From the NCBI GenBank assembly GCA_947467345.1, contig CANIHD010000005.1, positions 1 to 64,000 on the forward strand: 64,000 nucleotides of DNA. Reading direction: 5' to 3'. Shown piece after piece: positions 1-64,000 of the stretch. The DNA comes from Alphaproteobacteria bacterium. Its GTDB lineage: Bacteria; Pseudomonadota; Alphaproteobacteria; Micropepsales; Micropepsaceae. Position 1 is the first letter of the stretch; each line of letters opens with the position of its first letter. A model generated the notes under the pieces. The model searched no databases. It saw nothing but the letters and a program-made list of their open reading frames with translations, and had not been told where the DNA came from. The translations under genes and the position numbers were made by a program.

Positions 1-82
1 CCGTCGTCCCGCCTTGCGCTAGAATAATCTCGGCCTCGCGCAGCTTACCGATAATCTCCTCAGGCCCGTGCTTCTTGCCCAT
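1..82 (-). CDS. IS3-family transposase OrfA, N-terminal fragment (partial)
   Basis: Reading leftward from an ATG at 82, the frame encodes 27 residues beginning MGKKHGPEEIIGKLREAE and continues past the window edge. This is the typical helix-turn-helix N-terminus of IS3-family OrfA proteins, which bind the element ends and usually join OrfB by a -1 frameshift. A strong Shine-Dalgarno sequence (GAAGGAG) lies about 7 bases upstream of the ATG. The family call comes from the recognisable N-terminal motif only; the subgroup cannot be set from this fragment. Confidence 0.75.
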   Translation of the reverse strand, partial: MGKKHGPEEIIGKLREAEIILAQGGTT

Positions 83-118
83 TTGTCTTCTCCTTCAGGG
101 TCCAGACTAAAATAGTCG
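1..118. mobile_element. End of an IS3-family insertion sequence, cut by the window edge
   Basis: The first ~118 bases carry the start of an IS3-type OrfA reading leftward out of the window, with a good ribosome site and a terminal region containing the palindrome GACTAAAATAGTC (about 106-118). The outer boundary is inferred to lie at or just inside the start codon of the dehydrogenase gene at 119. The other end and the target duplication are outside the window, so the exact terminus is not resolved. Confidence 0.6.
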
Positions 119-1651
119 ATGGACCACTCTGAAGGGGGCAGATCAACGCTTGAATTCGACCTTTGCATCATCGGCGCCGGACCCGCCGGAATCACCATCG
201 CCCGCGAATTTGCCAACGCCAATGTGCGCGTCTGCCTGCTTGATGCAGGCGGTCTTACCATTGAGCGCGAGGTAAAAGATCTTTCCCGCGCCGAAGATGT
301 GGGGCGGCTCCCAGGCAGCGAAGATCGGCATCGTGTCAGGGCTTTCGGCGGATCGAGCAATCATTGGGGAGGGCATTGCGCGCCGCTGGAGCCGGATGAT
401 TTCGAGAAGCTGGATTGGATTCACCATTCCGGCTGGCCGCATGGTTTCGATGAACTGCGCCCCTTTCACGTCCGCGCGCATGACGTACTTGGCCTCGGCG
501 AGTTCGATTATGATCCCGAAAGCGTAGGTGCAAAGCTCGGATATAAAACATTTCCATTCGACCCAACCAAAATCAAATCCACGGTTTCGCGTTACAATCG
601 CGTGCGCTTTGCTCCCACGTATGGGGACGAGCTCAACAACGCGCCCAATATAAAAGTCATCCTGCACGCCGATGTTTCGGACATCCAGCTTGAGGAGGCC
701 GCCAGCGATAAGGTTGCCCATGTTCTCGTCAAAACCATCGCGGGGAATGAATTTCACGTCGCGGCAAAATGTTTTGTGGTCTCATCAGGAGCCATGGAGA
801 ACGCACGCATTTTGCTGATGTCGAACCAGCAACGTCCGGCAGGTCTTGGAAACCACTCCGACCTTGTCGGCCGGTTTTACCAGGAGCATCTCTGGCATTC
901 GAGCGGCTGCATCGTCCCGCGCACCGAAAGACCCGACCTCAAATTTTATTTCAACGAGTGGCCTTTGGGCGATATCGGTGTGCGCGCGCACATCGCGATG
1001 CCGGCGAATATGGTGCGCGAATTGCGCATCCCCAAATACCGTTCGGAAATTTCGGCCGTGTCCGTTGCTTTCCGGACAGCCGAAGCAATCCAGCTTGGTG
1101 TCACGATGAGCGACGTTGTCGCGTTGATATCCGATCCGGTCGGGCTCGGCACGGTTCTCGCCTGTCGGTCGGAATCCATTCCCACGGCCTACCTTTTGAT
1201 GAATCACGTCGAGCAGATTCCCAATCCAGATAGCCGCGTGACTCTGTCGAACCAAAAGGATGCGTTCGGTCGGCCGCAACCGCGATTGAATTGGCAATTG
1301 TCTCGTCTCGATCATGAAGGTGTCGTCCGCTCTCAGCGCGCGATTGCGCAGGAGGTCGGGCGTTCGGGATTTGGGCGCGTGCGCATTGAGCTCGGCGAAG
1401 ACGACGACACTTTTCTGCAGAGAGCGTTTGGCGTGGGGCACCAAATGGGAACGACGCGCATGGACAATGATCCGGCGCTGGGCGTAACCGACGGAAACGC
1501 GAAGGTGCATCACACCGACAATTTATATGTTGCCGGAAGTTCGCTTTTCCCCCGATGCGGATGGCCGAATCCCACGCTGACAATCGTCGCGACCTCGATC
1601 CGGCTTGCCGATCATTTGAAGACGCAATTTCGCGCGGATGGTTTGCTATGA
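119..1651 (+). CDS. GMC-family FAD-dependent dehydrogenase (large subunit type)
   Basis: A 510-residue flavoprotein of the glucose-methanol-choline family. The FAD-binding GxGxxG (GAGPAG) is at residues 19-24, a GGSSNHWGG segment follows near residue 80, and the C-terminus has HQMGTTRM (about 440) and the NPTLT FAD/active-site segment (about 482). These enzymes oxidise alcohols or sugars; the substrate cannot be read here. There is no signal peptide, but the next gene, overlapping by ATGA, encodes a small protein with a twin-arginine signal. That resembles bacterial fructose, sorbitol and gluconate dehydrogenases, whose large subunit is exported with a Tat-bearing small subunit; this parallel is an inference. 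The start codon sits at the edge of an IS3 element with no clear ribosome site, so the first ~10 residues and the expression may have been changed by the insertion. Confidence 0.88.
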   Translation: MDHSEGGRSTLEFDLCIIGAGPAGITIAREFANANVRVCLLDAGGLTIEREVKDLSRAEDVGRLPGSEDRHRVRAFGGSSNHWGGHCAPLEPDDFEKLDWIHHSGWPHGFDELRPFHVRAHDVLGLGEFDYDPESVGAKLGYKTFPFDPTKIKSTVSRYNRVRFAPTYGDELNNAPNIKVILHADVSDIQLEEAASDKVAHVLVKTIAGNEFHVAAKCFVVSSGAMENARILLMSNQQRPAGLGNHSDLVGRFYQEHLWHSSGCIVPRTERPDLKFYFNEWPLGDIGVRAHIAMPANMVRELRIPKYRSEISAVSVAFRTAEAIQLGVTMSDVVALISDPVGLGTVLACRSESIPTAYLLMNHVEQIPNPDSRVTLSNQKDAFGRPQPRLNWQLSRLDHEGVVRSQRAIAQEVGRSGFGRVRIELGEDDDTFLQRAFGVGHQMGTTRMDNDPALGVTDGNAKVHHTDNLYVAGSSLFPRCGWPNPTLTIVATSIRLADHLKTQFRADGLL

Positions 1652-2082
1652 GCGAAAAAAGCCCATTGATGAATCGGCGTCTCTTTGTTGGTGGCGGTAT
1701 CGTCTTGGCCGTCGCTACGCTTTATATGGGCGCTGTCGGACGCGGTGCTCTCAAAGCCTGCGGCGAGGTTCGCGGCAATGCCGAGTTGCCGCCGGATGTG
1801 CAACCGCTGATCCAGATTGGAAAAGCTCACCTGAAGGATTTGGCGCGGAAGGGCGAACCGGCCATGTTGAATGACGTGTTTCTCGACGCGCGCGTTTTAA
1901 ATTCAGACGATATTGTGGGAGCGGTTCAGCGGCGTCTATTGGCTCTGGATCGTGAATCGCAAGACGAGTTTGAACGCGGCGAAACTGTTATTGTTGATGG
2001 CTGGGTGCTGGCAAAATCAGAGGCGCGGTTTTGTGCCGCTCTCGCACTGCGTGCCGAACGCTACAACCCTCTCATCGCCTAG
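1648..2082 (+). CDS. Small Tat-signal protein, probable dehydrogenase small subunit
   Basis: A 144-residue protein starting at an ATG that overlaps the stop of the GMC dehydrogenase (ATGA), so translation is probably coupled. The N-terminus has a twin arginine (MNRRLFVGG) followed by a hydrophobic stretch to about residue 35, as in a Tat signal or signal anchor. The rest is a soluble, mostly helical domain with the segment VDGWVLAKSEARFCAALAL near the C-terminus. The position and Tat signal fit a small subunit that escorts and anchors the flavoprotein; this is inference from context. The stop overlaps the 3' end of the convergent AEC transporter gene. Confidence 0.72.
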   Translation: MSEKSPLMNRRLFVGGGIVLAVATLYMGAVGRGALKACGEVRGNAELPPDVQPLIQIGKAHLKDLARKGEPAMLNDVFLDARVLNSDDIVGAVQRRLLALDRESQDEFERGETVIVDGWVLAKSEARFCAALALRAERYNPLIA

Positions 2083-2954
2083 GCAGCCAAAAACGCGAGA
2101 AGCGGCGGAATCGTCACGACCGAGAGTACGGTCGAGACCACGACCAGGCTGGCAATGTCTTCCGGCGCATTATTGTAAAGCTGTGCGTACATGTAGCTGT
2201 AGATCGCCACCGGCATGGCCGATTGCAGCACAAAGGCGCCGCGCTCCGCGCCGGTGAATCCGAAGAGAGCAGAAATCAGAAACCCCACGCCGGTTCCCAT
2301 GCCGATGCGAAGGATGGAAAGCCCGGTGGCGCGAGGAAAACTGGTCACCGGAATTTTCGCCAGCGAGGTTCCCAGCATCAGCAACATCAGCGGGATGGTG
2401 AGCCCCGTCATCAGCGTCAGCGTATTGTCCAGCCAGATGGGCAAGGGGATGCGAACCGTGCCGAACACAATGCCCAGAAGCGCCGCCGGCACGATGAAGC
2501 TCTGCAAAACCGTGCGCCACTGGCCACGTCCCGCTGCAATGGATTGCCCAAGTGTGTGGTTGCATACCGAATTGACGGCGAAGATCGCCACCGCGTAGTT
2601 CAATCCGTCCTGTCCGAAGGCATAAAACGCCAGCGGCAAACCCAAATTGCCGGTGTTCGGAAATGACAACGACGGCAAATAGGTCCGGAGCGGCAGGCCG
2701 GACAAAGTCAGCACGGTCGCCGAGATCACCAAATAGCTTGCGATGGCACAGAGCGTGGCCAGCATGATCGTGCCGAGGATCACTGGCTCGACGGTGGTTT
2801 TCGCCAGGCTGGTAAAAACCAATACCGGCGTCCCGATCGTGCCCACTAGAAAGCCGATGGTCTTGCCGTCAAAGGGCTGCTTGGCCTTCGCCAAAGCGTA
2901 GCCGATCAGAATTGTGATCAGGACGGGGACGACGGCGGCGAGAATCACCTGCAT
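2079..2954 (-). CDS. AEC-family (auxin efflux carrier type) permease
   Basis: A 291-residue, almost wholly hydrophobic protein with about nine membrane segments. It begins MQVILAAVVPVLITILIGYA, a typical AEC N-terminus, and carries the conserved PNTGNLGLPL segment near residue 110. AEC proteins export or exchange organic acids and related anions; the substrate is unknown. The ATG at 2954 was preferred over the longer frame because the upstream extension is Arg/Pro-rich and does not resemble the family. It is divergent from alr and convergent with the small Tat protein. Confidence 0.85.
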   Translation of the reverse strand: MQVILAAVVPVLITILIGYALAKAKQPFDGKTIGFLVGTIGTPVLVFTSLAKTTVEPVILGTIMLATLCAIASYLVISATVLTLSGLPLRTYLPSLSFPNTGNLGLPLAFYAFGQDGLNYAVAIFAVNSVCNHTLGQSIAAGRGQWRTVLQSFIVPAALLGIVFGTVRIPLPIWLDNTLTLMTGLTIPLMLLMLGTSLAKIPVTSFPRATGLSILRIGMGTGVGFLISALFGFTGAERGAFVLQSAMPVAIYSYMYAQLYNNAPEDIASLVVVSTVLSVVTIPPLLAFLAA

Positions 2955-3055
2955 GACGGCAAGCTTTTGGTCCACACGCCGCCTTCTCACAAGGCCTAAA
3001 AGCACGGTTTTTTGCGTGGTTTGACTAGGCGGCGGCCTTGGCGTTCTCTCCCGCC

Positions 3056-4201
3056 ATGACCCGCGATCCGGAATCTCCGGCCCCAAGGCCGGCGCGCCTT
3101 GACGTGCGCCTTGGCGTCGTCGCGGAGAATTATCTCCGCATGATCGCCGTGGCCGGAAACGCGCGCGTCGCCCCTGTCGTGAAGGCGGACGCTTATGGCG
3201 TCGGTCTAGTGACGGTGGTGCGGCGTTTGGCGGACGAGGGCGCCGATGTCTTTTTCGTCGCCCGACTTGCGGAAGGTATTGCTCTGCGGGCGCTCGTGCC
3301 AGCCGCCCGTATCTTCGTGTTTGATGGACTTGCTCTAGGGCAGGCGCCGGTTTTCGCGGCGCATGGGTTGATCCCCGCCCTCAACACACCAAGCGAGATT
3401 GCCGCTTGGCAGAGTTTTGCCCGTGAATCGCGTGTCGCTCTCGATGCCGCGCTTCAGGTCGACACCGGTATGAACCGCTCCGGGCTTTCGAGCGCCGATG
3501 TGGCCGAGCTCTCGCGAACCTCGCGCGATGCCCTTGCCGATCTCAATCTCGTTCTGGTGATGAGCCATCTCGCTTGCGACAGTGATGCCGCGCATGCCGC
3601 GAACCGCCGCCAATTGGAGCGCTTTCGGACCGCCCTTGCGATGCTGCCGCCGGCGCCCGCGAGCATCGCAGCAACCGGCGGACTCCATCTTGGCCGCGAT
3701 TATTTGTTCGATCTGGTTCGCCCAGGCATCGGCCTTTATGGTGGCCATCCGGGCGGCTCGGGCGCATCGCCTTACGCCATGGCGGTTCGCCTCACGGCGC
3801 CGGTGATCCAGCTTCGCCATATTGAGAAAGGTGCAACGGTCGGTTACGGGGCGACATTCACAGCCGCGCGCGCGACGCGCTTGGCTATTGTGGCTATGGG
3901 CTATGCCGATGGACTCATGCGCTCCGCTGGCCCGCGTGGGTACGCAGTGGTGGCGGGCCAGCGCGTGAAATTTGCGGGGCGGATTTCGATGGATTTATGC
4001 GCCCTGGATGTGACGGACTTGCCGGAAAATGCGGTGATGCCGGGCACAGAGGTGGAGTTTCTCGGCGACGCCATATCACTGGAAGAAGCGGGCGAGGCAT
4101 GGGGCACCAACCATCACGAGGTGCTGACCTCGATTTCGCCCCGAGTTGTTCGTAACTTCGTCATTCATAACGATGTCGTTCGTAACCATGTGGAGAGCTG
4201 A
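3056..4201 (+). CDS. alr: Alanine racemase
   Basis: A 381-residue PLP enzyme that converts L-alanine to D-alanine for peptidoglycan. The PLP-binding lysine is in VVKADAYG (Lys43) and the second catalytic base is the tyrosine of GYGATF (about residue 263), followed by the family segment SMDLCALDVTDL. Its length is normal. A TTG at 3038 is an alternative start with six more residues. The gene opens a same-strand run into mlaE, mlaF, radA, cvpA and purF, an arrangement common in Alphaproteobacteria. Confidence 0.95.
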   Translation: MTRDPESPAPRPARLDVRLGVVAENYLRMIAVAGNARVAPVVKADAYGVGLVTVVRRLADEGADVFFVARLAEGIALRALVPAARIFVFDGLALGQAPVFAAHGLIPALNTPSEIAAWQSFARESRVALDAALQVDTGMNRSGLSSADVAELSRTSRDALADLNLVLVMSHLACDSDAAHAANRRQLERFRTALAMLPPAPASIAATGGLHLGRDYLFDLVRPGIGLYGGHPGGSGASPYAMAVRLTAPVIQLRHIEKGATVGYGATFTAARATRLAIVAMGYADGLMRSAGPRGYAVVAGQRVKFAGRISMDLCALDVTDLPENAVMPGTEVEFLGDAISLEEAGEAWGTNHHEVLTSISPRVVRNFVIHNDVVRNHVES

Positions 4202-5008
4202 TTGAGCGCGAACGAGAATATCTTATCGTCGAACTGGAACATTTTTGCCGCGATAGGACGGGTTGTTCTCGCCTTTCTCGCAGGCACGGGGCGGCTTGCT
4301 GTCTTCGCGGGCATAGCCATCAGCCACATCGTCCGCCCGCCCATCTATTGGCAGTTGGTGCTGCACCAGATGCTGCGCATCGGCTATTTCTCGTTGCCCG
4401 TTGTCGGCCTCACCGCCTTTTTCACCGGCGCCGTGCTTTGCCTGCAGATCTATATCGGCGGTAATCGTTATGGCGCCGAAGCCTTCGTGCCGCAGATCGT
4501 AGTGCTGGGTATCACCCGCGAGCTTGGTCCCGTCATCGCCGGGTTGATGATGGCGGGCCGCGTCAGCGCCGCCATCGCGGCTGAAATCGGTACCATGCGT
4601 GTGACCGAACAAATCGACGCGTTGACGACGCTCGCTACCAATCCCTTCAAATATCTGGTGGTGCCGCGCATTGTGGCGGCCGTCGTCACCTTGCCGATCC
4701 TGGTCGCCGTCGCCGACTCCATCGGCGTGTTCGGCGGCTATATTGTCGGCACGCGCAGCCTCGGCTTCAACGGCGCGGTCTACATCAACAACACGATGAA
4801 TTTCGTGACCGCGGGCGACGTGCGTTCCGGACTGATCAAAGCGTCAGTGTTCGGTTTCATCATCGCGTTGATGGGCTGCTATAGCGGTTTTCATTCCAAA
4901 GGCGGCGCGCAAGGCGTAGGCGCGGCCACAACGCAGGCGGTGGTTTCCGCATCGATCCTGATATTGGCAGCGAACTACCTCATGACCTCTTTTTTCTTTT
5001 CGGAATGA
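4202..5008 (+). CDS. mlaE: MlaE-type phospholipid ABC transporter permease
   Basis: A 268-residue inner-membrane permease of the MlaE/YrbE family, with five or six hydrophobic helices and the conserved coupling segment around GRVSAAIAAEIGTMRVTEQID. In the Mla system it works with MlaF and an MCE-domain protein (MlaD) to move phospholipid between the membranes. The start is TTG, directly after the alr stop, supported by GGAG about 7 bases upstream; the first in-frame ATG lies deep inside the conserved region. mlaF follows 4 bases later, but no mlaD, mlaC or mlaB is in this cluster. Confidence 0.92.
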   Translation: MSANENILSSNWNIFAAIGRVVLAFLAGTGRLAVFAGIAISHIVRPPIYWQLVLHQMLRIGYFSLPVVGLTAFFTGAVLCLQIYIGGNRYGAEAFVPQIVVLGITRELGPVIAGLMMAGRVSAAIAAEIGTMRVTEQIDALTTLATNPFKYLVVPRIVAAVVTLPILVAVADSIGVFGGYIVGTRSLGFNGAVYINNTMNFVTAGDVRSGLIKASVFGFIIALMGCYSGFHSKGGAQGVGAATTQAVVSASILILAANYLMTSFFFSE

Positions 5009-5012
5009 TTGG

Positions 5013-5786
5013 ATGAATGACACACCCCACATTCAGCTCAAAGGCGTCAAGAAGCGCTTCGGGTCGAAGCTCGTTTTGGACGGCGTCGATCTCACCATCC
5101 GTCGCGGCGAGTCCGTGGTCATCATCGGCGGCTCAGGCACCGGCAAATCCGTAACGCTGAAATGTGTGCTCGGCATTTTGCGCGCCGATGAAGGCAGCAT
5201 TCATGTTGCCGGCGAAGACGTGACTCGCGCCTCCGGTTCGAAGCGCGATGCGTATTTGCGCAAATTCGGCATGTTGTTTCAGGGTGGCGCGTTGTTCGAC
5301 TCCCTCTCTATTTGGGAGAACGTGGCGTTCGGGCTCATTCAGGGCCGGGGCCTGCCGCGCAAGCAAGCGCGCGAGACCGCCATAGAGAAGCTCGCAATGG
5401 TGGGCCTCAGTGCCGACATTGCCAATCTTTCGCCCGCGGAGCTTTCGGGCGGCATGCAGAAGCGCGTGGGCCTCGCACGGGCCATCGCCGCCAATCCCGA
5501 AATCCTCTTTTTCGATGAGCCTACTACCGGTCTCGATCCCATCATGGCTGACGTCATCAACAAATTGATCGCCTCGACGGTGCGCGACCTTGGCGTCACC
5601 GCCGTTTCGATCACCCATGACATGGTCAGTGCACGGAGAATATCGAGCCGTATCGCGATGCTTTATAAAGGGCGCATCATCTGGGACGGTCCTACCGATT
5701 CCATCGACAATTCCGGCAATCCCTATGTCGATCAATTCATCCGCGGTTCCGCCGAAGGGCCCATTCGCATGGAAGTGCGGAGCTGA
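5013..5786 (+). CDS. mlaF: MlaF-type phospholipid ABC transporter ATPase
   Basis: A 257-residue ABC ATPase. Walker A is GGSGTGKS (residues 39-46), the signature is LSGGMQKR (about 145) and Walker B ends in LFFDEPTTGLDP. The GGMQKR signature and the match in position to MlaE identify it as MlaF, the energising subunit of the Mla lipid transporter. It lies 4 bases after mlaE, and its stop overlaps the start of radA, indicating one operon. Confidence 0.93.
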   Translation: MNDTPHIQLKGVKKRFGSKLVLDGVDLTIRRGESVVIIGGSGTGKSVTLKCVLGILRADEGSIHVAGEDVTRASGSKRDAYLRKFGMLFQGGALFDSLSIWENVAFGLIQGRGLPRKQARETAIEKLAMVGLSADIANLSPAELSGGMQKRVGLARAIAANPEILFFDEPTTGLDPIMADVINKLIASTVRDLGVTAVSITHDMVSARRISSRIAMLYKGRIIWDGPTDSIDNSGNPYVDQFIRGSAEGPIRMEVRS

Positions 5787-7204
5787 TGGCGCGGTCGACG
5801 CTCGGTTTTGTTTGCCAGGCTTGCGGCGCATTGCATCCGAAATGGGCCGGCAAATGCGACGAATGCGGCGCGTGGAATACGCTGGTTGAAGAGGCAGCGG
5901 CTCCGCCCACTGGCGGTGCTGCGCGCCGGGTAGGGAAGGGGCGTGTATTCCCGCTTGAAGGCCTTGCCAGTGAAGAGAAGGAACCGCCGCGCCGCGTCAC
6001 CGGCGTGGAGGAGTTCGACCGCGTTGCGGGGGGCGGACTTGTTCCCGGCTCGGCGCTTCTGATCGGCGGCGATCCCGGTGTCGGCAAGTCCACTCTGCTG
6101 CTGCAGGTGGTGGCGTCTTACGCCTCGCGCGGCGGACGCGCTGTCTATATTTCCGGCGAAGAGGCACCGGCACAGCTACGTATGCGCGCCAACCGCATGG
6201 GGCTTTCGGGTTCGCCGCTTCAACTCGGCTCGGCCACCGGCGTAGAAGATATTCTGGCGACCTTGTCGGGCGCGTCGCCGCCTGGCGTTCTCGTCATCGA
6301 TTCTATCCAAACCATCTGGACGCAATCGCTGGATGCGCCGCCGGGTACCATCGGTCAGCTCAGAACCGCGACGCAGGATCTCGTGCGCTATGCCAAAGGC
6401 TCGGGCACGACCCTGCTCCTGGTCGGCCATGTGACCAAAGAAGGCCAGATCGCTGGACCAAAGGCCGTGGAACATCTGGTCGACGCGGTTCTCTATTTCG
6501 AGGGCGAGCGGGCGCACCAATTCCGTATCCTACGCGCCGTAAAAAACCGCTTCGGCGCCACCGATGAGATTGGCGTGTTTGAAATGACCGGGGCGGGTCT
6601 TGCCGAGGTGCCCAACCCTTCGGCCCTATTCCTCGGCGATCGCTCGGGCCTGGCGCCGGGAACGGCGGTTTTCGCCGGCATCGAAGGAACTCGGCCGCTT
6701 TTGGTGGAAATCCAGGCTTTGGTGGCCCCGACCTCGTTCGGCAGTGCCCGCCGCGCCGTGGTCGGCTGGGACAGTGGACGACTTTCCATGATTCTTGCCG
6801 TTCTTGACGCACGCGCGGGCCTTGGAATCGCGAGCCAAGATGTCTATTTGAACGTTGCGGGCGGATTGAAGGTGAGCGAGCCAGCGGCCGATTTGGCGGC
6901 AGCTGCGGCGTTGATTAGCTCCTTAACCGGCCAGCCCGTGCCCGGAGACTGCGTGGTGTTCGGCGAAATAAGTCTTTCGGGCGATGTGCGGTTGGCCAAC
7001 CAGGGCGAATTACGCCTGAAAGAGGCCGCCAAGCTCGGCTTCAAAAGCGCCATTGTTCCTGCGGGAACAAAGGTTGATGGCACCAATCTTGAGCTTAAAC
7101 CGGTAGCAGACGTTAGGGATCTCGCTGCTATTTTGGGTCTCGAACGCAATGAGAAACGCAAGAAGGTGATACACTTCACCAAAGGTGAGGCGAATCATGA
7201 GTGA
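5786..7204 (+). CDS. radA: DNA repair protein RadA (Sms)
   Basis: A 472-residue RecA-like ATPase that drives branch migration of recombination intermediates. It has an N-terminal four-cysteine zinc motif (Cys10, 13, 24, 27), Walker A GGDPGVGKST near residue 95, the diagnostic KNRFG motif near residue 250 and a C-terminal Lon-protease-like domain. Length and domain order are typical. The start overlaps the mlaF stop (TGATG), and the 3' end overlaps cvpA by 8 bases. Confidence 0.96.
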   Translation: MARSTLGFVCQACGALHPKWAGKCDECGAWNTLVEEAAAPPTGGAARRVGKGRVFPLEGLASEEKEPPRRVTGVEEFDRVAGGGLVPGSALLIGGDPGVGKSTLLLQVVASYASRGGRAVYISGEEAPAQLRMRANRMGLSGSPLQLGSATGVEDILATLSGASPPGVLVIDSIQTIWTQSLDAPPGTIGQLRTATQDLVRYAKGSGTTLLLVGHVTKEGQIAGPKAVEHLVDAVLYFEGERAHQFRILRAVKNRFGATDEIGVFEMTGAGLAEVPNPSALFLGDRSGLAPGTAVFAGIEGTRPLLVEIQALVAPTSFGSARRAVVGWDSGRLSMILAVLDARAGLGIASQDVYLNVAGGLKVSEPAADLAAAAALISSLTGQPVPGDCVVFGEISLSGDVRLANQGELRLKEAAKLGFKSAIVPAGTKVDGTNLELKPVADVRDLAAILGLERNEKRKKVIHFTKGEANHE

Positions 7205-7871
7205 GCTCTCCTTCACCGCCGTAGATGTTCTGTTTGCGTTGTTTCTTCTCGCTTCGGCGGCGTATGCGGCGTGGCGCGGTCTTATCCGCGAAACATTGTC
7301 CATCTTCTCATGGGCTGTGTCTGCATACGTAACGTTGCGGTTTTTCCCCACTTTCCGGCCGATGTTGCGCGGCCTTATCTCCCCTGACTGGCTGTCCGAG
7401 GCGGTGGTTTTTATCGGCATGCTGGTCGTCATGCTGGTGCCGCTCTCCTTCCTTGCCTATCGCATCTCGGAAGTGGTGAAGAATTCCCCGGTAAGCGCCG
7501 TGGACCGCTTGCTCGGTTTCGTCTTTGGCATTGTTCGCGGCGCCGTGGTGATCGGCATCGCCTACATCACCTTCGCCACGATGACGGGCAGCAGCGATCC
7601 GCAATGGCTCACCCGGACAAAATCCTACCCGCTTGTTCTCGATACAAGCGATCTGCTTCTGAGCCTTGTGCCCGAAACGGGCGAGCTGACGAACGAGCAA
7701 CTGGGAATCAATCAGGTGCCGCGTCCGCAACCGCAACCGGCGCGTAGGCAGGCAGCTGGCCAAAATAGGCCGGCAGCCGCGCCGAACGCGCCCGCGCAAG
7801 AGCAGAGCGGCTACGACGCCGGAGACCGTACCGAGCTCGATCGGCTCATACAGGCAACGGGTGGAAACTAG
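7197..7871 (+). CDS. cvpA: CvpA-family membrane protein
   Basis: A 224-residue protein with four hydrophobic segments in the first ~160 residues and a Pro/Gln/Ala-rich C-terminal tail. The first half matches CvpA (colicin V production family), which characteristically lies directly upstream of purF, as here (6 bases apart). The ATG at 7197 was chosen over one four codons upstream because GGTGAGG sits 6-8 bases before it. The biochemical role of CvpA is not well defined. Confidence 0.88.
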   Translation: MSELSFTAVDVLFALFLLASAAYAAWRGLIRETLSIFSWAVSAYVTLRFFPTFRPMLRGLISPDWLSEAVVFIGMLVVMLVPLSFLAYRISEVVKNSPVSAVDRLLGFVFGIVRGAVVIGIAYITFATMTGSSDPQWLTRTKSYPLVLDTSDLLLSLVPETGELTNEQLGINQVPRPQPQPARRQAAGQNRPAAAPNAPAQEQSGYDAGDRTELDRLIQATGGN

Positions 7872-7877
7872 CGCCGC

Positions 7878-9320
7878 ATGACCACACCATTCGACGACGA
7901 CAAATTGCATGAAGAATGCGGCGTATTCGGTGTTTTCGGACACGAGGCAGCGCCGGCGCTGACGGCGCTCGGTCTGCACGCATTGCAGCACCGAGGGCAG
8001 GAAGCGGCGGGCATCGTTGCCTTCGACGGAACGCAGTTTACCTCTGAACGCCATGTCGGCTTGGTCGGCGACGTTTTCGGCGATAACGGCCACACGGCGA
8101 ATTTGCGCGGATCTTACGCCATTGGACATGTGCGCTATTCCACCACCGGCGGATCTTTGGTGCGCAATGTGCAGCCGATGTTCGCAGATCTCGCAGGCGG
8201 CGGGCTTGCCATCGCGCATAACGGCAATCTTACCAATGCGCGCGCCTTGCGCGCCGACCTCGTTCGCGCAGGCGCGATCTTCCAATCGACTTCGGACACT
8301 GAAGCCATCATCCATTTGGCGGCACGTTCGAGCTACAGCCCGGTCGTTGAACGGCTGATCGACGCGCTCAAGCGTGTCGAAGGCGCCTATTCGCTGGTGG
8401 CGCTGACTTCGAAGAAGATGATCGGCGTGCGCGATCCCGTCGGGGTGCGCCCGCTTGTGCTCGGCAAACTTGACGACGCTTACATTCTCTCATCGGAAAC
8501 CTGCGCCCTCGACATTATTGGCGCCGAATTCGTGCGCGATGTGGAGCCGGGTGAGATGGTGGTGATCACACGCGAAGGCGTGGAATCGCTGAAACCGTTT
8601 GCGGTCAAGCCGCGCCGCTTTTGCATTTTTGAATATGTCTATTTCGCGCGGCCCGATTCCAACGTCGAAGGCCGCAATGTCTATGACGTGCGCAAACATA
8701 TCGGCATGGAATTGGCACGCGAAGCGCCGGCCGCCGCCGACATCGTGGTGCCGGTGCCGGATTCCGGCGTTCCCGCTGCGCTCGGTTATGCGCAGGCGTC
8801 GGGGCTGCCTTTCGAACTCGGCATTATTCGCAATCATTATGTCGGCCGTACCTTTATCGAACCGTCCGATCGCATCCGCCATCTCGGCGTGAAGCTGAAG
8901 CACAACGCCAACCGCGCCAAGATCAAGGGCCAGCGGCTGGTGCTGGTCGACGATTCCATCGTTCGCGGAACGACGTCCAAAAAGATCGTCGACATGATGC
9001 GCGACGCGGGCGCGCGCGAGGTTCATTTCCGTATCGCCAGCCCGCCGACCACGCATTCCTGTTTCTACGGCGTTGACACGCCGAACAAAGAAGACCTTCT
9101 GGCGCATAAGCTGGATACGGAAGGCATGCGCCAATTCATCAATGCCGACAGCCTGTCGTTCATCAGCATGGATGGGCTTTATCGGGCGTTAGGCGAGACG
9201 AAGCGCAACAGCGCGGCGCCGCAATTCTGCGACGCGTGTTTCTCCGGCGAATATCCAATTAAGCCATCTGATGTCGAAGATACGCGCCGCCAGCTTTCGT
9301 TGCTGGTCGAAGCGTCCTGA
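7878..9320 (+). CDS. purF: Amidophosphoribosyltransferase
   Basis: A 480-residue enzyme catalysing the first committed step of purine synthesis, PRPP plus glutamine to phosphoribosylamine. The N-terminal nucleophile is Cys14, after a short propeptide ending in HEE, so self-cleavage is expected as in the Bacillus-type enzyme. Four cysteines in the positions of the 4Fe-4S ligands are present (CIFEYVYFARPDS, SCFYGVDTP, and CDAC near the C-terminus). The PRPP motif is LVLVDDSIVRGTT. It lies 6 bases after cvpA. Confidence 0.97.
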   Translation: MTTPFDDDKLHEECGVFGVFGHEAAPALTALGLHALQHRGQEAAGIVAFDGTQFTSERHVGLVGDVFGDNGHTANLRGSYAIGHVRYSTTGGSLVRNVQPMFADLAGGGLAIAHNGNLTNARALRADLVRAGAIFQSTSDTEAIIHLAARSSYSPVVERLIDALKRVEGAYSLVALTSKKMIGVRDPVGVRPLVLGKLDDAYILSSETCALDIIGAEFVRDVEPGEMVVITREGVESLKPFAVKPRRFCIFEYVYFARPDSNVEGRNVYDVRKHIGMELAREAPAAADIVVPVPDSGVPAALGYAQASGLPFELGIIRNHYVGRTFIEPSDRIRHLGVKLKHNANRAKIKGQRLVLVDDSIVRGTTSKKIVDMMRDAGAREVHFRIASPPTTHSCFYGVDTPNKEDLLAHKLDTEGMRQFINADSLSFISMDGLYRALGETKRNSAAPQFCDACFSGEYPIKPSDVEDTRRQLSLLVEAS

Positions 9321-9384
9321 CAGGCGTGTGAAGGTGACACCCTGGCAGATGACTTCCTGACCCCGTTCGTCTAATTCCTTCCCG

Positions 9385-10104
9385 ATGACAGAAACTTCTC
9401 CTTTGGCCGGGCGCGTTGCGCTGGTGACAGGCGCCTCGCGCGGCCTCGGCCGAGCTGTGGCGCTCGAAATTGCCCGTCGCGGCGCCCATGTCGTGGCAAT
9501 CGCCCGCACCGTTGGCGGGCTCGAAGAACTTGACGACGAGATCAAGACGCTCGGCGGCGCCGCGACTCTGGTCCCAATGGATTTGAAAGATTCCGGCGCC
9601 ATTGACCGGGTTGGTGCTGCTTTATTCGAACGTTGGGGCCGGTTGGACGCTTTGGTCGGCAATGCCGGCGTGCTGGGCGCGCTGACGCCGATAACGCATC
9701 TGCAACCCAAAGTTTGGGATGAATTGCTTCAGGTCAATCTGACCGCCAATTGGCGCCTGATCCGTTCGATGGATCCGCTGCTGCTGGCGTCCGAAGCGGG
9801 GCGCGTTGTCCTCATCAGTTCCGGCGCCGCACGCAAACACACACCCTTCTGGGGCGGCTACGCCGTCACCAAAGCGGCGCTGGAATCGCTTGCGCTGACC
9901 TATGCAGCGGAACGCGAGACAACGAAAATTCGGGTGAATATTTTCAATCCGGGGCCGGTGCGTACCGTTATGCGTGCCAAAGCGTTTCCGGGCGAAGATC
10001 CGTTGACGCTGCCGCCGACAGATATCGTCGCGCCGAAAATTGTCGACATGTTGATGCCGAGCTTCACGCAAAACGGCGCGTTGATGAATTTCAAGGCGAA
10101 CTGA
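9385..10104 (+). CDS. Short-chain dehydrogenase/reductase
   Basis: A 239-residue classical SDR. The NAD(P)-binding TGASRGLG begins at residue 15, NAG follows near residue 93, and the catalytic Ser...Tyr-x-x-x-Lys set is present (SSGAA, then YAVTK at about 159-163). An SDR just after purF is common in Alphaproteobacteria, but its substrate is not known and cannot be read from the sequence. It lies 64 bases downstream of purF and 3 bases upstream of a small membrane protein gene. Confidence 0.88.
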   Translation: MTETSPLAGRVALVTGASRGLGRAVALEIARRGAHVVAIARTVGGLEELDDEIKTLGGAATLVPMDLKDSGAIDRVGAALFERWGRLDALVGNAGVLGALTPITHLQPKVWDELLQVNLTANWRLIRSMDPLLLASEAGRVVLISSGAARKHTPFWGGYAVTKAALESLALTYAAERETTKIRVNIFNPGPVRTVMRAKAFPGEDPLTLPPTDIVAPKIVDMLMPSFTQNGALMNFKAN

Positions 10105-10107
10105 ACC

Positions 10108-10419
10108 ATGCCCGGACCCATCATATTTCGGTTTAGCCCAGGATCGGGGCGGTTTGGCTGGTTCAGACTCCTGATCATTCTCGTATTGACCATCGGAACG
10201 TTGCTCGTCATTGCGTTTGTCGCCTTCAGCCTTCTGATCATCCTTGCGCCGTTGATGTTGCTCGCGGCGGTCATCTCTTATCTGTTCCCGGGATGGAGAA
10301 ATCGTGTTCGGTACCCCGCCGCCCAGCCTTCAGCCGGTGACGTTATTGATGCGGATTTTCGGATTGTGGAAAATGCCGATGATGCTTCTGCGAAAGAAGA
10401 TCATCTGCGTCTTAAATAG
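10108..10419 (+). CDS. Hypothetical small membrane protein
   Basis: A 103-residue protein starting 3 bases after the SDR stop, so probably co-transcribed. Residues ~14-55 form a long hydrophobic region that could make two membrane helices (LLIILVLTIGTLLVIAF, then LLIILAPLMLLAAVISYLF), followed by a polar, acidic C-terminal tail. No known motif was recognised. Its stop directly abuts the stop of the convergent gene at 10420. Confidence 0.65.
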   Translation: MPGPIIFRFSPGSGRFGWFRLLIILVLTIGTLLVIAFVAFSLLIILAPLMLLAAVISYLFPGWRNRVRYPAAQPSAGDVIDADFRIVENADDASAKEDHLRLK

Positions 10420-11874
10420 CTAGGTCCTGACGGACAAAGCGGCGATCGGCACGCCTTCCATTCCGTTTAATTTGACGTCCAAAAACGCAGCGATCGTCGG
10501 CGCCAAATCCACAATGGTCGCTGCATTGTTGTTGGGGTTTGGCGCCAGGCCTTCGCCGGCCGCCACGAACCATCCGCCGTGACGATGATTGCCCGTTCTG
10601 TCTATTGGCGGCGTGTCATCGATAATTCCTGTAGCTAGAGACGAAGCCCCACGAATGGGCGCGTCGTTGCGCCAAACGATCAAGAGATCGGCATAAGCGG
10701 TCGCATGCGGACCCCTGTGCCTGTCGGCGACGGGAATGACGTGGGAAACGATCGGGCGCCCGTCGTCGGGATCGGTCAATGCGAGAAAAGACTCGGCAAT
10801 GAATTTGGAGCAAACGGCATAGTCGCTGGGGGCGATTGTGCCGTTTGGTTCGCGTCCGACCAAATTGAGACGAATGGCCGTATTCGGTCCATCGCTATGT
10901 AGCACAAATGCGCGTCTGCTCGCGTGCTCATCCAGTGGAGCCGGCGCCTTCCGGTGCAGAAGCCGATCCGCATAACGTCTCGCCGATGCGGCCAGATGGC
11001 TTAAACCGGGCGGCGACATCGGCAGATGCGCTTCAAGTTTTTTCAGCACGGAATTGGCAAGCCAATTGCCCGAGAAATTCGCGCCCATACCGAGAAGCGA
11101 GAACACAATTACAATCGCGTCGTCGCCGCAGGCGCTGACAATCCGCCCGAGCGACGTATCGAGCGCCTGGTGAATTTCCAGAACCGGATCGCCGATGAAG
11201 CGCGACGCATCTTTATCGTGTTCGGGATGGCGAGGGTCGTGCAGATGCCAGCAATGATGTCCGATGCAATGGCTTTCCGCGAACACCGCCAGGAGCAGGT
11301 CCCAATCTTCGCGGCCCATCCAATCGAGGATGAGTTCACTTCTGAGTGCGAGATGCTCGCGCACATGCGCGCGGCAATCGGCAAGATCATTGATACCGCT
11401 GCGCAAGCGGTCGCAATCGAATTCTTCGCTCACATGAAAACGGGCAGGGAGTTCGCTTGCGAGCGAAGGTGGCCAACTCACAGGCACCGGGCCATCCGCA
11501 CCATGTGAGAGCCAATCGGCGAGTTGAATACCGTTGAGATCTTTGGCGAGCGGTGATTTCGGCACGTCGAGAATAGCGACTCTTCGTCCCGCGTCCCCGA
11601 CCTGTGACCAGAACGCGGTGCCCGCCATGCGGTCGCGAAAGAAATTGTCTTCGCGATAGGTGGTAGGAACAATTTGACGGTGATGAAACCTGCCATGTGT
11701 CCCGGGACCTGTGCCGGTGGCGAAGGATCCCCAGCACGTGTCATCGCCAAGGCCGGGATAGCCGGTGAGCGTGCCGTGAACACCGCGTCCGCGCAGCGAG
11801 GCCAGATGAGGCAGCATGCCGTCCCGCGTCCACCCCTCGACGGTGGCGTGGTCAGCGCCGTCCCAGCCGATCAT
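10420..11874 (-). CDS. Alkaline-phosphatase superfamily phosphodiesterase-like protein
   Basis: A 484-residue protein of the type I phosphodiesterase/nucleotide pyrophosphatase fold. It starts with the first metal motif (MIGWDGAD), has the nucleophile region GDDTCWGSFATGTGPGTHG near residue 45, and further metal ligand candidates in ESHCIGHHCWHLHD and NHRHGGW. No signal peptide is seen, and no ATG, GTG or TTG lies upstream in frame, although the open frame begins with the hydrophobic strand expected before WDGAD. Substrate and role are unknown. It stands alone, convergent with the SDR pair. Confidence 0.8.
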   Translation of the reverse strand: MIGWDGADHATVEGWTRDGMLPHLASLRGRGVHGTLTGYPGLGDDTCWGSFATGTGPGTHGRFHHRQIVPTTYREDNFFRDRMAGTAFWSQVGDAGRRVAILDVPKSPLAKDLNGIQLADWLSHGADGPVPVSWPPSLASELPARFHVSEEFDCDRLRSGINDLADCRAHVREHLALRSELILDWMGREDWDLLLAVFAESHCIGHHCWHLHDPRHPEHDKDASRFIGDPVLEIHQALDTSLGRIVSACGDDAIVIVFSLLGMGANFSGNWLANSVLKKLEAHLPMSPPGLSHLAASARRYADRLLHRKAPAPLDEHASRRAFVLHSDGPNTAIRLNLVGREPNGTIAPSDYAVCSKFIAESFLALTDPDDGRPIVSHVIPVADRHRGPHATAYADLLIVWRNDAPIRGASSLATGIIDDTPPIDRTGNHRHGGWFVAAGEGLAPNPNNNAATIVDLAPTIAAFLDVKLNGMEGVPIAALSVRT

Positions 11875-11995
11875 GACGACACGCTTGCGGCGGATATAGG
11901 CCCCTTGTTTGCGACATTCGCATTCTAGGGTCTGGTCTACGCCCGGAATAGTTCAAATTACCTTCATGATTGGGCAGAATCTACGCGGACGGAAC

Positions 11996-13339
11996 TTACT
12001 CGTCCTTATACGGATTCTTGGACGACCGCAGAGTGAAGCGGATGGGCGTGCCGTAAAGCTTGAAAGCGGCCCGCAGCGCATTGGTCAGATAGCGCAGATA
12101 GCTCTCCGGAATCTGATCCAGCTGATTGCCGAAAACCACGAAGGTCGGCGGCCTGCCTTTGGGCTGGGTCATGTAACGAATCTTGATGCGCCGGCCACGC
12201 ACGGCGGGTGGCGGGTGACGTTGCAACGCCTCTTCGACGAAGCGGTTCAGCTCGCCGGTGGCCACACGGAGATTCCAAACACGGTCGGCCTCCATGACGG
12301 CCGGCATCAGTTTGTCCATTCCTTCGCCGGTCAGCGCCGAAACGCCCACCATCGGCGCGCCGGTGACTTGCGGCACCATCGTATCGATGCCTTCGCGCAA
12401 ATGTTTCGTCGCCGCGCGCTGATCCGTCACCAAGTCCCATTTGTTGATCACAAAGACGATGGCACGCCCCTCGCGCGCGATCAGGTCCGCGATGGTGAGG
12501 TCTTGTTTTTCCAGCGGCTGCGTGGCGTCGATGACGAGCAGCACCGCTTCCGCGAATTTAATCGCGTTCAGCGTCGAACCGGTCGACATTTTTTCGAGGC
12601 CCGCTTCGACCTTCGCTTTTTTGCGTAAGCCTGCGGTGTCGTGGAGATGGATCGCGCGCCCGTGGAAATTCAGTTCTGCGAGCACCGCATCGCGCGTGAT
12701 GCCGGCTTCAGGCCCGGTCAAAGAACGCTCTTCGCCGACAATACGGTTGAGCAGGCTCGACTTGCCGACATTCGGCCGGCCGACAATCGCCAGCCGCAAA
12801 GGCTTGGCGGGCTCGTCTTCGGGTTCGGCAATGTCTTCGTTCTTCGGCGCCAAGCGCGACAACGACAAATGCAGATCGGATAAACCGATCCCGTGCTCGG
12901 CCGACAGCGTGATCGGATCGCCAAATCCAAGGCCGTAGGCTTCTGCATTACCGCTTGCGGCCGCCCTGGCGCTCTCGCTTTTGTTTGCGACAAGGACCAC
13001 GGGTTTGCCGCTGCGCCGCAGCGCGTCAGCTACAATTTCGTCGCCTGGCGTAACCCCTGCGCGCGCGTCCACCATGAAAATGCAGACATCCGCGCGTGAG
13101 ATAGCAACCTGCGTCTGGCGCAGCATGCGCGCCTGCAGGCTTTCAGCCGGACCTTTTTCGAAACCCGCTGTATCGACGATGTTGAGTGCGAGCCCTGCGA
13201 AGTCGGTGGGCACAATTGTCCAGTCGCGCGTAACACCCGGCGTGTCGTCAACGATCGCCAGCTTCTTACCGGCGAGGCGATTGAACAGAGTCGACTTCCC
13301 GACATTCGGGCGCCCGACGATAGCGACGGTGAGGGGCAT
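11996..13339 (-). CDS. der: Ribosome-associated GTPase Der (EngA)
   Basis: A 447-residue double-GTPase needed for 50S subunit assembly. Two G domains are visible: GRPNVGKST at residues 9-17 with NKSE near 118, and a second GRPNVGKSS near 190 with NKWD. The C-terminal KH-like domain includes the basic segment RGRRIKIRYMTQ. Length is normal. It lies 20 bases downstream of the BamB-like gene on the same strand, a pairing (yfgM-bamB-der) also found in enterobacteria. Confidence 0.96.
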   Translation of the reverse strand: MPLTVAIVGRPNVGKSTLFNRLAGKKLAIVDDTPGVTRDWTIVPTDFAGLALNIVDTAGFEKGPAESLQARMLRQTQVAISRADVCIFMVDARAGVTPGDEIVADALRRSGKPVVLVANKSESARAAASGNAEAYGLGFGDPITLSAEHGIGLSDLHLSLSRLAPKNEDIAEPEDEPAKPLRLAIVGRPNVGKSSLLNRIVGEERSLTGPEAGITRDAVLAELNFHGRAIHLHDTAGLRKKAKVEAGLEKMSTGSTLNAIKFAEAVLLVIDATQPLEKQDLTIADLIAREGRAIVFVINKWDLVTDQRAATKHLREGIDTMVPQVTGAPMVGVSALTGEGMDKLMPAVMEADRVWNLRVATGELNRFVEEALQRHPPPAVRGRRIKIRYMTQPKGRPPTFVVFGNQLDQIPESYLRYLTNALRAAFKLYGTPIRFTLRSSKNPYKDE

Positions 13340-13359
13340 GATGCCGTCGCCTCCCGACT

Positions 13360-14703
13360 CTAACGCAACGCGACGAGTTGGGCCTTATTGGTCAGCACAT
13401 ACATCGTTCCGTTCGCCATGATGGGGGGCAGGAACGTGCCGGAGGGTATGCTGATCTGATTGACGACTTGGCCCGTGCCCGGCAGCAGCGACACCGCGCG
13501 CCCGTCGGATGAAAACAGCAGCACGCGATTGTTCACAACCAGAGGACCGGTCCACACAATGGGGTCTTCGCGCGCGGCGGGATCTTGGAAGGCCGGCAAT
13601 TGTGTCAACCACTTCACGCGTCCATCGGCGCGCGTAAGGCACAAAACGGCGCCCTCGGTCGAAACGAGAAAGACATAATCCCCGATCACCAGCGGCGATT
13701 GGATGCTGCCGACATTGCGCGTCCAGGCGCGGCCGCCGGTGCGTAAGTTTATCGCCACCAGGCTGCCGGAATGGCTGACGGCAAACACCATGTCGCGGTC
13801 GATGACGGGACGCCCGGCAATGTCGTTGATGACGGTCAGCGCTGTTACGTTGCCGCTGCGCGTCAATTGCTCGGTCCAATAGGGAACACCGTTATCCACG
13901 CGCAGCGCGAATAACTCGCCCGAGCTGTAGGGAACGATCACCGTGTCAGCGGTCACAGCGACATTCGAACTCGCGGCAATGCCGGCGCTTTCGACAATGC
14001 CCTGATGATCCCACATGACGCGGCCGTCCGTCACGCTCAGGACCAGGAGCCGGTTTTCCTGCGTGATGACATAGATGCGGCCGCCATCGACGACAGGCGC
14101 ACTGCGCACCGGCGAACCTGTGCCGACGCTCCAAATCTGACGGCCCGTCTTTGCGTCCAGCGCTTTCACTTCCGCAAAACCGGTGCCAGCAAAAATGCGG
14201 CCATTGTCGTAGGCGATACCGCCGCCGAAATTCAGTTCAGGCTCGTCTTCGTCCTCGGTGGCGAGGTCGAGATCCCAAAGCTCCGCGCCGTTCGCGGCGT
14301 TGAAGGCGAAGACATGGCCTTCGGCGTCGAGGACATAGATCGCTCCATCGGCAACGATCGGCGACGCGGTCAGAAGCGAGGAACTATCGGTGCCTTTGCC
14401 GGCATTTACAGACCACAGCGTACGCAAAGGGCCGGCTGCCTGTAGATGGTCGATCTTGTTGCTCGGCGTATCGCCGGGCTGCGGCCAAGCCGCATTGCCG
14501 ATAGCGGGCGGGAGTTCGACCGTCGCGGCGGTCAATGTCGGATCGGGCGTCAAATCCTGATCGGCGGCGATAATGGAAACGCGCTCGCCTTCGACCGTCA
14601 CGTCGTCGTCTTTGTCGAACCAGCGTTCAACCGTTTGACATCCGGCCAACGGGAAGGCGCCAAGCGTGAGCAACGCAACAACTGGAAATAGACGCGATTT
14701 CAT
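13360..14703 (-). CDS. bamB: BamB-like PQQ-repeat lipoprotein
   Basis: A 447-residue lipoprotein with signal peptide and lipobox LAGC (Cys22), then a beta-propeller of PQQ-type repeats such as GAELWDLD, GRQIWSVGTG and GRAWTRNVG. BamB is the propeller subunit of the outer-membrane protein assembly complex. Position between a YfgM-like gene and der matches the E. coli order, which supports the assignment. It overlaps the upstream gene by 4 bases (ATGA). Confidence 0.88.
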   Translation of the reverse strand: MKSRLFPVVALLTLGAFPLAGCQTVERWFDKDDDVTVEGERVSIIAADQDLTPDPTLTAATVELPPAIGNAAWPQPGDTPSNKIDHLQAAGPLRTLWSVNAGKGTDSSSLLTASPIVADGAIYVLDAEGHVFAFNAANGAELWDLDLATEDEDEPELNFGGGIAYDNGRIFAGTGFAEVKALDAKTGRQIWSVGTGSPVRSAPVVDGGRIYVITQENRLLVLSVTDGRVMWDHQGIVESAGIAASSNVAVTADTVIVPYSSGELFALRVDNGVPYWTEQLTRSGNVTALTVINDIAGRPVIDRDMVFAVSHSGSLVAINLRTGGRAWTRNVGSIQSPLVIGDYVFLVSTEGAVLCLTRADGRVKWLTQLPAFQDPAAREDPIVWTGPLVVNNRVLLFSSDGRAVSLLPGTGQVVNQISIPSGTFLPPIMANGTMYVLTNKAQLVALR

Positions 14704-15452
14704 TGCGGGACGGCCCCTTGGGCTGGGGTAGCAGGAGCGGGCGCAGCTTGCGCGGGAGCAGCCGATGTGGGGGCAGGGGCGGCGCCTGGAGGCGCATTGG
14801 CTTTCAAGAAGCCTGCAATCGCGCGGGCGCGGTCACGCAGTCCTTGCGGCGCCATCGCCTCGTTCGCCAGCCGTTCATAAGAGGCTTTTGCGTCTTCGCG
14901 TCTGCCGCCTTGAAGATCGAGATAGGCGCGAAGCTCGGTAGCCGCGAAACGCCACGGCGAATTGGTTTCCGATACCGGCTGCAGCAGCGCGTCCACTTCG
15001 GCGCGCGGTGCCGTGTCGGCCAAGGTCCAAGCGAGCCGAATGCGCGCGGCCGCCGACAGAATCGGATCGTCGTGGTTGGCCAATTCGCGCAAGGTGGCGA
15101 TCGCCGCGTCGCGTTTGTCCTGTGCCAATTGCGAGGTGGCCTCGCGGAATTTCGCGAGATCCTGATAGCCGGCCGGCGCGTCAGTCGCGAGCGCGCGAAA
15201 TTCGGTCTCGGCTTGCGGCATGTTGTTGTTGGCGAAGGTGAGTGCGGCGGCATCGAAGCGGGCCGAAGCTTGTTCGCGCTGCGTAAGCGAATAGGCCTGC
15301 CAGGCCTGGAACGCCGCGACACCGATGATGATCGCGGCAGCGCCGGCGATGATCAGCGTGCCGTATTTATTCCAGATCTCGATGTACCGCTCTTTGCGGA
15401 CTTCTTCTTCGACTTCGTGGAAGATATCGCTCACGGAGAATTCCTTTGCCAC
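14700..15452 (-). CDS. YfgM-like tetratricopeptide membrane protein
   Basis: A 250-residue protein with a short cytoplasmic N-terminus, one membrane helix (about residues 32-50, TLIIAGAAAIIIGVAAFQAW) and a periplasmic TPR-like helical domain. The C-terminus is a low-complexity Ala/Pro tail from about residue 215. This is the architecture of YfgM, an ancillary SecYEG translocon component that helps pass proteins to periplasmic chaperones. The adjacent bamB and der genes support it; the Ala/Pro tail is an addition relative to E. coli YfgM. Confidence 0.82.
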   Translation of the reverse strand: MAKEFSVSDIFHEVEEEVRKERYIEIWNKYGTLIIAGAAAIIIGVAAFQAWQAYSLTQREQASARFDAAALTFANNNMPQAETEFRALATDAPAGYQDLAKFREATSQLAQDKRDAAIATLRELANHDDPILSAAARIRLAWTLADTAPRAEVDALLQPVSETNSPWRFAATELRAYLDLQGGRREDAKASYERLANEAMAPQGLRDRARAIAGFLKANAPPGAAPAPTSAAPAQAAPAPATPAQGAVPQ

Positions 15453-15606
15453 GCCGCTTAAATTAGCGGGCGCCGTCGACCCTATTGCATTCGTGGCCCT
15501 GAGGGCCCATCCGGGGCCAAGCTGGAAATGCTCGTGGCAACCCGTTGAACCGGTAGGGGTTTAACCGGATCGGAGGGCCGTGGCAAAGCCTATCGAGCGC
15601 GGCAGC

Positions 15607-16440
15607 CTATCCGCCCGATGAACCCTTCTTCATCGGATAGATGTTTTCCCGTCCCGGGAACGCCCGCGATTTGACGTCCGCCGCATAGGCTTTGACGGCT
15701 TCTTCGATTTCGCCGCCCAAATGGGCGTATTCGCGCACGAAGCGCGGCGGCTTCGGGTTGAGGCCCAGCATGTCTTCCATGACCAGAATCTGGCCGTCGC
15801 ATTCAGGCGAGGCGCCGATGCCAATGGTGGGAATGGGAATGCTGTGGGTAATCCGGGATGCCAGCGGCTCCGCCATGCCTTCCAGCACGACCGCAAAAGC
15901 GCCGGCATCGGCGATGGCTTTGGCGTCTTCTTCCAATGCGGGCCACTCGGACGGATCGCGCCCTTTGGTTTTGAAGCCGCCGGTGATCTGAACCATTTGC
16001 GGCGTCAGGCCGATATGGGCCATCACCGGAATGCCGCGCTCGGTCAAATATTTGATGGTCGCGGCCGTGCGGGCGCCGCCTTCGACCTTCACCGCTGTGC
16101 AGCCGGTTTCCTGCATCACACGGGCGGCGTTGCGAAAGGCGATCTCCGGGCTTTCCTCGTAGCTGCCGAAAGGCATGTCGACGACCACAAGGGCGCGGGA
16201 AGCGCCGCGCATCACCGCCTTGGCATGAAGGATCATCATGTCGAGCGTGACGCCCAGCGTCGTTTCCATGCCGTGCATGACCATGCCGAGGGAATCGCCG
16301 ACGAGGAGAAGGTCTACGTATTTGTCGAGCAGGCGCGCGGTGTGGGCGTGGTAGCAGGTCAGGCACACAATTGGCGTGCCGCCTTTGCGGGCCCTGATCT
16401 CGGGAACAGTGGTGCGGCGAAACTCAACACTAGCAGACAT
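15607..16440 (-). CDS. panB: 3-methyl-2-oxobutanoate hydroxymethyltransferase
   Basis: A 277-residue enzyme that makes ketopantoate in pantothenate/CoA synthesis. The metal and substrate region [11 protein letters not shown] is near residue 50, [12 protein letters not shown] near 90 and HIGLTPQ near 140, all standard PanB segments. The ATG at 16440 was chosen because homologous sequence begins there; a longer frame adds ten residues. No panC lies nearby. It is followed by a 154-base gap before the YfgM-like gene in which no feature was identified. Confidence 0.95.
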
Positions 16441-16509
16441 AGGCGCCTCCGGTAGGGGGAACCCTAGCACAAATCCTTTGCCGATGTGTGCACCGCAATA
16501 GGGGAGGGA

Positions 16510-17094
16510 TTAGCCGCCGAAATGTGCCAGCCGGGCGTCCAAATTGGCCCGCACTTCGGGCCATTCGCTCTCCAAAATGGAGAACTGGGCGGTATCACGG
16601 ACATGGCCGGTCCAGGTTTGGCGCTCGCGCCGCCAAACGCCTTCCTTAGTGGCGCCAAGCTTGAGCACCGCTGCCTGGCTGCGGGCATTGCGAGTATCCA
16701 CCTTGAATCCCACCCGCCTCGCGCCGCTCGTGAAGGCATGCGCCAGCATCAGTCTTTTCATGTCCGGATTTACCGCACAGGCGCGTGCATCCGCATGGAG
16801 AAACGTGGCGCCAATTTCCACGTTCGATTGGCCGGACGCATCGGGGAAGTAGCTCGACATGCCAACCACGCGCATGTCGGCGTTGCGTATGACAATATAA
16901 GCGAACTGCTTCACCAAAGTTTGCCACAGAGATTCAAAGGCTTCGCCGCGTCCGTTGACGGGATAGATCAACCAGGTTTCGGGATCGCAATCCAACGCCG
17001 CGCGCAGACCTTCTTTGTGGTCGGCGTTCAGAGGTTCAAGCCGCACGAACCGGCCAATAAGCGGGATAGGGGCGATGTTCATCGCGTCCAGCAT
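16510..17094 (-). CDS. GNAT-family N-acetyltransferase
   Basis: A protein of about 194 residues with the RimJ/RimL type of GNAT fold: an N-terminal IGRFVRLEPLNADHKEGL, a central IVIRNADMRVVGMSSY strand, and the C-terminal RNARSQAAVLKLGATKEGV segment in which Asn and Ala/Leu contact acetyl-CoA. The acceptor is unknown. Starts at 17094 and 17082 are both possible; the longer frame upstream runs into repeat sequence and is not favoured. It precedes panB on the same strand with a 69-base gap. Confidence 0.83.
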   Translation of the reverse strand: MLDAMNIAPIPLIGRFVRLEPLNADHKEGLRAALDCDPETWLIYPVNGRGEAFESLWQTLVKQFAYIVIRNADMRVVGMSSYFPDASGQSNVEIGATFLHADARACAVNPDMKRLMLAHAFTSGARRVGFKVDTRNARSQAAVLKLGATKEGVWRRERQTWTGHVRDTAQFSILESEWPEVRANLDARLAHFGG

Positions 17095-17109
17095 AGCGCG
17101 TTCGCCCTG

Positions 17110-17128
17110 CCACAAAAACAAAGGCCCC
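17110..17128. repeat. 19-bp direct repeat, left copy
   Basis: CCACAAAAACAAAGGCCCC, identical to 17317-17335. The right copy is the poly-A/GGCCCC arm of the rplI terminator, and the two copies bracket the palindromic repeat pair between them. The left copy is followed by a weak CCCC/GGGG stem and may be a decayed terminator copy. Confidence 0.85.
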
Positions 17129-17145
17129 ACACACAGGGGACCATT

Positions 17146-17206
17146 CACCCCTCACCCTGCTCGCGCCGTTCGGACGCTCGCTTCCCTCTCCCGCAAGGGG
17201 AGAGGG
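17146..17206 (+). repeat. REP-like palindromic repeat, unit A (forward)
   Basis: A 61-bp unit starting CACCCCTCACCC and ending in a perfect hairpin (TTCCCTCTCCC, loop, GGGAGAGGGAA). Near-identical to 27821-27881, and a diverged inverted relative of 17230-17289. Such intergenic palindromes are widespread in alphaproteobacterial genomes. Confidence 0.85.
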
Positions 17207-17229
17207 AAATGGGGTGCGCGCTGTCTTGT

Positions 17230-17289
17230 CCCTCTCCCCTTGTGGGAGAGGGTGCCGAGGAGCCTTTGCTCCGAGGTGGGTGAGGGGTG
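17230..17289 (-). repeat. REP-like palindromic repeat, unit B (inverted)
   Basis: A 60-bp unit that, on the minus strand, begins CACCCCTCACCC and ends CCCTCTCCC-loop-GGGGAGAGGG, the same plan as unit A. Units A and B are arranged hairpin to hairpin with a 23-bp spacer. The near-identical relative is 27717-27776. Confidence 0.85.
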
Positions 17290-17316
17290 TTTGCCGTTCA
17301 CAAACTAAGGTGCAGC

Positions 17317-17335
17317 CCACAAAAACAAAGGCCCC
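17317..17335. repeat. 19-bp direct repeat, right copy
   Basis: Identical to 17110-17128. It overlaps the left arm and A-tract of the rplI terminator hairpin, so this copy is presumably the original. Confidence 0.85.
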
Positions 17336-17353
17336 GCTTTGGGGCGGGGCCTT
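17321..17353 (-). terminator. Intrinsic terminator of the rpsF-rpsR-rplI operon
   Basis: On the minus strand, 25 bases after the rplI stop, a 9-bp perfect stem (AAGGCCCCG / CGGGGCCTT, 17328-17336 with 17345-17353) is followed by TTTGTTTTT. Stem plus U-tract is a standard rho-independent terminator. Confidence 0.88.
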
Positions 17354-17378
17354 CGATATTCGTAAATCGAGCGAGCGA

Positions 17379-17954
17379 TTAGGCGTCCGCTTCTTCGTCC
17401 TTGGGGGCTGCGCCCTCTTCGAACAAAGCTTCGGCGTCGATCTCGGGTTCTTCCTCGTCCGGCGTTTTGGCCAGAACGTCTTCGCCGCGAGCCTGGCGTT
17501 CCGCTTCGTCTTCGGTACGCGCGACGTTGATGGTCACCTTCACGCGCACTTCCGGGTGGAGGACGACGTAGACCGGGTGCAACCCGATATCCTTGATCGC
17601 CTTGTCCAACGGCACCTGCGTGCGGGCGACGTCGAAGCCGCCAGCCGAGATGGCATCGGAAATATCACGCGGGGAAACCGAGCCATAAAGCTGGCCGCGA
17701 TCGCCGGCCTGACGCAGCAACATGAAGACCTTGCCTTCGAGCTTCGACGAAATCACTTGCGCGTCCGACTTGCGCTCGAGGTTGCGCGCTTCCAATTGCA
17801 CGCGCTGGGTTTGGAAGTAAGCGAGGTTCGCCTTGGTGGCGCGCAGCGCTTTCTTTTTCGGCAGAAGGAAATTGCGGGCGAAGCCGTCTTTCACCTTCAC
17901 CACGTCGCCCATTTGACCGAGCTTTTCGACTCTTTCGAGTAGAACTACTTGCAT
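17379..17954 (-). CDS. rplI: 50S ribosomal protein bL9
   Basis: A 191-residue bL9. The N-terminal RNA-binding domain is clear ([19 protein letters not shown], then [15 protein letters not shown]), followed by the connecting helix and the C-terminal domain. The last ~40 residues are an acidic Glu/Asp/Ala tail longer than in E. coli L9 (149 residues); such tails are common in Alphaproteobacteria. It is last in the S6-S18-L9 operon, 10 bases after rpsR. Confidence 0.97.
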
Positions 17955-17964
17955 AGCGATCCTC

Positions 17965-18210
17965 CTATTTCACGACGTAGGGGAGAAGCGCCATGAAGCG
18001 TGCGCGCTTGATCGCCTTGGCGAGCTCGCGTTGCTTCTTGGTGCAGACGGCAGTGATGCGCGACGGAACGATCTTGCCGCGCTCGGAAATGTAGCGCTGC
18101 AGAAGTTTCACGTCCTTGTAGTCGATCTTCGGCGCGTTATCGCCGGAGAACGGGCAGGTCTTGCGGCGGCGAAAGAAGGGCCGGCGTGCGAGAGGGGGCT
18201 GCGTGCTCAT
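17965..18210 (-). CDS. rpsR: 30S ribosomal protein bS18
   Basis: An 81-residue bS18 with the conserved core [19 protein letters not shown] and the basic C-terminus [13 protein letters not shown]. It pairs with bS6 in the 30S platform. Its ATG overlaps the rpsF stop (ATGA), giving tight coupling of the two partners. No ssb gene lies between rpsF and rpsR, unlike in Firmicutes. Confidence 0.97.
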
Positions 18211-18590
18211 TCTACGGCTCCTTCGCTGACAACGGTCTCGCCAGAAGCGCGGCGTTCATCTTCACGCTCGCGCTCGCGCTTGCGGCTGGAATTGGATTGC
18301 TCGAACGCTTCCACGCGCACGGTGAGGTAGCGCAGGACGTCTTCGTTGATCTTGAGCTGGCGCTCGAGTTCGAAGATTGCGTTCGCGGGCGCGTTCAGAT
18401 TCAAGAGAACGTAGTGGCCCTTGCGGTTTTTCTTGATGCGGTAAGAGAGGCTTCTTAAGCCCCAGTATTCCTGCTTCTCGACCTTGCCGCCTTCAGTCTC
18501 GACAATGGTCTTGAGGTGGGTCGCAAGTGCGTCCACCTGCTGCGCGCTGATATCCTGACGCGCAATCAGCATGTGCTCGTATAGAGCCAT
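18207..18590 (-). CDS. rpsF: 30S ribosomal protein bS6
   Basis: A 127-residue bS6 beginning [15 protein letters not shown], with the core [20 protein letters not shown] and a charged Arg/Glu-rich tail after the ~95-residue fold. The ATG at 18590 is the family start; the longer frame upstream is not conserved-looking. It is first in the operon. The 235 bases before it contain GC-rich inverted segments that could form a regulatory leader. Confidence 0.96.
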
Positions 18591-18825
18591 GTGGCTTCGT
18601 CCTTCGTTATAGGTGCGGCACGGCTCGCGGGAAGGTAGGACCTGCGAGATCCGCGTCGGTTCACGAGAGCACCGGACATCCGGCATTCCGGCCCTAGAGC
18701 CGTCCCCGTGACCGCACCCGGTCAGAGCCGGGCGATATAGCGGGGGGAGGGGGCGGGCGCAAGGCGGCTAGCCTGGCAAAGGGCCTTGAAACGGGGTTTT
18801 GGGCCCATTTTGGCTGTTTGGGCCT

Positions 18826-19677
18826 TCAGAACGGTCGGTCGCCTGCCACTACGGTCCGGTGCATGGTCCGTACGTCGGGGTAGGTATAGCCGCCGGTGCC
18901 CCGGTGCATGACGCAGCGATTGTCCCAGATCACCAGATCGCCGTCTTTCCATTTGTGGGCATAAACGAACTCGGGACGAATCTGATGTTCGAATAGCGGA
19001 TCGAGAATCGCATCCGCTTCTTCTTCGCTCATGCCTTCGATGCCGATGGTGAAGCGAGCTGAAAGATAGAGTGCCTTCTTGCCGGTAACCGGGTGCGTTC
19101 GGACGAGAGGCCAGGCCTGATCCGGAATCGATTTCTGCATCTCGTAATGATCTTTGGCGTCAGGGCGGCGCGCCGAAATGGTGACGCGCTTGTTCTTCGC
19201 TTTGGAGACCGCGTGAATGCCTTTGAGTCCCGCGATGCGTTTCTTCATCTCGTCCGGCAATGTTTCATAAGCGCGATACATGTCGGCAAATTCGGTATCG
19301 CCGCCGTGACGCGGATTCTGCCGCGCATGCAGAATGGTCGCGAGGCTTGGCTTCTCGCGATGCGATGAATCGGAATGCCAAAAATCGCCCCCATCGATGA
19401 GCCCGACTGGCTTGCCATCTTTCATATCGTTGGAAAGAACGAGAACCTCGGGATGCTCGACAAGGGCATAGCGGGCGTTGAGCTGGTCTTCGAGCGGGCC
19501 GAAGCGCCGGCTGAAGTCCACCAGCTCTCCCGGCTCCAAATCCTGATCGCGAATGGCGATCACGCTGTTGCCGTGAAAGGCGTCTAAGATTCCCTGGAAT
19601 TCCTGCGGGCCAAGATTTTCCAGATCGACGCCGGTGATTTCGGCGCCGATCGACCGGCCGATCCTGTTGACCTTCAT
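18826..19677 (-). CDS. TauD/TfdA-family Fe(II)/2-oxoglutarate dioxygenase
   Basis: A 283-residue dioxygenase. The iron triad is visible: His101 and Asp103 in FWHSDSSH and His258 in VMHRGTGGY, with Arg274 as the likely 2-oxoglutarate ligand. The family hydroxylates small acids such as taurine, alkyl sulfates or phenoxyacetates, often to release sulfite or break an ether. The substrate is not readable. The divergent MFS transporter of an acid-symporter type is a plausible uptake partner; that link is inference. Confidence 0.9.
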   Translation of the reverse strand: MKVNRIGRSIGAEITGVDLENLGPQEFQGILDAFHGNSVIAIRDQDLEPGELVDFSRRFGPLEDQLNARYALVEHPEVLVLSNDMKDGKPVGLIDGGDFWHSDSSHREKPSLATILHARQNPRHGGDTEFADMYRAYETLPDEMKKRIAGLKGIHAVSKAKNKRVTISARRPDAKDHYEMQKSIPDQAWPLVRTHPVTGKKALYLSARFTIGIEGMSEEEADAILDPLFEHQIRPEFVYAHKWKDGDLVIWDNRCVMHRGTGGYTYPDVRTMHRTVVAGDRPF

Positions 19678-19783
19678 GCTACGCTCCTGGGCACATTCGC
19701 GCGAGTTTTCCCCGCTTTAATGCCCCCTTATACAAGACCAAGCGCCTACTGCCAGAGCCGCTCTTGACCGGCCTTAAGGCGGT

Positions 19784-21106
19784 ATGAGCAGGCTCTCGCC
19801 GCCGGGGGGGCACGGAAAGCGGGGCGGGGTGCAAACAATTCAGGCTGCGGAAGACGACATTCTCTTCGCGAAAATCGCGTGGCGGATCATTCCGTTCATG
19901 GGGCTGCTCTATTTCATCAGCTTCCTCGACCGGGTGAATGTCAGTTTTGCCGCGCTCACGATGAATGAGGATCTCGGCTTCTCCAACGCGGTTTTTGGAT
20001 TCGGCGCGGGCATTTTCTTTCTTGGCTATTTCCTTTTCGAAGTGCCGTCGAATGTCATCCTCGCCCGCGTCGGTGCGCGCATCTGGATATGCCGCATCAT
20101 GCTGACCTGGGGCTTGGTCTCCATGGCGATGGCGTTCGTGTGGGACCCGATGAGCTTTTACGTCATGCGGTTCCTGCTCGGCCTCGCTGAAGCCGGATTC
20201 GCGCCGGCGATGATTTATTATCTGACCTTCTGGTTTCCCGCCGCGATCCGCACGCGTTATATGGCGGCGTATTTTCTAGCGATACCGCTCGCCAGCGTTG
20301 TTGGGGCGCCGGTGTCGAGCCTCATTCTTGAAATGAACGGGCTTGGTGGTCTTCGCGGTTGGCAATGGCTTTTCCTCATCGAAGGACTGCCGGCCTGCAT
20401 CATCGCATTCGTCGTTCTCTTCTATTTGCCGGATGGCCCGAAAGTGGCTCGCTGGTTGAATGAAGCTGAAAAGGTGCGCGTTGCCGCGCGCCTCGCGGCG
20501 GAGGAAAAGCCCAGCAAACACAAATTGTGGCTGGCCTTAACCGACATGCGCGTGCTCGCACTCTGCGCGGTCTACTTTGGTATCGTGATCGGTCTTTACG
20601 GATGCACGCTCTGGCTGCCGCAGATTGTGCGCGCTATGGGGTATAGCAATCTCGAAACCGGTTTTGTTGTTTGTGGAATCTATCTCGTCGTCGTGGTGGT
20701 GATGATGGCGGTGGCGCGCTCAAGCGAAGTCAGAGGCGAGCGTGTTTGGCATGTGATTGCGTTGGCGTTGACAGCAGCGGCAGCACTTGTCGCTGCTGCT
20801 GTGGCGCCGTCCGATTATGTCGTTCTTGCCATGCTGACCATCGCAACCGCAGCGATCTACGCTACGCTCTCGCCGTTCTGGGTGATACCGCCGAGCTTTT
20901 TGGCGGGAGCGGGTGCCGCCGCCGGTATCGCTCTTATTAACGCGACGGGAAATCTTGGCGGCTATGTCGGGCCTATGATGATCGGCGCCTTACGTGAGCG
21001 CACCGGCGCATTTGGGCCCGGTCTAATGGCGCTGGCCGCTTCCGCCGTCTTTGCAGCTGCAGTGATCGCGATTGTCGCGCGTACGGTGCAACCGCGGCAT
21101 TCTTAA
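19784..21106 (+). CDS. MFS transporter, anion:cation symporter type
   Basis: A 440-residue, 12-helix major facilitator. The opening PFMGLLYFISFLDRVNVSFA and the helix-4 region LLGLAEAGFAPAMIYYLTFW are typical of the ACS family (tartrate, phthalate, glucarate, galactonate carriers). It therefore probably imports an organic anion with a proton. It is transcribed divergently from the TauD-type dioxygenase across a 106-base gap and overlaps a convergent membrane protein gene by 4 bases. Confidence 0.88.
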   Translation: MSRLSPPGGHGKRGGVQTIQAAEDDILFAKIAWRIIPFMGLLYFISFLDRVNVSFAALTMNEDLGFSNAVFGFGAGIFFLGYFLFEVPSNVILARVGARIWICRIMLTWGLVSMAMAFVWDPMSFYVMRFLLGLAEAGFAPAMIYYLTFWFPAAIRTRYMAAYFLAIPLASVVGAPVSSLILEMNGLGGLRGWQWLFLIEGLPACIIAFVVLFYLPDGPKVARWLNEAEKVRVAARLAAEEKPSKHKLWLALTDMRVLALCAVYFGIVIGLYGCTLWLPQIVRAMGYSNLETGFVVCGIYLVVVVVMMAVARSSEVRGERVWHVIALALTAAAALVAAAVAPSDYVVLAMLTIATAAIYATLSPFWVIPPSFLAGAGAAAGIALINATGNLGGYVGPMMIGALRERTGAFGPGLMALAASAVFAAAVIAIVARTVQPRHS

Positions 21107-21630
21107 TGCGTGTCGTCTTCTGACTCGAAAAAGAAGCTGACCGATTCTGCGAATTGCAGAAAGAACGGAGAGAGATTCCAACTAACCGCCAGCATCAAAA
21201 CGCCGCCGCTCGGCGCGAAAGGATAGCCGATCGCATTCAGTAGAAGCACGATGTTGATGAGGAGGCCGGACGCGACGTGAATCTTCAGTCGCGTTGGCAC
21301 TTTCATTGCCGTCACGCTCTGCCACTGCTTAGGCGCCAACACAATCAGCGCGACCGCTTGCGCGGCAATGATCGCGCTGGCCACGCGCCACGTCATGTCG
21401 AGCGAAAGACCGAGCGCATAGAGCAATGGCGCCGTCATCGCGTTCATCGCCGTCACCATCCCGGACTGAATGTAATAGCGCGCGACCCAGAGATGGAATT
21501 TCGACATCGCCGCGCCGCGCATCTGGCGCAGCGCCATCAAAAGCGCCGCGAAGCCCGAGAACGTGATTCCGATCTGAGCGAGCGTGTAGAAGTAACTCGC
21601 GCCCGGCAGGTCCATGCCTGGCTGGTCCAT
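21103..21630 (-). CDS. Hypothetical four-helix membrane protein
   Basis: A 175-residue protein with about four hydrophobic helices (YTLAQIGITFSGFAALLMAL; TAPLLYALGL; VASAIIAAQAVALIVLA; LLINIVLLLNAIGYPF) and short polar ends. The first helix region is typical of small uncharacterised proteins found widely in proteobacteria. No function can be assigned. It is convergent with the MFS gene and divergent from fabD. Confidence 0.7.
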   Translation of the reverse strand: MDQPGMDLPGASYFYTLAQIGITFSGFAALLMALRQMRGAAMSKFHLWVARYYIQSGMVTAMNAMTAPLLYALGLSLDMTWRVASAIIAAQAVALIVLAPKQWQSVTAMKVPTRLKIHVASGLLINIVLLLNAIGYPFAPSGGVLMLAVSWNLSPFFLQFAESVSFFFESEDDTH

Positions 21631-21736
21631 AAAACTCTCCCCATCCGCCTTGTGGCGAATTGGGCCACGGAATGCGCGTTCCGAACAGAGGGAGTTACCG
21701 CTTGCCCTCAGGCGGGACCCGTTCTAGAGCGGGCAC

Positions 21737-22678
21737 ATGAACAGAGCATTCATTTTTTCGGGTCAGGGCAGCCAGGCCATTGGCATGGGCAAGGCCTTCG
21801 CCGACGCCTTCGCGCCAGCTCGCGAAGTGTTCGAAGAGGTCGATGAGGCTTTAGGCCAGAATCTGTCCCGCCTGATGTGGGAAGGCCCGGAAGCCGACCT
21901 CACCCTCACCGAGAATGCGCAGCCAGCGATCATGGCCGCCTCGATGGCGATCATACGGGTGCTGCAAAAAGAATCGGGCCTCGATTTCGGGCGTCACGCT
22001 GGTCTCGTAGCCGGGCATTCGCTGGGTGAATATTCCGCGCTGTGCGCTGCCGGTGCTTTCACCCTGGCTGACACGGCGAGGCTCTTGCGCTTGCGCGGCC
22101 AGGCCATGCAGGCGGCGGTGCCTACGGGCGAGGGCGCCATGGCGGCCTTGCTGGGCATCGAGATCGCCGACGCCGAAGCTGCCTGTGCCGAAGCGAAGGA
22201 TGTCGGCCTCGTCGTTGTCGCCAACGACAACGCGCCGGGTCAGATTGTTATTTCCGGCAAAAAGGCGGCGGTCGAAAAGGCCGGCGAAATCGCCAAGTCC
22301 AAGGGCGCCAAGCGCGTGATTTTGCTCAATGTCAGCGCGCCGTTCCATTCGCCGCTGCTGCAGCCCGCTGCCGACGCGATGCAAGAAGCCTTGCAAGCGG
22401 TGACGATCCGCCCGCCAGCAGCTTCTCTCATGGCCAATGTCACCGCCGAGACCACCATCATCCCCGAAATGATTCGCTGCCTTCTCGTTGAACAAGTGAC
22501 GGCCCGCGTGCGCTGGCGCGAATCGGTGGCGAAATTTCGCGAAACGGGTGTGACCTCCACGGTCGAAGCCGGCGGCAACAAAGTTCTCACCGGCATGGTG
22601 AAGCGCATCGACAAAGACCTGACGCCCATCACAATCGATACGCCTGCCGACCTCGAAGCCTTCGCAAAGTCGTTGTGA
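21737..22678 (+). CDS. fabD: Malonyl-CoA:ACP transacylase
   Basis: A 313-residue enzyme that loads malonyl groups onto ACP. It starts NRAFIFSGQGSQAIGMGKAF, has the nucleophile in GHSLGEYSAL (Ser95) and the partner histidine in APFHSPLL. It is first in a fabD-fabG-acpP-fabF-mltG-yicC-gmk run, the standard alphaproteobacterial order; fabG begins 10 bases later. Confidence 0.96.
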   Translation: MNRAFIFSGQGSQAIGMGKAFADAFAPAREVFEEVDEALGQNLSRLMWEGPEADLTLTENAQPAIMAASMAIIRVLQKESGLDFGRHAGLVAGHSLGEYSALCAAGAFTLADTARLLRLRGQAMQAAVPTGEGAMAALLGIEIADAEAACAEAKDVGLVVVANDNAPGQIVISGKKAAVEKAGEIAKSKGAKRVILLNVSAPFHSPLLQPAADAMQEALQAVTIRPPAASLMANVTAETTIIPEMIRCLLVEQVTARVRWRESVAKFRETGVTSTVEAGGNKVLTGMVKRIDKDLTPITIDTPADLEAFAKSL

Positions 22679-22688
22679 AAGGGAATTG

Positions 22689-23429
22689 ATGTTCGATCTT
22701 TCGGGAAAGACTGCCCTTGTCACCGGCGCCTCCGGCGGCATCGGGCGCGACATTGCGCGGGCCCTTCATGCGCAAGGCGCGAATCTTGTTCTGCACGGCA
22801 CGCGCCAGGACGCGCTTGAGGCGCTGAAGAGCGAGCTTGGCGCTTGTTCCGCCATCGCCGCGTGTAATCTTTCGGTGCCCGCCGATGTCGATGGGCTGCT
22901 CAAAAAGGCCGAAGAAGCCGGCGGCGCGCCGATCGATATATTGGTCAATAATGCTGGCATCACGCGGGACAATCTCTTCATCCGCATGAAGGACGAGGAG
23001 TGGGATCAGGTGCTGGCGGTGAATCTGACTGCCGCCTTCCGTCTCTCGCGTTCCGCTTTGCGCAACATGATGAAGAAGCGCTGGGGCCGCATCATCGCTA
23101 TCACCTCTATTGTGGGCGTGACCGGCAATCCGGGGCAGGGCAATTACGCCGCGGCCAAGGCCGGCCTCATCGGCATGTCTAAATCCCTGGCGGCAGAAGT
23201 TGCCAGCCGAAACGTCACGGTGAACTGCGTGGCGCCTGGGTTCATCGCCACACCGATGACCGACGAGCTGACCGCCGAGCAGAAAACCGGCCTCCTGGGG
23301 CGTATCCCTGCCGGTCGTCTGGGTGAGGGCAAGGACGTCGCCAGCGCCGTCGTCTATCTCGCCAGCGACGAAGCAAGTTACGTCACCGGGCAGACAATCC
23401 ACGTCAATGGCGGTATGGCGATGATCTAA
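22689..23429 (+). CDS. fabG: 3-oxoacyl-ACP reductase
   Basis: A 246-residue SDR that reduces 3-oxoacyl-ACP with NADPH. TGASGGIG begins near residue 12, NNAGITRDN near 87, and the catalytic Ser/Tyr/Lys lie in SIVGVTGNPGQGNYAAAKAG. The C-terminus has the FabG-typical GQTIHVNGGMAM. The ATG at 22689 is preceded by AAGGGAATTG; a TTG one codon earlier is not needed. Confidence 0.96.
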   Translation: MFDLSGKTALVTGASGGIGRDIARALHAQGANLVLHGTRQDALEALKSELGACSAIAACNLSVPADVDGLLKKAEEAGGAPIDILVNNAGITRDNLFIRMKDEEWDQVLAVNLTAAFRLSRSALRNMMKKRWGRIIAITSIVGVTGNPGQGNYAAAKAGLIGMSKSLAAEVASRNVTVNCVAPGFIATPMTDELTAEQKTGLLGRIPAGRLGEGKDVASAVVYLASDEASYVTGQTIHVNGGMAMI

Positions 23430-23592
23430 GCCATTGCGCGAGAAAGAACATTTCTAAGTTTGGCGAAGCCGATAAAGTTGTGTTACCAAGCGCGACCTTC
23501 GGCCAGGAATTTGGCGGCGAGAGGGCTGTCGCTCCTGAATTCGCAAAAAAGTGGTAGAAGACACGCATTACAAATCAAGAGGCTGATCGAAT

Positions 23593-23829
23593 ATGAGCGA
23601 CGTCGCTGAACGGGTGAAGAAGATTGTTGTCGAGCACCTGAACGTGGACGCGGAGAAAGTGGCCGACAACGCGAGCTTCATCGAAGATTTGGGCGCGGAT
23701 AGCTTGGACACAGTTGAACTCGTCATGGCGTTCGAAGAGGAATTCGGTATCGAAATTCCGGACGACGCGGCCGAATCCATCGTGACGGTGGGCGATGCCG
23801 TCAAATTCATCGAAAAAGCGCAAAGCTGA
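23593..23829 (+). CDS. acpP: Acyl carrier protein
   Basis: A 78-residue acidic ACP. The phosphopantetheine serine is Ser37 in [11 protein letters not shown]. The 163-base gap from fabG, with AGAGG before the ATG, suggests its own promoter, as expected for this very abundant protein. A strong hairpin follows the gene before fabF. Confidence 0.97.
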
Positions 23830-23850
23830 TTTCGGAACGGAAAGCGTGAC

Positions 23851-23876
23851 GAGGCCAGGGCATATGCCCAGGCCTC
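23851..23876 (+). terminator. Hairpin between acpP and fabF, possible attenuator
   Basis: An almost perfect 13-bp stem with one A:A mismatch, arms GAGGCCAGGGCAT and ATGCCCAGGCCTC, sits 22 bases after the acpP stop. No U-run follows, so it is more likely a partial terminator or 3'-end stabiliser that lets acpP exceed fabF. Confidence 0.55.
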
Positions 23877-23891
23877 GCGCGTTATAGATCG

Positions 23892-25154
23892 ATGCGCCGG
23901 GTCGTTATCACAGGACTTGGTCTGGTCACGCCGCTGGCATGCGGCGTTGAAGAGACATGGTCGCGAATCCTTGCCGGTAAATCGGCGGGGCGTCCCATCA
24001 TGCGTTTTAAGGTTGACGATCTGCCGTGCCGGATTGCGTGCGATGTTCCGCGCGGCGATGGCAGCGACGGCACGTTCAATCCTGACCAATGGGTCGATCC
24101 CAAAGAACAGCGCCGTGTCGATGATTTCATCATCTACGCGTTGGCGGCCGCGCAACAGGCGGTCACCGATTCGGGCTATGAGCCGAAGACGGCGGACGAG
24201 CGTGAACGCTCAGGCGTCCTGATCGGCTCCGGCATTGGCGGTCTCGACGGAATCGAGCAGGCGTCGATTCTAGTGCACGAGAAGGGACCGCGAAAACTCT
24301 CGCCCTTCTTTATTCCGGGTCGGCTGATCAATCTGACGTCGGGCTACACCAGCATTCGTTTCGGCTATCAGGGCCCGAATCATTCGGTGGTAACGGCGTG
24401 CTCCACCGGCTCGCATGCGATCGGCGATGCGGCGCGTTTGATCGCGCTCGACGATGCCGACGTCATGCTCGCGGGCGGCGCGGAGTCGGCCATTTGCCGG
24501 ATCGGCATTGCTGGGTTCGTTGCGTGCCGCGCTCTCTCGACCGGCTTCAACGACACGCCGGAAAAAGCATCGCGCCCGTACGACAAAGACCGCGACGGAT
24601 TCGTCATGGGTGCCGGCGCCGGCATCGTGATGCTGGAAGAATACGAACACGCCAAAGCGCGCGGCGCGAAAATCTACGCCGAGGTCAGAGGTTACGGCCT
24701 GTCGGGCGATGCGCATCACATCACGGCGCCGCCGGAAGACGGCAATGGTGGCTTCCGCGCCATGCGCATGGCGCTGAAGCGGGCGGGGCTGATCGGCGCC
24801 GATATCGATTACGTCAACGCGCACGGAACTTCGACGCCGGTAGGCGACGAGATCGAACTTCGCGCCGTCGAGCGCCTATTCGGCAATGCGGCCGGCAAGC
24901 TCTCCATGTCGTCGACCAAGTCATCGATCGGCCATCTTCTTGGCGCGGCCGGTGCGGTGGAGGCCATCTTCTCAGTGCTCGCGCTGCGCGACCAAATCGC
25001 GCCGCCGACCATCAATCTCGACAACCCCTCTATCGATACCGAAATCGACCTGGTGCCGCATACGCCGCGCAAGCGCAGCATTGAAGCTGTCATGTCAAAT
25101 TCGTTTGGCTTTGGCGGCACCAATGCCACCCTCATCATGACCCCCGCCGCGTAG
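23892..25154 (+). CDS. fabF: 3-oxoacyl-ACP synthase II
   Basis: A 420-residue condensing enzyme for fatty-acid elongation. The acyl cysteine is Cys170 in TACSTGSHAIG; the two histidines lie in NAHGTSTPVGD and KSSIGHLLGAAG; the C-terminal FGFGGTNATL is intact. Full length. It follows acpP with a hairpin in the 62-base gap. Confidence 0.96.
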   Translation: MRRVVITGLGLVTPLACGVEETWSRILAGKSAGRPIMRFKVDDLPCRIACDVPRGDGSDGTFNPDQWVDPKEQRRVDDFIIYALAAAQQAVTDSGYEPKTADERERSGVLIGSGIGGLDGIEQASILVHEKGPRKLSPFFIPGRLINLTSGYTSIRFGYQGPNHSVVTACSTGSHAIGDAARLIALDDADVMLAGGAESAICRIGIAGFVACRALSTGFNDTPEKASRPYDKDRDGFVMGAGAGIVMLEEYEHAKARGAKIYAEVRGYGLSGDAHHITAPPEDGNGGFRAMRMALKRAGLIGADIDYVNAHGTSTPVGDEIELRAVERLFGNAAGKLSMSSTKSSIGHLLGAAGAVEAIFSVLALRDQIAPPTINLDNPSIDTEIDLVPHTPRKRSIEAVMSNSFGFGGTNATLIMTPAA

Positions 25155-25187
25155 ACGAAACGTCACGTTTCGCGTACCCATTCGGGC

Positions 25188-26165
25188 ATGCGGTTTCTCA
25201 AAACCCTCTTCGTTCTGGCCGTTCTTGTCGCTGCGGCGGGCGCCGCCGCTTTATGGTGGGAAGCCAAGAATTTTGCCGCGTCCGGACCATCTACAGCGGA
25301 CACAAAGGTGTTCGTTCGCCCCGGTATGGGGCTGGGCGTGATCGCCAATATTTTGGAGGGCAGAGGCGTGGTCGACAACGCGCTTCTGTTTCGGGCCGGC
25401 GTGATGCGTCGCGATGCCGCCACCAAGTTGAAGGCCGGTGAATACGTGTTCCCCGTGCAAGCAAGCATGGCCAAAATTCTCGACATGCTCGTTCACCACG
25501 AAATCGTTCAGCATCGCATCACGATTGCCGAGGGGCTGACCACCGACATGGTGGTGTCGTTGGTGAACACGCATCCCGATTTGGAAGGCGCGGTTTCGGA
25601 AGTTCCGCCTGAGGGCAGCCTTCTGCCCGAAACCTATTTGTTCGAACTCGGCACGACACGCGAACAAATCTTGCGTGACATGCATGCGGCGCAGGAAAAG
25701 CTCCTGGCCGAGTTGTGGCCGAAACGAAAAATGGGACTGCCGTACACGACGCAACAGGAAGCGCTTACGCTGGCGTCTATCGTCGAAAAAGAAACCGGCA
25801 TTGCCGCCGAGCGTCCGCGCATCGCCGCCGTGTTTGTGAATAGGCTGCGCACACCTATGCGGCTCGAATCCGACCCCACAATCATTTACGGGCTGACCAA
25901 AGGCGTGCCGTTGGGACGGGGCTTGCGACAATCCGAGCTTGAGCGTCCCAATCCCTACAGCACCTATCAGATCGACGGATTGCCGCCGACGCCGATTGCC
26001 AATCCGGGCCGCGATGCGATTGCAGCCGTGCTTGATCCGCCCGATACCAAAGAGCTTTATTTTGTGGCCGACGGCAGCGGCGGGCATGCTTTCGCCGAGA
26101 CCTACGCGGATCATCAGCGCAATGTCGCCAATTGGCGTCGAATCGAACAGACGGACGGACAATAG
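25188..26165 (+). CDS. mltG: Endolytic murein transglycosylase MltG
   Basis: A 325-residue inner-membrane protein with one N-terminal helix (LFVLAVLVAAAGAAALWW) and a periplasmic YceG-like domain. The catalytic glutamate segment LASIVEKETG is near residue 200, followed by RIAAVFVNRLR and LESDPTIIYG. MltG cuts nascent glycan strands and so sets their length. It lies 33 bases after fabF. Confidence 0.95.
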   Translation: MRFLKTLFVLAVLVAAAGAAALWWEAKNFAASGPSTADTKVFVRPGMGLGVIANILEGRGVVDNALLFRAGVMRRDAATKLKAGEYVFPVQASMAKILDMLVHHEIVQHRITIAEGLTTDMVVSLVNTHPDLEGAVSEVPPEGSLLPETYLFELGTTREQILRDMHAAQEKLLAELWPKRKMGLPYTTQQEALTLASIVEKETGIAAERPRIAAVFVNRLRTPMRLESDPTIIYGLTKGVPLGRGLRQSELERPNPYSTYQIDGLPPTPIANPGRDAIAAVLDPPDTKELYFVADGSGGHAFAETYADHQRNVANWRRIEQTDGQ

Positions 26166-26167
26166 AC

Positions 26168-27058
26168 ATGGCGCTTATCAGCATGACCGGATTTGCCGAA
26201 GCGCGTGGCCAGCAGGGCGCGCTGCGTTGGCGATGGGAAGTGCGCAGCGTCAACGGCCGCAGCCTCGACATTCGCGTGCGTGTGCCGTCGGGTTTCGAGA
26301 GCCTTGAAGCTGCCGCGCGCACGCTTGCGACGGAACGGTTCAAGCGCGGCTCCTTGCAGGCCGTTCTCGGCATAACGACCGATGATTCCGAGCGCGGCTT
26401 TCGAGTCGATCCCGCGGCGCTCGCCAATGCCGTGGCCATTGCGAAGCGGCTGGCGGAAGAAACCGGCCTGCCGCCGGCGCGTGTGGACGGGCTTCTCGCA
26501 CTTCGCGGAATCGTGGTGCAGGAAGAAAATCTGGCGCTCGATGAAGAGGCGCGGATGAAGCGCGATGCTGCCGTGCTGGAAAGTCTTGCGTCGGCCTATG
26601 ATCAACTCGCTGTGGCGCGAGCTTCCGAGGGCGCGAAGCTGGAAAAGATTCTTGCGGCGCAGGTCAAGGAAATTGAGGCGCGTACTGCCGAAGCGCGAGC
26701 CATCGCGGCGACACAGCCGCAAATGTTGCGCGATCGCATGATGACGCAGCTTAGCGAACTCTTGGGACCAAGCTCCACAATCCCGCCGGAGCGGCTGGCG
26801 CAAGAGGTGGCCATGTTGGCGACACGCGCCGATTTGCGCGAAGAGCTTGATCGTCTCTCCGCGCATTGCCAGCAGGCCCGCAGCCTGATGGCGGCGGCTG
26901 AGCCTGTTGGCCGCAAGCTCGATTTTCTCTCCCAGGAATTCAACCGTGAAGCCAACACGCTCTGTTCGAAATCCTCCGACATCGCGTTGACGCGCGTGGG
27001 CTTGGAGTTGAAGTCCGTAATCGATCAGGTCCGTGAGCAGGTGCAGAACGTCGAATGA
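26168..27058 (+). CDS. yicC: YicC-family endoribonuclease
   Basis: A 296-residue protein that starts MALISMTGFAEARG, the hallmark of the YicC family, and ends with the conserved NREANTLCSKSSD and ELKSVIDQVREQVQNVE. Family members have been described as endoribonucleases that act on small RNAs. The ATG at 26168, 2 bases after mltG, is the conserved start. It overlaps gmk by ATGA. Confidence 0.92.
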   Translation: MALISMTGFAEARGQQGALRWRWEVRSVNGRSLDIRVRVPSGFESLEAAARTLATERFKRGSLQAVLGITTDDSERGFRVDPAALANAVAIAKRLAEETGLPPARVDGLLALRGIVVQEENLALDEEARMKRDAAVLESLASAYDQLAVARASEGAKLEKILAAQVKEIEARTAEARAIAATQPQMLRDRMMTQLSELLGPSSTIPPERLAQEVAMLATRADLREELDRLSAHCQQARSLMAAAEPVGRKLDFLSQEFNREANTLCSKSSDIALTRVGLELKSVIDQVREQVQNVE

Positions 27059-27690
27059 GCGCCATTGCACGCCGTGGTCTGATGCTCGTGTTGTCGTCGC
27101 CCTCTGGCGCAGGCAAGTCGACGCTTTCGCGAAAGCTTCTGCAGGTCGATTCGAATGTCGCCATGTCGGTCTCGGCGACCACGCGGCCCAAACGGCGCAA
27201 CGAAGTGGATGGGCAGGACTATTTTTTCGTCTCACCGGAGAAGTTCGCCGGCATGTTGCGCGAGGACGCGTTTCTCGAACACGCCACCGTTTTCGGAAAT
27301 CAATACGGCACGCCGAAAGCGCCGGTAGAAGCGGCATTGTCGGCGGGACGCGACGTGCTCTTCGATATTGATTGGCAGGGCACGCAGCAGCTTTCGCAAA
27401 GCGCGAAGGACGATTTGGTCCGCGTCTTTATCCTGCCGCCGTCAAAGCTGGAATTGGAGCGCCGCCTGCACACACGCGCCGAAGACAGCGAAGAGGTTGT
27501 TGCGGGCCGCATGGCCAAAGCCAATGACGAAATCAGCCACTGGGCTGAATATGACTACATCATCCTCAACGAGGATATCGACCAGGCAGAGAAGCACCTC
27601 TATTCCATTCTCGCGGCTGAGCGCCTCAAGCGTCAGCGCCAGACCGGTCTCGTCGATTTCGTGAAGATCCTGACCGGGGGGCTGATTTAG
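27055..27690 (+). CDS. gmk: Guanylate kinase
   Basis: A 211-residue kinase converting GMP to GDP. The P-loop SSPSGAGKST is at residues 14-23, followed by SVSATTRPKR and the GMP-binding VDGQDYFF. The C-terminal lid segment is normal. It is last in the fab-mltG-yicC run, and its 3' side is followed by a pair of REP-like repeats. Confidence 0.97.
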   Translation: MSAIARRGLMLVLSSPSGAGKSTLSRKLLQVDSNVAMSVSATTRPKRRNEVDGQDYFFVSPEKFAGMLREDAFLEHATVFGNQYGTPKAPVEAALSAGRDVLFDIDWQGTQQLSQSAKDDLVRVFILPPSKLELERRLHTRAEDSEEVVAGRMAKANDEISHWAEYDYIILNEDIDQAEKHLYSILAAERLKRQRQTGLVDFVKILTGGLI

Positions 27691-27716
27691 TCCACTGCTT
27701 TGCGCGTGCGCTGAAT

Positions 27717-27776
27717 CCCTCTCCCCGTTGTGGGAGAGGGTCCCGAGGAGCATTGGCTCCGAGGCGGGTGAGGGGG
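27717..27776 (-). repeat. REP-like palindromic repeat, unit B (second locus)
   Basis: Close match to 17230-17289: CCCTCTCCCC-loop-GGGAGAGGG followed by a tail ending GGGTGAGGGG. It lies 27 bases after the gmk stop, and its hairpin could also serve as a 3'-end structure for gmk. Confidence 0.85.
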
Positions 27777-27820
27777 CGGCTTCTGTCAGCGCGTGGCAAT
27801 ACGGCTTACACTCAATGTTT

Positions 27821-27881
27821 CACCCCTCACCCTGCTCACGTCCTTCAGACGTTCGCTTCCCTCTCCCGCAAGGGGAGAGGG
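27821..27881 (+). repeat. REP-like palindromic repeat, unit A (second locus)
   Basis: Same 61-bp length as 17146-17206, with only a handful of differences, all in the middle; both ends including the hairpin are identical. Here the order is B then A with a 44-bp spacer, so the hairpins face outward, the opposite of the first locus. Confidence 0.85.
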
Positions 27882-27932
27882 AATGAAGGCGTAGGCGCGC
27901 TAATTCGCGGCGTGGCGCGGACGCAAATTGGA

Positions 27933-28673
27933 TTAGGACGCGATTACCAATCGGTATCCGAGATCCAATTCGGTTTTTTCAAGTAGGTGCCCATGCCGGC
28001 TCAGCCATGTTCCGTCGTCGAGGTCACGGCGTAGCTGGGCGAGACCTGAACCAGCGTCAAAGCGCGCAAAACTTGAGATGGCGGATCGCGCGCCGGGATC
28101 GAAATAGGTCTCCGGACGGCGCCAATAGGCTTCCAGAAATCCGTCGCTGCAATCGTGTGGAATCGGAACGGCGCGGATTTCCACGCGGGTGAAAATATTG
28201 CGATACGACTCCGCCGGCGAAAATATCGCGCGGTCGTGAACCGCGATTTCCGGGAAATAATCGGACGTCAGCCATGACGCGCTCGATGATGGCTCGTACG
28301 TTAGCATCACGCAGTATTTGGCCACGCGCGCCATCTCGCGCAATCCGCGTGTTTGATCGGGCCAATGATGGACGGTCAGAGGCGCCAATGCCGCGTCAAA
28401 GGATTTGTCTGGAAACGGCAATGCCATGGCGGAAGCGCAGACGACGGGTGCGCTGCCGTTCGCCCGCTGATGGATCATGATTTCGGATGGTTCGACCGCG
28501 ATGACGGCGCGGTCTGTTGGTTCGTAGGAACCCGTGCCGGCGCCGACATTCAGAACTCTACGGGCGTTGCCCAAGGCATCAGCAATGGTGGCGGCAATAC
28601 GCGGATCGGGACGCCGGTAGTAGGCGTAGCGCGTTCCGATTTGATCGTAGAGCTGCTTCGCGCTCGCCTCTAT
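27933..28673 (-). CDS. Class I SAM-dependent methyltransferase, start codon non-standard
   Basis: About 246 residues. SAM motif I is [15 protein letters not shown], followed by [12 protein letters not shown] and a motif-IV-like [13 protein letters not shown], all typical of class I methyltransferases of the Methyltransf_11 kind. The N-terminus expected for such proteins ([20 protein letters not shown]) begins just after the rsmA stop, but no ATG, GTG or TTG lies there. An ATA at 28673 overlaps the rsmA stop as ATAG and is used here as the nominal start. Alternatives are TTG 28574, which would remove a conserved-looking N-terminus, or ATG 28871, which overlaps rsmA by 200 bases with unlikely sequence. 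Function unknown. Confidence 0.7.
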
Positions 28674-29542
28674 TTGCTGACCGTCCGTAGCTTCGCGAAT
28701 TCTCGCGCCAGCGCGCAGAATTCCGCCACGCTCAATTCTTCCGCCCGCGCGGTCGGGTTGATCCCAGCACTTTGCAGCAGCGCGTCCGCCTCCGGGGTCA
28801 GGGCTTTCAAGCTCCGGCGGAGCATTTTGCGGCGTTGGCCGAACGCGCCTGCGGTCACGGCTTCCAGACATTTAAGCTCAGCGGGGTAGGCGGGTTCGGC
28901 TAGCGGAACCAGATTTATCACCGCCGAATCTACATTGGGCGCCGGCACAAAGGCCTGCCGCGTCACGTCGAACAATATGCGCGGGCTAGCGCGCCATTGC
29001 GCCAACACGGACAAGCGGCCGTAACCGTCTTCGCCGGGCTTGGCGACGATGCGCATCGCCACTTCGCGCTGGAACATCAATGTCAGGCTCGACCACCAGG
29101 GCGGCCAGGAGTCTGTCGTTAGCCATTTCACCAGTAAAGCGGTGCCGACATTGAACGGCAGATTGGCCACCACCGCGGTGGGCAGCGTGATGTTGTGCGA
29201 CGCAAGAATTGAACGCTCGTCCACCTTCAGTGCATCTGCCCCAACGACTTCGAGTGTGCCTTTCACGGCGGCTGCGATCTCGACCAAGGCAGGCAGGCAG
29301 CGGCTGTCTTGCTCGACCGCTACCACATGCGTGGCGCCTTCAAGGAACAGCGCGCGCGTCAGTCCGCCGGGGCCGGGGCCGACTTCGTACACAGTGCCGT
29401 TCGCGAACGGACCCGCCTCGCGCGCGATGCGGCGCGTCAAATTCAGGTCCAGAATGAAATTCTGTCCCAGCCCTTTGCGCGCCGAAAGCTGATGCGCGGC
29501 AATAATTTCGCGCAAAGGCGGCAAACCGTCCGGCGTGCTCAT
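28670..29542 (-). CDS. rsmA: 16S rRNA dimethyladenosine transferase
   Basis: A 290-residue KsgA-type enzyme that dimethylates two adjacent adenines near the 3' end of 16S r[11 protein letters not shown] opens the core near residue 22, SAM motif I is [15 protein letters not shown], and the catalytic segment is [14 protein letters not shown]. It overlaps pdxA by 4 bases, part of the surA-pdxA-rsmA block also seen in E. coli. Confidence 0.96.
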
Positions 29543-30525
29543 AACCCGCGCCGATCCGCAATCTCGGCGGCGGTTTCGATGGCGGCGATCATGCTGGCGG
29601 CGTTGGCGATCCCGCGTCCCGCGATGGAAATCGCCGTTCCGTGATCGGGCGAGGTGCGCACGATGGGAAGCCCAAGCGTCACGTTCACGCCGGTCCAGAA
29701 CGCCAGCGTCTTGATCGGGATCAGCGCTTGATCGTGATACATGCAGAGCGCTGCATCATAGGCTTTGCGCGCGTCATCGTGGAACAGCGTGTCGGCGGAG
29801 AGCGGGCCGACAACGTCATGTCCGTGGGCGCAAAGTTCAGCCACCGCCGGCGCAATGATGTCGCGATCTTCAATTCCCATTGTGCCGTCTTCGCCTGCAT
29901 GCGGATTGAGCCCAGCTATCGCAAGGCGTGGGCTCGCGATTCCAAAATCGGAGGCGAGTCTCTGCAGCACGATTTTGGAGGTGGCCAAGATCGCGGGCGC
30001 GTTGAGTTGAGCGAACACGTCCCGAAGCGGTATGTGAATGGTCAGCGGAATGACGCGCAAAGGCGGTTCGACGTCGCGCGAGGCGAGCATCATCACGGCG
30101 AGCGGGGCGCCTGTTAGCGCCGCCAAATATTCAGTGTGCCCTGGAAAGCCGAAGCCGGCGCCCGTCAACGCGGATTTATGGATGGGCGCTGTTACGAGGC
30201 CCGCGCCTTCGCCGCGCTGGAGCATGGCGACGGATTCTGCAATCGCGCCGGTTACCCCTTTCGCGGTTGCCGCACTCGGCTGGCCAGGCGTAACCGTGCC
30301 CGCACGGCCAAGATCGATGCAGGCATCGCTCAAAGCCGCGGAATCAAGGCCGCAGGAAACGGCGGTGGCGCGGAAGATTTCGGCATCGCCGATCAGGCGT
30401 AAGGGGCGGCCACGAATGGCGCCGCCCAAAGCTGCGAAAGCCTTAACGGCCACCTCCGGCCCGATTCCGGCCGGCTCTCCCATGCTGACAAGGAGAGCGC
30501 GCGCTTGTTCAGCGCGTTTCGACAA
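29539..30525 (-). CDS. pdxA: 4-hydroxythreonine-4-phosphate dehydrogenase
   Basis: A 328-residue NAD-dependent enzyme of pyridoxal phosphate synthesis. It begins with [16 protein letters not shown]; metal and substrate histidines lie in [24 protein letters not shown] and in [25 protein letters not shown]. The start is a TTG overlapping the surA 3' end by 17 bases; the first ATG is within the conserved first strand, so the TTG is preferred. Confidence 0.94.
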
Positions 30526-31894
30526 CGGCGTCTCGCCTCAGATCGCGCATCAGGCTGCGTGCGAGCACGGTGAGGCGCTGAACGAAAAGCTGCTGCTGAA
30601 TCTCTTCGCGTGTCGGCATCACGAACGGTTTGACCTCGCGAACGGCGGGATCGCAACGCACCAGAAGTTCGACGCCGGCGCCGGACACAACAGGCTCTGT
30701 GACTCCGCCGGGCCCAGTCTTTCGCACCGCGTCGCCGAGCTCCATGGAAAGGTCGGCGGCGCGCATTTCGCCGAGGCGGAAATATTGGGCGCCTGGCGCG
30801 CGGGCCGCAACTGCGGGAAGATCGGCGCAGCTGCGAATGCCGGCGCGCAATGACTGCGCGAAGGCGATGGCCTGCTGCATGACTTCGGGCGGTGTCTCAG
30901 GAGCGAGGGGCAAGAGCAAGCGATCGAGCGGCAGCGGACCATCGGGGTCCAGCGCCGGTGCGGCAACCGGTGCGGCGCCCGCAGGTTCGCGGCGGTCGAT
31001 CACCAGCATGATGTAATAGCCGCCCTCGGCCTTGATCGGCGTGGAAACCTGGCCGGGCTGCAAAACGCCCAGCACCTTGTCGATATCGGGCGCCAGCTGT
31101 CCTTGCTGAACCCAACCGATATTGCCGCCGCTAGCGGCCGAAGCGGAGCGGCTGAATTGGCGCGCAACGTTCGGAAAGCTCGCGCCCAGGCTCAATTGCT
31201 GCAAAATCTGGTCGGCTTCCGCCTTTACCTTCTCGTCGTCTTGCGGATTGTCGACGGCAAGGAAAATTTCGGCGACTTGGAATTGCGGTTTGTCGGCACC
31301 GTCTTTCAAGCGGCTCAGCGCTGCGTTGATCTGTTCGTCGCTGACCTGCACGCTACGTGCGAGCGGGTGGGATTCGACAACACGCTGCCAGGCGATTTGC
31401 GCCGCGATCTGTTTGCGGAATGTGATCATGGAGACGCCGCCTTGCCGTAAAGTCCCGGTCAATTGCTCGGGCGTCATATTGTTGTCGTTCGAAACCTGCT
31501 GAACGGCGCGATCGATGTCGTCCTTGCTGATCGCCAATTTGTGCTTGGCGGCTTCCGCGAGCTGCAAGGTTTCATCTTCGAGAGCGTGCAAAACCTGCTG
31601 ACGAATTTGCACCATCGCTTCGCCGGTCGGCGCCTCGCGAATGCCGGACGTGGCAATGAACAGTGCCACGCGTTGGCTCACGTCATATTCGGAAATCAAA
31701 TAGTCATTGACGACCGAGGCCACACCTTGCGCGTTCTGATTGCCGATAGTTGTGGGCGGCGGCGCGGCGGGTGCCGCAGCTGCAGGCGGGGGCGCTAAGG
31801 GCTGCTCAGCCGGAACGTCCTGCGCGCGCGAGATCGCCGCGAATCCAGCGACAGCGGCGCAGGTAATAAGTAACGACGATTTGCAGCTCAGCAC
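30509..31894 (-). CDS. surA: SurA-type periplasmic peptidyl-prolyl isomerase/chaperone
   Basis: A 461-residue secreted protein with a signal peptide ending near SRAQ, a SurA N-domain (VASVVNDYLISEYDVSQRV...) and a parvulin domain around QVAEIFLAVDNPQ to GGYYIMLVIDRREP. SurA carries outer-membrane proteins, including LptD, to the Bam complex; lptD lies upstream on the same strand. Two GTG starts are possible: 31903 has GGAG touching it, whereas 31894 has the same GGAG at a proper 8-base distance, so 31894 is chosen. A Gln/Pro/Ala linker follows the signal peptide. Confidence 0.93.
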   Translation of the reverse strand: MLSCKSSLLITCAAVAGFAAISRAQDVPAEQPLAPPPAAAAPAAPPPTTIGNQNAQGVASVVNDYLISEYDVSQRVALFIATSGIREAPTGEAMVQIRQQVLHALEDETLQLAEAAKHKLAISKDDIDRAVQQVSNDNNMTPEQLTGTLRQGGVSMITFRKQIAAQIAWQRVVESHPLARSVQVSDEQINAALSRLKDGADKPQFQVAEIFLAVDNPQDDEKVKAEADQILQQLSLGASFPNVARQFSRSASAASGGNIGWVQQGQLAPDIDKVLGVLQPGQVSTPIKAEGGYYIMLVIDRREPAGAAPVAAPALDPDGPLPLDRLLLPLAPETPPEVMQQAIAFAQSLRAGIRSCADLPAVAARAPGAQYFRLGEMRAADLSMELGDAVRKTGPGGVTEPVVSGAGVELLVRCDPAVREVKPFVMPTREEIQQQLFVQRLTVLARSLMRDLRRDAVVETR

Positions 31895-32047
31895 GTTTTG
31901 CACTCCGTAGGCTCACAAAGGCACGAACCGCCATGGGGCGATCCGCATTCTATCCGGTTCGCCCGCGTCAATCCGGCGAAATCTACGCATTTTACGTAAT
32001 GCTTCAAGCAGTTAACGCTGGAAGTTCACGTTTGGGTCAAGCCGGCG

Positions 32048-34231
32048 TCACAGGCCGCCACCGCCCGTTAGTCCGGTTTTCAGCCCGATTTTCAAGACCA
32101 CAGAGGTGCTTGGCCGCAAATCCCGGTCGATCGTCTCGCGCCGAAGAAGGCCGAATTGTATCATGAAGCACTCGTCTTCGTAACGCAGCCCGCCGCCGCC
32201 CTCGAGTGTGCGGTCATTGCGCAAATCGTAGCGAATGTCGGCAAAAACCGTCCAATAGGTCTCGACAGCTAAATTCGCGGCAACGTTGATTTGCTCACGC
32301 GGTCCCAGGCCCGGATCCGTGGTTTCCGGGGACAGCTTTAAATAACTCAGATCCAGAGTGGAGCGGGCATACTTCGCCGTGAGATAAATTTCATTGCGCC
32401 GCAAGGTGCTTGTAATTGGATCGATGCGGAACCGGTGCACCAAGTCTATGTGCGGCGCCACCTGAAGCTTAAGCCGCCCGACAATGTCCGAGCGCTCGTC
32501 GCCCACGCCGGAGCCAGGCGCGAAATTAGGGTCGCGACGTGTGCGGAATTCCTGGCCCAGAATCGCCTCTACCGACGCACCATTGGGGAAGAACGCTGTT
32601 CCCCGCACGCCGGCATTGGAACGCGAGCCGCCCGTCCAGAGGTCGAGTCCAGGAAACTCGTTCGGAATAAAAAGATTCGTTTCGTCGAATTCGAACGTGG
32701 TCGAATCCTCATTCGGTATGCCGGCGGGATTGCCGCCGCCGGTGGCGGCGACCACCTGCGCGATCGGTTCGATCACCAATGTCGCATCGGCGAAGCCGGC
32801 CTTGCGGACGAACGGCCAGCGCCATTCCGCTGCGCCAAAGCCGACGGCGCGTCCGATGGATTGCGAATCGGCCGCCGCGCCGCCGGGCGTGTCGGGGCGA
32901 TTGACGTGATAGAAATCGCCACGCCCGAAAGCGTCGATGGCGACGATCTGACCGCTTCGCATAATAAATTGCCGCGTCCAGTCGCTGGAGAGCGATCCGC
33001 GCAACATGTCGGTGCCTTCGCGGCGCGCCAACACCAGCGCGCTGGTATCGACGCGCAAGCGCCCGCCATAAATCTGGTCTTCCGGAATATAGGTGAGTTC
33101 CGCAAGCGGCAGGACGATCGGAATATCACCTGCGTTTTCGCCGGAGCGTAGGCTTTGGAAAAAATACGAGTTCACTGAGGCCCGGCTACGTCCCCACACG
33201 CCATCGACAAAAACGTCAGAGGTCAGACGGTCGAGATAGGAAATGTCGTAGCGGCGCAAATAGGTTTCATTGGAGGTGAGCTGCACGTCGAAGCCGGCAC
33301 GCCAGATATCGTCGATAGGCATGCGACCTGAGCCGAAGAGGTGGCTCATCCAGCCGCTTTCACCCGGTGCCAGTGACGATTTTTTTTCGTAGCCGAGGCT
33401 GCCTTGCAGCCACATACCGCCGCGATCCCAACGCTGCCGATATTCTGTCCGGAGTCCGTCGCCCGCATGCGTCGTGAGATAAGGTTCGATTGTCAGATCG
33501 TGTGAAGGCGACAGCGAAAAATAATACGGCGCTTGCACGAACGTTCCGAGATAGGTGGAACTGCCGATCACGGGAACAAGCAGGCCGGTTTTGTGTTGGA
33601 CGGTCGGGTCGGCTTGCGTGAAATACGGCAAATACAGCACCGGCACGCCGAGAATCTCGAGCCGTGCCGATTCGAACATGAGTTCGCGTTCGACCTGATC
33701 GTGGATCACGCGCGCGGCTTTGATCTGCCACACAGGCGTTGTGTTGCCTGTTTCCGCGCAAAGCGCGCAGGGCGTGAAGATGGCATTTCTGGCTTCGGTG
33801 TAGCGTCCTTCGGTGCGCGTTCCCGACGCCGCCGCGAGCCGCCCATTATCCCCCACCAATGCCGAAAAGCCTTGCAACGCGCCCGCGCGTAAATCGCCGG
33901 TCAGTTCAACGTGGTCGGCAAAGGCGACAATGCCACCGGTTTCGATGACGCTGACATGTCCGTCGGCGGCGATGATGCCGGTGGCCTGATTATAGGTAAC
34001 GCTATCGGCGCGCAGCGTACGGGATTCGTCGCTGATTTCCACATTGCCGCGCGCCGTTACGATCGCGCGCACGTAATCGTAGTCGATCTGTTCCGCTTGC
34101 AGCAGCACAGGCGTTTGCTGCTCGGCGGCTGCGGATTTTCCCCCGAGGACGAATGCAGAAGCGAGCACCAATGCAGATGCCGCCGCGGCTATGAGAAAGG
34201 GCCGCGCGCGCGGCGGAAGAACCCGCGTCAC
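32048..34231 (-). CDS. lptD: LPS-assembly protein LptD
   Basis: A 727-residue outer-membrane protein that inserts lipopolysaccharide into the outer leaflet. A signal peptide (RPFLIAAAASALVLASAFV) is followed by an OstA/LptA-like jellyroll (VLLQAEQIDYDYVRAIVTARGNVEISD) and a large C-terminal barrel. The start is a GTG overlapping the lptG stop (GTGA); a longer frame encodes an Arg/His-rich stretch with no family likeness. A cysteine pair is visible in TPCALCAETGN. Confidence 0.94.
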   Translation of the reverse strand: MTRVLPPRARPFLIAAAASALVLASAFVLGGKSAAAEQQTPVLLQAEQIDYDYVRAIVTARGNVEISDESRTLRADSVTYNQATGIIAADGHVSVIETGGIVAFADHVELTGDLRAGALQGFSALVGDNGRLAAASGTRTEGRYTEARNAIFTPCALCAETGNTTPVWQIKAARVIHDQVERELMFESARLEILGVPVLYLPYFTQADPTVQHKTGLLVPVIGSSTYLGTFVQAPYYFSLSPSHDLTIEPYLTTHAGDGLRTEYRQRWDRGGMWLQGSLGYEKKSSLAPGESGWMSHLFGSGRMPIDDIWRAGFDVQLTSNETYLRRYDISYLDRLTSDVFVDGVWGRSRASVNSYFFQSLRSGENAGDIPIVLPLAELTYIPEDQIYGGRLRVDTSALVLARREGTDMLRGSLSSDWTRQFIMRSGQIVAIDAFGRGDFYHVNRPDTPGGAAADSQSIGRAVGFGAAEWRWPFVRKAGFADATLVIEPIAQVVAATGGGNPAGIPNEDSTTFEFDETNLFIPNEFPGLDLWTGGSRSNAGVRGTAFFPNGASVEAILGQEFRTRRDPNFAPGSGVGDERSDIVGRLKLQVAPHIDLVHRFRIDPITSTLRRNEIYLTAKYARSTLDLSYLKLSPETTDPGLGPREQINVAANLAVETYWTVFADIRYDLRNDRTLEGGGGLRYEDECFMIQFGLLRRETIDRDLRPSTSVVLKIGLKTGLTGGGGL

Positions 34232-35319
34232 CCGTCTTCCTCGTGAAAGAGCATTGTCATGCCGAGGAGGATTGCCGCGAGTGAGGGCGCGGCGGCGGCG
34301 AGGGGGGCGGGAACGATGCCGGTCTGTCCCATCGCGCGCGTGACGTCCTGAAGAAAATAGACCGCGAGCCCTGCGATCAATCCGGTGAGAAGCAATCGCG
34401 TGGTGCCGCCAAGACGTACCAGGCGGAATGAAAAACTCGCAGCCATGAACACCATGGCTGACAGCAAAATCGGCAAGGTCAGAAGCGAATACCAATACAC
34501 GCGGTGGCGAAGCGCCGAGAAGCCGGCATTTTCCGCATTGCTGATGAAGCGCGGCAATTCCCAGAATGAAATCGTCGCAGGCGAGGCGAAGCTTTCCTCG
34601 ATCTGTGCCGGTGTCAGATCGGTCGGCAGATCGATGGCGTCTCGGTAAACCGGCTGTCCACCATCGCCGCTGACATAGGCCTTTTCGATGTGCCAGGAGC
34701 CGGCGCCCAGTTGCGCTGAGGCCGCGTCGATCCGTCCAATGTAATGATCCTGCGCGCCGTAGCGAAAGACAATGACGTCTTCCAGGCGTTCACCCTGCTG
34801 CGCCACACGCAACGCGTGAATGACCGACTGATTGTCGGCGGTTCCTTGCCGTAGCCACAGACCCGACGCCGACACCGCCAATTGCGAAGCCTCACCGCGG
34901 ATGTAGCGTGATTCCAAGCGCGAATATTCCCCGAGCAAGGAAGCCGATATCGGGCTGAAAATCGTGGTCGCCACAACACCGAGACCGACGGCGACAAGCA
35001 GCGGCATGGCCAGGAATTGCCACGCCGACAATCCGGCAGCGCGGGCGGCCACGAGTTCTTGGCTACGTGACATGCGCGCGAAGGCAACAATGGCGCCGAA
35101 CAGCACCGCGAAGGGCAGGACCTTCAGCCCGAGGTCCGGAAATTTGAACAGGCTCATGCTGAAAACAATGGCGGTGGGAATGTCTTTGCCGGTGGTGCGG
35201 CGAAAGAGTTCTGCCAAATCGATGGAAATCGCCAGAACGGCAAACACCGCGAACACCATCAGCACCGCGCTTGCAAAACGGCGCGCGAGATATCCCATCA
35301 GCGTGAGCGACCAATTCAT
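34228..35319 (-). CDS. lptG: LPS export ABC permease LptG
   Basis: A 363-residue permease with three N-terminal helices, a periplasmic beta-jellyroll (about residues 130-260) and three C-terminal helices. The N-terminal segment SQELVAARAAGLSAWQF is the coupling helix that meets LptB. It overlaps lptF by 4 bases upstream and lptD by 4 downstream, so all three are likely translated in a coupled way. Confidence 0.94.
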   Translation of the reverse strand: MNWSLTLMGYLARRFASAVLMVFAVFAVLAISIDLAELFRRTTGKDIPTAIVFSMSLFKFPDLGLKVLPFAVLFGAIVAFARMSRSQELVAARAAGLSAWQFLAMPLLVAVGLGVVATTIFSPISASLLGEYSRLESRYIRGEASQLAVSASGLWLRQGTADNQSVIHALRVAQQGERLEDVIVFRYGAQDHYIGRIDAASAQLGAGSWHIEKAYVSGDGGQPVYRDAIDLPTDLTPAQIEESFASPATISFWELPRFISNAENAGFSALRHRVYWYSLLTLPILLSAMVFMAASFSFRLVRLGGTTRLLLTGLIAGLAVYFLQDVTRAMGQTGIVPAPLAAAAPSLAAILLGMTMLFHEEDG

Positions 35320-36455
35320 GCGGGTGCATCTCCCGCCGGCTTGCGGAATAGGTTTTTAAGTCCTGCCGGAAATAGCGGCACACCTGCCAAAACGGCGATG
35401 GCTACGCCGGCGCCGATTGCAGGGAGAAGATAGAGGACACCGATATAGACGGGATTGCGCGCGGCGGCGCCCTGAATGGCATAGCCGGCCATCCGCAAAG
35501 CCGTCGCCGCAATGGCTGTCCCCACCAATCGGAGAGCGAAATTGGAGCGCGCGAGATGGGCGGTTGCGGTCGCTGCCAACGCCATCAACCCAAAGGCGAA
35601 ACAATAGAGTGCCGACGACAGGCGATTGTGCGCCTCAGCAACATAGACGCGGCGCTGCGATTCCTGATCGGGCCCCTGCAGCACCGGATTGAACAACTCG
35701 CCCAGATAACGTTCGCTGGTTTCAAGTTCTGTCGAGCGCTGCGGGCCGGTGAATTGATCGAGGTCAAAAACGTAACGGTCGAATTTCAGCACCGAAAGCC
35801 GGGCGCCGCGCTGACCCGATTGCTGGATATTGCCGTTGATCATGATGAGGCGCGCGCCGGCAGGTGTCTGCGCCAGCATGCCGCGTTCAGCCAGGTAGGT
35901 GAGCGGGCGCGCAAGGTTGCGGTTGTCGTGCACCAGAATGCCGCGAACTTCGCCCGCCTGCCGCAATTCGCGGATGAATACAGTCAGGCCCTCTGTGGGT
36001 GTGGTGAAAGCGCCTTCCTTCAAAATCGCGGCGCCGATATCGGCACGGATGTCGAAGACTTTGTCGCGCATGGCACGCTGGCCCATCGGCATCAGATAGA
36101 GGCTGCAGGCATAGGTGATTGCCATCGCCAGAAAGGCGGCCGCCATGACAGGGATGGCCATCTGCGCCCGGCTCATACCAGCCGCCCACATCACCACCAA
36201 TTCGCTGTCATTGTTCAGCTTATGCAACGCGTAAATCGCGGCGCCGAAAAACGCCACCGGAACGATGATGGCAAGAAGGCCCGGCAGCGCCAGCAATGTC
36301 AGATAAGCGAAGATACCGGCCGAAGCACCCTGATTGATGACGAGATCCAGGAGTCTCAGGGACTGCGTCAGCCATACCACGGCCGTCAGCAGCGCCGCGA
36401 ACAGCAGGAACGGGCCGACGATCTGGCCAAGAATATAAAAGCTAAGCCGGCGCAT
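35316..36455 (-). CDS. lptF: LPS export ABC permease LptF
   Basis: A 379-residue partner of LptG with the same six-helix plan and a periplasmic domain. Its coupling segment is NNDSELVVMWAAGMSRAQM. It opens the minus-strand LPS/outer-membrane operon and faces pepA across a 148-base divergent promoter region, an arrangement conserved in many proteobacteria. Confidence 0.94.
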   Translation of the reverse strand: MRRLSFYILGQIVGPFLLFAALLTAVVWLTQSLRLLDLVINQGASAGIFAYLTLLALPGLLAIIVPVAFFGAAIYALHKLNNDSELVVMWAAGMSRAQMAIPVMAAAFLAMAITYACSLYLMPMGQRAMRDKVFDIRADIGAAILKEGAFTTPTEGLTVFIRELRQAGEVRGILVHDNRNLARPLTYLAERGMLAQTPAGARLIMINGNIQQSGQRGARLSVLKFDRYVFDLDQFTGPQRSTELETSERYLGELFNPVLQGPDQESQRRVYVAEAHNRLSSALYCFAFGLMALAATATAHLARSNFALRLVGTAIAATALRMAGYAIQGAAARNPVYIGVLYLLPAIGAGVAIAVLAGVPLFPAGLKNLFRKPAGDAPA

Positions 36456-36603
36456 GAACTTCCGGGGCGCGGATCACCCTGATTGAGGTATCAGAAACCA
36501 AGGATGAAAGGCCAGAACTGAGGTTAAAAGGCGGGTTCCAGTGTACCGGCGCTAGGGGACCTGCTACCTCATCGCCGCGCGTCGGCAGGCTGGAGAGGTT
36601 TTC

Positions 36604-38112
36604 ATGAAGATTGCTTTCGGGAATGTCCGTGGATTTGGGCCTGGCGCCTCGGTTGTTGGCATTCTGGAAAACGGCGTTCTGACCCCGGCCGCCGCTGCAC
36701 TCGACACGCTCACCCAAGGGTTGATTAACCGCGCGCTGAAGACGTCCCGCGCCCCCGGCAAGGCCGGACAGATTCTCGAAATTCTGGCCCCGGTCGGCGC
36801 CGAGGCTTCGCGCATTCTTCTCGTGGGAATCGGCAAACCGGAGGCTTTCGACAGCGCCGCGGCTGAGCGGCTGGGCGCTGCGGTCGTCGCCCGGCTTTCC
36901 ACTAGCGGCGAGCGAAAGGTGACATTCGCGCTGGATCTGCCCAAGGACGCCAAGCTTACGAACGCCGAAATGTCTGCCCATGCGGCGCTCGGCGCCATGC
37001 TGCGCGCCTATCGATTCGACCTCTACCGCAAGGTCAACAAGGACGAGCAGCCGACTCTCACGGAAGCGCAGTTCCAGACCGCCGATCTGACCGGCGCCCG
37101 CAAATTGTGGATCGCGCTCGAAGCGGTCGCCGAGGGCATTTATATCGCCCGCGACCTGACCAATGAACCGGCCAATGTTCTGTATCCGGATGAATTCGCC
37201 AAACGCACGCGCACGCTTCTCACCAAGCTTGGCGTGAAGGTGGAGATCCTTGGCGTTTCCGAGATGACGAAACTCGGCATGAATACGCTTCTCGCGGTCG
37301 GGCAAGGCAGCGCGCATGACAGCCGGCTTGTGGTGATGCGTTGGAACGGCGCCCCCAAGGGCAAAGCGAAGGGTGCGGATGCGCCGCTCGCCTTTGTCGG
37401 CAAGGGTGTGTGCTTCGATACCGGCGGATTGTCACTGAAACCGGCGGCCTCAATGATGGGCATGAAGGGCGATATGGCCGGCGCTGCGGCTGTTGTCGGT
37501 GTGATGCATGCACTCGCACGCCGCAAGGCGCGCACCGATGTCATCGGCATTATCGGTCTGGTCGAGAACATGCCGGATGGAAAGGCGGTGCGGCCTAACG
37601 ACATTGTCACGTCCATGTCCGGCCAAACGGTGGAGATTCTGAATACCGATGCCGAGGGTCGGCTCGTGCTGGCTGACTGTCTTTGGTACGCGCAGTCGAA
37701 ATTCAAACCGAAATTCATGGTCAATCTCGCCACGCTGACGGGTGCGATTTTGGTCGCGCTTGGCACTGAACATGCCGGCCTCTTCAGCAATGACGACAAA
37801 TTGGCCGAACGGCTCAGCAAAGCCGGCCAGGTTGAAGGCGAAACTCTTTGGCGCATGCCGCTGGGCGAGAACTACGACAAATTGATTAAGTCGAAATTCG
37901 CCGACATGAAGAATATTGGTGGGTCCAATGCCGGTTCGGTCACGGCGGCGCAGTTCCTGCAGCGTTTCGTCAATAAACAACCTTGGGCGCATCTCGATAT
38001 TGCCGGCGTCGCTTGGCAGGACGGCGAGCAAAAACCGCTGATCCCGTCATGGGGCACAGGTTGGGGCGTGCGCTTGCTGAACCGCTTGGTCGCGGACAAT
38101 TACGAGGCGTAG
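36604..38112 (+). CDS. pepA: Leucyl aminopeptidase
   Basis: A 502-residue M17 metallopeptidase that removes N-terminal residues from peptides. The two-metal site is in VGKGVCFDTGGLSLKP, GMKGDMAGAAAVVG and NTDAEGRLVLADCLWY. The N-terminal domain is of normal size. GGAGAGG stands 7 bases before the ATG. It is divergent from lptF and followed 5 bases later by holC, as in many proteobacteria. Confidence 0.95.
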   Translation: MKIAFGNVRGFGPGASVVGILENGVLTPAAAALDTLTQGLINRALKTSRAPGKAGQILEILAPVGAEASRILLVGIGKPEAFDSAAAERLGAAVVARLSTSGERKVTFALDLPKDAKLTNAEMSAHAALGAMLRAYRFDLYRKVNKDEQPTLTEAQFQTADLTGARKLWIALEAVAEGIYIARDLTNEPANVLYPDEFAKRTRTLLTKLGVKVEILGVSEMTKLGMNTLLAVGQGSAHDSRLVVMRWNGAPKGKAKGADAPLAFVGKGVCFDTGGLSLKPAASMMGMKGDMAGAAAVVGVMHALARRKARTDVIGIIGLVENMPDGKAVRPNDIVTSMSGQTVEILNTDAEGRLVLADCLWYAQSKFKPKFMVNLATLTGAILVALGTEHAGLFSNDDKLAERLSKAGQVEGETLWRMPLGENYDKLIKSKFADMKNIGGSNAGSVTAAQFLQRFVNKQPWAHLDIAGVAWQDGEQKPLIPSWGTGWGVRLLNRLVADNYEA

Positions 38113-38117
38113 CAGTG

Positions 38118-38582
38118 ATGTCCGAGGTCCTTTTTTACCACCTCGAACGACGCGGTTTGGAAGATATCCTGCCTGGGCTCTTGGAGCGTACGCGCGAGCG
38201 CGGATGGCGCGCGCTTGTCCGCACCGGCAGTGCTGAACGTTTGGCTGCGCTCGACACGCATTTGTGGACGTACACCGAGCAAGGTTTTCTGGCGCATGGT
38301 ACCGCCGCCGACGGTCACGCATCGCGCCAACCTGTATTTCTCACCACCGAAGATGAGAATCCGAACCGCGCGGAGGTTCTGTTTCTGGTGGACGGCGCGA
38401 TGGACGCGTCGTGGGAAAAGCCGGAAACCAAATCTCTGACGCGCATCGCGCTATTGTTCGACGGCGGCGATCCCAACATGGTGACCAAGGCGCGCGAGGC
38501 CTGGAAGGCCGCGAAAGGCGCGGGTCACGAAGTGACCTATTGGAAAGAATCGCCAAGCGGGAAATTTGAGAAGCAGGGCTGA
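38118..38582 (+). CDS. holC: DNA polymerase III chi subunit
   Basis: A 154-residue protein with the HolC fold: SEVLFYHL at the start, RALVRTGSAERLAALDTHLWTY near residue 40 and AEVLFLVDGA. Chi links the clamp loader to single-strand binding protein. The start at 38118 follows the pepA stop by 5 bases, the usual pepA-holC arrangement. Confidence 0.9.
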   Translation: MSEVLFYHLERRGLEDILPGLLERTRERGWRALVRTGSAERLAALDTHLWTYTEQGFLAHGTAADGHASRQPVFLTTEDENPNRAEVLFLVDGAMDASWEKPETKSLTRIALLFDGGDPNMVTKAREAWKAAKGAGHEVTYWKESPSGKFEKQG

Positions 38583-38605
38583 ACGGCCAACATGGAGGTG
38601 CGCGC

Positions 38606-38998
38606 ATGCCGATCAAGATAACGCTGACAAGCATCATAGTGGACGATCAAGAAAAGGCGCTGCGCTTTTACCGTGACATCCTAGGTTTCGAGCCCAAGCT
38701 GGATATTCCCATGGGCGCGCATCGCTGGCTGACTTTGGTGTCGCCGGGCGATCCGAACGGCGTACAGCTGGTGCTGGAGCCAGACGAGCATCCGGCTGCG
38801 AAGCCTTTCAAGTCGGCGCTCACCGCCGACGGCATCCCGTATACGTCTTTCGGCGTGGACGATATTCGTGCCGAACATGCAAGGCTTGAGAAATTGGGCG
38901 TGAAGTTTACCCAGCCGCCGGTTTCCATGGGGCCGGTAACAATCGCGGTGTTCGACGACACTTGTGGAAATCTCATTCAAATCGCTCAAATGAACTAA
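38606..38998 (+). CDS. VOC-family (glyoxalase/dioxygenase fold) protein
   Basis: A 130-residue protein with two beta-alpha-beta-beta-beta modules: ITLTSIIVDDQEKALRFYRDILGF and YTSFGVDDIRAEHARLEKLGVKF, ending DTCGNLIQIAQ. It resembles the short YwkD/PhnB-like VOC proteins. Metal ligands cannot be fixed with certainty and the substrate is unknown. It is preceded by GGAGG and convergent with the spermidine-synthase fusion gene. Confidence 0.83.
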   Translation: MPIKITLTSIIVDDQEKALRFYRDILGFEPKLDIPMGAHRWLTLVSPGDPNGVQLVLEPDEHPAAKPFKSALTADGIPYTSFGVDDIRAEHARLEKLGVKFTQPPVSMGPVTIAVFDDTCGNLIQIAQMN

Positions 38999-39002
38999 AC
39001 GG

Positions 39003-41087
39003 TCACTTCAGCGCGCGCCAAATATTGCTGTAATCGTCGGTCCAGACGCGTTCACTTCCAACCATCCCGACAGGTACCGCTTCGCTTAGCGCCGGGCTAT
39101 CGAAGAAGCCGGCGCGCGTGCTCACCAGAACCCACACGGATTCGCTGACGCCATTCGCAATGTCGGCGCGCGTGAAGATCGCCTGGGCGGTCTTGCCGCT
39201 CTCAGCAGCAGCAAGCGCGACGATCGGCGCCAAATTCACAAATGTGTTGCTGACATGCACAGCAAGCACGCCGTCCGGCTTCAAATGCCGCCAATAGAGC
39301 GCGAAAGCCTCCCGCGTCAGGAGATGAACGGGAATGGCATCACTGGTGAAGGCATCGACAGCCAGGACATCATATTGCGCCAGCGCTTCGCGCTCGAGAG
39401 ATAGCCGCGCATCGCCCATTGCGATGCTCCAATCCTCCGCACAGGAGAGATACTGAAATTGCTCCATCGCCACTTTTCGAACCAGCGGATTGATTTCGTA
39501 GAAGCGAAGCACATCGCCACGCTTTCCATAGGCGGCAATTGTTCCTGCGCCCAATCCAATAACGCCGATACGCAGCGGGCTATTTCCGCGCATGCCCTGG
39601 ATCGCAGCGCCGATGCCTGAGGCTCGGGCGTAATAGCTGAGCGGCTCGCATTTTCCGCCCGCTGTGAATTGTTTTCCGTGAACGATGCTGCCGTTCCGGA
39701 GTTCGATAAGAGCGCCTTTCGCCGTGTGGGTCGGCGTCGAAATCACTTGCAGCGGACCGTAGAAATTGCGCGCCGCAAAGAGCCGTTCGCTGCCCGGCGC
39801 ACCCAATGGAATGGCAAGCACCGCGAAGACCAATGCCCATGTGCCGACGCCGAGCATGATTGTATTCCAGCGAATCCAGGACGCGACTGCCGGCAAACGC
39901 CACGCCACCAAGGCGATGAGCGCAGCGAGAACCAAGAGAACAAAAGCTAAGTCCTGATCGTAGGCGAAGAGGGCGGGCGCCAGCACTGCAACCGCCAATC
40001 CGCCCGCCGCGCCGCCGCCTGCGATCGTCAAATAGTAGGATGTGAGATGGCGCGGAGCGGGCTTCAGTGCCGCCAACTCCCCATGACATACCATGCAGCA
40101 TATGAAGAAGGCTGCCGCATAGAGCGCGAGTTGCGCTGTGTAATCGGCAAACAGAACCGGCGCAGCGATGGAAAGGATCAACGTGCCGACAGCGGCGGGC
40201 AGGATTCCATACCAAAGCGGCCGGTAGAACCAGCGCGGGCTGTCGAAACTGATGATGAAGCTTAAGAGATAAAGCGCGAGCGGAATAACCCAGAGCAGAG
40301 GGATGGCCGCAATGTTCTGCAGCATATGATGGGTGACGGCGAGCAACAGCGCCGACGGCACGGCGGCGAGCGCAAACCAAAGCGCGCTGTCGAGCGGCTT
40401 TACTCTCTCATTTCGACCTAGCGGGGTCTCTGGAGGTACCGCCGGAAGCTTGCGCGATTGCCACGCCAGCACGCCACTCAAGCCCGCGAAAATAAGATAA
40501 CCGAATGACCAGATCCAGGATTGCACGCGCGTTGTCAGGAATGGTTCGAACAATACCGGATAGGCCAGCGGCGCCAGCAACGAGCCGACATTGGAGAGGG
40601 CGTAGAACCGATACACTGTAAGCGGGCTGTCGGCGTAGGGGCGACGCGAACGCCACGACTGCACCAAAGGACCGGTGGACGCCAGCAGGAGAAACGGCAC
40701 GCCTATGGTTGCGCAAAGGAGAGCCAAAATGGCGGGAAGTGGTTCGCTTGTCTCGTGTGGCTTCCAATAGGCGCCGGGTCCAATCGGCAGAAGAAACAGG
40801 CTCAAGATCAGTAGGCCGACATGCACACGCCATTGCTGCGCAGGCGCAACGTGGTTGGTCAGAAGATGTGCGTAAAAATATCCGGCGAGGAGCGCAACCT
40901 GAAAGAACAACAGGCACGCAATCCACACGCCGGCCGAACCACCGAACCAGGGCAGAATCATTTTCGCGATCATGGGTTCGAGCGCGAATAACAGAAAAGC
41001 GCCGAGAAATATCGCGAGCGCCGCATTTGCGCGTTCACGGGCCTCTGCACTTTGCAATGAAGATGCGAAATTTCTTCTGCCGGGCAT
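39003..41087 (-). CDS. Membrane protein fused to a spermidine-synthase-like domain
   Basis: About 694 residues. The N-terminal ~430 residues carry ten or more hydrophobic helices (first: ALAIFLGAFLLFALEPMIAKMILPWFGGSAGVW). The C-terminal ~250 residues resemble spermidine synthase: GVIGLGAGTIAAYG is the nucleotide-binding motif and DVLAVDAFTSDAIPVHLLT the catalytic-loop region. Such fusions are widespread in bacteria but their product is unknown; whether the domain makes a polyamine is not shown. The ATG at 41087 was preferred to one 39 codons upstream, whose extension is not hydrophobic or conserved-looking. Confidence 0.85.
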   Translation of the reverse strand: MPGRRNFASSLQSAEARERANAALAIFLGAFLLFALEPMIAKMILPWFGGSAGVWIACLLFFQVALLAGYFYAHLLTNHVAPAQQWRVHVGLLILSLFLLPIGPGAYWKPHETSEPLPAILALLCATIGVPFLLLASTGPLVQSWRSRRPYADSPLTVYRFYALSNVGSLLAPLAYPVLFEPFLTTRVQSWIWSFGYLIFAGLSGVLAWQSRKLPAVPPETPLGRNERVKPLDSALWFALAAVPSALLLAVTHHMLQNIAAIPLLWVIPLALYLLSFIISFDSPRWFYRPLWYGILPAAVGTLILSIAAPVLFADYTAQLALYAAAFFICCMVCHGELAALKPAPRHLTSYYLTIAGGGAAGGLAVAVLAPALFAYDQDLAFVLLVLAALIALVAWRLPAVASWIRWNTIMLGVGTWALVFAVLAIPLGAPGSERLFAARNFYGPLQVISTPTHTAKGALIELRNGSIVHGKQFTAGGKCEPLSYYARASGIGAAIQGMRGNSPLRIGVIGLGAGTIAAYGKRGDVLRFYEINPLVRKVAMEQFQYLSCAEDWSIAMGDARLSLEREALAQYDVLAVDAFTSDAIPVHLLTREAFALYWRHLKPDGVLAVHVSNTFVNLAPIVALAAAESGKTAQAIFTRADIANGVSESVWVLVSTRAGFFDSPALSEAVPVGMVGSERVWTDDYSNIWRALK

Positions 41088-41363
41088 ATTGTCCGAAGGA
41101 CCGAGGTGGGAGCCGAACGATGACGGCTCTGCCGCGGCGCGACAATAGGTGGGCGGCTTCCGCCGCCTTTCCGAGCTAAGAAATTTCCATGCGTGTGGAC
41201 GCATACGCCCTTAAACGAGAACGGATTTTCCCGAAGCCATGACATCGCGGGGCACGGAAGTGGTCGCAAAGGCGGCGACTTGGGGGAGGTAAAAGGGGGT
41301 TTTGGCATTGCGGCCCTGAGCGGCTATGGTCCTCCCAACTCGACAGAAATTTGGGAGGACTTA

Positions 41364-41861
41364 ATGGTTGCGACGTTGTCGCGTTTCACTGTGGCTGCGC
41401 TGATCTGCGCTTTTGCCGCACCGGCGTCGGCGCAAGGGCTGATCGCACGGAAAGATTTGTCATTCGCCGTCGCTAAGGTCATCGCCGATAAGGCCCACGG
41501 CATGTGCGAGGCGGAGGGGCAGAAAGTCGCGACCCATGTGGTCGACCGCAACGGAAACACCATTATTTCCTATATGAGCGACGGCGCTGGTCCGCACACG
41601 TTTGAGAACAGCCGCCGTAAGGCCTACACGGCCATGACATTCCGCCGGCCGTCCAAGGAATTTGGCGAACGTCTGGCCATGAATGACAATACGGCTCGCC
41701 TGCAATTGATGCTGCCGAATATGAGCGGCCAGCAAGGCGGCCTGCCGATCAAGGTGGGCGACGATGTCATTGGCGGCGTCGGCATGTCGGGTTCAAATGG
41801 CGGCAGGGACGAGCCCTGCGTGCAGGCGGGTCTCGACGCCGTTGCAGCAATGTTGCGCTAG
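41364..41861 (+). CDS. Secreted HbpS/GlcG-family protein, copy 1
   Basis: A 165-residue protein with a signal peptide cut near ASAQG (residue 24) and a haem-degrading/HbpS-like domain (GlcG family): LSFAVAKVIADKA, VVDRNGNTIISYMSDGAGPHTFE, RRKAYTAMTFRRPS, GDDVIGGVGMSG. Relatives bind haem or cobalamin or lie in glycolate operons; the ligand here is unknown. GGGAGG precedes the ATG. Cysteines 48 and 152 are at the same positions as in the neighbouring paralogue and may form a disulfide. Confidence 0.86.
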   Translation: MVATLSRFTVAALICAFAAPASAQGLIARKDLSFAVAKVIADKAHGMCEAEGQKVATHVVDRNGNTIISYMSDGAGPHTFENSRRKAYTAMTFRRPSKEFGERLAMNDNTARLQLMLPNMSGQQGGLPIKVGDDVIGGVGMSGSNGGRDEPCVQAGLDAVAAMLR

Positions 41862-41927
41862 GAGCGGAGCGACGGCCCGCCGAAGTGCCTGCCGCACTTC
41901 GGCACAAGCCGCGCGACCATTTGGAGT

Positions 41928-42425
41928 ATGACTATGAAAAAAATCGGAATCATCATCGTCGCCGCTGCGGCGGCCATCTTCGCCACTTCGGCCAACGCGC
42001 AGCTTCTTGAGCACCGCGACCTCAAATTCGCTACCGCGAAAGTGATCGCCGAAACCGCGATTGAAACCTGCCGCGCACGCAATTACTTCGTGTCGGTTCA
42101 TGTCGTCGATCGTTACGGCGCTACCATCGTTTCCATGGTGGATGACGGCGCAGGTCCCCACACCTATGAGAACGCGCGCCGCAAGGCCTATACGGCCATG
42201 ACATTCCGCCGTCCTTCGCAGGAATTCGGCGATCGTCTCGCGAAGGCCGATACCGGCGCGCAGCTGCAATTGATGCTGCCGGGCATGAGCGGCCAGCCCG
42301 GTGGTATTCAGGTGAAGGTGGGCAACGATACCATTGCAGGTATCGGCGTGTCGGGCGCCGGCATGGGATATGACCTCGTCTGCGCGCAAACCGGCCTTGA
42401 TAAGGTGGCGGCGCAGCTTAAGTAG
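41928..42425 (+). CDS. Secreted HbpS/GlcG-family protein, copy 2
   Basis: Also 165 residues, aligning with copy 1 without gaps and sharing long identical runs such as RRKAYTAMTFRRPS and LQLMLP. Signal peptide MKKIGIIIVAAAAAIFATSANA, mature start near QLLEHRD. Cys48 and Cys152 are conserved between the copies. The pair, 66 bases apart, is a tandem duplication. A second ATG two codons in (41934) is an equally good start, since GGAG lies 2 bases before 41928. Confidence 0.86.
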   Translation: MTMKKIGIIIVAAAAAIFATSANAQLLEHRDLKFATAKVIAETAIETCRARNYFVSVHVVDRYGATIVSMVDDGAGPHTYENARRKAYTAMTFRRPSQEFGDRLAKADTGAQLQLMLPGMSGQPGGIQVKVGNDTIAGIGVSGAGMGYDLVCAQTGLDKVAAQLK

Positions 42426-42434
42426 CGGCCCCTC

Positions 42435-44318
42435 TTAAATTGAGGACTCCCGCGCCGCTTCGTAAAGTTCGGCTGCTTCCAGCCATCTTGTCTCGGCGGC
42501 GCTGAAGGCGCGCGCGGTTTCCGCGCGTTCGCGGGAAAGCTTTTCGCCGCGCGCAGGGTCCTTAGCGAAGAGGTTTGGGGCGGCGAGCGCGGCGTCGATT
42601 TCCTCGATGCGCGTGTGGAGCTGCGCAACGTCGCGTTCGGCTTTGTCCATGGCGGATTTCAGCGGCTTTAGTTTTTCACGCGCTTCCGCCGCGCCGCGGC
42701 GCAAATCGGCCTTCGACACGGCCTTGTTCTCGCGCGCAGGCCCGTTGCTGTTGGACGCAGCCGACAGCACTAGGCGGCGGTAGTCTTCCATATCGCCGTC
42801 GAACACTTGCGCGCGTCCATCAGCCACCAGCATCAAGCGGTCGGCGCAGCCTTCGACCAAACGCCGGTCATGGCTGATGAGGATCACAGCACCTTCATAT
42901 TCATTGAGCGCGCTCAGAAGTTCGTCGCGCGCGTCGATATCCAGATGGTTGGTCGGCTCGTCGAGAATGAGAAGGTTGGGCTTATCGAGCGTAGCCATTG
43001 CCAGCATCAGGCGTGCTTTCTCGCCGCCCGAAAGATTGACCACCGGCGTATCGGCTTTGTCGCCGGAAAAACCGAAGCCGCCGAGCCGCGTGCGTAATGT
43101 AGTTTCGTCGAATAGAGGCCGCGCCACAGCCAACGTCTGCACGGGCGTTTTCTTCGCGTCCAGCTCGTCCAATTGATGCTGTGCGAAGTAGCCGGTCACC
43201 AATTTGCGCGCGCGCACCATATCGCCGCCCGCGCGCTGAATGCGCCCGGCCAAAAGCTTTGCTAAGGTTGATTTACCGTTGCCGTTCTTGCCGAGAAGCG
43301 CAATGCGGTCGTCAGGATCGATGCGCGCGTAAAGCTGCGTCAGAACCGGCTTGCCCGTCACATAACCGACCGAAACATTTTCCATTGTGATCAATGGCGG
43401 CGCCGCGGGCTCGGGTTGCGGCAGACGGATTTCCGCCAGCCGCTCCGCCGTCGTCAGTGCAATCGGCTTCAGCCGCTCCAGCATTTTGATGCGGCTCTGC
43501 GCTTGCCGTGCCTTTGAAGCGGTGTAACGAAAACGGTCGACAAAAGACTGAAAGCGTTTGCGGTGCGCCTCCTGCTGCGCCCGCTGCGCGGCATCGAGGG
43601 CGCGCTTCATGTCGCGCGTTTCAACAAACGTATCATAGCCGCCGCTATAAAGCGTCAGCTTGCCGTGTTCGAGATGCAGGATGGAATCGACGGCGCGATT
43701 GAGCAAATCGCGGTCATGGCTGACCAGGACAACCGTTCCGCGATAGCGCTTGAGAAAATCTTCCAACCACAGCGCGCCCTCGAGATCGAGATAGTTGGTG
43801 GGTTCGTCCAACAGCAACAGATCGGGCGCCGCGAACAGCACGCCGGCGAGCGCCACGCGCATGCGCCAGCCGCCGGAAAATTCACGGCAGGGGCGGTTCT
43901 GCGCCTCGTCGGAAAACCCAAGCCCCGCCAAAATGCGCGCGGCGCGCGCTGGCGCCGCATAGGCGCCTATCGTATCCAACCGCGCATGCATTTCGGCGGC
44001 GCGCACCGGATCGCTTTCGCTTTCCACATCGGCGAGCAGCTGCGTGCGTTCCACATCCGCCGCCAGCACCGTATTCAAAAGAGTCTCGTCGGTTCCGGGC
44101 GCTTCCTGCGCCACCGCGCCAAGACGCCACATCTTGCTGTATTGAACTTGTCCGGTTTCGGTTTCGGTCTGACCCTGGATCAGACGCAGCAATGTGGTCT
44201 TGCCGGCACCGTTGCGCCCGATCAGACCGACTTTGCGCCCGTCCGAAATGGCGGCGCTGGCCCCGTCCAGAATGACGCGGCCGCCGATACGCACTGTCAC
44301 ATTTTCGATAATCAACAT
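42435..44318 (-). CDS. ABC-F family ATPase (YheS/Uup type)
   Basis: A 627-residue soluble protein with two ABC domains. Domain 1: GRNGAGKTT near residue 36, FSGGWRMRVALAG and LLLLDEPTNYLD. Domain 2: GKNGNGKST near 345, LSGGEKARLMLAM and LLILDEPTNHLD. A basic linker lies between, and a C-terminal coiled coil covers the last ~80 residues. ABC-F proteins act on ribosomes in translation or antibiotic protection. Length and tail suit YheS more than EttA, but the exact subfamily is not certain. Confidence 0.9.
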   Translation of the reverse strand: MLIIENVTVRIGGRVILDGASAAISDGRKVGLIGRNGAGKTTLLRLIQGQTETETGQVQYSKMWRLGAVAQEAPGTDETLLNTVLAADVERTQLLADVESESDPVRAAEMHARLDTIGAYAAPARAARILAGLGFSDEAQNRPCREFSGGWRMRVALAGVLFAAPDLLLLDEPTNYLDLEGALWLEDFLKRYRGTVVLVSHDRDLLNRAVDSILHLEHGKLTLYSGGYDTFVETRDMKRALDAAQRAQQEAHRKRFQSFVDRFRYTASKARQAQSRIKMLERLKPIALTTAERLAEIRLPQPEPAAPPLITMENVSVGYVTGKPVLTQLYARIDPDDRIALLGKNGNGKSTLAKLLAGRIQRAGGDMVRARKLVTGYFAQHQLDELDAKKTPVQTLAVARPLFDETTLRTRLGGFGFSGDKADTPVVNLSGGEKARLMLAMATLDKPNLLILDEPTNHLDIDARDELLSALNEYEGAVILISHDRRLVEGCADRLMLVADGRAQVFDGDMEDYRRLVLSAASNSNGPARENKAVSKADLRRGAAEAREKLKPLKSAMDKAERDVAQLHTRIEEIDAALAAPNLFAKDPARGEKLSRERAETARAFSAAETRWLEAAELYEAARESSI

Positions 44319-44381
44319 GAGGCGGCTTCTAACACAGAGAAGGCAAAAGATGAGGGCGATGAAGGTGGGTGAGGGCAGATG

Positions 44382-44618
44382 TTATAGTTTGAAAAGTTGA
44401 CGCCCATAGACCTCAGCGTCAGTCGCATTTTCTGGAACTGGGTGCCAATTCTCATGGGCTAAGCCATGAGAAAACGTCGCCTGATCTTTGGCGTCGTCAA
44501 GGGTCCGGTGCCAAGTGTCGCCAATGAACCCATCCGGCCTGAACTCATAGAGGTAGGTGCCGTCCGGTAGTTCTTCGATCACCAGCAGGTTCTTGCCGCT
44601 TACGCCTACTAGCCGCAT
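44382..44618 (-). CDS. Conserved-looking small hypothetical protein
   Basis: A 78-residue soluble protein. The segment [31 protein letters not shown] has the alternating pattern of a small beta-sheet followed by a helix. No motif or signal peptide is seen and the function is not known. It is divergent from ndk and lies 63 bases upstream of the ABC-F gene on the same strand. Confidence 0.65.
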
Positions 44619-44685
44619 TGCCTCTCGTCCCTTGCCCCCGCCGAAAACTCAGCTATATAGCGCGCGCCGAATTCTGGAGAACCCC

Positions 44686-45108
44686 ATGGCCGTCGAACGC
44701 ACACTTTCCATCATCAAGCCGGACGCCACGCGGCGCAACCTGACGGGGCAGATCGCTGCGCGCTTTGAGCAGGCCGGTCTCCGGATCATCGCGTCGAAGC
44801 GTATGCGTCTGTCGAAGGCGCAGGCTGAATCCTTTTACGGCGTGCATAAAGCACGTCCGTTCTTCAACGGTCTCGTTGAATTCATGACCTCCGGCCCCGT
44901 GGTGGTGCAGGTTCTTGAAGGCGAGAACGCCGTTTTGAAGAACCGCGAAGTGATGGGCGCGACCGATCCGGCGAAGGCCGCGGCGGGTACGATCCGTAAG
45001 GATTTCGCCGAGAACATAGAAGCCAATTCGGTGCATGGTTCCGACGCGACCGATACGGCCGCGAACGAAATCAAATTCTTCTTCAGCGATCTCGAAATCG
45101 TCGGCTGA
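44686..45108 (+). CDS. ndk: Nucleoside diphosphate kinase
   Basis: A 140-residue enzyme that balances nucleoside triphosphates. The phosphohistidine is His117 in NSVHGSDA, and [13 protein letters not shown] opens the protein. Full length. The ATG at 44686 is preceded by TGGAG. A perfect 11-bp hairpin lies just after the stop. Confidence 0.97.
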
Positions 45109-45113
45109 TTATC

Positions 45114-45145
45114 TCGCGTGAAGCTGCGAAAGCGGCTTCACGCGA
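45114..45145. terminator. Shared hairpin terminator of convergent ndk and purN
   Basis: A perfect 11-bp stem (TCGCGTGAAGC at 45114-45124, GCTTCACGCGA at 45135-45145) with a 10-base loop lies between ndk and purN and includes the purN stop codon. There is no U-run on either side, so the terminator role is inferred from position. Confidence 0.6.
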
Positions 45146-45746
45146 ATATCGCGCGGTCTTGCTCCAGCCGCACGCGGCCTTCGGCAATCATTTTGAGTGC
45201 CGCCGGATAGATGCGGTGTTCCGCTTCCAACACGCGCGCGGCGAGCGTGTCCGCAGTGTCGCCCGGTTGCACCGGAACTTTTTCCTGCAGGATCGTCGGG
45301 CCGGAATCCAATTCCGGAATCACATAATGCACGGTGCAACCGGAAACCTTCACGCCGGCTGCAATCGCCTGCTCATGCACATGCATACCTTTGAAGGCGG
45401 GCAATAGCGACGGGTGAATGTTGACAATGCGCCCTTGCCATTTGCGCACGAAGGTAGCGCTTAAGAGGCGCATGAAGCCTGCGAGGCAAATAAACTCAGC
45501 CTTCGCTTCGGTCAGCTTTGCATCCATCGCCATATCGAAAGCGTCACGCGTCGCGAAATCGCGGTGAGAAATTGCGGCCGTAGGGATTCCCGCTTTCCGC
45601 GCGCGCTCTAAGCCGTAAGCATCCGCCACGTTGGAAAACACCAACACGATTTCGGCCGGAAAATCGGGCTGGCCGCAGGCGTCGATCAAGGCTTGGAGAT
45701 TGCTGCCGCGCCCCGAAATGAGCACGGCGGTCTTCAGCTTCGTCAT
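45138..45746 (-). CDS. purN: Phosphoribosylglycinamide formyltransferase
   Basis: A 202-residue formyltransferase using 10-formyl-THF in the third purine step. [16 protein letters not shown] opens the protein. The catalytic Asn/His/Asp set lies in [14 protein letters not shown] and [17 protein letters not shown]. It overlaps the purM stop by 4 bases, the usual purM-purN pair. Confidence 0.96.
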
Positions 45747-46813
45747 GCCTTCAGCGCTCCGCTCGTGCGCACCGTGGCTTCTTCGCCGGAACCGGCAATC
45801 AGCTTTCCGATAACAAACGCGCGGTCCCCGGCGCTCTGAAACGCTGCGATGACCTCATCGACGCGGGCCGGTTCGACCACAGCGACGAGGCCGATGCCAC
45901 AATTGAAAGTGCGCAGCATCTCGACATCATCGAGGCCCGCTTCGCGTGCGAGCCATGCGAAGACTGAAGGCAATTTCCAGCTTCCGAGATCGACATCGGC
46001 ATCCAGCGTGGCGGGCAATGCGCGCGGCAGATTGCCGGTCAATCCACCGCCCGTGATGTGCGCGAGGCCCTTAACGCCGCCGGTGCGGATGGCTGCGAGC
46101 GCGCCCTTTACGTAAAGCCGTGTTGGAGTCAGCAGCACGTCAGCAAAACTCGCGCCCGCTGCAAAGGGAGCCGGATGATCAAGCTCGGCGCCCGCAACGC
46201 TCAGCACGCGGCGCACCAAAGAATAGCCGTTGGAATGAACGCCCGAAGAAGCGACGCCGATCAGCACATCGCCTTCTTTCATTGTTTCTGTTTTAGGCAG
46301 CACGGCGTCGCGTTCCACCGCGCCGACCGAGAACCCTGCGAGATCGAAATCACCCGCGCGGTAAAGCCCCGGCATTTCCGCCGTCTCGCCGCCGATCAAA
46401 GCGCAGCCGGATTCTTTGCAGGCCCGCGCGATGCCTTCGATGACGCGCGCGGCTTCATCGATTTTGAGCGCGCCGGTTGCGTAGTAATCGAGAAAGAACA
46501 GCGGCTCGGCGCCCTGAACAACGATGTCGTTCACGCACATCGCCACCAGATCTTGCCCGATCGTGTCGAAGCGCTGCGCATCGATGGCGATTTTCAGCTT
46601 GGTGCCGACACCGTCCGTTGAAGCGACGAGCAGAGCGTCCTTGAAGCCGGCTGCCTTGAGATCGAACAGTCCGCCGAACCCGCCTAAGGCGACATCGGCG
46701 CCGCGGCGCGTCGTGGCTTTGGCGGCCGGGGCGATGCGATCGACCAGCGCGTCACCGGCATCGATATCGACGCCAGCATCCTTATACGTAATGGCATTGC
46801 GACCTTGGCTCAT
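45743..46813 (-). CDS. purM: Phosphoribosylformylglycinamidine cyclo-ligase
   Basis: A 356-residue AIR synthetase. The family start [20 protein letters not shown] follows the ATG at 46813; [15 protein letters not shown] is the ATP-binding segment and [19 protein letters not shown] the catalytic core. A longer frame from 46954 adds 47 residues without family likeness. It faces the DUF2066 gene across a 204-base divergent region. Confidence 0.95.
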
Positions 46814-47017
46814 AGGCGTATCCGTAAGGACGCCGCCAAAGCTCCGCAAGCTTTCCGGCGCTGCCGACAGGGTTTGTTCACCATTACCCAACAGCATCTT
46901 GAAGAGGCCGGGTTTTTTCCTGGGAATGCTAGAATTCCGCCTGATTGCGGTCACGAAGTCGCGGTTTCTATTTTCCGGGGTCGTTAGCTATAGTCTGCTC
47001 CGACGAAGGACGCTTCG

Positions 47018-48088
47018 ATGTACCGCATTATCGCCACCCTGATTGCCGCCACCCTGGCGCTCTTTGTGATGCTTGCCGCGCCCCCGGCCTTTGCCGCGGC
47101 AGCGGACCTCTATTCCATAACCGGGGTACAGGTAGACGCCACCGCCGAGTCGGCGACCGCGGCGCGCGAGCAGGCTTTGGCGCAAGGGCGCCCCCTCGCA
47201 TGGCAGCGGCTTTTCCGCCGCCTAACCCCCCCGGCCGCCTGGCCGCGCCAGCCGAATTTGGACGACAACGCACTCCAGCGCGCCATCCGCAGTTTCGAAG
47301 TGTCCAATGAGCGGCGCTCGACCACGCGCTATCTCGGCGAGATGACCTATCATTTCAACCAGGGCGAGGTTGTCCGCCTCCTGCGCCAGAGCGGCATTCC
47401 CTTCGCCGAAACGCAATCCAAGCCTGTTCTTGTCGTTCCGCTGATCGGCGGGCGCTACGACCCGGCCGGAGCCTGGGCCAAAGCCTGGACGAGCCCGTCA
47501 ATTGCGCAAGGGCTGGTTCCCGTCGTGTTGCCGACCGGCGATGCTGCCGACCAGATCATTCTCACCCGGCCCGATCTTGGGCAGCTCGATTGGGTGGCGC
47601 TGGCTCCGCTCGTGCGGCGCTACGGCGTGACCCAGATCGTGATCGCAACCGCAACACCGGATGGAAACGCGGCGCAGCTGATCGAGATTTCCCAAACCGG
47701 CCGGCAGACGGAATCCTTGGCTTTCGCGCGTTCGAACTTCCTCGCCACGGCCGATGCGGCGGCGGTGAAGATCGCTGAAGGATGGAAGAACCGCGTTGCG
47801 GTGGATTTCAGCCAACGCGGAAGCCTCAGCGTGGACGTGTCATTTTCGTCGCTGGGTGAGTGGTCGCGTATTCGCAGCCAATTGGTTGCGGTCCGTTCGG
47901 TTACAGGTGTCGAAGTCGTTGGACTTTCTGTCGCCGAGGCGCGGGTCGAGCTCGGCTATGTCGGCCGCCCCGAACAGTTGCGTGACACCCTGGCGGAGCA
48001 GGATCTCGATCTCCGGATGGCCGGCGGCAATTACACTCTGGCGATAGGCGTCCCCCAGCCCCAGCCTGTGCCTTTGGTCCCGCGCTGA
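47018..48088 (+). CDS. DUF2066 domain secreted protein
   Basis: A 356-residue protein with a signal peptide (IIATLIAATLALFVMLAAPPAFA, cut near residue 27) and a domain matching DUF2066: EQALAQGRPLAWQRLFRRLTPP, FNQGEVVRLLRQSGIPFAE, KPVLVVPLI. The function of this periplasmic family is not known. It commonly lies just before a CDP-alcohol phosphatidyltransferase and an HdaA-type gene, as here (1-base overlap). A TATAGT box with a short leader stands about 25 bases upstream. Confidence 0.86.
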   Translation: MYRIIATLIAATLALFVMLAAPPAFAAAADLYSITGVQVDATAESATAAREQALAQGRPLAWQRLFRRLTPPAAWPRQPNLDDNALQRAIRSFEVSNERRSTTRYLGEMTYHFNQGEVVRLLRQSGIPFAETQSKPVLVVPLIGGRYDPAGAWAKAWTSPSIAQGLVPVVLPTGDAADQIILTRPDLGQLDWVALAPLVRRYGVTQIVIATATPDGNAAQLIEISQTGRQTESLAFARSNFLATADAAAVKIAEGWKNRVAVDFSQRGSLSVDVSFSSLGEWSRIRSQLVAVRSVTGVEVVGLSVAEARVELGYVGRPEQLRDTLAEQDLDLRMAGGNYTLAIGVPQPQPVPLVPR

Positions 48089-48657
48089 TGGCGCTTCTTC
48101 GCCACATCCCAAATGTTCTGACGGGGCTAAGACTTGTGGCGGCGCCGGCAACGGTGGGCCTTCTGACATCGGGACATTTTGGTGCGGCGCTGGGATTGTT
48201 TGCGGTGGCGGGAATTTCAGACGCGGCGGATGGCTATCTCGCCAAGCGCTTCAATCTGACCTCGCGCCTGGGCCGCTTTCTCGATCCCTTGGCCGACAAG
48301 GCGCTGATGGTGGCGGCATTCACCGCCCTTATTATCCTCGACGTCGTTCCGATGTGGCTCGCGGTCGTCGTGTTCGGCCGCGAGATTTTGCTTCTTTTGG
48401 GCATTCTGCTGGCCGTGGCGGTGCAGGCACCTATCCATGTGACGCCGTTGATCATCGGCAAGATCGGCACGGCGCTGCAGATTGGTTACATCGTCAGCCA
48501 TCTCACTGCGCTGGCCTTCGGATTTGACATCGGCTTCATCGAGCCTGGCGCTTCTTACGTGCTAGCGGGTGTCGCGATCCTCTCGATCTTCCCTTACGGG
48601 CTGATCTGGCTTCGGGCCATGCGCATCGCGCTGAGCCCGGGGGGCGCGGGTCTCTGA
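48088..48657 (+). CDS. CDP-alcohol phosphatidyltransferase (PgsA-like)
   Basis: A 189-residue inner-membrane enzyme with the CDP-alcohol phosphotransferase motif DAADGYLAKRFNLTSRLGRFLDPLADK (residues ~45-71), in which the Asp residues bind metal. About five helices follow. It resembles phosphatidylglycerophosphate synthase and cardiolipin-type enzymes; the alcohol acceptor is not certain. Its start shares a base with the DUF2066 stop. Confidence 0.88.
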   Translation: MALLRHIPNVLTGLRLVAAPATVGLLTSGHFGAALGLFAVAGISDAADGYLAKRFNLTSRLGRFLDPLADKALMVAAFTALIILDVVPMWLAVVVFGREILLLLGILLAVAVQAPIHVTPLIIGKIGTALQIGYIVSHLTALAFGFDIGFIEPGASYVLAGVAILSIFPYGLIWLRAMRIALSPGGAGL

Positions 48658-48659
48658 AT

Positions 48660-49337
48660 TTGAGTGGCCAGCTCGCGCTTCCTTTCGATCCGCGCTCCGC
48701 GTTCGGCCGTGCCGATTTCATCGCCGGGCCATCCAATGAAACGGCGCTTCGCTTCCTCGACGCTTGGCCGGAATGGCCGGCGCGCGCCGCCGCCATTCAT
48801 GGGCCCGCCGGTTGCGGCAAGACCCACCTCGCCGAGCTCTGGCGCGCGGCATCTGGGGGCGTCCGGCTCCCGGTCTCGGCTCTCTCGCTGGACTTGGTGG
48901 GACGGCTTGCGCCGGATGAAAATGTCGCGATCGAAGACATTGACCGAGTGCAGCCCACCCGGACGCGCGATGACGCGTTGATCGCTCTGTTTGAACGGCG
49001 GGCTGGCGTGGTCCTTCTGACAGGCAGAACCAGCCCGGCCGCGTGGGGTGTCGTGCTTCCGGACATCGGATCGCGGTTCAAGGCCCTGCTGACATTCGAG
49101 ATTCGGATGCCGGATGATGTGATGTTGTCAGCGCTCGCACATAAGCATTTCGCTGATCGCCAACTCGACGTTCCTGAGAGCGTGATTCAACGCATGCTGG
49201 TTGCCCTGGAGCGCAGCCCGGCCTCCATAGCAAACTTTATTGCTGACCTGGACCGGCGTGCCTTGGCGGACCGGCGGGCCATAACCGAGAGGCTGGTTCT
49301 GGAGCTTTTGACCCAGCGGGAATGTAGCCAGGCGTAA
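48660..49337 (+). CDS. hdaA: HdaA, DnaA-like replication regulator
   Basis: A 225-residue AAA+ protein resembling the ATPase part of DnaA without the DNA-binding domain. It starts GQLALPFDPRSAFGRADFIAGPSNETALRFLD and has Walker A HGPAGCGKTHL near residue 50. In Caulobacter, HdaA works with the sliding clamp to turn DnaA-ATP into DnaA-ADP. The start is TTG, 2 bases after the phosphatidyltransferase stop, supported by the conserved N-terminal clamp-binding QLALPF motif. Confidence 0.88.
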   Translation: MSGQLALPFDPRSAFGRADFIAGPSNETALRFLDAWPEWPARAAAIHGPAGCGKTHLAELWRAASGGVRLPVSALSLDLVGRLAPDENVAIEDIDRVQPTRTRDDALIALFERRAGVVLLTGRTSPAAWGVVLPDIGSRFKALLTFEIRMPDDVMLSALAHKHFADRQLDVPESVIQRMLVALERSPASIANFIADLDRRALADRRAITERLVLELLTQRECSQA

Positions 49338-49422
49338 GCCATTCCCTAAAGGCTCTCCTGGCAATTCGTGTTTCTTTCATGGATAGCAGGCATTCTGGGC
49401 TCTAACGCCCCGGCTCCAAGCC

Positions 49423-51714
49423 ATGACAGAGCCAAATTTGTCGTTTAGTCTCAATGCGAAAGAGCGCGGAATGGCCACAGTGACTCAAATGCCCCTGCGG
49501 GAAGTATCGGCGACGGTGCCGAACCTTGAGGAGGGCCAAGCGCCCGCCATCACGTCTGTTTTGCAAGCCGCGATCGCTGCCGATTCGCAGGCACGTTTCA
49601 TCAACCGCGAACTCTCCTGGCTGTCATTCAACCGGCGCGTGCTGGAAGAGGCGCAGAATCCGCGGCACCCGCTTTTGGAGCGGCTGCGCTTTCTCTCGAT
49701 TTCGGCATCGAACCTCGACGAATTCTACATGGTGCGCGTGGCCGGCCTGAAGGGCATGATCAATGCCGGTATCGGCGAAATGTCCGATGACGGCATGACG
49801 CCGGCGCAGCAGCTCGCCCGCGTCGATGCTATTTCCGGGGAACTTATCGCCGAGCAACAACAAACCTGGGTGGAGTTGCGCCGCGCATTGGCGGCGGTCG
49901 GAATCGCCGTCAATGAACCCGACAGCCTCGTGGCCGACGACCGCGCTTGGCTGGACGCCTATTTTCGCGAGCAGGTGTTTCCCGTTCTAACGCCGCTGGC
50001 GATCGATCCGGCGCATCCGTTTCCGTTCATACCCAATCTCGGCTTCGTCATGGCCATGCGCCTCACACGCGGCACCGATGCCAAAATTCTTACGGCGCTG
50101 CTTCCGATCCCGTCCCAGCTGCAACGGTTCGTGCGCTTGCCCGACCGCAACGGCAAAGCGCGCTTCGTTACGCTGGAAAACGTCATCCAGCTTTATCTCG
50201 ACCGTCTGTTTCCGGGCCATAAGGTTCAGGCGAGCGGAATGTTCCAGATTCTTAGGGACTCGGACATTGAGATCGAAGAAGAGGCGGAAGATCTCGTCCG
50301 CTCATTCGAATCTCTGCTCAAGCGTCGGCGCCGCGGGTCGGTTATCCGTTTGATCTGCAGCCGTTCGATGCCGCCTGATTTGCGCAAATTTATTGCCGAT
50401 CATTTGCAAATGGCAGGGCGCGAGCCCTTCGTTATCGACGGGCTCCTCGGCCTCGACGAAACCAAACAACTCATTCTCGACGACCGGCGCGATCTTCTGT
50501 TCTCGCCCTTTACGTCCCGCTTTCCAGAGCGCGTTCGCGATTTCGGCGGCGATTGTTTTGCGGCCATCAAGACCAAGGACATCATCGTTCACCATCCGTT
50601 CGAGAGCTTCGACGTCGTCGTGCAGTTCTTGCGTCAGGCGGCGGCCGACCCCGATGTCGTTGCGATTAAGCAGACGCTGTATCGCACCTCCAAGGACAGC
50701 CCGATCGTCAAAGCGCTGATCGAGGCTGCCGAGGCCGGAAAATCGGTCACTGCTCTGATCGAATTAAAAGCGCGCTTCGACGAGGCCGCCAACATCAAAT
50801 GGGCGCGCGATCTTGAGCGTGCCGGCGCGCAAGTGGTGTACGGCTTTATCGAATTGAAAACGCACGCCAAGGTCAGCCTTGTCGTGCGGCGCGAAAACGG
50901 CGGCGTGCGCACCTACACGCATTTCGGCACCGGCAATTACCATCCGCAAACTGCGAAGATTTACACGGATCTTTCCTTGTTCTCAGCCGATCCGCGCTTG
51001 GGTCGCGATGCCGCGCAATTGTTCAACTACATCACCGGCTATTCCGAACCGGAAACTATGGAAGCCATCGCGATTTCACCGGTCAATCTCTACGAGACGA
51101 TTATCGCCGGGATTGAGAACGAGATCGCTCATGTGCGTGCAGGGCGTCAGGGAGAAATCTGGGCGAAGATGAACGCGCTGGTCGACCCGCGTATTATCGA
51201 TGCACTTTATCGTGCGAGCTGCGAAGGCGTGCACATCGAATTGGTTGTCCGCGGCGTCTGTTGCCTGCGCCCGGGTGTGGCCGGCCTCTCCGAGAAAATC
51301 CGCGTCAAAAGCATCATTGGTCGCTTCCTGGAGCACTCGCGAATCGTTTGTTTCGGTGACGGGCACGGGCTGCCGTCGCAACAGTCGAAGGTCTACATCA
51401 CGTCGGCTGACTGGATGCCGCGCAATTTGGACCGCCGCGTGGAGACTCTGGTTCCCATCCTAAATCCGACCGTCCATCAGCAGATCGTGAATCAGATCAT
51501 GGTCGCCAATCTCAAGGATCAGGCGCAGAGCTGGTATTTGCTGGGCGACGGTTCCTATGTGCGCGACCCCGAGCACGAAAATCCGAATGCGTTTTCCGCC
51601 CACAACTATTTCATGACCAATCCGTCCCTTTCCGGCCGCGGCAAGGCTTTGAAAGTGGATACTGCATCACAACCGTTGACGGTCCCTCCGCCTACCGGCA
51701 GAGAAGGGGCGTGA
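49423..51714 (+). CDS. ppk1: Polyphosphate kinase 1
   Basis: A 763-residue enzyme that makes polyphosphate from ATP. The family core starts near residue 55 ([19 protein letters not shown]). The phosphorylated histidine is about His500 in [10 protein letters not shown], and the second conserved histidine region is in [13 protein letters not shown]. The first ~50 residues are a variable extension. It is followed by ppx after 19 bases, so synthesis and breakdown genes are paired. Confidence 0.96.
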
Positions 51715-51733
51715 ACGGAATTGTGAGGGCAGG

Positions 51734-53266
51734 TTGAGTCTCGCCGGCCGGTACGCGAATGCTGCCGAGAAGCGTGAAGCCGCGCGCGCTGCTCTTTCTG
51801 CTGAATCGCCGATCGCCATCGTCGATATCGGGTCCAATTCGGTTCGCCTTGTCATCTATGACGGTGCCTCGCGCCGTGCTGCAGCCTTGCACAATGAGAA
51901 AGCAATCTGCGCCATTGGCCGCAATATGGTGCGCACGGGCATGCTCCATGAATCTGGCTCGCAGCAAGCGTTGGAAACATTGGCGCGTTTTCGGCTTCTC
52001 GCGCGCGGCTTCGGCGTAACGACTATTGAAGCGGTCGCGACAGCAGCAGCGCGCGACGCGACCAACGGCCCGGAGTTCGTGCGTCAGGCGGAGAAGGCGC
52101 TCGGCGCTCCCATCAAAATTCTCTCCGGCGGCGATGAAGCGCGGATTGCCGCTGAAGGGGTTCTGGCCGGAATTCCCGAAGCTGATGGTCTGGTAGGCGA
52201 TTTGGGCGGCGGTAGCCTGGACATGATCACGGTTTCGGATGGCAAGACGGGCACTCCCGCCACATTGCCGTTCGGCCCGTTGCGATTGATGGATCTATCA
52301 GACGGCAATTTGAACAAAGCGCGCGCGGCTGTCGCGAAGGGATTGGAGAAAACCAAACTCGGCGAACCGTTAAAGGGCAGGGCATTCTACGCGGTCGGCG
52401 GCATTTGGCGCGCGCTCGCGCGTGTCGACATGGATTACGAGCAATATCCGCTGCACGTTCTGCATTTCTATCGCATGCCGGCCGGACGGGCATTGAAGCT
52501 TTGTCGAGTGGTGTCGGGACTCTCGAAAAAATCGCTCGAAAAAATGTCGTCGGTGCCGAAGCGCCGCGCCGAAGCATTGCCATATGGCGCACTCGTGTTG
52601 GAGCAATTAATCTCCAATTACGGCTTGAAGGAAGTGGTGGTGTCGGCTTTCGGACTTCGCGAAGGTCTGCTGCAGCGTCTGCTGGGTGCGGGCGAAGGCG
52701 CGAAAGATCCGCTGATCGAATACGCCGTCGACATGAATGCGCGTGTCTCGCGTCTTCCGGTTCACGGCACGGAATTGTTCGCATGGATGACGCCTCTCTT
52801 TGCCAAAGAGACACCGTCCGAACGCCGCGTCCGTCGCGCCTTTTGTCTGATGGCCGATTGCGGCTGGCGGCGCCATCCGGACGACCGCGCCGCGGGTGCA
52901 TTTCAGTTGGTGCTTAAGGGCAATTATGCCGGCGCGGATCACAACGAGCGTGTGCTCATGGCGACGGCGATTTATTACCGCTATGCCGGCGACGAGGACT
53001 TCCCCGAAGAAGCGCGAATCGGTGGGCTGTTAGGCCCGGAGCGTGCCGTCGTCGCATTGCGGCTCGGACTTGCGGCCCGCCTGGCTTTCGGGCTTTCCGG
53101 CTCGGTTCCCGGCGAGCTTACTGTGATGCCACTCCATATGACCAACCAGACCCTGTCGCTTGAGATTCCCAAGAAACGCGAGGCGCTGCTTGGCGAAACC
53201 GTTTCGAAGCGTCTGAGCGATCTGGCGCAAGCCTTTGGACGTAAGGCACAAATCGTAGTGGGTTGA
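51734..53266 (+). CDS. ppx: Exopolyphosphatase, Ppx/GppA family
   Basis: A 510-residue ASKHA-fold phosphatase. IAIVDIGSNSVRLVIYDG (residues ~28-45) is the phosphate-1 loop and LVGDLGGGSLDMITV the phosphate-2 loop; an HD-like C-terminal domain follows. It hydrolyses polyphosphate, or pppGpp in the GppA subgroup; the position after ppk1 favours polyphosphate. The start is TTG with GAGGG a few bases upstream. Confidence 0.93.
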   Translation: MSLAGRYANAAEKREAARAALSAESPIAIVDIGSNSVRLVIYDGASRRAAALHNEKAICAIGRNMVRTGMLHESGSQQALETLARFRLLARGFGVTTIEAVATAAARDATNGPEFVRQAEKALGAPIKILSGGDEARIAAEGVLAGIPEADGLVGDLGGGSLDMITVSDGKTGTPATLPFGPLRLMDLSDGNLNKARAAVAKGLEKTKLGEPLKGRAFYAVGGIWRALARVDMDYEQYPLHVLHFYRMPAGRALKLCRVVSGLSKKSLEKMSSVPKRRAEALPYGALVLEQLISNYGLKEVVVSAFGLREGLLQRLLGAGEGAKDPLIEYAVDMNARVSRLPVHGTELFAWMTPLFAKETPSERRVRRAFCLMADCGWRRHPDDRAAGAFQLVLKGNYAGADHNERVLMATAIYYRYAGDEDFPEEARIGGLLGPERAVVALRLGLAARLAFGLSGSVPGELTVMPLHMTNQTLSLEIPKKREALLGETVSKRLSDLAQAFGRKAQIVVG

Positions 53267-53375
53267 ATACGCGGAAGGCAGGCGGTCACTGCCGACCTTG
53301 CAGTTTTGCCCTGGTCTATTAGTACCCTGGCCTGATACGAGTTGAGAACTGCTCGCAAGATCTGAGGACGATTGC

Positions 53376-54470
53376 TTGAGCGCCGTCACCGAACCGGTCG
53401 ATGGACTTTCCTTGCGGGGCATCACCCGCCGCTTTGGCGCGCGCCAAGCCGTTGCCGGTGTCGATTTGGATGTAAGGCGCGGGCAAGTGCTTTGCCTGCT
53501 TGGACCATCCGGCTGCGGTAAGAGCACCACGCTGCGTATTGCCGCCGGGCTTGAGCGGCCGGATACGGGTTTGGTCTTTGCAGCCGGACGACTGGTGGAA
53601 GGCAACGGACATCACGTCCCGCCGGAACAGCGCGGCGTCGGCCTGATGTTTCAGGACTACGCGTTGTTTCCGCATTTGAGCGTTCGCGCCAATGTCGCGT
53701 TCGGTCTCAACCGATTGCCGCGCGCCGAACAGATCGCGCGTGCTGACCGGGAATTGGCGCGCGTCGGCCTCGCGCGTCTCGCGGAGGCCTATCCGCATAC
53801 TTTGTCGGGCGGCGAGCAGCAGCGCATTGCGCTGGCGCGCATGTTGGCACCCGAACCCGCCGTGATCCTTATGGACGAGCCGTTCTCGGGTCTCGATGCG
53901 TCTTTGCGCGAAACATTGCGAGGCACCACACTGGCGCGATTGCGTGAAGCTAATGTAGCCGTGTTGATCGTCACCCATGATCCCGACGAAGCGATGCGCG
54001 TCGGCGACCGCGTGGCGCTGATGGGCGCAGGCAAAATCATTCAGGAAGGGACGCCGCTGGAGCTCTACCGTGCCCCCAAAGTTCCGCAGGCTGTCGCGCT
54101 ATTCGGCGGGGCCAATGTGTTTCACACGAAAGTTACGCCGGAAGGCGTGCGCTCGCCTTTTGGTCTTGTTCCGGCGAATGGCGTCGCAACCGGTAGCTGG
54201 GCCGAGATTTTATTTCGTCCCGGTAATGTTCGCCTGGCCGATCGGGGCATTCAGGCTGTCGTCGTCGGGGTGCGGCCGTTTGGCGGGGCCACAGAGGTGG
54301 AAGCACGCATAGTGCCTGATTTTTTGCCGGAAGGCGTTGAATCGCCCGCCACGGTCAGGGCCTCTGCGCCCCCGGGTGCGCTGCTCATTCCAGGTTTGGA
54401 AATCCGCCTTGAAGCTGACCCTAACGATGGCTTCGTCTTTCCTTGCTTCGACAAGGTTTGTTGGGCTTAA
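53376..54470 (+). CDS. FbpC-like ABC transporter ATPase, orphan
   Basis: A 364-residue ATPase of the iron(III)/spermidine type: Walker A GPSGCGKST, Q-loop MFQDYALFPHLSV, signature LSGGEQQR, Walker B VILMDEPFSGLD, then a C-terminal TOBE-like domain (about residues 280-355). FbpC/PotA subunits normally sit beside a permease and a binding protein; neither is here. The start is TTG with GAGGA 8 bases upstream. The ligand is not known. Confidence 0.88.
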   Translation: MSAVTEPVDGLSLRGITRRFGARQAVAGVDLDVRRGQVLCLLGPSGCGKSTTLRIAAGLERPDTGLVFAAGRLVEGNGHHVPPEQRGVGLMFQDYALFPHLSVRANVAFGLNRLPRAEQIARADRELARVGLARLAEAYPHTLSGGEQQRIALARMLAPEPAVILMDEPFSGLDASLRETLRGTTLARLREANVAVLIVTHDPDEAMRVGDRVALMGAGKIIQEGTPLELYRAPKVPQAVALFGGANVFHTKVTPEGVRSPFGLVPANGVATGSWAEILFRPGNVRLADRGIQAVVVGVRPFGGATEVEARIVPDFLPEGVESPATVRASAPPGALLIPGLEIRLEADPNDGFVFPCFDKVCWA

Positions 54471-54592
54471 GTCGTGAAAGATTGACGGACGCCCCTAATA
54501 AACAAGGGCTTAAGCTGTTAAGTTAGATCGGAAATAGGGCAGCGCGCGCTCCCCGCGTTCGCTATTCTAACCGCGTTATAGGAGTTAATCCG

Positions 54593-54805
54593 ATGGGCTC
54601 GTTTAGTATTTGGCACTGGATGATCGTGATCGTGCTGGTCGTGCTGATGTTCGGCGGCCGCGGCAAGATCTCCGGGATCATGGGCGACGTCGCCCACGGC
54701 ATTCGCAATTTTCGCGAAGGCCTGAAAGATCCCAACGAACGCCGCACTCTGCCGGATGGCGAGCAGACCGCCGAGATCAAGAAAAAAGAAGAGATCCGGA
54801 GCTGA
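54593..54805 (+). CDS. tatA: Tat translocase subunit TatA
   Basis: A 70-residue protein with one N-terminal helix ([17 protein letters not shown]), a short hinge, an amphipathic helix ([20 protein letters not shown]) and a charged tail. TatA oligomers form the conduit for folded proteins with twin-arginine signals. AGGAG is 8 bases before the ATG. tatB and tatC follow. Confidence 0.95.
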
Positions 54806-54877
54806 ACCGGACGTCCCCAAACAGCCCGCGAATAATAAAGCGGGCAGGGGCCGTCGCGGCTGGGCGGCAGGTGCGTG

Positions 54878-55315
54878 ATGTTTGATATCGGCTGGACAGA
54901 GCTGCTGGTGATCGCGGTTGTTGCCGTGGTCGTCGTAGGCCCGAAGGATTTGCCAAAGTTGATGCGCGTTGTCGGCCAGTGGGCCGGCCGCGCGCGCGCC
55001 ATGGCCGATCAATTCAAGCGCAGCTTTGACGACATGGCGCGCCAGTCCGAATTGGAAGAGCTGCGCTCAGAAGTGATGAAGCTGCACGACGAGAGTTCGC
55101 TGGCTAAAATTCATCGCGAAACCGAAATCATGCTCGGCAATATCCCGGCCGATCCTATGGCCGCCGATCCCGCCGAAATCGCGCCGTCCCTGATCCGGAA
55201 CGTCGAAACCGATCCGCGCCTATTGAACAACGCCGAGGCCTCGTCCGGCCCGGTGCAGCCCAAACTGCCTGGGCTGGAGCAAGAACAGCCGCCTCCGGCG
55301 CGCGTGGAGCCGTAA
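54878..55315 (+). CDS. tatB: Tat translocase subunit TatB
   Basis: A 145-residue protein with the TatB start MFDIGWTELLVIAVVAVVVVGPKDLPKLM, a long amphipathic helix and a Pro/Glu-rich tail. TatB with TatC recognises Tat signals. The ATG at 54878 is the family start; a GTG one codon earlier is not needed. It is 3 bases from tatC. Confidence 0.95.
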   Translation: MFDIGWTELLVIAVVAVVVVGPKDLPKLMRVVGQWAGRARAMADQFKRSFDDMARQSELEELRSEVMKLHDESSLAKIHRETEIMLGNIPADPMAADPAEIAPSLIRNVETDPRLLNNAEASSGPVQPKLPGLEQEQPPPARVEP

Positions 55316-55318
55316 GAG

Positions 55319-56155
55319 ATGGCCTCGCTTACGCCCGAAGACGAAGCCGAAATCGAAGCTTCGAAGGCACCGCTGCTCGATCATTTGACCGAATTGCGCA
55401 ATCGCTTGGTCAAAGCGCTGCTCGCTTTCTTCATCGCTTTTCTCATTTGCTTCGCATTTGCCAAGCCGATCTACGGGTTTCTAACGCAGCCTCTGGCGGA
55501 TGCATTCGCCGCCACCGCGACACCGGGCGCGCCGGCGCGGCACATGATCATGACTGCGCTGTACGAAACCTTCTTTACGTATGTGAAGGTCGGCATGTTT
55601 GGCGCTCTCTGTCTCGCATTCCCATTCATGGCGATTCAAATCTGGCTGTTCATTGCGCCCGGGCTTTACCGCCATGAGCGCGCGGCGTTTTGGCCGTTCC
55701 TGGCGGCGACGCCTGTCATGTTTATAGTCGGCGCGTCCTTCGTCTATTACGTGATGCTGCCTTACGCGATCCGGTTTTTTCTCGGCTATGAAACGACCGG
55801 CGGGAATGGCGAGTTGCCCATCCAGCTCGAAGCACGCGTCGGCGAATATCTCGGCTTCGTCATGACGCTGATCTTCGCCTTTGGCCTTTGCTTCGAATTG
55901 CCGGTTCTTCTGACGCTGCTCGGCCGCATCGGCATTGTCAGCAGCGCCGGACTTAAATCAGCGCGCCGCTATGCCATCGTCGGAGTGTTTGTGGTCGCCG
56001 CGATCGTTACGCCTCCGGATGTGTTCAGCCAGGTTTCGCTGGCCGTGCCCTTGGTGCTTTTGTACGAAATCTCGATCTGGCTGGTGCGTTGGATGGAAAT
56101 CGGCCGCGCCAAGCGGGACAAAGAATCCGAATCGACTTCCGTCCAAACCCAATAG
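55319..56155 (+). CDS. tatC: Tat translocase subunit TatC
   Basis: A 278-residue, six-helix protein. The N-terminal LLDHLTELRNRLVKALLAF is the conserved cytoplasmic signal-binding segment; FALCFELPVLLTLLGRIGI is the fifth-helix region. With TatA and TatB it forms a complete Tat system, presumably used by the small Tat-signal proteins at 1648 and 59579. Confidence 0.96.
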   Translation: MASLTPEDEAEIEASKAPLLDHLTELRNRLVKALLAFFIAFLICFAFAKPIYGFLTQPLADAFAATATPGAPARHMIMTALYETFFTYVKVGMFGALCLAFPFMAIQIWLFIAPGLYRHERAAFWPFLAATPVMFIVGASFVYYVMLPYAIRFFLGYETTGGNGELPIQLEARVGEYLGFVMTLIFAFGLCFELPVLLTLLGRIGIVSSAGLKSARRYAIVGVFVVAAIVTPPDVFSQVSLAVPLVLLYEISIWLVRWMEIGRAKRDKESESTSVQTQ

Positions 56156-56219
56156 GCTCTCGACAACATGGGGGGCTGCGTCCCATGTATCGGTCGCCGA
56201 ATCCTGACACGATCCCATT

Positions 56220-57494
56220 ATGCACGACCTCAAATTCATCCGGGATGAACCCGCCGCCTTCGACCAGGGCTTGAAGCGCCGCAATATTGAGCCGGAGAGC
56301 GCTAAGATTTTGCGACGCGACAGTGAATTGCGCGCTCTGCAAACGCGTCTTCAACAGGCGCAGGCGCGCCGCAATGAAGCGTCCAAGCTGATCGGCCACG
56401 CCAAGGCCAAAAAGGATGAGGCGCAGGCTTCGGCGTTGATGGCCGAAGTCTCGGGTCTCAAACGGGAGATTCAAGAGGGCGAGGAACGGGAGCGACTAGA
56501 CCAAGCCGTTCTGCAGGCGATCCTCGCGACCATCCCGAACCTGCCTGCGTCCGATGTGCCGGAGGGACGCGACGAGACCGGCAATGTCGAACTTCGCCGC
56601 GTGGGTCAGGCGCCTGGCATGAATTTCTCGCCCAAGGAACATTTCGACCTCGGCGAACAACTCGGGCTGATGGATTTCGAAGCCGCTGGGCGCATGTCCG
56701 GTTCCCGCTTTGTGGTTTTGAAAGGTCAGCTCGCCCGTCTTGAGCGCGCCATCGCGAGCTTCATGCTCGATCTGCACACCGGCACATTCGGCTATCAGGA
56801 AATCGCGCCGCCTTATTTGGTGCGCGACGATGCGATGTTCGGCACTGGGCAATTGCCGAAATTCGCCGACGATCTTTTTCGCACCACGCTGGCGCATTGG
56901 CTTATTCCGACCTCGGAAGTGCCTCTGACCAATCTCGTGCGCGAACAGATGCTGGAGGAAGCGCAGCTTCCGATCCGCGTCACCGCGCACACGCCGTGTT
57001 TCCGCGCTGAAGCTGGCGCCGCCGGTAAAGATACGCGGGGCATGATCCGCATGCACCAATTCTCCAAGGTGGAATTGGTGTCGATCACGACGCCAGAACA
57101 ATCGCGCGACGAACACGAGCGGATGACGGCGGCGGCGGAAGAGGTGCTGAAGCGTCTCGGCCTCCATTTCCGCACCATGGTTTTATGCGCCGGCGACATG
57201 GGCTTCGCCGCCATCAAGACTTACGACATCGAAGTGTGGCTGCCGGGGCAGAAGGCGTTCCGCGAGATTTCGTCGTGCTCCGCTTGCGGCGATTTCCAAG
57301 CGCGTCGCATGAACGCCCGTTACCGTCCCGCCGATGGCCGCCCACGTTTTGTTCATACGCTCAATGGCTCCGGTCTTGCCGTCGGTCGTACGCTGGTCGC
57401 CGTTCTTGAGAATTATCAGGACGGCAATGGCCGCATCGCTATTCCGGACGCGTTGCAGCCTTACATGGGCGGCGCGACCCATATTGGGTCATGA
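56220..57494 (+). CDS. serS: Seryl-tRNA synthetase
   Basis: A 424-residue class II synthetase. The N-terminal coiled-coil arm that grips tRNA-Ser covers about residues 30-105. Motif 2 lies in [29 protein letters not shown] and motif 3 in [20 protein letters not shown]. Full length. It is followed by surE with a 4-base overlap. Confidence 0.97.
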
Positions 57495-58279
57495 CGGCGC
57501 TTCGCATTCTGGTTTCCAATGATGACGGCATTCACGCGCCCGGTCTTGAGATCGCGGAACGCATTGCACGTTCGCTGTCCGACGATGTTTGGGTGGTGGC
57601 ACCGGAGACCGAGCAATCGGGCGCCTCACATTCTTTAACGCTGACATTGCCATTGCGTATCCGGAAAATTTCCGAGAAGCGTTTCGCGGTGCAAGGCACG
57701 CCGACCGATTCCGTCATGATGGCGATCATTCATCTGATGAAGGACCATAAGCCTGACCTCGTTTTGTCCGGCGTCAATCGCGGGTTCAACATTGCCGACG
57801 ACGTGACCTATTCGGGCACGGTGGCCGCCGCCATGGAAGGCACCGCCCTCGGTGTGAAATCGATTGCGCTCAGCCAATCCTTCGGTCAGCGCGAAGACCC
57901 GGGCGAGAATTGGGAATGCGCGGCGCAGCACGGGCCCGGCCTCGTGCGCCGCCTGGTCGAAATCGGGTGGCCCGATGGCGTGCTGATGAACATCAATTTT
58001 CCGGACCGTCCGCCGGGTGCCGTCGATAGCGTGCGCGTCACCGAGCAAGGCACGCGCGATCAGTCGATGCTGAAAGTCGACGAGCGGGTGGATGCGCGCG
58101 GGCAAACCTATTTCTGGGTTGGGTTCAAGCGTGTGTTCGGCGATCCGCCAGCTGGCACCGATCTCCACGCCATCGCCGAGGGCCGTATTTCGGTGACGCC
58201 GCTGCACCTCAACCTCACCGAGGTGCGCGAACGCGAGCGTCTGGCTAAGCTTCTCGACGGGCCGCTCGCCTCCCTCTAG
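57491..58279 (+). CDS. surE: 5'-nucleotidase SurE
   Basis: A 262-residue metal-dependent survival phosphatase. The metal site is in [13 protein letters not shown] and [22 protein letters not shown]. It hydrolyses nucleoside monophosphates and short polyphosphate in characterised members. The usual next gene pcm is missing; an NlpD-like gene follows after 197 bases in which no other feature was seen. Confidence 0.96.
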
Positions 58280-58476
58280 GCGCTGCCCGCAACCGCTCGA
58301 AATTCCCTACCGAGAAGTTAACGCCGAACGGCCATTCGTTACCAAGCATGGTTATGAAACCATTTAGAAACGATTGTTGCCGATTGTAGGCCTCGCGGAG
58401 TTCTTCAGAACGAAGGGCTTCTGCTCGTGATGTTGGCTCCCCAGAACGGGGCTGATCACAAGAGGACGCGGAGACG

Positions 58477-59388
58477 ATGACGACAGAGACACATTATCTG
58501 AAATGCGCGGCGATCGCGGTTTGCACCTTGGTGCTGACCAATTGCTCGACCACCGAACGCATCGTCACACCGAGCACCTCGTCAAATTATCGTCCGGCTT
58601 CCGGCAGCGCTGTGATGGTGCAAGTGACGCGCGGCGAAACCGTCGCCGCCGTCGCCAAGCGCTATCGCGTTTCCGAAGAAGACGTTTACGCCATGAACAA
58701 TCTCAATCCGACGCAGCGTATTGCGACCGGCGACCGGCTTTACATTCCGGCCTACGGAACGGCGCCGCGCCGCACGGCGGCGGAATATGGAAAAGTGCCG
58801 CCCAAATTCGGGGCAAGCATTCCGGCGCGTTCAAACACATCGGGCAATGCTGCCAACGCAGTGCCGCGGCCGCGTCCGGCGCCGCGCGTGGCCACAAACC
58901 AAGTTGGCCAGCAAAATAACGCTGTTCAGCGCAGCTGGTGGAATCCGGTCTCGGCAAATTCCGCAACCACAACCACAGGCGCCTTTGTGTGGCCGGTGAA
59001 CGGCCGCGTATTGAGCAATTTCGGCCAGGCGCCCGGCGGCGGACGCAATGACGGCATCAATATCGCGGCCCCGCAGGGGACGCCGTTTCGTGCGGCCGCT
59101 GATGGCACCGTCACCTATGTCGGCAACGAACTCAAAAATTACGGCAATCTGCTTCTGATCCGTCACGACAACGGCTTTGTCACCGCCTATGCCCACGCCG
59201 ACCGCATCGCGGTGGCGCGCGGCGAACGCGTGCGCGCCGGCGAGGTTGTCGGCTTTGCAGGGGACTCCGGCGATGTCACGCAGCCGCAGCTGCATTTCGA
59301 GATTCGCCAGGGCGTGAAGCCGGTCAATCCGACCGCCTATCAGCAAGGCCGCACCACGACAGCCTCGCTTCCGACCTCGCGCTCCTAA
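58477..59388 (+). CDS. NlpD-like LysM/M23 lipoprotein, catalytic site degenerate
   Basis: A 303-residue lipoprotein with lipobox LTNC (about Cys23), a LysM domain at residues ~48-92 (VTRGETVAAVAKRYRV ... GDRLYIP), a low-complexity linker and a C-terminal M23 domain (about 170-290). Active M23 enzymes have His and Asp in an HxGxD motif; here the same place reads NDGINI, so both are lost, while LHFEIR remains. This matches NlpD/EnvC, which activate amidases instead of cutting themselves. The surE-nlpD order also supports the call. Confidence 0.88.
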   Translation: MTTETHYLKCAAIAVCTLVLTNCSTTERIVTPSTSSNYRPASGSAVMVQVTRGETVAAVAKRYRVSEEDVYAMNNLNPTQRIATGDRLYIPAYGTAPRRTAAEYGKVPPKFGASIPARSNTSGNAANAVPRPRPAPRVATNQVGQQNNAVQRSWWNPVSANSATTTTGAFVWPVNGRVLSNFGQAPGGGRNDGINIAAPQGTPFRAAADGTVTYVGNELKNYGNLLLIRHDNGFVTAYAHADRIAVARGERVRAGEVVGFAGDSGDVTQPQLHFEIRQGVKPVNPTAYQQGRTTTASLPTSRS

Positions 59389-59578
59389 GCTGAAATGCGC
59401 GGTGCAAGGAGGTGAGGCCAAGCCATCCCCTTGCTTCGGAATGCGATTTCCCAATTGTGGAACTCAGCCCGCGTGGGACGGCAGAGATTAACCAAACGAT
59501 TTGTGCTCAGACCTGACACCGGTCTAAACTTTCGTCCATGTAACGCGCATGTCGTGCGGAGTCCTGGGGGAGTAAGCC

Positions 59579-59755
59579 ATGAGCAACATCATCAAAAGTG
59601 AAGCTGAAACGGCTGAGGTCAAAGCCCGCCGCGAATTTCTGAAAACTGCCGCTAAGGCCGCGATTGCGGCTCCGGCTGTGGCGCTGATACTGAGCGCGTC
59701 CACGAAGCCGGCGGAAGCGACGATCTCGTATTGCGGCCGCACCTGCGCACCCTGA
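59579..59755 (+). CDS. 58-residue Tat-signal peptide with C-terminal cysteines
   Basis: A short gene with a strong ribosome site (GGGGGAG, 6 bases before the ATG). The polar N-terminus of 16 residues leads to RREFLKTAAK, a clear twin-arginine motif, then a hydrophobic stretch AAIAAPAVALILSA and a probable cleavage site at PAEA (residue 47). What remains after cleavage is only about eleven residues, with cysteines at 52 and 56 (YCGRTCAP). A rho-independent terminator follows 20 bases later, so it is a single-gene unit. Function unknown; a Tat-exported cofactor-binding or escort peptide are possibilities. Confidence 0.82.
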   Translation: MSNIIKSEAETAEVKARREFLKTAAKAAIAAPAVALILSASTKPAEATISYCGRTCAP

Positions 59756-59774
59756 TAGATCTGCAAAGTTGAAA

Positions 59775-59803
59775 AAAACGGCGGCTTTTTAGCCGCCGTT
59801 TTT
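59775..59803. terminator. Bidirectional intrinsic terminator
   Basis: A 12-bp perfect stem (AAAACGGCGGCT / AGCCGCCGTTTT) with a TTTT loop. A-tract on one side and T-tract on the other make it work in both directions: for the Tat-signal peptide gene on the plus strand and the SEL1 protein on the minus strand, whose TAA overlaps its edge. Confidence 0.92.
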
Positions 59804-61565
59804 ATGTGTGATGCTGACTAACGGTTGAAATAGTTAAGTCTTCGACGGGAATCGGCTCAGCGTCATTTGTATGTTCGCCGACGCCTTGCGTTGCCATCAA
59901 TTGTTCGGCAATCGCATCGGCATGCGCGGTAGCTGCGAAATCACCGCCGGCTTCGGCCATGGCGTACCATTTATAAGATTCCGCGAGCGACGCTTCCACG
60001 CCGAGGCCGCGTTCATACATCACGCCGAGATTGAACTGCGCATCCGTCAGTCCGCGTTCCGCGGCCATGTGGAACCAATGCAGTGCCTGCTCGAAACTCT
60101 GTCCGCCGGCGACGTCGTTGAGATAAAAAACGCCGAGATTGTTCATGGCTTTGACGTGGCCTTGATTTGCCGCGTCGGTATACAAACGGATCGCGTGGTC
60201 GGTATCGATAGCGACGCCAATACCGTGCTCGTAACGGGTCGCCATGCGGAACTGCGCCACGGCTTCGCCGCCTTTGGCCGCGCGTTCCAGCCAGGCCATC
60301 GCCTCGCTGTCATTTCTTTCGACGCCGATGCCATCGGAATAGGCAAGGCCTAGCGCCAGCATGATCTTGGTATCGGTGGTGCCAAGGCGTTTCTCAGCTG
60401 AATGCAGGCGTTCCGCCATGGTGTTCGTGGCTTCGCATGCGAGCAGGAAGTCATTTTCAAGCGTATCAACGCTATCAGAAACGTTCTGCAATTTGCTGTG
60501 CGTATCGCTGTGCCGCGTTCCGAGTTCCTCGACTACTTTCTCCAGTTTCTCGAAAGCCGTGACGCGCGTATTCAATGCGCTTATCGCGTCCGCGATTTTG
60601 GGAACCGATGCGAGCACGGCTTCGGTGGCACCAGCGCGGGCCGTAAGCGCACTGAATTGCTCGACGGACTTCTGCTCGAAACGCTTCGCATCTTCTTGGA
60701 CGGTCGTGAATTGTAGCTTGGTGGCCATGGCGGCTTCGGCGGAACCGACGCGGGCCGTCAGCGCGCTCAAATTCTCTACGGTAGATTGCTGCGCGTGCAG
60801 CATATCTTCTTGAACTGCCGCGAATTGCGGCTGAGTCACCATAATGGCTTCGCCGGCATCGACGCGCGCGCCCAAATTATTCAATTTGTTCTCGACGCTG
60901 CCTTCAAACCGCTTGATATCGTCTTGAACGGCAGCGAATTGCGGCTGTGTCACCATGCTGAATTCGGCCGATTCCATGCGGGCAATCAGCGCCTGCAGCT
61001 TTTCGACGGTGGATTTCTCGAACTGCTTCGCTTCGCCTTGGATGGACGCATATTGCTGCTGCGTCGCCATAGTGGATTCGGTGGACTCCATCCGTTCCGC
61101 CAGCGTCTGCAGCTGGTCATGAAGCGAGCGTTCCAGGCTCTTCATATCCTCGCGCGCAGCCAAAACAGCATGCGCCAGGGTTTCGAACTGTTCGGCCTGG
61201 GTTTCGATCTTGGCGGAATTTTCCGCTTGCTGGCTGCCATGTTTGGCGATCGCTTGGGCGACATCGTCCAATTTGCCAAGTCGAGTGGCCAGCGTGTCGA
61301 TACGGTTGTCGATTTGCACGCAACGGGTGGCGACGGCATCGGTGGCGCGCAATTTTTCAGTAACAGCGTTTAGCCGCTCGTCGACGAAACCTTCGCGCAT
61401 TTCGCTGGCTTCGGAATTCTGTTCGAGATGGGCGATACGTTCCTTCAATTCCTCGAAGGCGTTGGCCTGCTCGTGCGATGCGGTGGTGATTTCAGACGTA
61501 AGGCTGGCCATCGCGTGATGGGCCTGCTGCTGCGCGGGCTCATTGGCCTCGAGCAAACGGCTCAT
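59802..61565 (-). CDS. Coiled-coil/SEL1-repeat protein, main part (frame-broken from its N-terminus)
   Basis: A 587-residue soluble protein. Residues ~1-400 are coiled coil, including four tandem 38-residue repeats at 159-310. Residues ~400-545 hold four SEL1 repeats (ALGLAYSDGIGVERNDSEAMAWLERAA and three more). There is no membrane segment. It begins at an ATG overlapping the stop of the 78-residue frame at 61562-61798, but the frame stays open upstream and encodes sensible sequence (KNRISEAVQAMSRLLEANE). A -1 shift at the A6 tract 61591-61596 would join both into one 650-residue protein resembling alphaproteobacterial polarity or localisation factors. The function is inferred only from architecture. 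Confidence 0.82.
   Translation of the reverse strand: MSRLLEANEPAQQQAHHAMASLTSEITTASHEQANAFEELKERIAHLEQNSEASEMREGFVDERLNAVTEKLRATDAVATRCVQIDNRIDTLATRLGKLDDVAQAIAKHGSQQAENSAKIETQAEQFETLAHAVLAAREDMKSLERSLHDQLQTLAERMESTESTMATQQQYASIQGEAKQFEKSTVEKLQALIARMESAEFSMVTQPQFAAVQDDIKRFEGSVENKLNNLGARVDAGEAIMVTQPQFAAVQEDMLHAQQSTVENLSALTARVGSAEAAMATKLQFTTVQEDAKRFEQKSVEQFSALTARAGATEAVLASVPKIADAISALNTRVTAFEKLEKVVEELGTRHSDTHSKLQNVSDSVDTLENDFLLACEATNTMAERLHSAEKRLGTTDTKIMLALGLAYSDGIGVERNDSEAMAWLERAAKGGEAVAQFRMATRYEHGIGVAIDTDHAIRLYTDAANQGHVKAMNNLGVFYLNDVAGGQSFEQALHWFHMAAERGLTDAQFNLGVMYERGLGVEASLAESYKWYAMAEAGGDFAATAHADAIAEQLMATQGVGEHTNDAEPIPVEDLTISTVSQHHT
60636..61091 (-). repeat. Four tandem 114-bp coding repeats (38 residues each)
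   Basis: Inside the SEL1 protein, residues 159-196, 197-234, 235-272 and 273-310 align without gaps. Shared positions include the motif (M/T)Q-x-QF-A-x-VQ-x-D near the middle and L-x-AL-x-AR at the end of each unit. A fifth, decayed unit may follow. Confidence 0.85.
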
Positions 61566-61798
61566 GGCCTGTACGGCCTCGCTGATGCGATTTTTTGAGA
61601 CGGGAGTCGGCTCTGCTTTGGACTCTGCTTTTGTACGTGGGCGGAGGGCTGGCCATGCGGCGCGCTTGAATTTTGTTCACGCAGGCGCCGTTGCAGCCAT
61701 TCGTCGACGGCTAGACCATCTTGAGCGGCGGCAGCGCGTACGCGCTCCCAAGCCTCGGGAGCAATGCCGGCTAAATCCAAGTTTCTCTGTGGCTGCAT
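61562..61798 (-). CDS. N-terminal segment of the split coiled-coil/SEL1 protein
   Basis: A 78-residue frame starting MQPQRNLDLAGIAPEAWERV, then AAAAQDGLAVDEWLQRRLRE. The pattern IxPEAxExxxxAAxxxGLxVxEWL is the N-terminal mark of PodJ-like and related alphaproteobacterial SEL1 coiled-coil proteins. The frame ends in low-complexity sequence and a TGA that overlaps the ATG of the main part (ATGA). Either it is the front end of one protein split by a single-base change, or the two are translated as separate, coupled products. Confidence 0.68.
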   Translation of the reverse strand: MQPQRNLDLAGIAPEAWERVRAAAAQDGLAVDEWLQRRLREQNSSAPHGQPSAHVQKQSPKQSRLPSQKIASARPYRP

Positions 61799-61812
61799 TC
61801 TGCCCTCGCCGT

Positions 61813-61849
61813 AACGTCATCGGCGGCGCCTCAGCGCCGCAAAACGTCA
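61813..61849. other. Hairpin with flanking heptamer repeats upstream of the SEL1 gene
   Basis: A 7-bp stem (GCGGCGC at 61823-61829, GCGCCGC at 61834-61840) is flanked by two AACGTCA copies 30 bases apart (61813, 61843). It lies 15-50 bases upstream of the ATG at 61798, in the likely leader or promoter. Role unknown. The rest of the 269-base gap up to 62067 shows no gene. Confidence 0.4.
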
Positions 61850-62067
61850 CCCCATGTCCCCCTAAAAACCCCATGGGACGGATCGGTCCTCCGGGCTCTA
61901 GGTCGACGCCTAATCTCGACGAGCAAAGTTAATGTGGACTTACCACCATTCTGAAAATTCGATCTGAGGCGCCGGCGCGGCGTAAAAAACCAGCTGAGCG
62001 GGGCATTTTCCTCCGCCCCTCCGTGGAGGGACTGTCATAAATCGAGGGGGGCGGGCAGGGCGACGGC

Positions 62068-62952
62068 TTAAGTCAGCTTCTTTCCCAATTCGCCGGCCAG
62101 GTCCTGAATGAATTGCCAAGCGACCCGGCCGCTGCGTGAACCGCGCGTGGCCGCCCAGGTGATGGCCCGTGCATCGCGCTCCTCTTTGGGCAAGCGCAAT
62201 TGAAAATGCTGGGCGTACGCCTCGATCATCGCGAGATATTCGTCCTGGCTGCAATTGTGGAAGCCCAGCCACAGGCCGAAACGATCCGACAGCGAGACTT
62301 TTTCTTCCACGGTTTCGGAGGCGATGATCGCGGTGGAGCGTTCGTTCTCCATCATGTCGCGTGGCATCAGATGCCGCCTATTCGATGTCGCATAGAACAC
62401 GACATTGGCCGGCCGTCCCTCGACGCCGCCTTCCAAGGCCGCCTTCAAAGATTTGTAGCTGGTGTCGTCGCGGTCGAAAGAAAGATCGTCGCAGAACAGC
62501 ACCACGCGTCTTTTGGCTTTGCGTAAGCGCCGCAACAGCAAAGGCAGACTGGAAATATCTTCACGCGGGATCTCGATCAGCGCCAATCGGGCGACGCCTT
62601 TACGTGACCTGTTCACCTCGGCATGCAGCGCTTTGACAAGCGAACTCTTGCCCATGCCGCGCGCGCCCCACAGAAGCGCATTATTGGCGGGCAGGCCGTC
62701 AGCGAAGCGGCGGGTATTCTCGAGCAGCGTATCGCGTGAGGTGTCGACGCCCTTGAGAAGGGGCAGGGGCAAATGCGCCGTCTCCGTCACCGGTATCAGA
62801 TGTGCCCCGTCGGCTTCCCAGATAAAAACATCGGCCCCTGTCAGGCCCAGTTCGGCCTCGGTACCGCTGTTTCCGAAACGCCGCTCCAGCACCGCGGCGA
62901 TCCGCTTCAGGGCCTTTTCCGTGCCCGTCTCTTTTTTCATTTTTGCAACCAT
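62068..62952 (-). CDS. DUF815-family AAA ATPase
   Basis: A 294-residue ATPase with Walker A GARGMGKSSLVKAL near residue 95, Walker B-like RVVLFCDDLSFD near 150, and a sensor segment VVFYATSNRRHLMPRDMMENE. These are the marks of DUF815, a widespread family without an established role. The ATG at 62952 or the one four codons later are both possible; the longer frame is not conserved-looking. It is divergent from yajC. Confidence 0.88.
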   Translation of the reverse strand: MVAKMKKETGTEKALKRIAAVLERRFGNSGTEAELGLTGADVFIWEADGAHLIPVTETAHLPLPLLKGVDTSRDTLLENTRRFADGLPANNALLWGARGMGKSSLVKALHAEVNRSRKGVARLALIEIPREDISSLPLLLRRLRKAKRRVVLFCDDLSFDRDDTSYKSLKAALEGGVEGRPANVVFYATSNRRHLMPRDMMENERSTAIIASETVEEKVSLSDRFGLWLGFHNCSQDEYLAMIEAYAQHFQLRLPKEERDARAITWAATRGSRSGRVAWQFIQDLAGELGKKLT

Positions 62953-63100
62953 TGGTGGTGTTCCTGGGAAGGGCGTGCGTTCGCCAAAAGCCCGGCCGGC
63001 GGCGGCCAAATTGCTGTGCCTCGGGTCCGGTTGCAATGGGGGGCCGCCCGGCTATAGTCCGCGCCTTCTGACGCCGTTTTTCGCCCGAGAAGGCCTTGCA

Positions 63101-63385
63101 ATGAACCAAGATTTTATCATGCAGATGGTGCCACTGGTCCTGCTCTTCGCCATCTTCTATTTCCTTTTGATCCGGCCTCAGCAGCAACGCGCCAAACAGC
63201 ATCAGCAAATGATCGAAGCCGTGAAGCGGGGCGACACGGTGGTGACCGGCGGCGGCCTGGTCGGCAAGGTCACAAAGGTCAAGGATGACGGCGAGATCAT
63301 GGTGGAGCTTGCTGACGGGGTGCAATTTCGCGTGGTGAAATCGACGCTCTCCGACGTGCGCGCCAAGAGCCCGGAAAAGGAATAG
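63101..63385 (+). CDS. yajC: Sec translocon accessory protein YajC
   Basis: A 94-residue protein with one membrane helix (MVPLVLLFAIFYFLLIRPQQQRAKQHQQM) and a cytoplasmic domain containing GDTVVTGGGLVGKVTKV. YajC forms a complex with SecD and SecF. In most Alphaproteobacteria secD follows directly; here a different gene comes next, after 119 bases. Confidence 0.95.
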   Translation: MNQDFIMQMVPLVLLFAIFYFLLIRPQQQRAKQHQQMIEAVKRGDTVVTGGGLVGKVTKVKDDGEIMVELADGVQFRVVKSTLSDVRAKSPEKE

Positions 63386-63423
63386 GGCCGAAAGTACCAG
63401 TGCCCCGTTGACCGCTCCGGTAT

Positions 63424-63443
63424 GGAACCCGATGGAGGGTTCC
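63424..63443 (+). terminator. Hairpin after yajC, possible terminator
   Basis: A 7-bp stem GGAACCC / GGGTTCC with a 6-base loop, 38 bases after the yajC stop. No U-run follows. It may end the yajC transcript before the next gene. Confidence 0.4.
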
Positions 63444-63504
63444 GGCCACATGCTGTAGCTTCAATGGACTCAACGATGCTCAACGGGTCTGGGGAGGCTC
63501 TTCG

Positions 63505-64000
63505 ATGACCGTCATTCTGACCAATCTGCGCTACGCGGTGATCACGGGTTTCGTGCTCGCGGCGCTCATGGCCGTAATCTACGTGTCCTACACCGATTTT
63601 GACGGCAACGTGTTTTGGCCGTTCCTGGTGCGCTGGCTGCATGTGCTGTCCAGCATCATGTGGATCGGGCTGCTCTATTATTTCAACTTCGTGCAGACCC
63701 CGACCATGCCCAAAATACCGGACGAGTTTAAGCCCGGTGTGTCGCGCTTCATCGCGCCCGAGGCTCTGTTCTGGTTTCGCTGGGCGGCGATGTCGACCAT
63801 ATTTTTCGGCATCATTCTCGCGCATCTCAATGGCTATCTGCTCGAAGCCTATACGCTGGGCGCCACGCAAGGCTTCGCCGATTTGCGCACGGTGCTGATC
63901 GGCTTCGGCATGTGGTTCGGCACCATCATGTGGTTCAACGTGTGGTTCGTCATCTGGCCGAACCAGCAGAAGGCCCTGAACATCGCCAATGCTTTCCCGA
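63505..64000 (+). CDS. Urate-oxidase-N-domain membrane protein (partial)
   Basis: The frame is open from an ATG at 63505 to the window end, giving 165 residues, with GGGGAGG 8 bases before the start. Several hydrophobic helices are visible: NLRYAVITGFVLAALMAVIYV, FLVRWLHVLSSIMWIGLLYYFNF, WAAMSTIFFGIILAHL and GFGMWFGTIMWFNVWFVIWP. The pattern MWIGLLYYFNFVQTPTMPKI matches the Urate_ox_N membrane family (PF06181), which includes the urate hydroxylase PuuD. Whether a C-terminal cytochrome c domain is present lies beyond the window. Confidence 0.8.
   Translation, partial: MTVILTNLRYAVITGFVLAALMAVIYVSYTDFDGNVFWPFLVRWLHVLSSIMWIGLLYYFNFVQTPTMPKIPDEFKPGVSRFIAPEALFWFRWAAMSTIFFGIILAHLNGYLLEAYTLGATQGFADLRTVLIGFGMWFGTIMWFNVWFVIWPNQQKALNIANAFP

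Follow-up and report, generated by a model that had tools for sequence, protein, structure and literature searches.

A short Tat-signal peptide gene as a probable orphan precursor for a PqqD+HPr-kinase-like fusion and an NTP_transf_5 enzyme

The 58-codon open reading frame (ORF) at 59579-59755 of the window, the whole 64-kb stretch of DNA analyzed here, is a real and intact-looking gene. We consider it probable that this gene is an orphan RiPP-like precursor, with a Tat-type signal that doubles as the leader for a pair of enzymes encoded on another contig (C17) of the same genome: a fusion of a PqqD domain to an HPr-kinase-like domain and an NTP_transf_5 protein. The link between the wider family of such peptides and these enzymes is well supported, as leader and fusion co-occur and co-vary across genomes.

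The peptide gene and its genomic setting

The features of the gene and of the neighboring tat genes are listed below.

54593..54805, + strand: tatA (Pfam TatA_B_E, matched twice across tatA/tatB)
54875..55315, + strand: tatB (Pfam TatA_B_E)
55319..56155, + strand: tatC (Pfam TatC)
59566..59572, + strand: likely ribosome site, GGGGGAG, 6 nt before the ATG (sequence reading)
59579..59755, + strand: 58-codon peptide gene, stop included (ORF list, codon use, leader homologues in genome G084)
59579..59719, + strand: Tat-type signal and presumed leader, residues 1-47 (sequence reading; similar leaders beside enzymes)
59663..59680, + strand: I29-A-A-P32-A-V34, proposed RRE contact of the Phi-x-x-P kind (alignment A3; motif from PMC12710340)
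59720..59752, + strand: presumed core or mature peptide TISYCGRTCAP, residues 48-58, after a predicted cleavage (sequence reading)
59774..59803, no strand assigned: terminator hairpin, 18 bases past the stop of the peptide gene (computed fold)

The ORF list bears out the sequence and coordinates reported in the first-pass annotation, which described 58 residues ending in a tail of about 11 with two cysteines. Translation starts at an ATG at 59579 and ends at a TGA at 59753-59755, and a longer start is ruled out by an in-frame TAA (59573-59575) two codons upstream. The likely counterpart of the strong ribosome site in that annotation is GGGGGAG. The codon score of the ORF is 0.246, compared with 0.18-0.33 in 15 neighboring genes and at most 0.074 in the other five frames at the locus. 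Past the stop, the hairpin folds at -21.9 kcal/mol (z -4.7; none of 200 shuffles as good) and is not among the output of a simple terminator scanner; because it runs into the stop codon of the convergent Sel1-repeat gene, both genes probably share it.

The peptide reads MSNIIKSEAETAEVKARREFLKTAAKAAIAAPAVALILSASTKPAEA / TISYCGRTCAP, the slash marking the presumed cleavage. An arginine pair at residues 17-18 (ARREFLK) is followed by an uncharged stretch and by A-E-A at 45-47, and the sequence features of a Tat substrate (RR motif, uncharged core, A-x-A site) are thus all present; C52 and C56 form a C-x3-C in the tail. The signal had been called a textbook twin-arginine one, which holds for RR-E-F-L-K, the uncharged core and AEA, but not for the curated Tat models, where the peptide scores below cut-off (14.4 bits against 16.7 for TIGR01409 and 10.7 against 22.7 for PF10518). 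Apart from this peptide, no small ORF in the 64-kb window fits the motif derived from its relatives, which was written once those relatives had been seen.

As judged from the tatABC genes at 54593..56155, a predicted Tat export route is present in the source genome. The peptide gene lies 3.4 kb after these genes, with serS and surE in between, and is flanked by an M23/LysM gene and the convergent Sel1-repeat gene. No modification enzyme stands beside it, and no formate dehydrogenase gene was recognized among the ORFs read around it. In the congeners G004 and G002 (two regions read), the M23/LysM gene directly abuts a DUF815 ATPase gene, and the peptide and Sel1 genes, in about 2.7 kb, are therefore missing there. 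The segment in question (59389-62067 in the window) holds the peptide gene, a 587-aa Sel1-repeat gene and a 78-aa ORF, and is absent from the loci of these two congeners (L040, L041). No peptide relative was detected in the six other congeners searched.

Relatives of the leader and their enzymes

A search of 147 related genomes (E<=0.001) matched the peptide in two: the window's own genome (G000), with one detected copy, and G084, with two copies that resemble the window peptide over the leader only. The same holds in alignments A1 and A3, where peptides align over the leader alone and the tails vary. Conservation of the CGRTC tail, which the first-pass annotation proposed to check, was not seen in any relative read, while the leader is conserved in the relatives found. 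The annotation had named such an outcome as refuting its reading; in a RiPP-like precursor, however, it is the leader that should be conserved and the tail that should vary. Scans of genome contigs with the peptide protein and then with alignment A1 confirmed no relative, and a tblastn search of plasmids with the window peptide found none. Several matches were set aside or regarded with doubt: one at the level of the order, in G042, falls within a 167-aa ORF whose product looks like any ordinary exported protein; two A1 matches, in G339 and G430, are located inside long frames and seem spurious; and of the peptide-profile matches, that in G351 is a 382-aa protein and that in G344 is doubtful. 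The last four were retained in the Fisher tests below. In NCBIfam scans, none of five enzyme-linked peptides reaches a cut-off, and among six other relatives only the G386 peptide passes, with a general Tat signal model.

The candidate enzymes of the own genome are encoded together on contig C17, as a PqqD+HPr-kinase-like fusion (404 aa) and an NTP_transf_5 enzyme (421 aa) whose genes run tail to tail, with a 14-base overlap. They are the only fusion and the only NTP_transf_5 protein detected in that genome, and they are not physically linked to the peptide, which is on contig C5. The NTP_transf_5 enzyme matches PF14907 (E=3.1e-54; 184.6 bits, above the gathering cut-off of 31.2), the family to which, we assume, PsmN of the pseudomycoidin system belongs. 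In the fusion, the PqqD part is recognized at E=1.8e-8 and also matches the lasso RRE TfuB1 (6jx3, E=5.7e-5), which we take to be the protein called FusE. Its kinase part matches HprK_rel_A (TIGR04352) at E=7.4e-29, but with 100.7 bits it falls under the curated cut-off of 200, as do all seven fusions scanned (52.7-118.5 bits), and it is therefore not filed as a member; by analogy, we take the fusion as likely to work like an HprK_rel_A enzyme nonetheless.

Across 96 genomes of the order, NTP_transf_5 occurs in 23 (22 above cut-off); in a comparison of 26 of its 33 matches, the subfamily near the own enzyme (44-56% identity) appeared in G000 and G084 alone. The own fusion protein, used as a query, finds matches in four of the 96. 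Those in G000 and G084 are the only ones approaching full length; G025 gives a remote match, and G002, of the same genus, has a PqqD-like ORF that stops after 178 residues, close to the end of a contig, and lacks a detected peptide. The same two genomes of the order thus hold both the peptide and the close enzyme pair.

In G084 the peptides stand beside such genes. One copy has a PqqD+HPr-kinase-like gene on one side and a JmjC_2 gene on the other, the second has two JmjC_2 genes after it, and both loci encode a long NTP_transf_5 protein. Among the relatives found, those closest to this fusion and nucleotidyltransferase are the pair on contig C17 of G000. On contig C5 of G084 the NTP_transf_5 domain is part of a fusion with TPR and GT41 (OGT-like) domains; the protein on contig C93, matched against PF14907 alone, has 992 aa. 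These enzymes suggest glycosylation and hydroxylation of the neighboring peptides. At the two coding regions, L037:3061-6114 and L038:3165-6143, each NTP_transf_5 protein is about 1000 aa long and stands beside JmjC_2 genes and Tat-leader peptides.

For the class as a whole, a fusion profile built from six proteins and a peptide profile built from nine were run on the same 385 genomes. The fusion was found in 27, the peptide in 13 and both in eight. When the own genome is excluded, 7 of the 12 genomes with the peptide carry the fusion, compared with 19 of the remaining 372 (Fisher p=1.8e-6). Six of the seven genomes with strong fusion matches (E<1e-60) have the peptide (p=1.5e-9), and profile A1, built before the enzymes were known, gives 3/6 against 23/378 (p=0.005). 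In the seventh strong-fusion genome, G405, the start of a leader (MDDVKATENEIESVDETVSAERRKFLKKAGTVAVAA) comes right after the fusion gene and is cut by the contig end; spotted by eye afterwards, it is not counted in these tests. The similarity of leaders tracks that of fusions (Mantel r=0.66; none of 20,000 permutations as high) over 12 genomes or plasmids, with one leader taken per genome where several exist, although shared phylogeny and genome size may inflate both this value and the co-occurrence.

The genes also tend to be neighbors: in five of the seven genomes other than the own with both (G181, G279, G326, G439, G474), no more than 1.5 kb separates a peptide from a fusion or kinase match, and the distance is at most about 1.3 kb at all four plasmid loci opened, out of 17 matches. 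Among the 26 other fusion-positive genomes, 19 have no peptide-profile match; most of these hold weaker matches to the kinase half only, and motif-matching peptides adjoin several of them. Unlinked copies are found as well. G474 has two besides a linked one, the peptides of G452 lie 52 kb and 2.1 Mb from the fusion gene, and G173 is fusion-positive with no peptide match on the contig of the fusion. The orphan gene of the window fits the picture of the family. G173 yields six peptide matches on three contigs, two of which, located at two contig ends, have a stretch of 131 bases in common and are probably one gene, making five copies; very short tails (~7-9 residues) and Cys-rich tails both occur among them.

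Motif rules were also tried on these loci. A first loose Tat rule for spotting peptides fired on antisense ORFs, and so did a revised one (13 of 28 kinase, 6 of 26 NTP_transf_5 and 7 of 28 M23/Sel1 loci, the last including L017, which holds the window peptide); given its matches at control loci and on antisense ORFs, the rule was dropped. A stricter motif, written after the peptides had been seen, requiring proline and missing L119, L144 and L146, is found at 12 of 28 kinase loci (at L132 the match looks antisense), at 1 of 26 NTP_transf_5 loci (in G013, genuine-looking) and at none of 27 M23/Sel1 loci, a count that omits L017. Excerpts of PMC12710340 describe an RRE of YxxP type in lasso systems. 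The related pattern Phi-x-x-P-x-Phi occurs in 21 of 36 family peptides against 1 of 11 controls, which is weak evidence, with some peptides preselected by the proline motif, many controls looking non-genic and L045 taken at the wrong RR. Freer of selection bias is alignment A3, because its nine members were chosen without the proline rule: a proline in the signal core is invariant in all nine leaders, the third residue ahead of it is often Y, I, V or L, and the window peptide has I-A-A-P at this position.

Proposed pathway, alternatives and known systems

The first-pass annotation had offered an escort, a metal-binding peptide or a modified-peptide precursor as possible roles. We found no evidence for the escort or the metal-binding peptide; the precursor is favored, its homologues lying in modification-like loci and the enzymes co-occurring with the peptide. 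A fuller version of this reading, which we advance tentatively, is that the Tat signal is itself the leader, that its proline-bearing core is read by PqqD (Phi-x-x-P) and then by the Tat translocase, and that one PqqD+kinase and NTP_transf_5 pair modifies scattered precursors in trans, which Tat exports decorated. In the main, probable reading, the PqqD domain would bind the 47-residue leader, probably at I-A-A-P. By analogy with related enzymes, the fusion kinase might then phosphorylate a Ser, Thr or Tyr of TISYCGRTCAP in the cytoplasm (T48, S50, Y51 and T55 are the candidates), and the NTP_transf_5 enzyme could cap that phosphate with a sugar or nucleotide before export. The finished peptide would leave by Tat and be cut after AEA. 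Cytoplasmic modification before export would explain the Tat route for so short a product. Counting against this reading are the unconserved tail, the missing linkage in G000, the PqqD-like ORF of G002 in a genome with no detected peptide, the peptides of G386, G208 and G216 in genomes with no detected fusion, and the 19 fusion-positive genomes that lack a peptide-profile match.

We find it unlikely that the gene encodes an ordinary unmodified small Tat-exported peptide (an escort, a decoy or another periplasmic product) whose resemblance to the other peptides stems from Tat-signal composition or from ancestry without shared function. The signal does read as Tat with tatABC nearby, there is no enzyme beside the gene, the tail is not conserved, and similar peptides occur without a detected fusion in G386, G208 and G216. 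Each genome has many Tat signals, and composition alone should match most genomes, whereas only 2 of 147 and 13 of 385 do; the matching genomes are, moreover, enriched for the fusion, and leader and enzyme similarity go together.

Also improbable is the reading in which the C-x3-C tail is the working part, of a Cys-based metal-binding peptide or one modified by radical-SAM or MNIO enzymes, and the kinase system is irrelevant. Two cysteines among 11 residues are suggestive, as are the Cys-rich tails of three tandem relatives in G173 (a genome that has the fusion as well), and the best NCBIfam match of the peptide is TIGR04117 (Cys-x3 radical SAM target, E=0.001), but membership was rejected at 19.1 bits against a cut-off of 50, over a stretch that includes the signal, and no conserved CGRTC was found. 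We have serious doubts, too, that the gene is a decaying remnant, in which only the signal peptide survives of what used to be a longer exported protein, or else a recent arrival that serves no function. The short, unconserved tail, the location within the ~2.7 kb missing from two congeners at the same place and the failure to detect the peptide in six others would suit such an origin. However, equally short tails exist in G173, which has the fusion. The gene also has its ribosome site, a forced start and gene-like codon use, and with a hairpin only 18 bases after the stop there is no space that a lost domain could have occupied.

If the window gene is read as a modified precursor, one of its closest known counterparts is the HPr-rel-A system (TIGR04352 HprK_rel_A, TIGR04353 PqqD_rel_X) with PF14907, which likewise combines an HPr-kinase-like domain with a PqqD-type peptide chaperone; an NTP_transf_5 gene is adjacent both in the own pair and at other loci compared. 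Here, in contrast, PqqD and kinase form one protein, far below the HprK_rel_A cut-off, and the precursor is a Tat-signal peptide, unlinked in G000. The formate dehydrogenase region TAT target family (TIGR02811) also comprises short proteins that are mostly Tat signal, and membership was rejected (16.1 bits against a cut-off of 48.45). Bufferins carry Sec signals. Together with DUF2282 precursors, they share with the window peptide a secretion signal on a modified-peptide precursor (as described in excerpts of PMC12452194 for bufferins and of PMC12710340 for DUF2282), but they use other enzymes (MNIO, DUF2063) and Sec, not Tat.

Kinase-tailored lasso peptides (paeninodin with PadeK, pseudomycoidin with PsmK/PsmN) offer an HPr-kinase-like kinase, a nucleotidyltransferase-like partner and a YxxP-type RRE (excerpts of PMC9266682 and PMC12710340). 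According to passages of the review PMC9266682, an HPr-kinase homologue phosphorylates the C-terminal Ser of the precursor, and the phosphorylated Ser receives hexoses only if PsmN, annotated as a nucleotidyltransferase, is present; the same passages leave open whether a host enzyme adds the pseudomycoidin sugar. The family described here differs in having no conserved C-terminal Ser and a Tat signal as leader, and no lasso cyclase or B2 protease was recognized in the 16 kb around the C17 pair (L057, where Pfam was run on four proteins and the others were judged by reading). Our literature search recognized nothing describing a Tat-type leader for a PqqD+kinase and NTP_transf_5 system, and our claim of novelty is limited to that. 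If the precursor reading is true, PqqD+HPr-kinase-like and NTP_transf_5 loci gain a testable substrate, a cytoplasmic peptide-modification system is tied to the Tat route, and short Tat-tagged alphaproteobacterial ORFs that otherwise look pointless find an explanation. Precursors are predicted not to need to adjoin their enzymes, and cluster-based mining would therefore miss them.

Tandem copies and tails in the wider family

Some loci of the family show tandem arrangements. Three tandem peptides in G173 (L185-L187; L193:8427-9500) have near-identical leaders and Cys-rich tails, e.g. LLKYVCDKVEVNCVPCSTCTPCDVICKDW, and no modification enzyme was recognized, by reading, in the surrounding 18 kb. 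Three tandem Tat-leader peptides in G013 (L105:7167-8332), with a Y-S-A-P core and basic tails, adjoin an NTP_transf_5 of another subfamily; G013 has no PqqD+kinase match. At six further loci (L168, L172, L173, L174, L188 and L189) the tails share a Gly/Asn-rich stretch near GNNGFGNGGGDGxPG, and some family members therefore do have a conserved tail.
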